From: Alphaproteobacteria bacterium
Lineage (GTDB): Bacteria; Pseudomonadota; Alphaproteobacteria; Micropepsales; Micropepsaceae
Assembly (NCBI GenBank): GCA_019242395.1
Contig: JAFAVP010000246.1
Span: forward strand, 1-37,818
Direction of reading: 5' to 3'
DNA: 37,818 bases
Below, in pieces: positions 1 to 37,818 of the stretch. The notes below the pieces were generated by a model. The model saw only the letters and a program-made list of their open reading frames with translations. It was not told the origin of the DNA and ran no database searches. The number at the start of each line of letters is the position of its first letter. Position 1 is the first letter of the stretch. The position numbers and the translations under genes were made by a program.

Positions 1-1
1 C

Positions 2-490
2 ATCGTCTACGCCGTGTCCGGCTCTGCCCTCACGGTGCTGCACAGCTTCTGCACGTTGAACCAGTGCTGGGATGGCAGCCAAGGCGAGGGCCTCGTCAAG
101 GATGCACAGGACAATCTCTATGGCGTTGCCGATTCCAACAAGGGTGGTGCCGCTTTCCAGGTTACGCCGGCGGGGCAATACAATCTGCTCTACGCATTCT
201 GCCAGACTGACGGTTGCGCCGATGGCCAATCGCCCTCCGGGCAGTTGCTGCTTTCCGGCGCGGATATTTTCGGGACAACGATCCTCGGCGGAGCTAATGG
301 CAAAGGCGTGGCCTACAAGCTGAGGGGCAGTGCGGAGAGCGTGCTCTATGACTTCTGCGTGCAATCGGGCTGCACGGACGGTAGTGGCCCGGACTCCGCA
401 ATGGTTATGGACGGCGCAGGCGATCTGTTCGGCACGACGCTGTACGGCGGCGCGGCGGGCGAGGGCTCGGTGTTCGAACTGATTCCGTAG
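2..490 (+). CDS. GloVer-repeat secreted protein, 3' part only
   Basis: The reading frame is open from base 2, so this is the C-terminal end of a gene that begins before the window; the GTG at 14 in the ORF track is internal. It carries about three tandem repeats of the type 'LYAFC..DGCADGQSPSGQLLL...FGTTILGG', each with a paired-cysteine 'FC...CxDG' element and a 'GTT..GG' turn. This is the repeat known as GloVer or Gloeo_Verruco, found in exported proteins of unknown function. The same repeat builds the complete gene at 31227-32504, so the window holds two paralogs. It ends 21 bp from the stop of the convergent GLUG operon. No function can be assigned beyond a probably extracellular, beta-rich repeat protein. 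Confidence 0.8.
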   Translation: MVYAVSGSALTVLHSFCTLNQCWDGSQGEGLVKDAQDNLYGVADSNKGGAAFQVTPAGQYNLLYAFCQTDGCADGQSPSGQLLLSGADIFGTTILGGANGKGVAYKLRGSAESVLYDFCVQSGCTDGSGPDSAMVMDGAGDLFGTTLYGGAAGEGSVFELIP

Positions 491-511
491 ACAGGAACTT
501 CGCTGGCGACG

Positions 512-1993
512 CTATTGCTGCGGTGGGTTGTCTCTCAAGAAAGGATAGCCGCCGTTGATAGCGGAATTCTGCCGCCAGTAGCGTTTATCGAAGCCCGTCG
601 GCAGCCCGGATTGTAGCTTGTTGCTCGTCAGACCAGTGATGCCGGGATCGTATTTTGGAAAGCCGGCACCATCCCCGCGGTTGGAAAACCCGCTGGTGTC
701 TACATCCCAGTACGCGGTGTCGATCGCCTCGTTGGCATCGTAGCCGGCAAACCCGCCCGTGTACTTCTTACTGCCAGTAACTGCCCCGATGCTGTAGGCG
801 TACTCGACGGAACCAACATTGTAGCCGACGAAACCGCCAGCCGCGCCACCTGCGCCGTTCACACTTCCCATGGCGTAGCTGTTTGTGATGCTCCCGCGGT
901 TCGAACCGGCAAACCCTCCCGTGTTGTTCTTGCTTCCGGAGACACTACCGGTCGCGTAGGAGGATTCGATATCGTAGCTGTTGTTGCCGACGAGCCCGCC
1001 GCTGTCGATCACCCCGTTCACCGATCCGCTGGCGAACGAATCGTAGATGTACCAATCATTTTGCCCTGCAATGCCGCCCGCCTGACCTCCTCTGACCGTC
1101 GCCGATGACCTCGTTAATGCGATGGAAGCGGCGTCGTTGATTCCGGCAACGCCTCCTGCATCGGCCTGGCCGCTGCCGCTGATCTGCCCCGAAACGGCAA
1201 CGTGGCTGATGCTGCCGCCATTACAGCCGGTTACACCGCCAACATGCTGGCTGCTCCTGTCGAGCAGAACTGTCAGGTTGCTGAGGCTGAAATATGAGAT
1301 GTAACCCTGATTGGCGGCAATCATGCCCTGGCAGAGCTTCCGGCCCTTCTGAATGGTGAGATCGCTGATGGTGTGACCGAGGCCCAGAAACACCCCTGAA
1401 AAACTTTCAATCGGAGCTTTGGAGAACTGGTCGTTTGCCGCATCGTAGTCACCGGCCAGTGCAAAGTAGCCACTGGGATTGGCGGTGATGCCGCTTGCGA
1501 GCGTGGGGAAATCTGCCGCTAGTGTATAGGCATGGCCTCCGATCGAAAAGACGCTGTTCGTGCTCGAGAAGGTCACTGCAATGCCTTCCACGAAAGCTGC
1601 CCCGCCCGATATGACCAAGCCGCCGCCGCCGAGGACAGAAACAGGAGCATCGATCTTGACATACGCTCCGTAGGTTCCGCCCAGCGAAAGCTTGCTCACG
1701 GTGGACCAACTCAAGGGCGCTGCGATCCGGATGTTTCGAACGTCTTTATAGCGGTGCCCCACCAAGAATTGCGTGCTGACCGTTAGATCCGACGCGGCCA
1801 GCAGGTTTTCCAGATCGGTCACGTTCAAAACGGCATGAAAGTTCGTCGGACTGCACACACCCGCCGAACAGGTCATGTTCTGCGTCGGATCGTTGGAAAT
1901 GACGATCTCCCCGTGCGGCCTACTGGCCCATGCCACGGACGAACCCTGGAGCGCGACAATGGTGGCGGCGAGTAAGGCTTTGCGCGTGTCCAT
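512..1993 (-). CDS. GLUG-repeat exoprotein, paralog 4 (last of operon)
   Basis: A 493-residue exported protein. Residues 1-23 form a signal peptide ending 'SSVAWA'. A short 'CSAGVC' motif follows, shared by all four paralogs and possibly a disulfide. Next are a beta-rich segment like those in filamentous-haemagglutinin-type proteins, a 'YTLAADFPTLASGI..NPSGYFALAGDYDA' block, then Gly/Ser-rich GLUG-type repeats ('GGLVGNNS..IESSYATGSV'). The C-terminus is the family signature 'YWDVDTSG...GLTSNKLQSGLP.GFD...W......NGGYPFLRDNPPQQ'. The ATG at 1993 has an AAGGAG ribosome site about 7 nt upstream. It lies 9 bp after the preceding paralog and is the most divergent of the four in its N-terminal half. 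There is no two-partner-secretion domain, beta-barrel or sorting tail, so its surface fate is unknown. Confidence 0.85.
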   Translation of the reverse strand: MDTRKALLAATIVALQGSSVAWASRPHGEIVISNDPTQNMTCSAGVCSPTNFHAVLNVTDLENLLAASDLTVSTQFLVGHRYKDVRNIRIAAPLSWSTVSKLSLGGTYGAYVKIDAPVSVLGGGGLVISGGAAFVEGIAVTFSSTNSVFSIGGHAYTLAADFPTLASGITANPSGYFALAGDYDAANDQFSKAPIESFSGVFLGLGHTISDLTIQKGRKLCQGMIAANQGYISYFSLSNLTVLLDRSSQHVGGVTGCNGGSISHVAVSGQISGSGQADAGGVAGINDAASIALTRSSATVRGGQAGGIAGQNDWYIYDSFASGSVNGVIDSGGLVGNNSYDIESSYATGSVSGSKNNTGGFAGSNRGSITNSYAMGSVNGAGGAAGGFVGYNVGSVEYAYSIGAVTGSKKYTGGFAGYDANEAIDTAYWDVDTSGFSNRGDGAGFPKYDPGITGLTSNKLQSGLPTGFDKRYWRQNSAINGGYPFLRDNPPQQ

Positions 1994-2002
1994 GTGATCT
2001 CC

Positions 2003-3649
2003 TTACTTACTTTGCTGTGGCGGGTTGGCGAGCAGGTACGGGTAGCCGTTGTTGATATCAGGCGATTGGCCCCAGATGTTCGGATCGAACCCGTCTGGCA
2101 ACCCGGATTTCAGCTGCGCATCGGTGAGGCCGGCGATCCCCGAGCAATTGCCAACTCCACAACCTTTGCTCAGGCCGCTGGTATCCATGTCCCAATAGCC
2201 CGCTGAGGCCGTGGCGTCCTTGTATTCATATCCCACAAACCCGCCGCTGTAGGTGGCACCTCCCGCCGTTCCGAGCGCGTAAGCCTGATCGACCGGCCCA
2301 TCGTTGAAGCCCAGCAATCCGCCGGCATACAGCTTGCCGGAAGCGGAGACCTTGCCGGTGGCATAGGACTGCGAAATCGCAGTACCGCCATTGTCTCCGA
2401 CCAGGCCCCCTATGGACGCGGAGCTGTCGCCGCCCTTTACGTTGCCGGTGGCGAAGGATTGAACGATCTGCCCGGCTTCGGCACTCGAACCCACAAGGCC
2501 GCCCAAATTGGTCGTTTCGCTATCGCCGGCAACGTCGCCGCTCGCCGACGACCGAAGGATGGTGCCGCCGAAGATCACGCCCACCAGTCCGCCTGCGCCA
2601 CCGTTCAGTCCTAGGGTGTCGCGAACGTTGCCGCTGGCGTGCGAGTCCTGAATCGTCCCGCGGTTTATGCCGGCCAATCCCCCGGCATCGCCTTCGCCCA
2701 CCACATCGGCGCTGCTGCGGGAAGAACTGATGATGCCGTTGTTGGAGCCGGCCAGCCCACCGGCCGCGACATAGTCAGTAGACACCGTTCCCGAGCTTTG
2801 AGATTGATCGATGGTGCCGTAATTGTCGGCCACCAATCCGCCGCCGTTCGCACCCGTGATGGTCGCGGCAATGGCGGAAGCATAGCGGATGGTTCCGCTG
2901 TTCTGGCCAGCCAGTGCGCCGCCCTCACGATTGCGCGCATCCACAACGGCGTTCGACAGAATGATGTCCCGGACCAAAGCGGACTTCTTCATCTGGCCGA
3001 ACAGGCCGACATACTTCTCACCCGACTGAATTTTCAGGCTGTCGATCGTATGCCCCAAGCCTTCGAAGGTTCCTTTGAGGAGCGGAACAGGCGGAAGCTT
3101 GTATGTGCCATCCGCACCCGCCGCGTAATCCACCGCGAACGCAAAACTGCCGGATGGATTGGCCCCAACGATGCTGGCCAGTGTCTTGATGTCCTTCGCA
3201 AGGGCGTAGCTCCTGCCATTGATGATGAGGCTGCTGGAGGTATCCCAGAAATCGATCTTGCCCTTGTCGAAGAACCTGAGGTCCCCACCCGTGCCGCCGT
3301 CGTTGTAGGTGAGGGTGAGGGCGCCTTGGCCGGCAACGGTCACTGGCTTGCGCAGGCCGATACTGGTCTTTGCATCCAACGTCAGGCGGCTGGTGCTGGT
3401 CCAGGAGAATCCATCGTTGACCTGAATGGCCAGCGCGCCGCCGCCGTACTTCACGGTGACATCGCCGGCGGAGAGCATGTCCGTCAGTTCACTGACGTTC
3501 AGGTTGGCGCTCTTCGCAGTAGCCGTACAAACACCCGCGTTGCAACTCACATCGTGCGTCGGCTTCTTGGAGACCGTCAGGTCAGCCCGCGCGCCGGTCG
3601 CGAACACCAGCGCCAGCATCGGAATGAAGAAGCGGATATCGTTGTGCAT
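2003..3649 (-). CDS. GLUG-repeat exoprotein, paralog 3
   Basis: A 548-residue exported protein. The track starts this frame at 3994, but its first 115 residues are an out-of-frame reading of the upstream paralog. The true start is the ATG at 3649: it has a GGGGAT ribosome site and is followed by a signal peptide ('MHNDIRFFIPMLALVFATGARA'). The mature N-terminus 'DLTVSKKPTHDVSCNAGVC' matches the paralogs upstream. The central block 'FFDKGKIDFWDTSSSLIINGRSYAL' precedes many GLUG repeats of the form 'GGLAGSNNGIISSSRSSADV'. It ends 'GYPYLLANPPQQSK'. It starts 17 bp after the paralog at 3667-5319, so the genes are surely co-transcribed. Function unknown; the repeats resemble those in bacterial adhesins. 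Confidence 0.85.
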   Translation of the reverse strand: MHNDIRFFIPMLALVFATGARADLTVSKKPTHDVSCNAGVCTATAKSANLNVSELTDMLSAGDVTVKYGGGALAIQVNDGFSWTSTSRLTLDAKTSIGLRKPVTVAGQGALTLTYNDGGTGGDLRFFDKGKIDFWDTSSSLIINGRSYALAKDIKTLASIVGANPSGSFAFAVDYAAGADGTYKLPPVPLLKGTFEGLGHTIDSLKIQSGEKYVGLFGQMKKSALVRDIILSNAVVDARNREGGALAGQNSGTIRYASAIAATITGANGGGLVADNYGTIDQSQSSGTVSTDYVAAGGLAGSNNGIISSSRSSADVVGEGDAGGLAGINRGTIQDSHASGNVRDTLGLNGGAGGLVGVIFGGTILRSSASGDVAGDSETTNLGGLVGSSAEAGQIVQSFATGNVKGGDSSASIGGLVGDNGGTAISQSYATGKVSASGKLYAGGLLGFNDGPVDQAYALGTAGGATYSGGFVGYEYKDATASAGYWDMDTSGLSKGCGVGNCSGIAGLTDAQLKSGLPDGFDPNIWGQSPDINNGYPYLLANPPQQSK

Positions 3650-3666
3650 GCTGATCCCCAGGTTGC

Positions 3667-5319
3667 CTATTGTGGTGGATTGGCGAGGAGGTACGGGTAG
3701 CCATTGTTGATGTTCGGGTTGCTGCCCCAGATGTTCGGATCGAAACCTTCCGGCAGCCCGGATTTCAGCTGCGCATCGGTGAGGCCTTTCACACCGCCTT
3801 CGCCATGTTTGTTTCCGAAAGCCCAGTCTGTGCCGCTCGTATCTCGATCCCAGTACATGGACTGGAAGACCGCGCGGCGAAGGTCGCGCCCGTAACCGGC
3901 AATTCCGCCGCCCCTGGAAAGAGCGCCAACTGAGTACGAGTTGGTGCTCGAGATGAAGCGGCCATAATAATCTCCCACTAGCCCGCCTATGCAACTGCTG
4001 GGCCCTCCGATGACAGAACCAGTTGCGTATGAATCGTCGATTACGTGCACATAGCTCTTGCTGGAAAAGTTCCCGGACACACCAACCAATCCGCCGGCAG
4101 CGAATCCGCAGGGAGAAGCAACGCCGCCACCGACAGTGACGGTGCCTGTGGCATAATCATTGGTCAGGATGCCGCTTGAGTTTACGCCAACCAATCCGCC
4201 GACCCATTGAATCGAGCTGCTCGCGGCGCCGGCGGCGTGGGAAAACGAAATCGTGCCGTGATTTTCGCCTACCAGTCCTCCCACCTCAGTTATGCCCACA
4301 GCGGTCACGGGACCGCTTTCGAAGGAATGATCTATCAGTGCCGTCTCTGTGACATATCCGGCAAGTCCTCCCACCGTGCCGTAAACGCCCCCTTCGGGTC
4401 CTCTGACATAAACCCTCATTGTCGAACTGGATCGCTCGACAAGGCCGCCCACCATGCCCGCAAGCCCGCCAACGGATTCCGTCGGAACGGCACCCTGAAC
4501 GGTAAGAGAACCGGAAGAAGATATCCCCACCAGCGCACCATTGTTGGTGCCGGCGAGCGAGCCCACCACCGCGACGTTGTTGTCACCCCCCTTGCTGGAA
4601 ATCCTTGCATCCGTAATGGCCAGGTCCCGCACAGCTCCTCCTGCCAAGATATTGGCGATGAAGGCCGTAGCCGCTGAATTGCTGCTCGAGATTTTCAGGT
4701 TTCGTACGGCATGTCCCAGACCTTCCACGATTCCACCCACCGCGGCCGAAATTGGGGAAGCTTTGTATTTGCCGTCCGCGGCTGCATCGTAATCCTGGGC
4801 TAGGGCGAAAAGTCCGCGAGGGTTGTTTGCCACGCTTTTTGCCAAGGACTTGATGTTGGTTAGGAGTACGTAGGAATTGCCGTTGATGGTCAGCCTGCTG
4901 CTGGCAGGCGATAAGAAGTCGATCCTTCCCTGATCGGAGAATTTGAGATCGCCTGTCGTGCCGCCATCGTCGTAGATAAGGCTGAACGCGCCGCCGCCAT
5001 TCACGAACACAGGCTTATGGAATCCCACCGAGGTATTGGCGTCCAGTGTCAGCAGGCTGGTGCTGCCCCAGGAAAATCCATTTACTACCTGAATGGCGCT
5101 GGCACCGCCGCCGAACCTCACCGTCGCATCGCCGTCAGCTAAGAGGCTTTCAAGCTCGCTTACGTTCAGGTTCGCATTCTTCGCGGTGGCAGTGCACACA
5201 CCGCTCACGCAGCTCACATCGTGCGATGGTTTTGCTGAAATCAACAGGTCTGCATGTGCGGCTGTTGCTACTGTCAGGGCGGCAGAGGCAAGCAGGATGC
5301 TGCGAACGAGCGATTCCAC
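3667..5319 (-). CDS. GLUG-repeat exoprotein, paralog 2
   Basis: A 550-residue exported protein starting at a GTG at 5319, with GGAG six nt upstream. The signal peptide ends around 'ATAAHA', followed by 'DLLISAKPSHDVSCVSGVC', the shared N-terminal cysteine motif. The beta-rich N-terminal domain and 'NNPRGLFALAQDYDAAADGKYK' block precede a GLUG repeat region ('GGLVGVNSSGILTNDYATGTV'). The C-terminal signature 'GLTDAQLKSGLPEGFDPNIWGSNPNINNGYPYLLANPPQ' is nearly identical to that of paralog 3, which suggests recent duplication or gene conversion of that end. It follows the first gene of the operon by 12 bp. No catalytic residues or membrane segments besides the signal peptide are visible. Confidence 0.85.
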   Translation of the reverse strand: MESLVRSILLASAALTVATAAHADLLISAKPSHDVSCVSGVCTATAKNANLNVSELESLLADGDATVRFGGGASAIQVVNGFSWGSTSLLTLDANTSVGFHKPVFVNGGGAFSLIYDDGGTTGDLKFSDQGRIDFLSPASSRLTINGNSYVLLTNIKSLAKSVANNPRGLFALAQDYDAAADGKYKASPISAAVGGIVEGLGHAVRNLKISSSNSAATAFIANILAGGAVRDLAITDARISSKGGDNNVAVVGSLAGTNNGALVGISSSGSLTVQGAVPTESVGGLAGMVGGLVERSSSTMRVYVRGPEGGVYGTVGGLAGYVTETALIDHSFESGPVTAVGITEVGGLVGENHGTISFSHAAGAASSSIQWVGGLVGVNSSGILTNDYATGTVTVGGGVASPCGFAAGGLVGVSGNFSSKSYVHVIDDSYATGSVIGGPSSCIGGLVGDYYGRFISSTNSYSVGALSRGGGIAGYGRDLRRAVFQSMYWDRDTSGTDWAFGNKHGEGGVKGLTDAQLKSGLPEGFDPNIWGSNPNINNGYPYLLANPPQ

Positions 5320-5331
5320 TTATTTCTCCAC

Positions 5332-6990
5332 TTATTGCGGCGGATTGGCGAGAAGGTAGGGATAGCCTTCGTTGATCTTCGGCGATTGCGACCAGACTTT
5401 CGGGTCGAGCCCCTCCGGCAAGGCCGACTTCAGCTTGGCGTCCGACAGGCCCTTGATTCCGGGGTCATTGCGCACATTGCCCGCACCCTGAGTGGGATCG
5501 GTGATACCGCTGGTGTCGATATCCCAATAGCCATGTTGAATGCCGCCTTGGTGAAGGTCGCTGCCAACGAAGCCGCCAAGTTGCGAGCCAAAATCCTGAT
5601 TTGCGGTAACAAGGCCCGTGGAATAGGCCTCTGCGATGTTGCCGAAGTTCTCTCCAACCAGTCCGCCTACGTCACCTCGGTCTGTGGCCACGGCACCGCG
5701 CGAATATGCATCGCGTACGGTACCCGTATTGTAGCCGATGAGGCCGCCGGCAGGATTAGCGCCGGACTGGACTCGCGCCGTTGCAGGGCCGGTTGCGAAA
5801 GAGGTGCGAACCGTCCCCGCGCTGGTGCCAACCAGCCCGCCAGCCCAATAATAGGAGCCGAGGACGTCGCCCGTCGCATACGAACGATCGACCGTGCCGC
5901 TGGCATTAAGCTGGCCTACCAAACCGCCTGATGGGCCTGAGTTGCCTTCCAGGCCAACATTGCCCGTGGCGTGCGAGCTTACGATTGCAGCAGAAGAGAA
6001 GCCTGCGAGCCCTCCGGCTCCGCTTCCTCCGGACACGTTGGCGGACGACGCGGATGCTTCAAGCACACCGGAGGACAGCGAACCAACGATGCCTCCTGCG
6101 GGGGAACCGGCAACCGTGCCGCTGGAGTCGCAACGGAAGATCGTGCCCGTATTCGTTCCCGCAATACCTCCGGCAGGCCCATTTCCAAGCCGGAGAATTT
6201 TTCCATTCGCCGTGTCGCCGATGAGCAAGCCAGAATTGTCCGCCACGATCCCGCCCGCCGACCCGCCATGGGATTTTATGAACACGTTCAGCAGAAGAAG
6301 ATCGCGGATTGTGCCAGACGACTGCGCGACCAGAGCTGCCGGTCGTTTGGTTTTGACCGACAGATTGGAAATGGTATGGCCCAATCCTTCGATGACCCCC
6401 TGGAGCCCAGTGCTGACGGGGCTGCGGTTGTAGCTACCGTCCAACAAGGCGTCGTGGTCTTCGGAAAAGGCGTACATTCCGGATGGATCGTCCTTTACGG
6501 CATCGTCCAATATTCGCAGGTCGTTGATGAGAACATAGCGGCTGTTGTTGATAATCAGGCTGCTGGATGTATCCCAGAAATCGATCTTGCCCTTATCCAA
6601 GAATTTGAGATCGCCGTCTGTGCCGCTGTCGCTGTAGGTGAGGGTGAGCGCGCCGGTCCCGGCAACGGTCATTGGCGCTTTGACGGCGATGTCCTTCTTT
6701 GCCTGCAGCGTCAACCGGCTCGTGCTGCTCCAGCCGAAGGCATCGGCAACGGTGATGCTTGGCGTCGTCTGATTGCCATTGCCGCTTTCTATGATGACAT
6801 CTCCGGCGGAGAGCATGTTCGTCAGTTCACTGACGTTCAGGTTGGCGCTTTTCGCGGTCGGCATGCAGACGCCGGCCGAGCAACTCACATCATGCGTGGG
6901 CTTTTTGGAGAGGGAGAAATCGGCCTGGGCGGCGCTGGAGAACAAGCCGAACACTGCCGCGAGACTTGGCAGATACGTGATATGGTGCAT
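5332..6990 (-). CDS. GLUG-repeat exoprotein, paralog 1 (first of operon)
   Basis: A 552-residue exported protein. The ORF track opens this frame at 7164, but the start consistent with its paralogs is the ATG at 6990. It is preceded by GGGGGGAAG and followed by the signal peptide 'MHHITYLPSLAAVFGLFSSAAQA'. Mature sequence begins 'DFSLSKKPTHDVSCSAGVC'. The middle has the 'LDKGKIDFWDTSSSLIINNSRYVL' block and then GLUG repeats such as 'GGIVGSLSSGVLEASASSANVSG'. The end is 'GYPYLLANPPQ'. It is the promoter-proximal gene of a four-gene paralog array whose promoter must lie in the 308-bp region upstream. Family knowledge supports only a secreted or surface repeat protein; adhesion is a guess. Confidence 0.85.
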   Translation of the reverse strand: MHHITYLPSLAAVFGLFSSAAQADFSLSKKPTHDVSCSAGVCMPTAKSANLNVSELTNMLSAGDVIIESGNGNQTTPSITVADAFGWSSTSRLTLQAKKDIAVKAPMTVAGTGALTLTYSDSGTDGDLKFLDKGKIDFWDTSSSLIINNSRYVLINDLRILDDAVKDDPSGMYAFSEDHDALLDGSYNRSPVSTGLQGVIEGLGHTISNLSVKTKRPAALVAQSSGTIRDLLLLNVFIKSHGGSAGGIVADNSGLLIGDTANGKILRLGNGPAGGIAGTNTGTIFRCDSSGTVAGSPAGGIVGSLSSGVLEASASSANVSGGSGAGGLAGFSSAAIVSSHATGNVGLEGNSGPSGGLVGQLNASGTVDRSYATGDVLGSYYWAGGLVGTSAGTVRTSFATGPATARVQSGANPAGGLIGYNTGTVRDAYSRGAVATDRGDVGGLVGENFGNIAEAYSTGLVTANQDFGSQLGGFVGSDLHQGGIQHGYWDIDTSGITDPTQGAGNVRNDPGIKGLSDAKLKSALPEGLDPKVWSQSPKINEGYPYLLANPPQ

Positions 6991-7298
6991 GACATCTTCC
7001 CCCCAGGCAACAGAGACAAAGCATAACCGCAGTTTTGGTGAGCGGATAGATTTGCAGGATAATTGTTGGACGGCAGGCGCAGCCTTGACCGGCTCACCTT
7101 GGGTTCCTACGTTGTTCTGGTGTGGCCTCGGACAGGTAGTGAGCGGCGGGGGGACAAACTTCACGACAACCGCGGTTCAACCGCAATTTTCTTTCCGCGT
7201 GTTGCAGGGGAGGGGGGGTAGCGAGGATTCTACGAAAACGAGTCAGAGTGGGAGCTGATGCTTAATGTACAAGATATGGAATTTCCGACGGTGAGCGG
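6991..7298. promoter_or_regulatory. 308-bp divergent intergenic region
   Basis: This stretch separates the GLUG operon (leftward) from the alpha-glucosidase gene (rightward) and must hold both promoters. I see no convincing -35/-10 pair on either strand. It contains a small inverted repeat (GCGGTTcaACCGC near 7171-7183), G-rich runs near 7145-7155 and 7206-7218, and no plausible gene. The ORF on the plus strand across this area is antisense shadow plus intergenic sequence. Confidence 0.4.
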
Positions 7299-8939
7299 GT
7301 GAAAGAGCACCCGTGGTGGCGCGGCGCCATCATCTACCAGATCTATATCCGCAGCTTCTGCGACTCCAACGGCGACGGAATTGGGGATCTACCGGGCGTC
7401 ATCTCCAAGCTCGATTACATCCGCTCCCTCAACGTGGACGCGATTTGGCTGTCGCCTATTCATCCTTCGCCGGACCGCGACTGGGGCTATGATGTCTCCA
7501 ATTACGAAGGCATTCATACGGATTACGGCACCCAGGCGGATTTTGACCGGCTGCTGACCGAGGCGCATGCCCGCGGCCTCAAGGTGATGACGGATGAGGT
7601 GCTGGCGCACACCTCCGACGAGCATCCCTGGTTCGTGGACTCCCTTCAGCGGGGCCCGAAGTCGGACTGGTATGTCTGGGCCGAGCCGAAGCTGGATGGC
7701 ACGGCACCCAACAACTGGCTCTCAGCCTTTGGGGGCCCGGCATGGTCGTATCAGCCGGCCCGGCGCGAATACTATCACCACAAATTTCTGCGCCAGCAGC
7801 CGAAGCTGAATTGGCGGAACGGTAAGGCGAGGGCCGCGGCGCTCAAGGTGCTGGAGCACTGGCTCACGCGCGGCGTGGACGGCTTCCGTCTCGATGTTGC
7901 CAATGCCTATCTGCACGATGCGGCCCTGGCGGATAACCCCGCCGTGCGTATGGCGGAGCGCACCGACGCGCTGTGGAGCCATGCGCCGTACCTGCAATTC
8001 CATCATCACGACAGCAACCTACCGGAAAATATTGAGGTTCTGGATGAAATCCGGCGGGTGGTGGAACGCTACCCCGATCGCTTCGTGATGGGCGAATTTT
8101 CCGAAGACCCCGCGCGCTGCGGCTGCTTCGCCGCGCCGGACGAGGGGCTGCATTCGGGCTATAGCTTTCCGCTGCTGAAGGCGCGCGAGCTGGGCCCAGG
8201 ATTCGTGCACCTGCATTACAATCTGCTGTCGCGCTTTCCGGCGCATTGGCCGTCCGTCGCCTTCTCCAATCACGACGTCATGCGCACGGTTTCGCGCTTC
8301 GGCGGCCCCGAGCCGCCGGAAGGGTTGGGCAAGTTGCTGCTGGCGCTGCTGCTGTCGCTCAAGGGCACCGCGTTGCTGTACCAGGGCGAGGAGCTGGCGT
8401 TGCCGGAAGCAGACATTCGCCGCGACCAGATTCGCGATCCCGTCGGCGATCTCTATTGGCCCTATACCGGCGGCCGCGATGGCTGCCGCACGCCGATGCC
8501 GTGGGATGCCGCAGCTGCAAATTTGGGATTCTCGACCGGCACGCCCTGGCTCCCGCTATCCCGGAAGCACCAGGCGCTGGCTGTCTCCCACCAAGAGGGG
8601 AACGACAATTCTGCGCTGGATTTCATGCGCCGCTTTTCGGCCTTCCGGCAGAAGAGCGCCGCCCTGCGCTGGGGCGAGATCAGGTTTGTGGATGCGCCGC
8701 CACCGCTGCTCGCCTTTGAGCGCGAATACGAGGGCGATAAGTTGCTGTGCTTGTTCAATATGAGCGGGGAAGCCACTGAATTCAGAGATGAATCCATACT
8801 TGAGCGCGAGCCGCTCGGAATTGGATGCGGGGCAGCCGCACGGCGGGACGGCTTGCTGAAGCTGGGTCCTTATTCCAGCTGGTTTGCTGCCTTGTCGAAC
8901 GCATCGAGCACCGCTTCGATGGGCAACAGCACGCAGTGA
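7299..8939 (+). CDS. GH13 alpha-glucosidase
   Basis: A 546-residue alpha-amylase-superfamily enzyme that hydrolyses terminal alpha-glucosidic bonds of maltose-type or isomaltose-type oligosaccharides. It opens 'WWRGAIIYQIYIRSFCDSNGDGIGDLPG', the usual GH13 oligosaccharidase start. Conserved region I is 'TDEVLAHTSDEHPWF' (about 98-112), a form seen in proteobacterial GH13 alpha-glucosidases (subfamily 23 type). The nucleophile is D199 ('GFRLDVANAY'), the acid/base E266 ('FVMGEFSED') and the transition-state Asp D326 ('FSNHDVMR'). No signal peptide is visible, so it is probably cytoplasmic. The start is a GTG with only a weak ribosome site. Its last 70 nt overlap the end of the convergent scaffold-protein gene. 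Exact substrate is not readable from sequence. Confidence 0.9.
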   Translation: MKEHPWWRGAIIYQIYIRSFCDSNGDGIGDLPGVISKLDYIRSLNVDAIWLSPIHPSPDRDWGYDVSNYEGIHTDYGTQADFDRLLTEAHARGLKVMTDEVLAHTSDEHPWFVDSLQRGPKSDWYVWAEPKLDGTAPNNWLSAFGGPAWSYQPARREYYHHKFLRQQPKLNWRNGKARAAALKVLEHWLTRGVDGFRLDVANAYLHDAALADNPAVRMAERTDALWSHAPYLQFHHHDSNLPENIEVLDEIRRVVERYPDRFVMGEFSEDPARCGCFAAPDEGLHSGYSFPLLKARELGPGFVHLHYNLLSRFPAHWPSVAFSNHDVMRTVSRFGGPEPPEGLGKLLLALLLSLKGTALLYQGEELALPEADIRRDQIRDPVGDLYWPYTGGRDGCRTPMPWDAAAANLGFSTGTPWLPLSRKHQALAVSHQEGNDNSALDFMRRFSAFRQKSAALRWGEIRFVDAPPPLLAFEREYEGDKLLCLFNMSGEATEFRDESILEREPLGIGCGAAARRDGLLKLGPYSSWFAALSNASSTASMGNSTQ

Positions 8940-9307
8940 TGACGGTTACGGTGCGTCACCGCTCCCCGAAAGGCCGAATACGGATCGAAGGGGGCAGGAG
9001 GCGGATCGCCGTTCGCCACAAGCATTGTGCCCAGAGCATTTGCCAGGTCCTCGACATCTTCGCGGCTCGCACCTTTCAGCCGGTCGCCCAGAATGGAGGC
9101 CGACGCCTGGGTCAGCACGCAGGCTTTCGCCTCCTGCGCAATGGCTACGACGCGTCCTTGGGCGTCAGTTTCCAGATCGATGACCACCTTATCGCCGCAG
9201 GCGGGGTTATGCGCTGTGCCTGTGACGGTAGGGCTTGGCAGGCGTCCGGCGCCGTGCGCATCGGCGGCCAGCCGCAAGATTTCCTTGCGATAAAGGGGGT
9301 CGCTCAC
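8870..9307 (-). CDS. NifU/IscU-like Fe-S cluster scaffold protein
   Basis: A 145-residue protein of the NifU N-terminal/IscU family, which holds nascent iron-sulfur clusters before transfer to apoproteins. The three ligand cysteines are C37 ('NPACGDK', with the conserved D39), C63 ('AKACVLTQASAS') and C125 ('HHCVLLPIEAV'). The track starts this frame at 9649, but residues before 'SDPLYRKEI' are an out-of-frame reading of the upstream gene. The real start is the GTG at 9307, which overlaps the stop of the MocA fusion by 4 nt (GTGA), implying translational coupling. It lacks the HscA-binding LPPVK motif of true IscU and sits outside any isc or suf cluster. Being coupled to a molybdenum-cofactor gene suggests, as inference, service to the 2Fe-2S subunit of a molybdenum hydroxylase. 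Confidence 0.85.
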   Translation of the reverse strand: MSDPLYRKEILRLAADAHGAGRLPSPTVTGTAHNPACGDKVVIDLETDAQGRVVAIAQEAKACVLTQASASILGDRLKGASREDVEDLANALGTMLVANGDPPPAPFDPYSAFRGAVTHRNRHHCVLLPIEAVLDAFDKAANQLE

Positions 9308-10908
9308 GGGTGCGCCTTGCGATAGGCGGCAAGGTCTTCCGGTGTATCGATGTCGATCAACGGTGCTTCGCTGCCCGCGTCTACCTCGTGCACCAATTCC
9401 GGATAGCTGCCGATCAGCCCGCGCGCGCCAACATCGCCCTCGATGGCTTCGATTTCCTCGAAGAAGCGCCGCGCGAACAACACCGGGTTGCCGCGCTTTC
9501 CGCCGCGTGTGGCCACGCAGATCGCGCGTCCTGCCGCGGGATCGAAAGCGGCGATCAATTTCTCGATCAGGCTCGTACTCACATCCGGCATATCGCCGAG
9601 AACGATGACGGCGCCGTCGCAATCGTCCGGGAGCGAGCGCAGGCCGCATTTCAACGAACTACTTAGCCCATGCGCGAAGTCGGGATTGTACACAAACTGA
9701 ACCGCATGACCGGCGAGCGCAGACCTTACGTGCTGAGCGTCGTTGCCAGTGACGACTGCAACCGGATGGGCGGAACTGGCCTGCACCGCCTCCACCACGC
9801 GCCGGATCATCGGCTTGCCTTCGATCTCCACCAGTAGCTTGTTGGCACCCATCCGCGAAGATGCCCCGGCACCGAGCACAATTCCGCCGATCTTCGGCGC
9901 CCTTGCAACTGCGGGTTCATCACGGGGTTGCGGCCGCGTGGGAATCTCCATCAGCAGTCCGCCCACTCCCATCCGTGAGATGTCTTTGCTTGTGACGTTG
10001 AAGCCAGCTGCGAGCCGCCACAGAACGAAATCGAAGCCGTTCAGTTTCGGGGACCGTGCACAGCCGGGCAATCCAATCACATCGGCGGCACCGATTTTGC
10101 CGATGAGTAGAAGGTTGCCGGGATCGACCGGCATCCCAAAGCGCTCGACCCTCCCACCTGTATTTTCGATTGCGGCCGGGACAACATCGCCGCGATCTTG
10201 AATCGCGCTGACGCCGAACACGAGCACGAGATCCGCCGCTGATGGGACTTCGCGCAGGGCACCGCTCAGCGCCTGCCGGTCGTGTGCCGTTTCACGCTCG
10301 CTGACGAGCTTCGAACCGATGCTCTTCACGCGCGCGCGAATGGCGCTGCGCGTTTTCTCGAGCAGGGCAGGGCGGGTGCCTGGAAGTGTCGTCAGAACAA
10401 CCGCAACATTGCGTGGCCGGAACGCAGCCACTTGGAGAGCAGGCTTCTGCAACACTTCCTCAATCTTCTCGAGGACGATCGCGTCCACGGCAAACGGGAT
10501 CACCTTGACGGTTGCGATCATCTGCCGGGGGGATACGCGTGCGAACGGCGGCAGCGTTGCCAACGTGAGCGACTCGTCGATGGAGTTGACGGCGTCGATG
10601 CACTCCGCATTTATCGAAACCAGTCCGTCCGCGGCCGCGAACAGGTTGGCGCGGCCGGTGAAGGCGGCACCGATGCGCACATTTTCGCCCGCCAGCCTCG
10701 CCGCAAGGCGTGCCGCTGCCTCGTCTTCCGGAACATCGCCTGCATCAAGCCGCGCCACGACGATCTTTTCGATGCCCGCGGTGCGCAGCAGTGAGATATC
10801 GGCGTCGGTCAGCAGATGTCCCTTCTTGAAGATGCGCTCGGGCGTTCGCACCGAATGTGCGACGAGCGAGCCGACAGCGTCGCCGACGGAAATGGAGCCA
10901 AATTGCAT
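9304..10908 (-). CDS. Molybdopterin-binding / MocA-type cytidylyltransferase fusion
   Basis: A 534-residue two-domain protein. Residues about 1-335 resemble a MoeA/MogA-like molybdopterin-binding domain ('VLVFGVSAIQDRGDVVPAAIENTGG'). Residues about 341-534 form a nucleotidyltransferase domain with the P-loop-like motif 'IVLGAGASSRMGANKLLVEIEGKPMI' and 'VIVLGDMPDVS'. The AGASSRMGxxKL form matches MocA (CTP:molybdopterin cytidylyltransferase), which makes the MCD cofactor used by xanthine-oxidase-family enzymes, rather than GTP-using MobA. It starts 9 bp after the histidine kinase and ends overlapping the scaffold gene by 4 nt. Its likely client, a Cox-type hydroxylase cluster, lies 4 kb away at 14028-17002 on the same strand. 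CTP preference is inferred from motif similarity only. Confidence 0.85.
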   Translation of the reverse strand: MQFGSISVGDAVGSLVAHSVRTPERIFKKGHLLTDADISLLRTAGIEKIVVARLDAGDVPEDEAAARLAARLAGENVRIGAAFTGRANLFAAADGLVSINAECIDAVNSIDESLTLATLPPFARVSPRQMIATVKVIPFAVDAIVLEKIEEVLQKPALQVAAFRPRNVAVVLTTLPGTRPALLEKTRSAIRARVKSIGSKLVSERETAHDRQALSGALREVPSAADLVLVFGVSAIQDRGDVVPAAIENTGGRVERFGMPVDPGNLLLIGKIGAADVIGLPGCARSPKLNGFDFVLWRLAAGFNVTSKDISRMGVGGLLMEIPTRPQPRDEPAVARAPKIGGIVLGAGASSRMGANKLLVEIEGKPMIRRVVEAVQASSAHPVAVVTGNDAQHVRSALAGHAVQFVYNPDFAHGLSSSLKCGLRSLPDDCDGAVIVLGDMPDVSTSLIEKLIAAFDPAAGRAICVATRGGKRGNPVLFARRFFEEIEAIEGDVGARGLIGSYPELVHEVDAGSEAPLIDIDTPEDLAAYRKAHP

Positions 10909-10917
10909 GAGAACAGA

Positions 10918-12267
10918 TTACGCGGGCGAAGCTTCCCGCGGCAAACAAAGACGCGCGCGCAATCCGCCTTCCGCACGATTCTCCAGGGTGATGGTGCCGC
11001 CATGCCCTTGCGCAATCGCCTTTACCAGCGTCAGTCCAAGCCCGGTTCCGCCCGTCTCGCTGCTGCGCGATCCTTCAAGCCTCACGAATGGCTCGAACAC
11101 CCGCGCCCTATCGCTTTCGGGAATGCCCGGGCCCTCATCGTCGACGATCAGGTCGTAGGTGTTCGCCGTCTTTTCGAGATGCACCTCCGCCTTCTTGCCG
11201 TAGGCGATGGCGTTCTCGATCAGGTTGCGTGCCGCGCGGCGGATTTCGTTCGGCCGGCAGGTGAGCGGCGCCGCGCCATGCGTTTCCCACGTCACGGGCT
11301 TTCCAAGCTCTTCGAGATCGGCACACAGGCTTTCCACCAGAGCCGCCAAATCGATGCGGCGCATCTGTTCCCAGCCCACGCCTTTGGCTGCTGACAGCAC
11401 GGCTTCCGTGAGTTCCTGGAGTTCTTCGATGTTCTTGGTCAGACGCTCGCGCGTGTCGGCATCGTCGACGAACTCCGTGTTGATGCGCATAGCCGTGATG
11501 GGCGTGCGAAGGTCATGGCCAACAGCGGACAACAGCTGACGCTGGCTCTCCATGGTGCGGCTGACCTGATCGGTCATGGCATTGAAGGCTGCCGCCGCGC
11601 GGCGCACATCTTCCGGCCCCAGTTCCGGCACCCGTGGCGCGGTGCCGCCGCGTGCGACCTCGGTTGCGGCCCCCGCCAGCTTGGACAGAGGCCGGGCGAC
11701 TCTCCGGGCGAGCAATCCGGCCGCGAGCGCGGTCACTACCGTGGCAACCATAGCGGCCGCGATGGACTGAACCGGCCAGGACGGTGGTGGGGTTTCGAAA
11801 AATGTGGTGATCAACTGCGTCCCACGAACAAGCGGGATCGTTATTTCAGTTACCGAGACCGGCGAGCGCGGGCGCTTCTTCTCTTCGGCGGTTGGTGAGC
11901 GAAGCTTCACCAGGACGGTCCGGCGTGTCTTCGCCTTGGGGAGAAGGCCCTGAATGCGGGCGGCAAGCGGTCGCTCGGCGTCGGACATCGCCGCCTCTGG
12001 CGCGCGGCCGTGCCGAATGCGAAAATCCCAAACATTCGAACTTAGGGCATGCGCGGCATTCTCCCGCTGCTTGGCGGGGATGGAAGCAAGCAGTGTCGAG
12101 GCCGAGACGGCCCGATCGATCAGGCGCTCGGTCATCGAGCTTTGAGTCAGCTGCTGCTGGCCGAGTTCGAACCAGATCGCCACCGCGAGGTTCGAGATGA
12201 GGACTGCGGCCGCCGTAACGATGACGAGCTGGGCGGCGAGGGTCCGCGGCCACAGGCGGAGCGTCAT
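10918..12267 (-). CDS. Sensor histidine kinase
   Basis: A 449-residue membrane kinase. The start is the ATG at 12267, overlapping the response-regulator stop by 4 nt (ATGA); the track start at 12309 would read into that gene. Two membrane segments, about residues 10-33 and 166-187, flank a periplasmic sensor region of roughly 130 residues with no recognised fold. A HAMP linker follows ('RRVARPLSKLAGAATEVARGG'), then the HisKA box 'SAVGHDLRTPITAM' with phospho-acceptor H251. The ATPase part has the N box 'RNLIENAIAYG', G1 'DDEGPGIPE' and G2 'GTGLGLTLVKAIAQGHGG'. It pairs with the adjacent OmpR-type regulator. The signal is unknown. Tight linkage to molybdenum-cofactor and Fe-S genes hints, but does not show, that the system controls them. 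Confidence 0.93.
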   Translation of the reverse strand: MTLRLWPRTLAAQLVIVTAAAVLISNLAVAIWFELGQQQLTQSSMTERLIDRAVSASTLLASIPAKQRENAAHALSSNVWDFRIRHGRAPEAAMSDAERPLAARIQGLLPKAKTRRTVLVKLRSPTAEEKKRPRSPVSVTEITIPLVRGTQLITTFFETPPPSWPVQSIAAAMVATVVTALAAGLLARRVARPLSKLAGAATEVARGGTAPRVPELGPEDVRRAAAAFNAMTDQVSRTMESQRQLLSAVGHDLRTPITAMRINTEFVDDADTRERLTKNIEELQELTEAVLSAAKGVGWEQMRRIDLAALVESLCADLEELGKPVTWETHGAAPLTCRPNEIRRAARNLIENAIAYGKKAEVHLEKTANTYDLIVDDEGPGIPESDRARVFEPFVRLEGSRSSETGGTGLGLTLVKAIAQGHGGTITLENRAEGGLRARLCLPREASPA

Positions 12268-12992
12268 TCGAATTGCGGCTCGGCCGCGAACATGTAGCCA
12301 CCGCCCCACACGGTTTTGATGTAGCGGGGATTCTTCGGATCGGGTTCCAGCTTGCGGCGTAGCCGGCTCACATGATTGTCGATGCTGCGGTCGAACAATT
12401 CGGCATCACGGCCCTTCGTGAGATCGAGGAGCTGGTTGCGCGTCAGCGCAATTTTCGGCCGCTCGATCAGGGCTCGCAACAGGCTGAACTCACCGCTGGA
12501 CAGGGGGGTTGCGACCCCATCGGCTCCAACCAGTTCCCGCTGCCCAGTGTCGAGCGTCCAGTCTCCGAAGCGGATGCGTTCCGCCTCCGGCGGTTTCTGC
12601 CGCGGCGGCAGCGCCTGTGTGCGCCGGAGCACGGCGGCAATTCGAGCGATCAGCTCGCGCGGGCTGAACGGCTTCGCTATGTAGTCGTCAGCGCCCATTT
12701 CGAGCCCGATGATGCGATCCACTTCCTCACCCCGCGCCGTGAGCAGGATCACCGGCGTTTGCCCCGTTTCGCGGATCGAGCGGCAAAGGCTCAGGCCATC
12801 CTCGCCTGGCATCATGATGTCGAGCACCACGAGATCGATGCCCGAGCTGCGCAAAATCTTGCGCGCCGCCATCGCCTCTGGAGCCGTCGTGGTGCGGTAG
12901 CCATGCTCCCGGAGATACCGGGCCAGCGGCTCGCGGATATCGCGGGCGTCCTCCACGATCAGAATGTGCGGCTTGGCCTCTTCCCGAACCAT
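12264..12992 (-). CDS. OmpR-family response regulator
   Basis: A 242-residue two-domain regulator. The receiver domain (about 8-122) has the phosphorylated D58 in 'LVVLDIMMPGEDG', T85 and K107 ('YIAKPFSPREL'). The winged-helix DNA-binding domain (about 140-237) ends 'NPRYIKTVWGGGYMFAAE'. The start is the ATG at 12992 with GGAG about 8 nt upstream; the track's extra 34 N-terminal residues are Arg/Pro-rich and unlike the family. It heads a four-gene minus-strand run (regulator, kinase, MocA fusion, scaffold) with spacings of -4, +9 and -4 nt. It is divergent from the EF-hand gene, so the 177-bp region between them probably carries its binding site. The target genes are not known. Confidence 0.93.
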   Translation of the reverse strand: MVREEAKPHILIVEDARDIREPLARYLREHGYRTTTAPEAMAARKILRSSGIDLVVLDIMMPGEDGLSLCRSIRETGQTPVILLTARGEEVDRIIGLEMGADDYIAKPFSPRELIARIAAVLRRTQALPPRQKPPEAERIRFGDWTLDTGQRELVGADGVATPLSSGEFSLLRALIERPKIALTRNQLLDLTKGRDAELFDRSIDNHVSRLRRKLEPDPKNPRYIKTVWGGGYMFAAEPQFE

Positions 12993-13169
12993 AAGTCGGC
13001 TCCCGACGAGACGATGCGGCGGCGCAGGCGCTCGTGCAATGGCATTTGTCGCAAATCGTCGCTGGACCGCAGGGACCTTCAGCAATGCGACCATTTGCAG
13101 GCCTCAAGACAAAGCTTCGCGACACGGCTCCGTTTATGTAAGGTCGTAGAGAGACAAGGGGGGATAATC

Positions 13170-14021
13170 ATGCGGAGCTTCATTCGCTACGGTCTGATCG
13201 CAGGCGCGGTAGTCACCGCCGCAATTGGGGTAGCAGGCGCTGGAATGCAGAACCATCCGGCACCGGTCAATTCCCGCCAGGGCGGCCACCTGCAGCAGCC
13301 GCGCGGTCATGGCCGGGGCGGTCAGCGGTTCCTTGGCGAGTATGACCTCAACCATGATGGAAAGGTCACGCGGGATGAGTTCAACAAGGCCACGGCGCAG
13401 CAATTCGCTCAGGCGGGACATGGCGCCAAGTTCCTGACCGCAGCACAGTACGAGGCGTTCCGGACGCGAACCCTGCATCAGCATGCGGATCAGATTTTCC
13501 GCCGGGCCGACTGGAATTCAGACGGCAAGCTGACCTTCGATGAGTTTGCCAACCCCATCCGGGCGAGCTTTGCGCGAGCGGACCGGCAATCGGCTGGCGC
13601 GATCTTATGCCATCCGAGAAGCGGGGACAACGGGCAGTCGTCCGGACAGCCGCACAGGCGGCGCGGTGGGTCGCGAGGCGTTGGCGCCTTTTGCGCCCGC
13701 GACGACCTGAACCACGATGGCAGGATCACCCGTGCAGAGTTGGATCAGGCACTGCATCAGCAGTTTGCGTCGGTGGCCAAGGGTGGGTCTATGACCAAGG
13801 AGCAATTCGAGGCCATGCAGCATTCCCGCGCGGAAGCCACCAGCGGACGAACCTTCGGACGGATCGACAGCGACGGTGATGGCAAGGTCAGCCTGCAGGA
13901 ATTCACGGCGTACCAGCAGCGGACCTTTACCCGCATGGACGAGAATGGCGACGGCACAATCACCCGCGATGAGATGAGCTCGCGCCGGAACTATGCCTCG
14001 CACTCGAGCAACCGGACGTAA
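13170..14021 (+). CDS. Exported protein with five EF-hand calcium loops
   Basis: A 283-residue protein. The track ORF (from 12372) is far too long because its first 266 residues are antisense to the response regulator. The real start is the ATG at 13170, preceded by AAGGGGGGAT and followed by a signal peptide ('MRSFIRYGLIAGAVVTAAIGVAGAGM'). Five canonical EF-hand loops are visible, each D-x-(N/D)-x-D-G and ending in Glu: residues 59-70, 114-125, 179-190, 233-244 and 257-268. They fall as two pairs plus one, separated by a basic Gln/Arg/Ser-rich linker (about 138-172). It should bind calcium outside the cytoplasmic membrane; a further role is unknown. It stands alone between the two molybdenum-related clusters and is divergent from the two-component system, which could regulate it. 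Confidence 0.88.
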   Translation: MRSFIRYGLIAGAVVTAAIGVAGAGMQNHPAPVNSRQGGHLQQPRGHGRGGQRFLGEYDLNHDGKVTRDEFNKATAQQFAQAGHGAKFLTAAQYEAFRTRTLHQHADQIFRRADWNSDGKLTFDEFANPIRASFARADRQSAGAILCHPRSGDNGQSSGQPHRRRGGSRGVGAFCARDDLNHDGRITRAELDQALHQQFASVAKGGSMTKEQFEAMQHSRAEATSGRTFGRIDSDGDGKVSLQEFTAYQQRTFTRMDENGDGTITRDEMSSRRNYASHSSNRT

Positions 14022-14027
14022 GCCCGG

Positions 14028-14738
14028 TCAGGCTGTAGCGCGGGCGGCGGATGGTTCCGAAGCGCCGCCCGTGCGCAGCTGCAGTGTTATTTCTGCCAGA
14101 ATGGCGATGGCGATCTCCGCGGGCGAGCGGGCGCCTATAGCGAGGCCGACGGGGCCGTGTATGCGGTCGATTTCGACGGCCGAAAATCCATGCTGCGTTA
14201 GCCGTTCCCGACGCGCGGCGTGCGTTCTCTTCGAGCCCAGCGCGCCGATGTAGAAGCACTGGGAATTCAGTGCTGCTGTCAGAGCCGGATCGTCCACCTT
14301 GGGATCGTGTGTGAGCGCGACCAGCGCGCTGCGCAGGCCCAGCGGCGCCGTTGCCAACGCTGCGTCCGGCCAGTCGTGCGAAATGGGGACGTCTGGGAAG
14401 CGTTCTGGCGTCGCGAAAGCTGTGCGAGGATCGATCACCCGGACGCCGTAGCCGGCCAACTTCGCGATTTCGCATAACGGCTGGGCGATATGCACTGCCC
14501 CTACGATCGCCAGGTCCAGCGGCGGATTGTAGACCCTCAGAAACCAGTGGCGGCCTTCGATCTCTGCGGTGCCGCTCTGATCGGCGCGCGCAGCTTTCGC
14601 TGCCTCCTGGCCAAGCGGCGATGTGTCGGTCGCCGGATCGACAAGCCGCTCCTCACCAGAGGAAGTGTTGAGGGCCCGCACGACGGCTCTGCCGTTCCGG
14701 CGCGCCTCATCGAGGGCGACTAGAGTTTCGCGCTTCAT
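14028..14738 (-). CDS. XdhC family protein, C-terminal (Rossmann) half
   Basis: A 236-residue protein matching the C-terminal part of XdhC/CoxF-type molybdenum-cofactor insertion proteins. The N-terminal stretch is followed by a Rossmann-like domain beginning 'LDLAIVGAVHIAQPLCEIAKLAGYGVRVIDPRTAFA'. It continues with 'ALVALTHDPKVDDPAL' and 'CFYIGALGSKRTHAARRERL', and closes with 'HGPVGLAIGARSPAEIAIAILAEI', all diagnostic of XdhC_C. Proteins of this family bind and sulfurate MCD cofactor before insertion into the hydroxylase. The start is the ATG at 14738, overlapping the preceding gene's stop by 4 nt (ATGA); the track start at 14972 is within that gene. The XdhC N- and C-domains are encoded by two coupled genes here rather than one. 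It ends 6 bp from the convergent EF-hand gene. Confidence 0.9.
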   Translation of the reverse strand: MKRETLVALDEARRNGRAVVRALNTSSGEERLVDPATDTSPLGQEAAKAARADQSGTAEIEGRHWFLRVYNPPLDLAIVGAVHIAQPLCEIAKLAGYGVRVIDPRTAFATPERFPDVPISHDWPDAALATAPLGLRSALVALTHDPKVDDPALTAALNSQCFYIGALGSKRTHAARRERLTQHGFSAVEIDRIHGPVGLAIGARSPAEIAIAILAEITLQLRTGGASEPSAARATA

Positions 14739-15049
14739 GCCATGACCGGCTCGACAAAAACTTCGATGCGGCCGCCGCAGGCGAGCCCCACGGACCATGC
14801 TTGCTCGTCGCTGACCCCGAATTCCAGCTTGCGGAGCCGCCCATCGCGCATAACCGCTTTTGCTTCCTCTATCACGGCGCCCTCCACGCAACCGCCTGAG
14901 ACGGAACCTGCGAAAGCACCATCGTCGCGCACCGCGATCTGACTGCCGGCCGGCCGGGGCGACGAGCCCCACGTTTTCACAACAGTTCCAATCGCCACGC
15001 GATGTCCCCGTTCAAGCCAGTCACGTGCGGCGGCAAGCACATCATCCAT
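14735..15049 (-). CDS. XdhC/CoxI family protein, N-terminal half
   Basis: A short protein of about 104 residues if started at the ATG at 15049 ('[37 protein letters not shown]'), the usual beginning of this family; the track start at 15082 adds 11 residues. The hallmark is 'AGSVSGGCVEGAVIEEA', followed by 'GLACGGRIEVFVEPV'. Such proteins help fit the molybdenum cofactor into CO-dehydrogenase or xanthine-dehydrogenase-like enzymes. Its start overlaps the end of the FAD-subunit gene by 8 nt and its stop overlaps the next XdhC half by 4 nt. It is therefore translated as part of a coupled chain. The split of XdhC into two genes is known in Cox-type clusters. Confidence 0.9.
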   Translation of the reverse strand: MDDVLAAARDWLERGHRVAIGTVVKTWGSSPRPAGSQIAVRDDGAFAGSVSGGCVEGAVIEEAKAVMRDGRLRKLEFGVSDEQAWSVGLACGGRIEVFVEPVMA

Positions 15050-15866
15050 GCGGTCCACCGGAGCTCCGCAGTGCGACTGCAACCGCCCTCTTCGCCAAGA
15101 CGGTTACCAAGTGGGCCCGGTACTCCGCCGAGCCATGAATGTCGGAGTTCATTCCCTCCGGCCGAATAGCGATCGAGGCGACGGCATCTGGCGCGAAGCT
15201 CTGTGCGAGCGCCGTCTCCATTTCGGACGACCGGAAGACGCAAGGCGCCGCGCCCGTGATCGCGACCCGTACTCCACCGGCGGTTTCAGCCACGAAGACG
15301 CCAACCATCGCGTAGCGGGACGCGGGATTGGCGAACTTCACATATCCCGCCCGTTTCGGAATGGGAAAGTCGACTGCCGTCAGGATTTCCGTATCTTCGA
15401 GCGCCGTCGAAAACATGCCCGTGAAGAAGTCATCGGCGCTAATGCTGCGCTGGTTTGTTCTGATAGTAGCCCCGAGTGCGAGGACGGCGGCCGGGTAATC
15501 CGCCGCCGGATCGTTGTTGGCCACCGAACCGCCGACGGTGCCCATGTGGCGCACGGCGGGATCGCCAATCTCCTCCACCAGACTGGCCAGGGCCGCAATA
15601 GCCTTGTGCACCATCTCGGAGTCCGCGACTTCAAAATGCCTGACTGCTGCACCGATCGAGATTGTGTCTCCAGCGCGGCGGATGAACGAGAGGTCGGCTA
15701 TTCTGGAAATATCGATCAAAGCCGCGGGGCTAGCGAGCCGCAACTTCATCGCGGGGATGAGGCTGTGACCCCCAGCAAGCAATTTTGCGTCTGGCAAGCG
15801 CGCTAGCAGCGCTTCGGCCTCTGCTAGCGAATTTGGGCGATGGTAGGTGAAGGGGTAGGGGATCAC
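15042..15866 (-). CDS. Molybdenum hydroxylase FAD-binding subunit (CoxM-like)
   Basis: A 274-residue medium subunit of the xanthine oxidase/CO dehydrogenase family. It binds FAD and passes electrons from the iron-sulfur subunit to the acceptor. The two FAD-binding signatures are 'AGGHSLIP' (31-38) and '[17 protein letters not shown]' (about 110-126). The start '[21 protein letters not shown]' is typical and the length is standard. It overlaps the upstream coxS-like gene by 4 nt (ATGA). The usual partner, the large molybdopterin subunit of about 750-800 residues, is not encoded next to it or anywhere in this window. The substrate (CO, purine, aldehyde or other) cannot be told from this subunit, so no firm gene symbol is given. 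Confidence 0.92.
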
Positions 15867-16336
15867 GCAGCTTCCGCCATGGTTCGTGCAGCAGCCTCAA
15901 TTGCATTGACGATGTTATGATAGCCGGTGCAGCGGCAGAGATTTCCTTCCAGCTCTTCGCGGATAGTTTGGCGGTCGAGCTGCGGCTTGCGCCGAATCAT
16001 GTCGATTGCCGTCAGGATCATGCCGGGCGTGCAGAAGCCGCACTGGAGCCCGTGATGCTCGCGGAAAGCCTCTTGCACGGGATGCAACTGGCCATCTTTC
16101 GCCACACCTTCGATGGTGACAATCTCGCTGCCAGAGGCCTGCGCAGCGAACATGGTGCAGGACTTTACCGCTCGCCCATCCAGCAGCACCACGCAGGCGC
16201 CGCACTGGCTGGTATCGCAGCCAATATGCGTGCCGGTCAGGCGTAAGTTTTCGCGAATGAAGTGCACGAGCAGCGTACGATCTTCGACGTCTGCCTCGTG
16301 TGTACTGCCGTTCACCGTCAACCGGACACCGGTCAT
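15863..16336 (-). CDS. Molybdenum hydroxylase 2Fe-2S subunit (CoxS-like)
   Basis: A 157-residue small subunit carrying two [2Fe-2S] clusters. The plant-type cluster ligands are C40, C45, C48 and C60 ('[10 protein letters not shown]' and 'KSC'). The second cluster uses C99, C102, C134 and C136 ('CGFCTPG' and 'CRCTGY'). Start: the ATG at 16336 gives '[10 protein letters not shown]', the family's normal N-terminus, and has an excellent AAGGAG ribosome site; the 12 extra residues in the track are unlikely. It transfers electrons from the molybdenum site to the FAD subunit encoded immediately downstream. It is separated by 54 nt from the coxG-like gene upstream. No Tat signal is present, consistent with a cytoplasmic enzyme. 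Confidence 0.94.
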
Positions 16337-16390
16337 TGCGTACTCCTTATGATCAGACTCTGCGCGCGGCATTGCAGCGTCAAGCGTTTG

Positions 16391-17002
16391 TCACAGCACC
16401 AAGCCGAAGAGGATCAGCAGGATGATAATGATGGCGATCAGCCCAACAACCCATATCTGAGGCGCCACGCCTTCCTGGATCGCCGGTGGCGACGATAGTT
16501 CCTGCACAACCTGCGGCGGCGAGGCCATATCGTTCGCGAGCGGCTGCTCGGAGGTGGACTCCACGGCGGTCAGTTCAGCCGCGAACCTAGCGAAGAATTC
16601 ATCCGCGATCTGCCGGGCCGCACCATCTATCAGCCGCTGCCCGACTTGCGCGAGTTTGCCGCCAACAGTCGCTTTCGCATTGTAGGTGAGTTCTGTGCCG
16701 TCGCCTTCCGGAACCAAGAGCACTTCCGCTTGCCCTTTCGCGAAGCCTGCAACTCCCCCTTGCCCCTCTCCCTTCAAGACACAGCGGTGCGGCGGATCGA
16801 GTTCGGTAAGATCGACGTTGCCTTTGAACGTCGCGCTCACCGGCCCGATCTTCAGTTTGGCGGAGCCGGAAAGCCGATTGTCGGCGGTACGTTCCAGCGT
16901 CTCGCAGCCGGGAATGCACTTCTTCAGCATCTCCGGATCATTGAGCGCCGCCCAGACGGCCGCAGGCGCCGTCGCGATGAGGTAGCGGCCGGTGAATTGC
17001 AT
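16391..17002 (-). CDS. CoxG-like SRPBCC protein with membrane anchor
   Basis: A 203-residue protein of the CO dehydrogenase subunit G family. The SRPBCC lipid/ligand-binding fold spans about 1-148 ('MQFTGRYLIATAPAAVWAALNDPEMLKKCIPGCETLE'). A proline-rich linker follows, then a single C-terminal membrane helix (about 182-203, 'WVVGLIAIIIILLILFGLVL'). CoxG in Oligotropha/Afipia recruits CO dehydrogenase to the inner membrane and has been linked to quinone delivery; the tail anchor fits that. It heads the minus-strand cluster coxG-coxS-coxM-xdhC(N)-xdhC(C). The TAGG ribosome site lies about 6 nt before the ATG. Its presence favours a Cox-type respiratory hydroxylase over a soluble xanthine dehydrogenase, though many CoxG homologs serve enzymes that do not oxidise CO. 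Confidence 0.9.
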   Translation of the reverse strand: MQFTGRYLIATAPAAVWAALNDPEMLKKCIPGCETLERTADNRLSGSAKLKIGPVSATFKGNVDLTELDPPHRCVLKGEGQGGVAGFAKGQAEVLLVPEGDGTELTYNAKATVGGKLAQVGQRLIDGAARQIADEFFARFAAELTAVESTSEQPLANDMASPPQVVQELSSPPAIQEGVAPQIWVVGLIAIIIILLILFGLVL

Positions 17003-17152
17003 TCGAACCTAGCTTCCGGGGGCGAGGGACAGTCGGTCGCAGCTTTGGTAGCGGCTTCGCCCGGTGTGGACAATGGTACCTGCGCGAATCACCCTTTGCG
17101 CTTTCGTGTCGACTGTGTAAACTTATGATATAAAAACCGATGGGGGTTCTTC

Positions 17153-17692
17153 GTGAGTCTCGATGGGGGGGTGGCTGCGCTCGAAGCGGGGCAGCCGGGC
17201 TTGCAGATTACCGGCCTGGTCAAGTGGTTCGACACCACCAAGGGCTACGGCTTCATCAAGCCTTCTAGCGGCGCTCCGGGCGATGTCCTTCTGCACCAGA
17301 CCTGCATCCGGCAGTCTGGGTTCAAGGCGGCATATGAAGGCGCCAAAGTCGTCTGCGAAGCCATTCAGGGGCCGAAAGGTCTTCAGGCCCGCCGCCTGCT
17401 GGCCCTCGACAATTCCACAGCTGTTTCGCCCGGTCTCGGCTTGAAGGGATCTCGTGCCGCCCCCGAGCCGCACGGGCCAGCCTTCGAGGCCACGGTCAAA
17501 TGGTTTAATCGCGGCAAGGGCTACGGATTCGTTTCGCGCGGCCCGAACACGCCGGATGTTTTCGTGCACATGGAAACCCTTCGCCGCAGCGGAATCCGGG
17601 AATTGCGTCAGGGCCAGCGCGTTCGCGTGCGGGCGGGCGATGGGCCCAAAGGGGAACTCGCGGCCGAGGTCACCATCCTCGGTGAAGGGTGA
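17153..17692 (+). CDS. Protein with two cold-shock domains
   Basis: A 179-residue nucleic-acid-binding protein made of two CspA-type OB folds. The first (about 18-82) carries RNP1 'KGYGFI' and RNP2 'VLLHQT'. The second (about 104-176) carries RNP1 'KGYGFV' and RNP2 'VFVHME', after the entry motif '[13 protein letters not shown]'. The first domain has a longer insertion ('PSSGAPGD') and is the more divergent. Tandem-CSD proteins of this size are typical of alphaproteobacteria and act as RNA chaperones or regulators. It starts at a GTG with GGGGG upstream; the nearby ATG at 17140 is out of frame. The DUF192 gene follows by 52 bp, a pairing common in this class. Confidence 0.93.
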
Positions 17693-17744
17693 GAAGTCGG
17701 TTCGGGCTCTATCGATCCTGTCCCAGCGTTGCGGAGTAACCCGG

Positions 17745-18215
17745 ATGCGTCACTTCCTTTTTGCTCTGGCAGCGACGCTCGCCTGGCCTGCTGCGGCCTC
17801 AAATCCGCAACCCCTTTCGCTGCCGCACAGTCAGATTGTGATTGACACACCCAAAGGTCCCGTGCGGCTTGAGGTTGAGGTTGCGGCAGACAGCGCCTCT
17901 CGCATGCGCGGTCTTATGTATCGAACGCACCTCGCTGCGAATTCCGGCATGCTGTTCGATTTTCACCGCGACGACTTCTGCAACTTCTGGATGAAGAACA
18001 CGGTTCTGCCGCTCGACATGATATTCATTCGCGCGGATGGCACCATCTCCTCGATCGCGGCCAACACCACTCCGTATTCGGAAAAGACGATATCCTCGAC
18101 CGAGCCGGTTCGCGCTGTTCTGGAAATCAACGGCGGCCGCGCTGCCGCGCTTGGAATCAGGCCCGGCGAAAAGGTTCATAACCCCGCCTTCGCCGCTTCA
18201 GCGCCTGCGCGATAA
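17745..18215 (+). CDS. DUF192 family exported protein
   Basis: A 156-residue protein. The track start at 17454 lies inside the cold-shock gene; the ATG at 17745 gives a signal peptide ('MRHFLFALAATLAWPAAAS') and a standard length. The DUF192 core is clear: 'VEVAADSASRMRGLMYRTHLAANSGMLFDF', then 'CNFWMKNTVLPLDMIFIRADGTI' and 'AVLEINGGRAAALGIRPGEKV'. Structures of this family show a compact beta-barrel, but the biochemical role is not established. It is very likely co-transcribed with the double cold-shock gene upstream, and the ppdK gene follows 65 bp later on the same strand. Expected location is the periplasm or outside. Confidence 0.9.
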   Translation: MRHFLFALAATLAWPAAASNPQPLSLPHSQIVIDTPKGPVRLEVEVAADSASRMRGLMYRTHLAANSGMLFDFHRDDFCNFWMKNTVLPLDMIFIRADGTISSIAANTTPYSEKTISSTEPVRAVLEINGGRAAALGIRPGEKVHNPAFAASAPAR

Positions 18216-18280
18216 CCCGCTTGACCTTCCCGCACCCGCGCCGTCTATGACGGCCTTGAAGGTGCGAGTGGCGAGTTTGG

Positions 18281-20953
18281 ATGGCGTGGGTCTATTCGTT
18301 TGGAGGCGGCAAGGCCGAAGGCCAGGCTGGCCTGCGGGAGCTGCTCGGTGGCAAGGGAGCCAATCTTGCCGAGATGAGCAATCTGGGCCTGCCGGTGCCG
18401 CCTGGCTTCACCATCACAACCGAGGTTTGCACCCACTACTATACGCATGAGCGCACCTATCCGGATGACCTGAAAACAGTGGTCGATGCCGCGCTGGCGA
18501 GCGTGGGCGAACAAATGGGGGCGCGGTTCGGCGACGCGGCATCTCCGCTCCTTGTCTCGGTTCGCTCCGGCGCGAGAGTCTCCATGCCGGGCATGATGGA
18601 TACAGTTCTCAATCTCGGCCTCAATGCCCAGACGACAGAGGGGCTGGCGGCATTAACCTCGGACGCTCGCTTCGCCTACGACTCTTACCGCCGTTTTGTG
18701 CAGATGTACGCCAACGTGGTGCTGGGGCTCGACCACGCGCTGTTCGAGGAAATCCTGGAAGGGGAAAAGGAAAGAAACGGCGTGGAGTTGGATACCGAAC
18801 TTTCCGCCGATGACCTCAAAGGGATCGCGGCGCTTTTCCGGGAACGGGTGGAAACGGAAACGGGCCGGCCTTTCCCAGAAGATGTGCGTGAGCAATTGTG
18901 GGGTGCCATCGGCGCGGTGTTCCGCTCCTGGCAATCCCCGCGCGCGAAGACCTATCGCCGCTTGCACAACATCCCGGAAGAGTGGGGCACGGCCGTAAAC
19001 GTGCAGGCGATGGTCTTCGGGAATCGGGGTGAGACCAGCGCCACAGGCGTTGCTTTCACGCGCGATCCCTCGACTGGCGAAAAGCTCCTCTACGGGGAAT
19101 TCCTGATAAACGCCCAAGGGGAGGATGTTGTGGCGGGTATCCGCACGCCGCAGCCGGTGGCGAAGATTGTGCGCGAGCGCCAAAGGGGGCGGAAGCCTTC
19201 CATGGAAGAGGCGCTCCCCGCCGCGTACGCGGAGCTCGAGGGCATCTGCGCCAGGCTCGAGGCGCACTACCGTGACATGCAGGACGTCGAGTTCACGATC
19301 CAGGAAGGGCGCCTCTTCATGCTGCAGACCCGCTCCGGCAAACGGACGGCGGAAGCGGCGTTGAAGATTGCGGTCGACATGGTGGAAGAGGGGTTGATTG
19401 ACCGGAACACGGCCGTCCTTCGCATCGATCCCAATGCGCTGGACCAACTCCTGCACCCCACCCTCGATCCGTCCGCGCCCAAAGAACTGATTGCCACCGG
19501 CTTGCCTGCCTCGCCCGGTGCTGCGACCGGAGAAGTGGTGTTCAGCGCAGATGAGGCAGAGAAGCGTGCAGCGGACGGCCGCGCGGTTATCCTCGTACGC
19601 GCTGAAACAAGCCCCGAAGATATCCACGGCATGCATGCCGCAAAGGGGATATTGACGGCGCGCGGTGGCATGACGAGTCACGCGGCGGTGGTTGCGCGCG
19701 GCATGGGGCGTCCATGCGTATCGGGCGCTGGGGTTCTAAAGATCGATGCTGTGAACGGCAGCATGACCGCCGGCGCAGTGACGATCGGCCGGCGGGAGAT
19801 TATCACCATCGATGGGGCGACCGGTCAGGTATTCAGGGGCGCGGTGCCCATGCGGCAGCCTGAGCTCACGGGGGATTTCGGCACCTTGATGGGGTGGGCG
19901 GACTCTGTCCGGACGCTGAAAGTGCGGACGAATGCCGATACACCCGCCGATGCGGCGACGGCCCGGCGCTTCGGCGCGGAGGGCATCGGCCTTTGCCGCA
20001 CGGAGCACATGTTCTTCGAAGCCGGCCGCATCGTAGCTGTTCGCCAGATGATCCTGGCCGATGATGAGCAGGAGCGGAAAGCGGCTCTTTCTAAACTTCT
20101 GCCCATGCAGCGGGACGACTTCGCCGGGATATTTCGCGCAATGGACGGATTGGCCGTTACCATCCGCCTGCTCGACCCCCCGTTGCATGAGTTTTTGCCT
20201 CAAAAGGAAGAGGAAATCGCGGAAGTGGCGCGGGCAGCAGGCTCTACGCCAGCCAAGCTGCGCGCGCGCGCCATCGCGCTGCATGAGAGCAATCCGATGC
20301 TGGGGCATCGCGGTTGCCGCCTGGGCGTTACTTATCCCGAGATCTACGAGATGCAGGCGCGTGCGATCTTCGAGGCTGCGCTCGAAGTTGAGCAGTCCGG
20401 ATATGCGCCTGTTCGCCTCGAAATCATGATACCGCTGGTGGCCTTCAAGAGCGAGCTGGAGTTCCTGAAAGGCCGCATCGAAAGCGTTGCTCGCACGATC
20501 CAGCGGGAGCGGGGGCGCTGCCCCGCCTATTTGATCGGCACCATGATCGAGCTTCCTCGCGCGGCCCTGCGCGCGCAGGAGATCGCGGCGGCCGCCGAGT
20601 TCTTCTCATTCGGCACGAACGATCTAACCCAGACCACCTTGGGTTTAAGCCGTGACGACGCCGGCACGTTCCTCACCGAGTACCTCTCCAAAACTCTGAT
20701 TGCGCGCGACCCGTTCGTATCGATCGATCAGGACGGCGTGGGGGAGCTGGTGAAAATCGCCGCCGAGCGGGGCAGAGCGGTGCGTCCAAAACTCAAGCTT
20801 GGCATCTGCGGCGAACACGGCGGAGACCCGGATTCGATTTGCTTCTGCCATGAAGCGGGGTTGGATTACGTCTCCTGTTCCCCTTTCCGTGTGCCCGTCG
20901 CACGGCTTGCGGCCGCTCAGGCAGCGCTCCGATATCCGCGGCAGCAGGCCTGA
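18281..20953 (+). CDS. ppdK: Pyruvate, phosphate dikinase
   Basis: An 890-residue enzyme converting pyruvate, ATP and phosphate to phosphoenolpyruvate, AMP and pyrophosphate, reversibly (EC 2.7.9.1). The N-terminal ATP-grasp part opens 'YSFGGGKAEG' and 'LLGGKGANLAEMSNLGLPVPPGFTI', and contains 'VSVRSGARVSMPGMMDTVLNLGLN'. The swivelling phosphohistidine domain has catalytic H467 in 'GGMTSHAAVVARGMGRPCVSG'. The C-terminal PEP/pyruvate barrel includes 'FSFGTNDLTQTTLGLSRDDAG' and the catalytic cysteine in 'GICGEHGGDP'. Its length matches the bacterial family. With the class II fructose bisphosphatase at 27222 it supports gluconeogenic flux. The start ATG has only a modest ribosome site (GGCGAG). 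Confidence 0.96.
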   Translation: MAWVYSFGGGKAEGQAGLRELLGGKGANLAEMSNLGLPVPPGFTITTEVCTHYYTHERTYPDDLKTVVDAALASVGEQMGARFGDAASPLLVSVRSGARVSMPGMMDTVLNLGLNAQTTEGLAALTSDARFAYDSYRRFVQMYANVVLGLDHALFEEILEGEKERNGVELDTELSADDLKGIAALFRERVETETGRPFPEDVREQLWGAIGAVFRSWQSPRAKTYRRLHNIPEEWGTAVNVQAMVFGNRGETSATGVAFTRDPSTGEKLLYGEFLINAQGEDVVAGIRTPQPVAKIVRERQRGRKPSMEEALPAAYAELEGICARLEAHYRDMQDVEFTIQEGRLFMLQTRSGKRTAEAALKIAVDMVEEGLIDRNTAVLRIDPNALDQLLHPTLDPSAPKELIATGLPASPGAATGEVVFSADEAEKRAADGRAVILVRAETSPEDIHGMHAAKGILTARGGMTSHAAVVARGMGRPCVSGAGVLKIDAVNGSMTAGAVTIGRREIITIDGATGQVFRGAVPMRQPELTGDFGTLMGWADSVRTLKVRTNADTPADAATARRFGAEGIGLCRTEHMFFEAGRIVAVRQMILADDEQERKAALSKLLPMQRDDFAGIFRAMDGLAVTIRLLDPPLHEFLPQKEEEIAEVARAAGSTPAKLRARAIALHESNPMLGHRGCRLGVTYPEIYEMQARAIFEAALEVEQSGYAPVRLEIMIPLVAFKSELEFLKGRIESVARTIQRERGRCPAYLIGTMIELPRAALRAQEIAAAAEFFSFGTNDLTQTTLGLSRDDAGTFLTEYLSKTLIARDPFVSIDQDGVGELVKIAAERGRAVRPKLKLGICGEHGGDPDSICFCHEAGLDYVSCSPFRVPVARLAAAQAALRYPRQQA

Positions 20954-21030
20954 ACACTATGGATCCGGTCAGGGATACGAAGAAGAGACCGCCGGCGGCG
21001 CAGTTCGCGTCACCGGCGATCTTCCTCACA

Positions 21031-21049
21031 CCGGCCTGGTGAGGGCCGG
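21031..21049 (-). terminator. Hairpin downstream of secreted-protein gene (copy 1)
   Basis: CCGGCC-TGGTGAG-GGCCGG is a perfect 6-bp stem with a 7-nt loop, 9 bp past the stop of the gene at 21059-21586. Copy 2 of the module has the same hairpin at 24177-24195 with one compensatory pair change and an identical loop. No T-run follows on the minus strand, so it is not a standard intrinsic terminator. It may be a 3'-end stabiliser or a protein-binding site. The typing as terminator is tentative. Confidence 0.5.
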
Positions 21050-21058
21050 GCGATACGC

Positions 21059-21586
21059 TTAGTTCCCAGTAAAGCGTTCCGCGGATATGTCTCCGGTGAT
21101 CTCAGTCACCAAATTGCCGTTGACGTCGTAGAACTTCTGGTCGAACGGGCCCGTGTAGCTCATGCCATCGCGGCTCAACTTCAGACTTTGCTCAAGCGTG
21201 AAGTAGCCAGTTGGGTTGCTGTTGGTGTCGAACGTCCAGCCGAAATGATGTTCCTGCACCTTGCGGCCCTGGCTCTCCCAGATTCCCTGGCAGATATTGC
21301 CGGTCGTGGGGGGGAAATCGACATTGTCGAATTCCGTCCCATCGCTGTGCCAGGTGGTGATGCTGTGGGCGACAACGTTGCCGCCGACGATAAGTGAGGT
21401 CTTCCACATCCCCACGATGGAGGCGTCGCCTTGGGGCGCTACCTCCATGCGGGATAATCTGGGCTCCGGGAATTTGCTGAGTGGGTCAGACTTGCCCCCC
21501 ACAGGTGCGCCACACGAGGCGTAGGCCGAGAAGGTGCCCGCCATCCAGGCGATGGCTGAGGCAGAAATGAGAATAGATCGGTACAT
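21059..21586 (-). CDS. Secreted protein of unknown function (module copy 1)
   Basis: A 175-residue exported protein. The start is the ATG at 21586 with GGAGG eight nt upstream; the longer track start adds unrelated residues. The signal peptide is 'MYRSILISASAIAWMAGTFSAYA', and the mature protein begins 'SCGAPVGGK'. The core 'TTWHSDGTEFDNVD', 'GNICQGIWES.GRKVQEHHFGWTFD' and 'GYFTLEQSLKLSRDGMSYTGPFDQKFYD' alternates aromatic and charged residues as in a small beta-barrel, and ends 'AERFTGN'. A lipocalin-like fold is conceivable but not established; I do not recognise the family. It is transcribed divergently from the membrane regulator at 21893 and is the natural candidate for its target. The paralog is at 24210-24737. 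Confidence 0.82.
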   Translation of the reverse strand: MYRSILISASAIAWMAGTFSAYASCGAPVGGKSDPLSKFPEPRLSRMEVAPQGDASIVGMWKTSLIVGGNVVAHSITTWHSDGTEFDNVDFPPTTGNICQGIWESQGRKVQEHHFGWTFDTNSNPTGYFTLEQSLKLSRDGMSYTGPFDQKFYDVNGNLVTEITGDISAERFTGN

Positions 21587-21679
21587 CACCAAGTCCTCCA
21601 TCATGTTGAGACGCCGCCAACCGGCGCCTTCATCGAAGGGCATGTGCCCACGACATGCGGGAGGCAAAGCGTTGCCGTT

Positions 21680-21700
21680 GGCGTTTCCGAGCGGAGCGCC
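21680..21700. promoter_or_regulatory. Conserved inverted repeat, candidate operator (copy 1)
   Basis: GGCGTTTC-CGAGC-GGAGCGCC forms an 8-bp inverted repeat with two G:T pairs, followed by TTGGCTTAA. The equivalent element at 24829-24849 sits at the same distance from both flanking genes (within 2 bp) and keeps the arms while the loop changes. It is a candidate binding site for the adjacent regulator, or a structured leader. Confidence 0.5.
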
Positions 21701-21764
21701 TTGGCTTAAGATGGCCGTCGTCAGCGGTTAAAGGGGCTGATCTCGCGGATGTTCAGGCCTTTAG

Positions 21765-21814
21765 CTTTGCTCCTGTTGCCGTTCCGGCACCCGCCAGTTC
21801 GTGCCGCGATTGGA
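21765..21814. promoter_or_regulatory. Highly conserved noncoding block (copy 1)
   Basis: About 50 bp starting CTTTGCTCCTGTT and including the small palindrome TGCCG-TTC-CGGCA. It matches 24915-24965 with four substitutions and one single-base gap by hand alignment. It is therefore more conserved than the coding sequences around it. Likely a regulator-binding or promoter element shared by the two modules. Confidence 0.6.
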
Positions 21815-21892
21815 GCCGCCGGGCAGCGCGTTCGAAAGGACGGACAGCTGATGAATCGCCGATGATTTGCCGAGAAACCGGATGATTTCGCG

Positions 21893-24052
21893 GTGAACCA
21901 GCGGCCCACACTGTTGAAACCACTCGGCCCAGCAAGCCTCGCCGAACAGGATGATTTTCATCTCGGCGATATTCTCGTTCAACCATCGCTGCGGGAAATC
22001 CGAGCCGGTGAAACGCGCGAGATCCTGGAGCCCCGCGTGATGCAGGTGCTAGTGGCGCTGGCGCGCGCCAATGGTGCCGTGCTCTCGCGCGATGAGCTGA
22101 TCCGCCAATGCTGGGGCGGGCGCATTGTCGGCGACGATGCGATCAACCGCTGCGTCTCGAAAGTGCGGCAGCTGGCTGACCTGGGCGGGAAGGCCTTCGA
22201 GATCGAAACGATTCCCCGCGTTGGCTATCGGTTACGCAGAACGGGTACCTGTGCCACGCTGCCAGAAACGAGGCAAAACGTTCGGCAGGAGCAGGTCGCA
22301 ACCATAGCCGAGGCCGCAACTCCGGCATCGCAAGCGCGGGTTACGAATCGCCGCAGACTGATCCTCATCGCCCTCGCTGGAATACTAGTCATTCCCGGGA
22401 TCGTTGCCGCCATTTCCTATTTCCTGCCTCTAAGGCCGAAGGAATGGACGATTGTCGAATCTCACATGCCGTTCATCGCCACGCCTTTGGTGGAGAGGGC
22501 GCCCGATTTCTCGCCGAACGGTTGGATGATCGCTTATTCCGCCGGACCGGACTATCTTCACCGCAGCATCTATGTACGCTTGATAAGCGGCGGCGAGCCG
22601 CTTCGTCTGGTTGGCCCTCCATTGAGCAGCTATTCGCCGGTGTGGTCCCCAGACGGCAGCCAGATCGCTTTCCATATCTTCACTCCCCGCGAGCCATGCA
22701 AAATCATGCTCGTTGCGGCCCTGGGTGGACAGCCGCGCGAGATCGGCCGCTGCAGAACGGCAACATTTTCCACCTTGGCTTGGGATCGGCCCGGAGGGGG
22801 CATGCTCTTCACCGACTCACCGAACAATCACACTCCTGTCGCAATCTATCGTCTTGATCTCAGTGGCGGCCCCCTGCGACAGCTGACACATCCGCAGGGT
22901 GGACCGGCCGGGCGCGACGGCAGCGGCACCATTTCGCCGGACGGCAAGACCCTGGCGTTCCTGCGGCAGATTGGTGCGGCCCGAAACCAGATCATCCTTC
23001 AAGACCTGGCGACCGGAGCAGAACGCGTGCTGCTTTCGACTAAGGACGATGATGACCCATTGGCGTGGTCAAACGATTCCTCGGCGTTATTCGTGGGCCG
23101 GAACATTCCCTGGGATTCCTCGCTGTGGGCTTACCCGGTGGATGGTAGCGCAGCGCAGCGCATCACCAATCTGGCGGAGAACATCGGGTGGGTGTCGTCA
23201 GGGCCGAACGGCTTGGTGGCGATGGATCTGGAGCGAAGCGAATATGACATCGCGATCGCCTCTCCTTTGCCTGGACAGCCGGGCAAGAGTCTCGATGCCG
23301 ACGGATGGAGCCCCTATTCCCTTGCCTATTCGCGTGACGGAGTTTTGGCGGCGACCGCGCGGCGTTCCGGCGTGACCAGCTTGCTGCTTAGCGGAAGCGA
23401 TGGCGCGCTCCACGAACTGCTTCAACTTAAGAATGATACAGCCGGCTTCGTGACCTGGTCGCCTGACGGCTCGCGGCTTGCGTTCGCAGAGCCCGCCAAT
23501 GCCAGTTTCACAATCATGGTTGTGAATCGCCGCGGTGAAATTGTGAAGCGAGTACCCTATCGCGCACAGGAGATGGGGGGGCTCGCTTGGAGCGAGGATG
23601 GCCAGAACTTGCTCGTCACCAGCGAAGACGCCCGTGGTTGGCGCACATGGCAGGTCGCTTTAGCTCGCAATGGCACCCCGCAGGCTGTTATGCCGTACGG
23701 TTGGAGGTCCGTCGTAGCGCGCGGCCGCATGATGTTCGGTGTCAAAAGTGGCACGAAAGGCATATGGCGGCTGGACGGCACACCCCGAAAGATCACCAGC
23801 GAGCCCGATGACAATTCGGGTTTCTGGGAGATATCTGGCGACCGGATCATCTATGGGGATTTCAGCAATCCGGATGTACCCGTGGCGATGGCCGTGCCTG
23901 TTACTGGTGGAACCCCCAAGCCGATCGGATATCTCGCTGGACCAATTTTGGGCAGCAAGATCGCATTCAATCCGAAAACCGGGCTCGTGGCCTATTTGCG
24001 GGTAACCCGGCAGGACACAGACATTGGTTGGCTGCGCGTTGCCCGAAAGTAG
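21893..24052 (+). CDS. Membrane-anchored winged-helix regulator with TolB/PD40-like propeller (copy 1)
   Basis: A 719-residue CadC/ToxR-type one-component protein. Residues about 20-115 are an OmpR-like winged helix ('LEPRVMQVLVALARANGAVLSRDELIRQCWGGRIVGDDAINRCVSKVRQL', ending 'IETIPRVGYRLRR'). There is no receiver domain. One membrane helix (about 155-178) separates it from a periplasmic region of about 540 residues rich in propeller strands: 'PVWSPDGSQIAFHIF', 'TISPDGKTLAFLR', 'VTWSPDGSRLAFAEP'. The start is a GTG at 21893; the paralog's ATG aligns exactly (both have 14 residues before 'SLAE'), supporting it. It would sense a periplasmic ligand and act on DNA from the membrane. The obvious target is the divergent secreted-protein gene 306 bp away. 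Ligand unknown. Confidence 0.88.
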   Translation: MNQRPTLLKPLGPASLAEQDDFHLGDILVQPSLREIRAGETREILEPRVMQVLVALARANGAVLSRDELIRQCWGGRIVGDDAINRCVSKVRQLADLGGKAFEIETIPRVGYRLRRTGTCATLPETRQNVRQEQVATIAEAATPASQARVTNRRRLILIALAGILVIPGIVAAISYFLPLRPKEWTIVESHMPFIATPLVERAPDFSPNGWMIAYSAGPDYLHRSIYVRLISGGEPLRLVGPPLSSYSPVWSPDGSQIAFHIFTPREPCKIMLVAALGGQPREIGRCRTATFSTLAWDRPGGGMLFTDSPNNHTPVAIYRLDLSGGPLRQLTHPQGGPAGRDGSGTISPDGKTLAFLRQIGAARNQIILQDLATGAERVLLSTKDDDDPLAWSNDSSALFVGRNIPWDSSLWAYPVDGSAAQRITNLAENIGWVSSGPNGLVAMDLERSEYDIAIASPLPGQPGKSLDADGWSPYSLAYSRDGVLAATARRSGVTSLLLSGSDGALHELLQLKNDTAGFVTWSPDGSRLAFAEPANASFTIMVVNRRGEIVKRVPYRAQEMGGLAWSEDGQNLLVTSEDARGWRTWQVALARNGTPQAVMPYGWRSVVARGRMMFGVKSGTKGIWRLDGTPRKITSEPDDNSGFWEISGDRIIYGDFSNPDVPVAMAVPVTGGTPKPIGYLAGPILGSKIAFNPKTGLVAYLRVTRQDTDIGWLRVARK

Positions 24053-24176
24053 AATCCAGCCAAAGTCGGACGGCGCCTCCTACCCTGGCCAGACTAGTTC
24101 AGTAGCATGTGTTGCGTGATTACGTGGGCGAAAGGGCGCCGGCGCCGCTCGGGGCAGCGCCAGCGTCCTCCTTCTG

Positions 24177-24195
24177 CCAGCCTGGTGAGGGCTGG
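24177..24195 (-). terminator. Hairpin downstream of secreted-protein gene (copy 2)
   Basis: CCAGCC-TGGTGAG-GGCTGG is a perfect 6-bp stem with the same 7-nt loop as 21031-21049. Relative to copy 1, G:C in the stem is replaced by A:T on both sides, a compensatory change that keeps pairing. It lies 14 bp past the stop of the gene at 24210-24737. No T-run follows, so the terminator typing is tentative. The rest of the 157-bp convergent gap to the left includes a GC-rich palindrome (GGCGCCGGCGCC). Confidence 0.5.
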
Positions 24196-24209
24196 ACGAG
24201 GCTGTATGG

Positions 24210-24737
24210 CTAATTGCCGGTGAAGCGTTCCGCTTGCATCTCGCCGTTGTATTCGGTCAGCAGGTTGCCGTCATTGTCATAGTATTTCTGGTCAAAGGGG
24301 CCGCTGTAGCTCATCCCGTCGCTGCTCAGCTTCACGTTCTGCTCCAGCGTGAAGTAGCCGGTCGGGTTGCCACTGGTATCGAAGGTCCAGCCGAAATGAT
24401 GTTCCGTCACCTTGCGGCCTTTGCTTTCCCAGACGCCCTGGCAGATGTTGCCTACCATCGGCGACAGGTCGACAGTGTCGAATTCGGTGCCATCGCTGTG
24501 CCAGGTCGCGATGCTGGTCACGACAACATTGCCGCCGATGAGCCAATTGTTCTTCCACATTCCCACAATGGAAGCGTAGCCCTGCGGAGCTGCTTGCGAG
24601 GGTGATAGCTTCAGGTGCGGCATCTTATTGAGTACACCCGCCTTGCCTCCCAAAGGTGCGCCACACGACGCCTGGGCCGAAACGCTGCCCGCCACCAATG
24701 CAATGGCCGCGGCAGAAAGAATGATAGAACCGTACAT
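24210..24737 (-). CDS. Secreted protein of unknown function (module copy 2)
   Basis: A 175-residue exported protein, the same length as its paralog at 21059-21586 and about 70% identical to it over the mature region by hand count. The ATG at 24737 has AAGGAG upstream. The signal peptide 'MYGSIILSAAAIALVAGSVSAQA' precedes 'SCGAPLGGKAGVLNKMP'. The best-conserved segments are 'TWHSDGTEFDTVD', 'GNICQGVWESKGRKVTEHHFGWTFDT', 'NPTGYFTLEQ' and 'AERFTGN'. The most variable part is the 20 or so residues after the first cysteine. It is divergent from the regulator at 25044. Family and function not recognised; a small beta-barrel is a guess from the strand pattern. Confidence 0.82.
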   Translation of the reverse strand: MYGSIILSAAAIALVAGSVSAQASCGAPLGGKAGVLNKMPHLKLSPSQAAPQGYASIVGMWKNNWLIGGNVVVTSIATWHSDGTEFDTVDLSPMVGNICQGVWESKGRKVTEHHFGWTFDTSGNPTGYFTLEQNVKLSSDGMSYSGPFDQKYYDNDGNLLTEYNGEMQAERFTGN

Positions 24738-24828
24738 CACCAATGCTCCTTTGCTTGAGGCGCCGCCCACCGGCGCCTTCCATGCGAGCCGCGCGAGCCG
24801 GTGGCATTCAGCCAAAGAGCTCCCCTTT

Positions 24829-24849
24829 GGCGTTCCCGTAAGGGACGCC
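24829..24849. promoter_or_regulatory. Conserved inverted repeat, candidate operator (copy 2)
   Basis: GGCGTTCC-CGTAA-GGGACGCC is an 8-bp inverted repeat with one G:T pair, followed by TTGGCATAA. Position and arms match 21680-21700 while the loop differs. Candidate site for the winged-helix regulator. Confidence 0.5.
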
Positions 24850-24914
24850 TTGGCATAATGTCAGCCGTTCTATCCGGCCGAAGGGGTATATGCCGGGGAT
24901 GTCTGCGTCGCTCT

Positions 24915-24965
24915 CTTTGCTCCTGTTTGCCGTTCCGGCACGCGCCAGTTCGTGGCGCAATTGCA
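24915..24965. promoter_or_regulatory. Highly conserved noncoding block (copy 2)
   Basis: Partner of 21765-21814: begins CTTTGCTCCTGTTTGCCG, contains TGCCG-TTC-CGGCA, and differs at four positions plus one inserted T. Conservation between duplicated modules whose proteins have diverged indicates selection on DNA or RNA rather than on protein. Confidence 0.6.
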
Positions 24966-25043
24966 GAGCATTGCGGCGGCATTCGAAAGGACCTGAGCCT
25001 GACGGCACGCTTGCGGTTCGTCGACGAAGCCGGTGAATCGCCG

Positions 25044-27176
25044 ATGAACTACGAATCGCGCAACGTGAAAGCCGTTCCCGCGATCAGTCTCGCGGAGGAA
25101 GCGGACTTTTCCATTGGGCCGTTGCGCGTGTGTCCGTCGGCAAGGCTGGTCAATGTTGGTGAGCGGAGTGAGACCATCGAGCCTCGCGTCATGCAGGTGC
25201 TGGTGGTGCTGGCGCGCGCCGCGGGCAATGTGGTGTCCCGCGAACAGCTGATCGACCGCTGCTGGGGCGGCAGAATCGTCGGCGACGATGCCGTCAGTAG
25301 CACCATTGTTAAGGTGCGCGCACTGGCCAGGCTTTGCGCCGAGCCGGCCTTTGAAATCGAGACCATCCCCAGGGTCGGCTATCGCCTGATCCGGCGCGAA
25401 ACGGTTACCGGCGAGCCTCTCTCTGCTGACCCTGTCTCTTCTGCTGTACCATCCAAGTTCCCATCCTGGCGCTGGCTGCTGGCCGGGTTGGCCGTTGCTA
25501 TCGCCGCGCTCGTAGGGAGCTTGATTGCGGCGCGCTATCTTTATTCGAGCCATGAGGCCGAATGGATAGTGGCGGAATCTCACATGCCGTTCATTGCCAC
25601 GGCTGACATCGAATCGTTTCCGGCCATCGCACCGGACGGGACGATGATCGCCTATGCGGCGGGTCCAGACAGGCAAAGCCGGCACCTCTACTTGCGTCTG
25701 ATCAAGGGTGGAGATCCGATCCAGCTCACCCACGATGCATACGATGCGGCCGCCCCGGCATGGTCACCGGACGGCAAAACGATCGTCTATAGGATTTCCC
25801 AGGAAGGACATCCCTGCGGGATTATGGAAATTTCGGTTCCGGCCGGACAACCGCGCGAAGCCGGACGATGCCGGGTCAGTCAATGGTCCGAATTCTCCTT
25901 CGATCCATCCGGCCGCTCCCTCTTTTATGTCGACGCTCCTGCTCCCGGGGCACCGGAGGGAATCTTCAGGCTCGATCTCGATAACGGACGCGTCTCTGCC
26001 GTTACGCATCCTGCACGCAGGTCCGTTTCTGACGGATTTCCTGCCGTCTCGCCGGGCGGCCGCGAGTTGCTGTATGTACGCAATATCGAGTCTGCCGCAG
26101 TCGAGGTCCGCGTTCTGACATTTGCGAGCGGTGCTGACCGCCGCATTGCGGCATTCGAAGGCACCGACGCAACCGCAACTTGGTCGAAAGACGGCCAGAC
26201 CATTTTTCTTTCGCGGTCGTCGGAAGTCGACGGCGACAAATCGCTATGGGCGTATCCTCTATCGCGCGGCAATCCTTCGCGCATTCTGACAACCGGCGAT
26301 CATCTCGGCAGGCTCTCGGCTGGACCTGACGGACTGCTGGCGATGGAAATGTCCTACCCCGGCGGGCAACTTGTGGCAGTCACCCCCCATTCCGGCCTGC
26401 CGCCGAAGCCGATTCCGAGCAACGGCCTTTACACATGGTGTGTAGACTACGCTCCGGATGGGACATTCCTGGCGACGGGCCGGCGCGGGGAGACGCAGGG
26501 AGTCTGGATCGGCGGCAAGAACGGTTCTCTGCATGAGTTGCTCAGCACAGGTGCCGAGACCTGGGCTCTTCGCTGGTCGCCAGATGGGACGCGGTTTGCC
26601 TTCACCGCATGGTTGCACCGGCGCCGCTTCGAGGTGCGAGTGTTCAAGCGGGAGGGTGAGCCGATCGCGCAATTTCGCTTCCAGAGCAACGACTACTCCG
26701 GCCTTCTCGACTGGACCGCCGATGGCAAAAGCATTCTGACCAGCCGCCAGGAGACGAAAGGCTGGCGCATCTGGAAAACCGATCTCGCAACGCCGGGCAA
26801 GTCCGTCCCGATCACGCCCTATGGCTGGCGCGATCCGCGGGTCCACGGAACCATGCTGTTGGCCACAAGGGACGGAGTTGCAGGCATCTGGCGCATCGAT
26901 GGAACGCCGCGCCGCGTGGCAGATGGGCCGGCGCCGGAACGCTCTTACGTTTACACCATTGCCGGAGATCGCCTCGTCTATTCTGACACGAGCGATCCCA
27001 AACACCCGATGTTTTCAGCAGTGAGCCTCAACGGCGGTCCAAAGGAGCGGCTGGCGCCGCTGCCGGACGGGCAGTACGACTTCACGTTCGGGGTCGATCC
27101 GAAATCGGGCGACATCGTCTACACGCAAGAGACTGACAACCGGGACATCGGCCTGCTGCGGATGGTGAAACGGTAA
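25044..27176 (+). CDS. Membrane-anchored winged-helix regulator with TolB/PD40-like propeller (copy 2)
   Basis: A 710-residue paralog of the protein at 21893. The track start at 24801 adds 81 residues of intergenic translation; the ATG at 25044 aligns with the paralog's start. The winged helix spans about 20-117 ('IEPRVMQVLVVLARAAGNVVSREQLIDRCWGGRIVGDDAV', ending 'FEIETIPRVGYRLIRRE'). One membrane helix lies at about 144-167. The juxtamembrane motif 'EWIVAESHMPFIAT' is shared with copy 1 ('EWTIVESHMPFIAT') and then the propeller begins ('PAWSPDGKTIVYRISQ', 'LRWSPDGTRFAFTAW'). The C-terminus 'DNRDIGLLRMVKR' also matches. The DNA-recognition region is close to identical between copies ('CWGGRIVGDDA'), suggesting overlapping DNA targets. 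The more diverged propellers suggest different signals. Confidence 0.88.
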   Translation: MNYESRNVKAVPAISLAEEADFSIGPLRVCPSARLVNVGERSETIEPRVMQVLVVLARAAGNVVSREQLIDRCWGGRIVGDDAVSSTIVKVRALARLCAEPAFEIETIPRVGYRLIRRETVTGEPLSADPVSSAVPSKFPSWRWLLAGLAVAIAALVGSLIAARYLYSSHEAEWIVAESHMPFIATADIESFPAIAPDGTMIAYAAGPDRQSRHLYLRLIKGGDPIQLTHDAYDAAAPAWSPDGKTIVYRISQEGHPCGIMEISVPAGQPREAGRCRVSQWSEFSFDPSGRSLFYVDAPAPGAPEGIFRLDLDNGRVSAVTHPARRSVSDGFPAVSPGGRELLYVRNIESAAVEVRVLTFASGADRRIAAFEGTDATATWSKDGQTIFLSRSSEVDGDKSLWAYPLSRGNPSRILTTGDHLGRLSAGPDGLLAMEMSYPGGQLVAVTPHSGLPPKPIPSNGLYTWCVDYAPDGTFLATGRRGETQGVWIGGKNGSLHELLSTGAETWALRWSPDGTRFAFTAWLHRRRFEVRVFKREGEPIAQFRFQSNDYSGLLDWTADGKSILTSRQETKGWRIWKTDLATPGKSVPITPYGWRDPRVHGTMLLATRDGVAGIWRIDGTPRRVADGPAPERSYVYTIAGDRLVYSDTSDPKHPMFSAVSLNGGPKERLAPLPDGQYDFTFGVDPKSGDIVYTQETDNRDIGLLRMVKR

Positions 27177-27221
27177 GCCCCCAGACTAACATGGCGCAAA
27201 ACCGAATCGGGTGAGGGTAGC

Positions 27222-28181
27222 ATGGGACAGGGACTGGATCGGGCGTTCGCGCTGGAGGCGGTGCGGGTGACTGAGGCGGCCGCCATCGCGGCGGCGAAGC
27301 AGATCGGCCGGGGCAACGAGAAAGCCGCGGATCACGCGGCGGTCGAAGCCATGCGGGCCGCCTTCAATCAGCTGCCTATCGACGGCACGGTGGTGATCGG
27401 GGAGGGCGAGCGCGATGAAGCGCCCATGCTCTTCATCGGTGAAAAGGTGGGGAGCGGCGGGCTTGCGGTGGATATTGCCCTCGATCCGCTGGAGGGCACC
27501 ACGCTGACAGCCAAGGCGCTGCCGAATGCGCTCGCCGTGATGGCAATGGCGGAGCCCGGCACGCTTCTCAATGCGCCGGATACGTATATGGACAAGATCG
27601 CCATCGGCCCGGGTTATCCGGCTGGCACTATCGATCTCGATGCTGAGCCGGGAGAGAATGTCCGCAGGCTGGCGAGAGCCAAAGATGTGCCGCCAAATGA
27701 AATTACCGCACTCATTTTGGACCGGCCGCGCCATGCGGAGATTATCGAGTCCGTGCGCAAGGCGGGTGCGGCCGTGCAGCTGATCACGGACGGCGACGTG
27801 GCCGGCGTGATCGCCACCACCGATCCGGAAACCGGCATAGACATCTATCTGGGGCAGGGGGGAGCGCCGGAGGGCGTGCTGGCGGCGGCGGCGCTACGCT
27901 GTGTTGGGGGCCAGATGCAAACGCGGCTGGTGTTCCGCAACGATGACGAGCGTTCCCGCGCCGCGAAGTGGGGCATTACCGACCTGAAGCGCAAATATTC
28001 GCTCACCGATCTGGCCTCGGGCGATGTCATTTTCGCCGCCACCGGTGTGACGAATGGATCGATGCTGTCCGGGGTGCATGTGCACGGCGAGTTTATCACC
28101 ACGGAGAGCATTGTGATGCGCTCGGCTACGCACACGGTGCGCTGGGTGAAGGGGAAGCATCTGCGCCGCCATGCTGGCTGA
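27222..28181 (+). CDS. glpX: Class II fructose-1,6-bisphosphatase
   Basis: A 319-residue GlpX-type phosphatase (EC 3.1.3.11) that converts fructose 1,6-bisphosphate to fructose 6-phosphate in gluconeogenesis. Metal/substrate motifs are 'GTVVIGEGERDEAPML' (about 55-70) and 'DIALDPLEGTTL' (about 84-95). Other family blocks are 'LDRPRHAEII', 'LITDGDVAGVI' and 'GQGGAPEGVLAAAALRCVGG'. The ATG has GAGGG about 5 nt upstream. It overlaps recJ by 11 nt, an arrangement common in alphaproteobacteria. There a homoserine dehydrogenase gene usually precedes glpX; here the duplicated regulator module occupies that place, which suggests rearrangement upstream. Confidence 0.95.
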   Translation: MGQGLDRAFALEAVRVTEAAAIAAAKQIGRGNEKAADHAAVEAMRAAFNQLPIDGTVVIGEGERDEAPMLFIGEKVGSGGLAVDIALDPLEGTTLTAKALPNALAVMAMAEPGTLLNAPDTYMDKIAIGPGYPAGTIDLDAEPGENVRRLARAKDVPPNEITALILDRPRHAEIIESVRKAGAAVQLITDGDVAGVIATTDPETGIDIYLGQGGAPEGVLAAAALRCVGGQMQTRLVFRNDDERSRAAKWGITDLKRKYSLTDLASGDVIFAATGVTNGSMLSGVHVHGEFITTESIVMRSATHTVRWVKGKHLRRHAG

Positions 28182-29955
28182 AGCCTGCGCGCCATCGCCC
28201 TATGCCTTCGCGGTCGATTCTTCCTTTTCCGGCCGCAACTGGCGGCTGCAGCGACGTCATCCTGATGCTTCGCGGGCGCTGGCACGAAGCGCCAATCTCT
28301 CACCGTTATTGTGCGACCTGCTGCTGGCGCGGGGCATCGGTGCAAACGAGGTGGCGGATTATCTCAATCCGACCTTGAAGCGGCTGCTGCCGGAACCGCT
28401 GCTCCTCTCCGACATGTACAAGGCAGTGGAGCGCACGCGCGCCGCGATCGAGCAGGGCGAGCGCATCGCCATCTTCGGCGACTACGACGTGGACGGCTCC
28501 TGCGCCTCAGCGCTGCTGTGCGAGTTTCTGACGGCAGTTGGGCAGCCGCCCCGGATCTACATTCCAGATCGCATGACGGAAGGCTATGGCCCGAATGCGG
28601 CCGCGATGCTGAAGCTGAAAGAGGAAGGCGCCTCGCTGGTCATCACTGCCGATTGCGGCGCGACGGCCAACGCGGCCATGAGCGCCGCGCGCGAAGCAGG
28701 GCTCGACGTGATCGTGCTGGATCACCACGCGGTCGAAACGCCCGTGCCGGTGCTGGCGCATGTCAATCCCAATCAGCCCAGCGATACGTCCGGCCTTAAT
28801 CATCTTTGCGCCACCGGGGTCGCCTTCATGTTCGTGGTGGCGCTGAACCGGAGTTTGCGCGCCAGCGGCTGGTACACCGCCAACGGCATCGTCGAGCCCG
28901 ATTTGCGCGAGCATCTCGACTTGGTGGCGCTCGCGACGGTTTGCGATGTCATGCCGCTGATTGGCATCAACCGCGCCTTCGTGCGCATGGGCCTGGCCCG
29001 GCTTTCACAATTGGCACGGTCCGGATTCGCGGCGCTGGCACAGATCGCCAACGTGACGCCGCCGTGCACGCCGTATCATCTGGGCTTCGTGTTCGGGCCG
29101 CGCATCAATGCGGGCGGACGGGTGGGACGGTGCAGCCTTGGCGTGGAATTGCTGACGGCGAAGGGCGATGCTAGCGCGCTCGCGCAGGCGCTGGACGTGC
29201 ATAACAAGGAGCGGCGCACACTCGAGAGCTCTATCCTCGATGAGGCTATGGCGCTCGCTTCGCTGCAGATTGATAGGTCTATCTTGCTGGTGGAGGGCGA
29301 GGCCTGGCATTCCGGCGTGGTGGGAATCATCGCCGGCCGGGTGAAGGATCGCTTCCACAAACCCACCTTTGCCATTGGCTTCGAGGGCGAGGTGGGGCGC
29401 GGTTCTGCGCGCTCGGTGAAGGGATTTGACATCGGCGCCATTGTGCGCGCCGCACGCGAGGAGGGCATTCTCGAGACCGGCGGCGGCCATGCCATGGCGG
29501 CCGGCGTTTCGCTGAGGAGGGACAAGCTGGAAGCGTTCCGCGAGTTTCTTGCTGCGCATGGCGCCACCGCGCAAACCTATTCCGCCGCCGCGAAGCAATT
29601 GCCGGTGGATGCCATTGCCTCGTGTGCGGGCAGCACGCCCGCGTTGATCGACGAGATGGCGCGGCTTGGGCCGTTCGGCGCAGGAAATGCAGAGCCGCTG
29701 CTGGCGCTGCCGCATGTCCGGGTTGCGTTTGCCGAAGTCGTAGGGCGGGATCACGTGCGCCTGCAATTGCAGGGGGGTGACGGCGCGCGGCTCGAGGCCA
29801 TCGCTTTCCGCGCAGCGAGCGCGCCCCTGGGCCAGGGGCTGATGGCCTCGCGCGGCAAGGGCGTGCATGCCGCCGGTTATTTGCGCGCCGATGACTGGAA
29901 TGGCCGCCGCCGTGTGCGCCTTCAGGTGGAAGACGCCGCACCTGCGGGCCTGTGA
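28171..29955 (+). CDS. recJ: Single-stranded-DNA-specific exonuclease RecJ
   Basis: A 594-residue 5'-3' single-strand DNA exonuclease used in recombination and mismatch repair. The DHH phosphoesterase motifs are present: 'FGDYDVDGSCASALL' (103-109 core), 'TADCGA' (about 160-164) and 'IVLDHHAVETPVP' with D184-H185-H186. The DHHA1 region has 'GGGHAMAAGVSLRRDKLEAF'. The C-terminal OB-fold part ends 'WNGRRRVRLQVEDAAPAGL'. The ATG at 28171 overlaps glpX. The last 20 or so codons exist a second time 1 kb downstream (30961-31020), so the present 3' end may have been supplied by an incoming DNA segment. Length is normal and the gene appears intact. Confidence 0.96.
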   Translation: MLAEACAPSPYAFAVDSSFSGRNWRLQRRHPDASRALARSANLSPLLCDLLLARGIGANEVADYLNPTLKRLLPEPLLLSDMYKAVERTRAAIEQGERIAIFGDYDVDGSCASALLCEFLTAVGQPPRIYIPDRMTEGYGPNAAAMLKLKEEGASLVITADCGATANAAMSAAREAGLDVIVLDHHAVETPVPVLAHVNPNQPSDTSGLNHLCATGVAFMFVVALNRSLRASGWYTANGIVEPDLREHLDLVALATVCDVMPLIGINRAFVRMGLARLSQLARSGFAALAQIANVTPPCTPYHLGFVFGPRINAGGRVGRCSLGVELLTAKGDASALAQALDVHNKERRTLESSILDEAMALASLQIDRSILLVEGEAWHSGVVGIIAGRVKDRFHKPTFAIGFEGEVGRGSARSVKGFDIGAIVRAAREEGILETGGGHAMAAGVSLRRDKLEAFREFLAAHGATAQTYSAAAKQLPVDAIASCAGSTPALIDEMARLGPFGAGNAEPLLALPHVRVAFAEVVGRDHVRLQLQGGDGARLEAIAFRAASAPLGQGLMASRGKGVHAAGYLRADDWNGRRRVRLQVEDAAPAGL

Positions 29956-29958
29956 CTT
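29896..29958 (+). repeat. recJ 3'-end direct repeat, copy 1 (functional end)
   Basis: These 63 bp encode the last 20 residues of RecJ from 'WNGRRRVRL' to the stop plus 3 nt. They repeat at 30961-31020 with five substitutions and one missing codon. Homology begins sharply at TGG and ends after TGACTT. Confidence 0.85.
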
Positions 29959-30844
29959 ACTTCGGACACTTCTTTTGTTTGAGCGGGCAATAAACGAACG
30001 CGCCTATATCGGTGTTTACGGCCATAAGTCCCTGGTTGTTGATATCCCACAACGATATGGACGAGGCGCCATCGACGGCAAAGGGTGTAAAGGTGTTAGA
30101 CGCAATATCGAATGTGAAAGGAAAAGAACCGCCGCTGTTATCATTCCAGGCGCCTACAGCCACACCATTGTCATTAATCGCGCCAAGCTGCGTGCCGGCC
30201 GCGTTGCTATCGGGATAGTCCACCTCGGTTGCTACACCTTTCTGCAAGACGAAACCGTGCTTGTTGGGATCAACGCCGTAGAACCCCGTTATGATGCCAC
30301 TGCCATTGAGACCGCGCGGCCGCGTCTGTCCTTGCGTATCCAGCGACAGAATTACTTCGCTTTTGTACTTTCCATTCACGCCGATATAACCGAAAATGTT
30401 ACCTGAGTTGGGATCTGCGTCGTCGCCCACGAATTTGTCACTTGAGTTTGAGAAGTGGCCGATCACCCCCAGCACCTGAGAGCCGGACTTTTTGATCTTC
30501 TTTATGGTCCCGTCGGTCAGCCGCTCGAATTCGACGAGAGTGAACACCGAACCATTGGTATTCGCGATACCGGCAATGGTACCGTCATTGGCGATCGCGC
30601 GAGCCTCCGTGCCAGTCTTACCCACATCGAACGTTTGATACTGACCGTCGAGCGCTCCGAAAAAAGCATGCTCGCCGCCGTTGGAGTCCACATAACTGCC
30701 CGCAATGACATTTGAATCGTTGATGGCAAGCACGTAAGTAGCGGTGCTACCCGGCACGGGTGGAACGGGTATGAGCGTACCGGCAACGGCCCCCGATAGG
30801 GAAAGAGTGACAGCGGCTGTGTAAAATGCAAAGGATCGTAACAT
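29957..30844 (-). CDS. HAF-repeat-like exported protein, AT-richer than neighbours
   Basis: A 295-residue exported protein. The ATG at 30844 follows GGGGGGTAAG and opens a signal peptide ('MLRSFAFYTAAVTLSLSGAVAG'); the track start at 30922 is unlikely. The body repeats 'AINDSNVIAGSYVDSNGGEHAFFGALDGQYQTFD', 'AIANDGTIAGIANTNG', 'GAINDNGVAVGAWNDNSGGSFPF' and 'DINNQGLMAVN', as in extracellular HAF-repeat proteins. A hand count over four lines (30001-30180 and 30361-30420) gives about 48% G+C, against 67% in a line of recJ. It is convergent with recJ with one base between stops. Direct repeats of the recJ 3' end flank it, so it is probably acquired cargo. Function unknown; likely secreted beta-propeller. 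Confidence 0.82.
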   Translation of the reverse strand: MLRSFAFYTAAVTLSLSGAVAGTLIPVPPVPGSTATYVLAINDSNVIAGSYVDSNGGEHAFFGALDGQYQTFDVGKTGTEARAIANDGTIAGIANTNGSVFTLVEFERLTDGTIKKIKKSGSQVLGVIGHFSNSSDKFVGDDADPNSGNIFGYIGVNGKYKSEVILSLDTQGQTRPRGLNGSGIITGFYGVDPNKHGFVLQKGVATEVDYPDSNAAGTQLGAINDNGVAVGAWNDNSGGSFPFTFDIASNTFTPFAVDGASSISLWDINNQGLMAVNTDIGAFVYCPLKQKKCPK

Positions 30845-30960
30845 CTTACCCCCCAACTCTCGGAAGATCGCGCGCTGCCGAGCTTTCGAAGCGTAGGCCC
30901 GAGGGTCCGTACAATCAAGCACGCCAGCCAGTTCGCTCCCACGGCTGTGTCATGGGCGCA

Positions 30961-31020
30961 TGGAACGGCCGCCGTGTCCGCCTTCAGCTGGAGGACGCCG
31001 CGCCTGCGGGCCTGTGACTT
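30961..31020 (+). pseudogene. recJ 3'-end remnant (direct repeat copy 2)
   Basis: Reading TGG AAC GGC..., it translates to 'WNGRRVRLQLEDAAPAGL' and stop, matching the RecJ C-terminus apart from one missing Arg and one Val-to-Leu change. Four of five substitutions against copy 1 are synonymous, so both copies evolved as coding sequence before being brought together. It has no start or body and is not expressed as a protein by itself. It probably marks the original recJ end of this lineage, directly ahead of tRNA-Glu. Confidence 0.82.
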
Positions 31021-31047
31021 GCGTGAGTGGGCCCCCGCGCGTATAGC
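31019..31047 (+). promoter_or_regulatory. Candidate sigma-70-type promoter of tRNA-Glu
   Basis: TTGCGT, a 17-bp spacer and TATAGC place a transcription start about 7-8 bp before the mature tRNA 5' end at 31061. The -35 box begins in the last two bases of the recJ remnant. Prediction by eye only. Confidence 0.45.
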
Positions 31048-31060
31048 CCGGCAACCTGCC

Positions 31061-31135
31061 GCGCCCTTCGTCTATCGGTTAGGACTCAAGATTTTCAATC
31101 TTGCAAGAGGGGTTCGACTCCCCTAGGGCGCGCCA
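31061..31135 (+). tRNA. tRNA-Glu (UUC)
   Basis: A 75-nt cloverleaf with encoded CCA. Acceptor arm GCGCCCT pairs with AGGGCGC, followed by discriminator G and CCA. The anticodon stem CAAGA/TCTTG encloses TTTTCAA, giving anticodon UUC (Glu). The T arm GGGGTTCGACTCCCC has the normal GTTCGA loop start. The D-arm sequence TCTATCGGTTAGGA is typical of bacterial tRNA-Glu. It stands alone, 40 bp after the recJ remnant. No strong terminator hairpin with a T-run follows. Confidence 0.95.
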
Positions 31136-31226
31136 TGTCTTGCGGCCGGGCTTTTCCCTGCTGCTGGTCTGAGACTCGGATTAGACCACATTTTCTGCTT
31201 AGCTTCCGCCCCCAAGAGCCGGGCTG

Positions 31227-32504
31227 ATGGCTAGCAAACTCTCTCTCCTTTGCGCCGCCGCAACAGCGGTTGGCATGTTGCTGCCGCAGGTTGCGTCAAC
31301 CGCAGCCGCCAAGGGACCTGAAACCGTCTTGTACAGATTCGGCAGCAAACCGGATGGCCGCGCACCCAGCGGCATGATCGATGTGAATGGCAGGTTTTAC
31401 GGCACCACGAGCTTCGGGGGCAGCGGGTGCAAGGGGTTCGGCTGCGGCACGGCGTTCGAAGTCGATCCGGCCACCGGTGCGGAGAGGGTGCTGTATTCCT
31501 TCTGCGAAAAATCCCAAAAGAAGATCTGCACGGACGGCAACGTTCCCGAGGGCGGGCTCGTGGTGTGGAAGGGGAAGCTGTACGGCGAAACAGAACTTGG
31601 CGGAGCCTATCAGGCAGGGACCGTTTTTTCCTTCGACCTGAAGACCGGCAGGGAGAAGATCGTTCACTCCTTCTGTGCGCAGGGTTGCGCGGATGGCAGT
31701 TACCCTGACGGTGGACTGACCTTGGCGGGCGGTATCCTCTACGGCACCACACCGTTCGGCGGCGCTTATGACAAAGGCACGATCTTTTCGGTCGATCCGG
31801 CGACCGGCGAGGAGACGGTGCTCTATTCGTTTTGCGGTCAGCAAGGTTGCGCGGACGGCGACTTGCCGAGCGGCGGCCTCCTTAACGTGAACGGCACGCT
31901 GTATGGCGCCACGGGCCGGGCGGGCGCGAACTGCCCAAACAGCATGGAGTGCGGCACGCTTTATTCGTTCGATCTGAATACCGCCGTGGAGACCACCCTC
32001 TATTCGTTTTGCAGCCAGCCGAATTGCACGGACGGAAACGAGCCCGCGAGCGGGCTCGTCAATCTGGGCGGTATTCTATACGGCGCAACCGTCACCGGCG
32101 GCGCCTTTCACAACGCCGGCACGGTGTTCGCATTCGATCCGAGCAGCGGCACGGAGACAGTGATCTATTCCTTCTGCCAAAACTTTAAGGCGGTGTGCAA
32201 AGACGGATCGAGTCCTGCCAATCTTATAGGAGTGAACGGAAAGCTGTACGGCACAGGGTCGGGTGGGAAAGCTGTTGTCGTTTGCCAGGATGGCTGCGGC
32301 ACGGTGTTTGAAGTCAATCCGGCGACAGGCGCGGAGAGGGTGCTTTATGAATTTTGCAGCGAGCGTGTATGCGCAGACGGCACCGTTCCCGATGGGCTGT
32401 TCAACGTGAACGGCACGTTCTATGGCACGACGTCGGAAGGCGGCCATTACGACGATCACCGCTGCGATTTCGGCTGCGGCACGGTGTTCAGGCTGACGCG
32501 TTAA
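31227..32504 (+). CDS. GloVer-repeat secreted protein, complete
   Basis: A 425-residue exported protein. The signal peptide ends near 'VASTAAA', followed by about eight tandem repeats of roughly 45-50 residues. The consensus is 'G.GTVFS(F/V)DPATG.ETVLYSFC...GCADG..P.GGL...NG.LYGTT..GG', the GloVer (Gloeo_Verruco) repeat. Each repeat carries a cysteine pair ('FC...C.DG'), which would form disulfides outside the cytoplasm; several also have a 'GCGT' element. It ends 'GTVFRLTR' with no anchor or sorting tail. It is paralogous to the truncated gene at the window start. It begins 91 bp after tRNA-Glu and is convergent with the acyl-CoA dehydrogenase gene (15 bp between stops). Biological role unknown. 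Confidence 0.88.
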   Translation: MASKLSLLCAAATAVGMLLPQVASTAAAKGPETVLYRFGSKPDGRAPSGMIDVNGRFYGTTSFGGSGCKGFGCGTAFEVDPATGAERVLYSFCEKSQKKICTDGNVPEGGLVVWKGKLYGETELGGAYQAGTVFSFDLKTGREKIVHSFCAQGCADGSYPDGGLTLAGGILYGTTPFGGAYDKGTIFSVDPATGEETVLYSFCGQQGCADGDLPSGGLLNVNGTLYGATGRAGANCPNSMECGTLYSFDLNTAVETTLYSFCSQPNCTDGNEPASGLVNLGGILYGATVTGGAFHNAGTVFAFDPSSGTETVIYSFCQNFKAVCKDGSSPANLIGVNGKLYGTGSGGKAVVVCQDGCGTVFEVNPATGAERVLYEFCSERVCADGTVPDGLFNVNGTFYGTTSEGGHYDDHRCDFGCGTVFRLTR

Positions 32505-32519
32505 CCCGCTTGCTACTCT

Positions 32520-33671
32520 TCAGTACGATCGCGGCAAACCCAGCACGTGCTCGGCGAGGTAGCTGAGGATGAGATTCGTGGAGATGGGTGCCACCTGATA
32601 GAGCCGCGTCTCGCGGAATTTGCGCTCCACATCGTAATCCTCGGCAAACCCGAAGCCGCCATGCGTCTGTACGCAGGCGTTCGCGGCCTCCCATGAGGCG
32701 TCCGCCGCCAGCAGCTTCGCCATGTTGGCTTCCGCGCCGCTCACCGCACCCGCTTCGAACAGCGAAGCCGCGCGCTCCACCACTAGCTCGGCCGCCCGCA
32801 TCTTCGCGTAGGCTTGCGCAAGCGGAAACTGCACGCCCTGGTTCTGCCCGATGGGCCGGCCGAACACGACACGCTCCTTCGCATACGCCACCGCCTTATC
32901 GATGAACCATTTGGCGTCGCCGATGCATTCCGCCGCGATCAGGATGCGCTCGGCATTCATGCCGGAGAGAATGTAACGAAAGCCTTCGCCTTCCACGCCT
33001 ATCAATTGCGCCGCCGGCACGCGCACATTGTCGAAGAACACTTCCGTGGTGGCGTGATTCATCATGGTGCGGATGGGCTTGATGGTTATGCCGGCGCCCT
33101 TCGCCGCGCGCATGTCGATGAGGAACACCGACAATCCGTCTGTGCGCTTCTCCGCCTGCTCCTTCGGCGGGGTGCGGGCGAGCAACAGCATGAGGTCGGA
33201 CTGTTCCGCACGCGAGGTCCAGATCTTCTGGCCGTTAATGATGTAGCTATTGCCCTCGCGCCGCGCGGAGGTGGTGAGCGCCGTGGTGTCGGTGCCGCTC
33301 GAAGGCTCGGTGACGCCAAAGGCCTGCAGCCGCAACTCGCCGCTGGCGATCTTGGGCAGGTATCGCGCCTTCTGTTCGGCGCTGCCGTGCCGGAGCAGAG
33401 TGCCCATGATGTACATCTGCGCATGGCAGGCGGCGCCGTTGCAGCCGGCGTGGTGAATTTCTTCGAGCATCGCCGCGGCAGCGGAGAGCGGCTGGCCGGA
33501 GCCGCCGTACTCTTCCGGAATGAGCGCCGCCAGCCACCCGGCCTCGGTCAACGCTCGCACAAAATCTTGCGGATAGGCACGCTCCCGGTCCAACGCGCGC
33601 CAGTACGCGCCAGCAAACTGCGCGCACAATTTGCGCACCTGTTCTCGGATGGCAGTGTAATCAGCGCTCAC
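32520..33671 (-). CDS. Acyl-CoA dehydrogenase
   Basis: A 383-residue flavoprotein that oxidises an acyl-CoA to the 2-enoyl-CoA, passing electrons to ETF. Family landmarks are 'IPEEYGGSGQP' (51-61), 'FGVTEPSSGTDTTAL' (118-132), 'YIINGQKIWTSRAEQSD' (143-159), 'VFGRPIGQNQGVQFPLA' and 'HGGFGFAEDYDVERKFRETRLYQVAP'. The usual catalytic Glu of the 'YEGTSEI' motif is replaced by 'YQVAPISTN'. Instead, E241 in 'MNAERILIAA' sits where isovaleryl-CoA and long-chain dehydrogenases keep their catalytic Glu, so the enzyme is probably active with that alternative base. Start GTG at 33671 with a weak ribosome site. Acyl substrate unknown. It is alone, with no thiolase or CoA ligase nearby. Confidence 0.92.
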   Translation of the reverse strand: MSADYTAIREQVRKLCAQFAGAYWRALDRERAYPQDFVRALTEAGWLAALIPEEYGGSGQPLSAAAAMLEEIHHAGCNGAACHAQMYIMGTLLRHGSAEQKARYLPKIASGELRLQAFGVTEPSSGTDTTALTTSARREGNSYIINGQKIWTSRAEQSDLMLLLARTPPKEQAEKRTDGLSVFLIDMRAAKGAGITIKPIRTMMNHATTEVFFDNVRVPAAQLIGVEGEGFRYILSGMNAERILIAAECIGDAKWFIDKAVAYAKERVVFGRPIGQNQGVQFPLAQAYAKMRAAELVVERAASLFEAGAVSGAEANMAKLLAADASWEAANACVQTHGGFGFAEDYDVERKFRETRLYQVAPISTNLILSYLAEHVLGLPRSY

Positions 33672-33720
33672 AGTCGTGAGCCTAGCGGGACGCCGCTATT
33701 CTGCCAAAGCTGAGCAGGAC

Positions 33721-33746
33721 GCCGGGCGGCGAAGCTGCCGCCCGGC
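33721..33746 (-). terminator. Strong hairpin after lipoprotein gene
   Basis: GCCGGGCGGC-GAAGCT-GCCGCCCGGC is a perfect 10-bp GC stem with a 6-nt loop, 8 bp past the stop of the gene at 33755-34207. There is no clear T-run on the minus strand, but position and strength suit transcription termination. It also lies between that gene and the dehydrogenase gene on the same strand. Confidence 0.6.
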
Positions 33747-33754
33747 ATTGTCCT

Positions 33755-34207
33755 TTATTGCTGCGATGGCGGCCCATCCTCCTCGGACGGGGGCGGTCCG
33801 CTGTCGTCGGAAGGCGGCGGTCCGTACTCCTGCCGCATCTGCTGCTTGGCGCATTTATGCGGATGGTTGGCGCACCACCGCGGGCCGTGCGGCCGGCGGG
33901 GCGGTGGGCCTGACATATCGCCGTTGGGAGGAGGGCCGTATTCGCCTCCACCGGCACCGCCCGACATGCCCGGGCCGGAATCGTTCGGAGGCGGGCCTTG
34001 CTCATCTCCGGGGGGCGGACCTTGGTCAGCCTCGCCAGGTGGTGGGCCCTGATCGGGCCCTCCCGGCGGCGGACCGTAGTCCCCACGCGGCGGAGGAGGC
34101 GGTGGCCCATACCCGGGCCCATTAGGCCCGTCTGGGTAGTAGACGCAGGCGGAAAGCAGGACGGCCGATCCGAGAATGGCGGCGGCCGGTGCAAGCCGAA
34201 GGCGCAT
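33755..34207 (-). CDS. Pro/Gly-rich small lipoprotein
   Basis: About 150 residues from the ATG at 34207, which has AGG upstream; an in-frame ATG at 34219 is an alternative that adds four residues. The signal peptide 'MRLRLAPAAAILGSAVLLSAC' ends in a lipobox (L-S-A-C), so the cysteine should be lipidated. The mature protein is low-complexity, with repeated 'YGPPP', 'QGPPPG' and 'SGPPP' units interrupted by 'PRWCANHPHKCAKQQMR', a compact Cys/His-containing patch. It ends 'DGPPSQQ'. A disordered envelope lipoprotein of unknown function. Proline-rich mature sequence and lipobox together support it as real despite its low complexity. Confidence 0.75.
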   Translation of the reverse strand: MRLRLAPAAAILGSAVLLSACVYYPDGPNGPGYGPPPPPPRGDYGPPPGGPDQGPPPGEADQGPPPGDEQGPPPNDSGPGMSGGAGGGEYGPPPNGDMSGPPPRRPHGPRWCANHPHKCAKQQMRQEYGPPPSDDSGPPPSEEDGPPSQQ

Positions 34208-34345
34208 GGAAGACCTCATGAAACAGGTTGCCCGTCCAGTGTACGCAAACGCTTCAAAGGATGCTTTGGTGGCAGGGTGCCTGCCGGATGACGAATTCGC
34301 AATGTCGCTTGACCGGTGGGCGCGGCCGCGGCTGAGGTGAAAGCC

Positions 34346-35581
34346 ATGCGCACACGTGAGGACTGTCTAAAGCTCGATGCAGACGACCCGCTGGGGTTCG
34401 CGCGTGCGCGGTTCTCCATGCCCGAGGGCCTGATCTATCTCGACGGCAATTCGCTGGGTGCCCTGCCGGTTACGACGGCGGCGCGCGTAGAGGAGGTAAT
34501 CGCGCGCGAGTGGGGCGGCGATCTCATCCGGAGCTGGAACACGGCGGACTGGATCGGGCTGCCGCTGCGCGTGGCGAAACGCATCGCGCCGCTGATCGGC
34601 GCCGGCGAAGACGAGGTCATCGCGGCGGATTCCACCTCGGTCAATCTCTTCAAGCTGGCTGCGGCGGCGCTGAAGCATCAGGCGCCGCGGCGCGTGATCC
34701 TCACCGAGGGCGAGAACTTCCCAACAGACCAGTACGTACTGCAAGGGTTGGAAGCACTGCCAGGCGGTGCTGCGGAGTTGCGCACCGTCGCGCGCGAAGA
34801 ACTCCTCGACGCGCTGAACGATGACGTAGCGCTCATTGCGCTGACACATGTCGACTACAAGAGTGGCGCCATTCACGACATGGCCGCGATCACCGCTGCT
34901 GCTCACAGGGTGGGTGCGCTGGCGCTCTGGGACTTGAGCCACAGCGCCGGCGCGGTGGAGCTTGCGCTAAACGGCTGCGGCGCCGACCTCGCCATCGGCT
35001 GCGGCTACAAATACCTGAACGGCGGCCCCGGCGCGCCCGCGTACCTGTTTGTCGCGCGGCACCTGCAGGACAAACTGGTGCAGCCCTTAAGCGGCTGGAT
35101 GGGCCATGCGGCACCGTTCGAATTCGCCTCGCAGTATCGCCCCGCCGCCGGCATGTTGCGCTTCCTGTCCGGTACGCCTGTGGTGCTCGGCATGGCGGCT
35201 TTCGAAGAAGGCCTGAAGACGTTCGATGGAATTTCCATGCGCGAGGTGCAGGCAAAGGCGCGGGTGCTCGGCGATCTTTTTCTCTCGCTCGTGGAGTCCC
35301 GGTGCAGGGATGCCGGATTTGTCATCGGCTGCCCGCGTGATTCCGCCAAGCGGGGCAGCCAGGTGTGTCTGTGGCATCCGGAAGGCTACGCGATCATGCA
35401 AGCGCTGATCGCCGAAGGCGTGATCGGCGACTTCCGCGCTCCCGATGTCATGCGCTTCGGCTTCGCGCCGCTCTACACACGCTACGTCGATGTGTTTGAA
35501 GCGGTGACGAAGTTGGCCGAAATCATGCGGAGCGGCCGGTGGCATGAGGGCTGCTTTCAGGTTCGCGCCGCCGTAACCTGA
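34346..35581 (+). CDS. kynU: Kynureninase
   Basis: A 411-residue PLP enzyme cleaving kynurenine to anthranilate and alanine (EC 3.7.1.3) in tryptophan breakdown. The start ATG at 34346 has GAGGTGA about 6 nt upstream; the track start at 34316 lacks this. Landmarks are 'YLDGNSLGALP' (31-41), 'TSVNLFKLAAAAL' (97-109), 'LALWDLSHSAGAVELALNGCGADLAIGCGYKYLNGGPGAPAY' with PLP lysine K222, and 'LSGWMGHAAPFEF'. Length is normal for the bacterial family. It stands alone, without tryptophan dioxygenase or formamidase in the window. Its stop is 4 bp from that of the convergent beta-helix gene. A 126-bp leader separates it from the lipoprotein gene; nothing regulatory could be recognised there. Confidence 0.94.
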   Translation: MRTREDCLKLDADDPLGFARARFSMPEGLIYLDGNSLGALPVTTAARVEEVIAREWGGDLIRSWNTADWIGLPLRVAKRIAPLIGAGEDEVIAADSTSVNLFKLAAAALKHQAPRRVILTEGENFPTDQYVLQGLEALPGGAAELRTVAREELLDALNDDVALIALTHVDYKSGAIHDMAAITAAAHRVGALALWDLSHSAGAVELALNGCGADLAIGCGYKYLNGGPGAPAYLFVARHLQDKLVQPLSGWMGHAAPFEFASQYRPAAGMLRFLSGTPVVLGMAAFEEGLKTFDGISMREVQAKARVLGDLFLSLVESRCRDAGFVIGCPRDSAKRGSQVCLWHPEGYAIMQALIAEGVIGDFRAPDVMRFGFAPLYTRYVDVFEAVTKLAEIMRSGRWHEGCFQVRAAVT

Positions 35582-35585
35582 GCGT

Positions 35586-37388
35586 TCAGCGCTGATAGGC
35601 CCCGATGTTGATCTCGCCGTGGTTCGTTCGAGAATACCCGGCAAAGTCGTACTTCCCGGTCATCGCTTTCCCAAGCATCGCTCCGGTGCCGCGCGCGGGC
35701 GATGAGGACACGACATCCAGGTCGAGCGGGTCGTCCAGGCTCACGAACTGGGGGTCGGCGAAGAGGGAGTGCTCGTCCTGACCCGTGCTTTGGCGGTACA
35801 CGTCGAAGCCGTGGTAGCGCTGCTTCTGCCACACCCACATTCCGGCGTCCGCGCCCTCCGGTGAGAAGTACAGGTTGTAGTCGAGCATCGCCGGATTGTT
35901 GGTGCTGTCGGTGAAATCGTTCACGAACAGGTTCTGTGGGCCGGCATACAGGATGTTGTTCTCGAACACATTATTCGCGGCATTGAACTGAATCTGGAAC
36001 TCGCCGCTGCCGGTTTTTTCGGTGTCGTTGGCGTAAAGTGTGTTGTTGACGATAATGCAATGATCGGTGCCGCCGCGCCTGGCCGCATAGCCGCCGATGG
36101 AAATGCCGGCGCTCTGGCCCTCGTACACAATGTTGTTCCGCGCGGCGATGAAGCTGGAGGTGTGGCCTTCATGTTCGCTCGCCAGCTCGATGCCGAGATC
36201 GACGTGATGAATCAGGTTCTGCTCGATGACGATGTTCGTGCCGCCGTCCACGTAAATGCCATCGGCGGCGTACTGCTTGCCGTAATCCGGGTTACCGTAA
36301 GAGGTGATGTTGTACACTGTGTTGCCGCGGATCACCCCATCGCGCGCTTGATCGTATTTCGGATCTTTCGAAACCCGCTCGAAGCCGATGGCGCCGATGC
36401 CGATATTGTCGTCGTCGTGGATCGAATTGTTCAATACCGCGAAGCGCTTGACGTTGCCATCCAGCGACAGTGTTTCGCTGCAGCCGGTATGCAGGTTGTA
36501 AATCTCATTCCCGGCGATCGCGATGTTTTCGATCGCCGTAGGCGCTTGCGTGCCGTATACGGTCAGTCCGAAGGCGTTTGAGCCGCACTGGCGCGGCGTG
36601 GTGTGCGCGTACGTGGCGATGTCGTGAATGCGATTGCTGACGATCTGGACGTTCTTCCCCGCACCTGTAACATAAATTCCGATGGGAACCCGGTTGCGGC
36701 TCTTGGTCTGGTAATTGCGCACTTCGAAACCGCTCACGATCACGTAACTGGCGTTGTCGAAGGTGAAAAGCCCCCATTGTCCGTGGGGAATGTTGAGGCC
36801 CGTGCCGTCCAGCACGGCGGTCTCGCCGGGGTAGCTCTGGAAGGTGATGTAGCCAGCCGATGCATTCCCCGCGACGTGCAGATGCACATGCTCGTTGTAG
36901 GTGCCCTCTCGCACCAGCACTGTATCTCCTGCGCTTACGGAGTCGGCGGCATGCTGAATGGTGGCCCAGGGTGCCTCGATGCTGCCGGAGCTCCCATCGC
37001 TGCCATCTGGCGCGACGTAGTAGGTGCTGCCCTGCGGCGGTTGCGCGAGAAGCGTCACCGTGGCGGTGGCACTGGCGGAGGGATCGGCTTTCGCGACGGC
37101 GGTGACGGTGACCAAGGCAGGCGAGGGCAGTTTCTGCGGCGCCGTGTAGAGACCCGACGGGGTGATCGTGCCGTAGGCCTTGCTGCCGCCGACCGCATTG
37201 TCCACCTCCCAGATCACATCGCTGTTGCCCCCGCCGGTAACCTGCACGGAAAATTGCAACGTCGCAGGCGCAACCAGCTGCGTATATGCCGGAGAAACAG
37301 TTACGCTAACGGCGGCTTGCGCGGGTGGCACCGGCAAAGAGGCGGCGAGTAGCGTAAGAGCGGCAACAACTTGACGCATGACGCTCAT
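35586..37388 (-). CDS. Secreted right-handed beta-helix protein with Ig-like N-domain
   Basis: A 600-residue exported protein. The signal peptide ends 'VPPAQA'. Residues about 27-115 look like a bacterial Ig-like domain ('[27 protein letters not shown]...[10 protein letters not shown]'). From '[46 protein letters not shown]' onward it is a parallel beta-helix of the kind found in polysaccharide lyases and related carbohydrate-active proteins, with many N-rich turns ('[10 protein letters not shown]', '[17 protein letters not shown]'). No catalytic set could be assigned, so lyase activity is only possible. The first ATG (37388) overlaps the aldehyde dehydrogenase stop by 4 nt; an ATG at 37379 is the alternative start. 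Such coupling between a cytosolic enzyme and a secreted protein is unusual. Confidence 0.85.
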
Positions 37389-37818
37389 AGCTTCACCATG
37401 ATGTGGCGGGGCACGGTATAATCCTCCAGCGCATACATGCTGAGGTCCTTGCCGTAGCCGGATTGCTTCAAGCCCCCGTGCGGCATTTCGTCGGCCAGCA
37501 TGAAGTGGCAGTTGATCCAGGTGCAGCCGTAGCGCAGCCGCGCGGCCGCCTGCATGCCGCGCGAAATGTCTTTCGTCCAGACGGAGGAGGCGAGGCCGTA
37601 ATCGGAATCGTTGGCCCAGGCGATGGCCTCCTCCACGTCGGAAAAACGGGTGACGGAAATGACTGGGCCGAACACTTCGCGCCGCACGATTTCATCGGCC
37701 TGCTCGGCGCCGGCGACAATGGTGGGCTGATAATAGAAGCCGCCACTGGCGACGCCGGTGCCGCCGGTGGCGATCTCGATGTGCTTTGTTGCCTTTGCGC
37801 GATCCACGAAGCCGGAGA
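37385..37818 (-). CDS. Aldehyde dehydrogenase family protein, C-terminal part
   Basis: The frame is open to the right edge, so this is the last 144 or so residues of an NAD(P)-dependent aldehyde dehydrogenase. Typical C-terminal motifs are '[34 protein letters not shown]', '[20 protein letters not shown]', '[38 protein letters not shown]'. The ending '[16 protein letters not shown]' resembles gamma-aminobutyraldehyde dehydrogenases (PatD/YdcW-like), but that assignment needs the missing N-terminal part with the catalytic Cys and Glu. The GTG at 37807 in the track is internal. Its stop overlaps the beta-helix gene start by 4 nt. Confidence 0.9.

What the first reader, a model, noticed from the sequence alone, without database searches (positions are those of the whole stretch)
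512..6990. Operon of four tandem GLUG-repeat exoproteins
Four exported paralogs of about 490-552 residues sit head to tail with gaps of 9, 17 and 12 bp. They share a 'C-x-x-G-V-C' motif after the signal peptide and a 'GYPYLLANPPQ' ending. Paralogs 2 and 3 are nearly identical at the C-terminus, suggesting ongoing recombination. None has a two-partner-secretion domain, autotransporter barrel or sorting tail, so export past the outer membrane, if it occurs, uses an unknown route. The conserved C-terminus could be the export or assembly signal.
Basis: partly seen in the sequence, partly recalled or inferred. Interest (0 to 1): 0.6.

Follow-up and report, generated by a model that had tools for sequence, protein, structure and literature searches.

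The report
Four stand-alone GLUG beta-helix proteins
Four neighbouring genes in an uncultured alphaproteobacterium make exported, rod-shaped GLUG beta-helix proteins whose conserved tail is the end cap of the fold rather than an export signal; species carrying this gene family also tend to carry a type II secretion machine, which is therefore a testable candidate exporter.

Summary
Four tandem minus-strand genes (493, 548, 550 and 552 aa; gaps 9, 17 and 12 bp) each have a Sec-type leader, an invariant C-x4-C pair, 5-6 GLUG repeats and a GYP[YF]L...NPPQ end. They belong to a family with many more copies in the same genome, found as stand-alone proteins in 9 of 69 species of the genus. AlphaFold2 gives a confident beta-solenoid (pLDDT 91 and 89); nearest solved relatives are GLUG helices of M26 IgA1 proteases. 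It is a cap of the fold. No TPS domain or TpsB is needed: two fully complete carrier genomes have neither. The co-occurring transporter is a type II secretion system: 9/9 carriers versus 10/60 non-carriers (Fisher 1.6e-6), with one GspD clade exclusive to carriers. Shared ancestry could explain this (only 1-3 independent contrasts), and no T2SS gene lies beside the array. Best reading: TPS-less relatives of TpsA passengers, folded and disulfide-bonded in the periplasm, plausibly exported by T2SS. 'Ongoing recombination' is weakly supported.

The parts
5332..6990 (-). P0002, first gene of the array, 552 aa: leader, C-x4-C cap, GLUG solenoid, end cap
3667..5319 (-). P0004, second gene, 550 aa, GTG start; same architecture
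2003..3649 (-). P0001, third gene, 548 aa; AlphaFold2 beta-solenoid, mean pLDDT 91
512..1993 (-). P0003, fourth and most divergent gene, 493 aa; AlphaFold2 beta-solenoid, mean pLDDT 89
3434..3583 (-). N-terminal cap of P0001 (residues 23-72): C36-x4-C41 then one helix; stands where embedded relatives have the TPS part
2012..2215 (-). End cap of P0001 (residues 479-546): YWD.DTSG...GLTDAQLKSGLP.GFDP.IW....INNGYPYLLANPPQ, ordered in the model
7299..8939 (+). Divergent alpha-amylase-family gene; the same divergent pairing with a GLUG array is kept in G045 (L063), so the locus is conserved. Not itself part of the system

Best explanation
The array encodes Sec-exported, single-domain right-handed beta-solenoid proteins. 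They are the passenger half of GLUG-type TpsA exoproteins, in which the TPS domain is missing and a short cap with a conserved C-x4-C pair closes the N-terminal end. The end signature is the C-terminal cap of the solenoid. Shown or strongly computed: architecture, fold, family expansion, independence from TpsB, and that the C-terminus is not a dedicated export signal. Inferred: after Sec translocation the protein folds and forms the disulfide in the periplasm, and is then moved across the outer membrane by the genome's type II secretion system. Outside, it acts as one of up to about 20 variable adhesive or matrix rods whose GLUG core differs between paralogs while both caps are kept.
For: Fold: AlphaFold2 pLDDT 91.3 and 89.4; the best PDB matches are GLUG helices of M26 proteases 3n6z, 7uvl and 6xja. 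Leader: A-x-A nearly invariant before the mature start. Passenger logic: in the same genus the module from about model position 70 onward follows a TPS domain and ends in the same cap (L227 of G004, 857 aa; L228 of G023, 783 aa). Caballeronia L049, with a TPS domain, carries related GLUG sequence next to a ShlB/FhaC gene. TpsB is not needed: G003, G013, G035 and G050 lack both TPS and ShlB, and ShlB is not associated with carriers (5/9 vs 20/51, p 0.29). T2SS: GspD or GspG in 9/9 carriers vs 10/60 non-carriers, Fisher 1.6e-6. A GspD clade is found only in 7 carriers, with non-carrier G053 as its sister. The own genome has a T2SS operon on C209 (GspF, G, H, I, J, L/M-like, N/C-like, D, K). Literature: T2SS exports fully folded proteins, beta-helix pectate lyases with disulfides formed in the periplasm among them, with a composite structural signal (PMC7949064). 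Paralogs: core identity 33% and length 168-395, against caps at 54-56%.
Against: The T2SS link is only a phyletic pattern. On the rpoB trees only 1 supported (3-5 unsupported) independent contrast exists, so common ancestry could produce it, and rpoB was not found in 24 genomes. G003 has only GspG and G050 a truncated GspD. No GLUG gene lies in any of the 31 T2SS loci read. Ten non-carriers also have T2SS. No secretome or localisation data exist. Signal peptides were judged from the sequence and its conservation, with no predictor at hand. The disulfide and the adhesive role are inferred.
Confidence: 0.45

Rival explanations
1. Periplasmic residents: the proteins lost the TPS domain and with it outer-membrane export, and now stay in the periplasm or leave only in outer-membrane vesicles or by lysis.
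For: No sequence-level export signal beyond the leader was found. No adjacent transporter, and no GLUG gene in T2SS loci. The T2SS association is not separable from ancestry.
Against: Many paralogs with a variable core are kept in several species. Relatives elsewhere sit in exported or surface architectures: TPS, T9SS tail, SLH. All nine carriers have T2SS genes.
Confidence: 0.25
2. Another general Sec-dependent route (for example an unannotated outer-membrane porter or another secretion system not surveyed here) carries them.
For: Not every secretion system was surveyed across the genus: only TPS, ShlB, GspD and GspG were run.
Against: No barrel or sorting family and no lipobox in the sequence. 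T2SS is a sufficient known route that is present in all nine carriers.
Confidence: 0.2
3. The conserved C-terminus is a dedicated export or assembly signal for an unknown outer-membrane route.
For: In the stand-alone alphaproteobacterial set the signature is within 10 residues of the end in 25 of 27 frames and is well conserved.
Against: TPS-carried relatives have the same end. Outside this set it is internal in 60 of 74 occurrences, present in monoderms and archaea, and followed by T9SS or SLH domains. It is predicted as an ordered part of the fold.
Confidence: 0.05
4. The proteins are exported in trans by the genome's single TpsB (ShlB) despite lacking a TPS domain.
For: One ShlB and one TPS exoprotein exist in this genome on C188.
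Against: Carriers G003, G013, G035 and G050 have no ShlB and no TPS, two of them at 100% completeness. There is no TPS domain in the proteins.
Confidence: 0.03

Closest known systems
Filamentous-haemagglutinin-type TpsA exoproteins with GLUG passengers (two-partner secretion, type Vb)
   Same: Same solenoid module from about model position 70 to the end cap, in the same genus
   Different: No TPS domain and no partner TpsB; a C-x4-C cap and plain leader stand in its place
GLUG beta-helix of M26 IgA1 proteases (Peptidase_M26_N; 3n6z, 7uvl, 6xja)
   Same: GLUG-type beta-helix fold (Foldseek E 3e-4 to 1e-3)
   Different: No peptidase part; aligned only partly (TM-score by query 0.26-0.29, 15-16% identity); only the scaffold is shared
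GLUG surface proteins of Bacteroidota and related phyla (T9SS) and of Paenibacillus (SLH)
   Same: Same repeats and the same NNGYPYL end cap
   Different: There the cap is internal and a separate Por_Secre_tail or SLH domain follows; here nothing follows
T2SS-secreted beta-helix enzymes (pectate lyases Pel3/PelI, PMC7949064; polygalacturonase PehA)
   Same: Sec leader, beta-solenoid, periplasmic disulfides, no simple linear export tag
   Different: No enzymatic family detected here; T2SS dependence not shown; different repeat family

Membership tests
GLUG-motif proteins (PF07581) | Repeated Glug motif above the curated cut-off | tested here: met
   22-59 bits vs cut-off 20.5, 5-6 stretches in each of four proteins
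GLUG-motif proteins (PF07581) | Beta-helix fold | tested here: met
   AlphaFold2 all-beta solenoid; best PDB matches are GLUG helices of M26 proteases
TpsA exoprotein (two-partner secretion) | N-terminal TPS domain (PF05860) | tested here: not met
   No TPS match in any of the four; the genome's only TPS is on C188
TpsA exoprotein (two-partner secretion) | Cognate TpsB (ShlB/FhaC) partner | tested here: not met
   The own genome's only ShlB is on C188, not in the window; absent from carriers G003, G013, G035 and G050
T2SS substrate | Cleavable Sec leader and a mature domain that folds in the periplasm | tested here: inconclusive
   Hydrophobic leader with conserved A-x-A and a confident fold; no signal-peptide predictor or experiment
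T2SS substrate | Host encodes a T2SS | tested here: met
   Operon on C209; 9/9 carriers
T2SS substrate | Export lost when T2SS is removed | not testable with these tools
   Needs a gspD deletion
T9SS cargo | C-terminal sorting domain (Por_Secre_tail) | tested here: not met
   Absent here, present in Bacteroidota-type relatives
Autotransporter (type Va) | C-terminal beta-barrel | tested here: not met
   No barrel family; the protein ends at the solenoid cap

The most novel reading that the evidence does not exclude
A lineage-specific repertoire of up to about 20 solenoid adhesin-like proteins per genome arose when a TpsA passenger lost its TPS domain and gained a Cys-pair cap, switching from type V (unfolded, TpsB) to type II (folded, GspD) export. 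A particular GspD clade travels with the repertoire.
Probability: 0.35. Interest if true: 0.6.

Novelty: new variant of a known kind. Interest (0 to 1): 0.4.

Why it matters
GLUG beta-helix domains are widespread but, in the open papers searched, almost unstudied. This set shows the same rod with the same end cap attached to different export or anchoring devices (TPS, T9SS tail, S-layer anchor, or nothing), so the passenger and the export device can be told apart by sequence alone. If the T2SS link holds, it would document a switch of one passenger from unfolded (type V) to folded (type II) export, with a named partner to test. The negative result matters too: the conserved GYPYL tail should not be annotated as a sorting signal.

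Tried and rejected
My first rpoB tree was wrong: picking the longest frame selected antisense frames for nine genomes. It was rebuilt with the known strands and again without long or very partial rows; only those are used. Search for a fixed neighbour: window flanking genes recur mainly at L063 of the related genome G045; no GLUG gene in T2SS loci. Phages: no match. Sequence search of PDB: only chance hits. Literature on GLUG and secretion in Alphaproteobacteria: none held. Recombination between paralogs 2 and 3: checked and judged weak. Promoter and terminator scans at chance level. Lipoprotein anchoring considered and rejected from the sequence: the conserved Cys lies about 14 residues after the A-x-A site, with no lipobox.

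Full report
What is there. The window's first 7 kb hold four minus-strand genes in a head-to-tail array: P0002 (6990-5332, 552 aa), P0004 (5319-3667, 550 aa), P0001 (3649-2003, 548 aa) and P0003 (1993-512, 493 aa), separated by 12, 17 and 9 bp. Each begins with a hydrophobic leader (ending in A-x-A in nearly all family members), then a C-x4-C pair about 14 residues into the mature protein, a region of about 130 residues, 5-6 GLUG repeats, and an end segment of the type YWD.DTSG...GLTDAQLKSGLP.GFDP.IW....INNGYPYLLANPPQ. Profile searches find Glug only: no TPS, barrel or sorting family.

It is a family, not four genes. A search of the window's own genome (295 contigs, 99.6% complete) finds more than a dozen further whole or partial copies, many cut by contig ends. 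In the paralog alignment the two ends are conserved (54% and 56% mean identity; lengths nearly fixed), while the GLUG core is variable (33% identity, 168-395 residues). A 48-position model of the Cys-containing N-cap matches 10 of 69 species of the genus; in nine of them ('carriers': G000, G003, G004, G011, G013, G035, G045, G050, G054) the match lies in stand-alone frames, with up to 22 matches per genome; in the tenth, G020, it is a weak match inside a TPS protein. The array position is conserved: in G045 an array starts divergently from the same alpha-amylase-family gene (79% identical), as in the window. G045 also has a four-gene array at another contig end (L062 = L191). The organisms are unnamed; matching database records are titled only 'Alphaproteobacteria bacterium'.

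Fold. AlphaFold2 gives confident all-beta solenoids for P0001 (pLDDT 91, pTM 0.90) and for the most divergent paralog P0003 (pLDDT 89). Only the leader and a few loops are disordered. The end segment is ordered, with short helices, as expected of a solenoid cap. The only PDB matches near significance are the GLUG helices of M26 IgA1 proteases (3n6z, 7uvl, 6xja).

The conserved C-terminus is not a dedicated export signal. First, in the same genus the same module, from about model position 70 to the same end, is carried behind a TPS domain: L227 (G004, 857 aa...NGGLPYLLVIPPS) and L228 (G023, 783 aa...NDGLPYLISNPPP); Pfam confirms TPS plus Glug in each. TPS proteins are exported through their N-terminal domain (established for two-partner secretion; own knowledge), so their C-terminus cannot be what marks the stand-alone route. 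Second, outside this set the signature is internal: more than 50 residues follow it in 60 of 74 occurrences, nine frames hold two or more, and it occurs in monoderms (Paenibacillus, Clostridia) and archaea. In the examples scanned it is followed by a T9SS-type sorting domain (L131 Balneolaceae, L128 Bacteroidetes, L100 Ignavibacteriae, L085 Cloacimonadota) or by SLH domains (L102 Paenibacillus). It is the fold's end cap, and the export device is whatever is attached.

Route. The proteins do not need TpsB. The own genome has one TPS exoprotein and one ShlB on another contig, but carriers G003, G013, G035 and G050 have neither, two of them at 100% completeness. ShlB is not associated with carriage (5/9 vs 20/51, p 0.29). 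T2SS genes are in 9/9 carriers and 10/60 non-carriers (Fisher 1.6e-6; GspD alone over cut-off 7/9 vs 9/60, p 2.9e-4). In a GspD tree one supported clade holds only carriers (G000, G004, G013, G035, G045, G050, G054), with non-carrier G053 as its sister. The own genome's copy lies in a recognisable T2SS operon on C209. T2SS moves folded periplasmic proteins, beta-helix pectate lyases with disulfides among them, using composite structural signals (PMC7949064), which fits a protein with a leader, a Cys pair and no other recognisable signal.

Limits of that inference. On the rpoB trees the carriers need only 3-5 changes, and there are 1 supported and 3-5 unsupported independent contrasts. In none of the pairings did T2SS go the other way, but the contrasts are far too few to exclude shared ancestry. 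rpoB was not found in 24 genomes, including carriers G011, G035 and G054. No GLUG gene lies in any T2SS locus read. Two carriers have incomplete T2SS evidence (G003: GspG only; G050: truncated GspD). The stand-alone form was seen only in records of this kind among the 80 loci kept. I therefore give the T2SS reading less than even odds.

Recombination. P0001 and P0004 share 35 of 39 terminal residues, but their DNA differs at 15% of sites there, with third positions 69% identical against a family median of 49%. Some past exchange or codon constraint is possible; recent conversion is not shown. In a family tree three window genes (P0001, P0002, P0004) fall in one supported set with two other own-genome copies and two G045 copies, and P0003 stands apart.

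Verdict. A confirmed observation whose export hypothesis is replaced: stand-alone, TPS-less GLUG solenoids, a new variant of a known kind of exoprotein passenger, with T2SS as a testable but unproven exporter.

Noticed in passing
window 12372-14021 (+): A 549-aa protein with many EF-hand motifs, an unusual calcium-binding repeat protein for a bacterium.
   Followed up: no
window 21893-24052 and 24801-27176 (+): Two tandem paralogs with a winged-helix DNA-binding domain (Trans_reg_C) fused to PD40 beta-propeller repeats.
   Followed up: no
window 14-490 (+): Fragment at the window edge of a repeat protein; similar repeats occur near a GLUG array in L199.
   Followed up: no
L229 (G020), 1-6297 (-): A 2099-aa TPS exoprotein with three GLUG modules, the first preceded by an N-cap-like segment (INVSDLQTAL) lacking the Cys pair: a possible intermediate.
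   Followed up: partly
T2SS loci L206, L209, L213 of G004: Carrier G004 has three GspD genes in two distinct clades.
   Followed up: partly
L033 and L036 (own genome): Two paralogs on different contigs are nearly alike over most of their length (tree distance about 0.2): a recent duplication or exchange.
   Followed up: no
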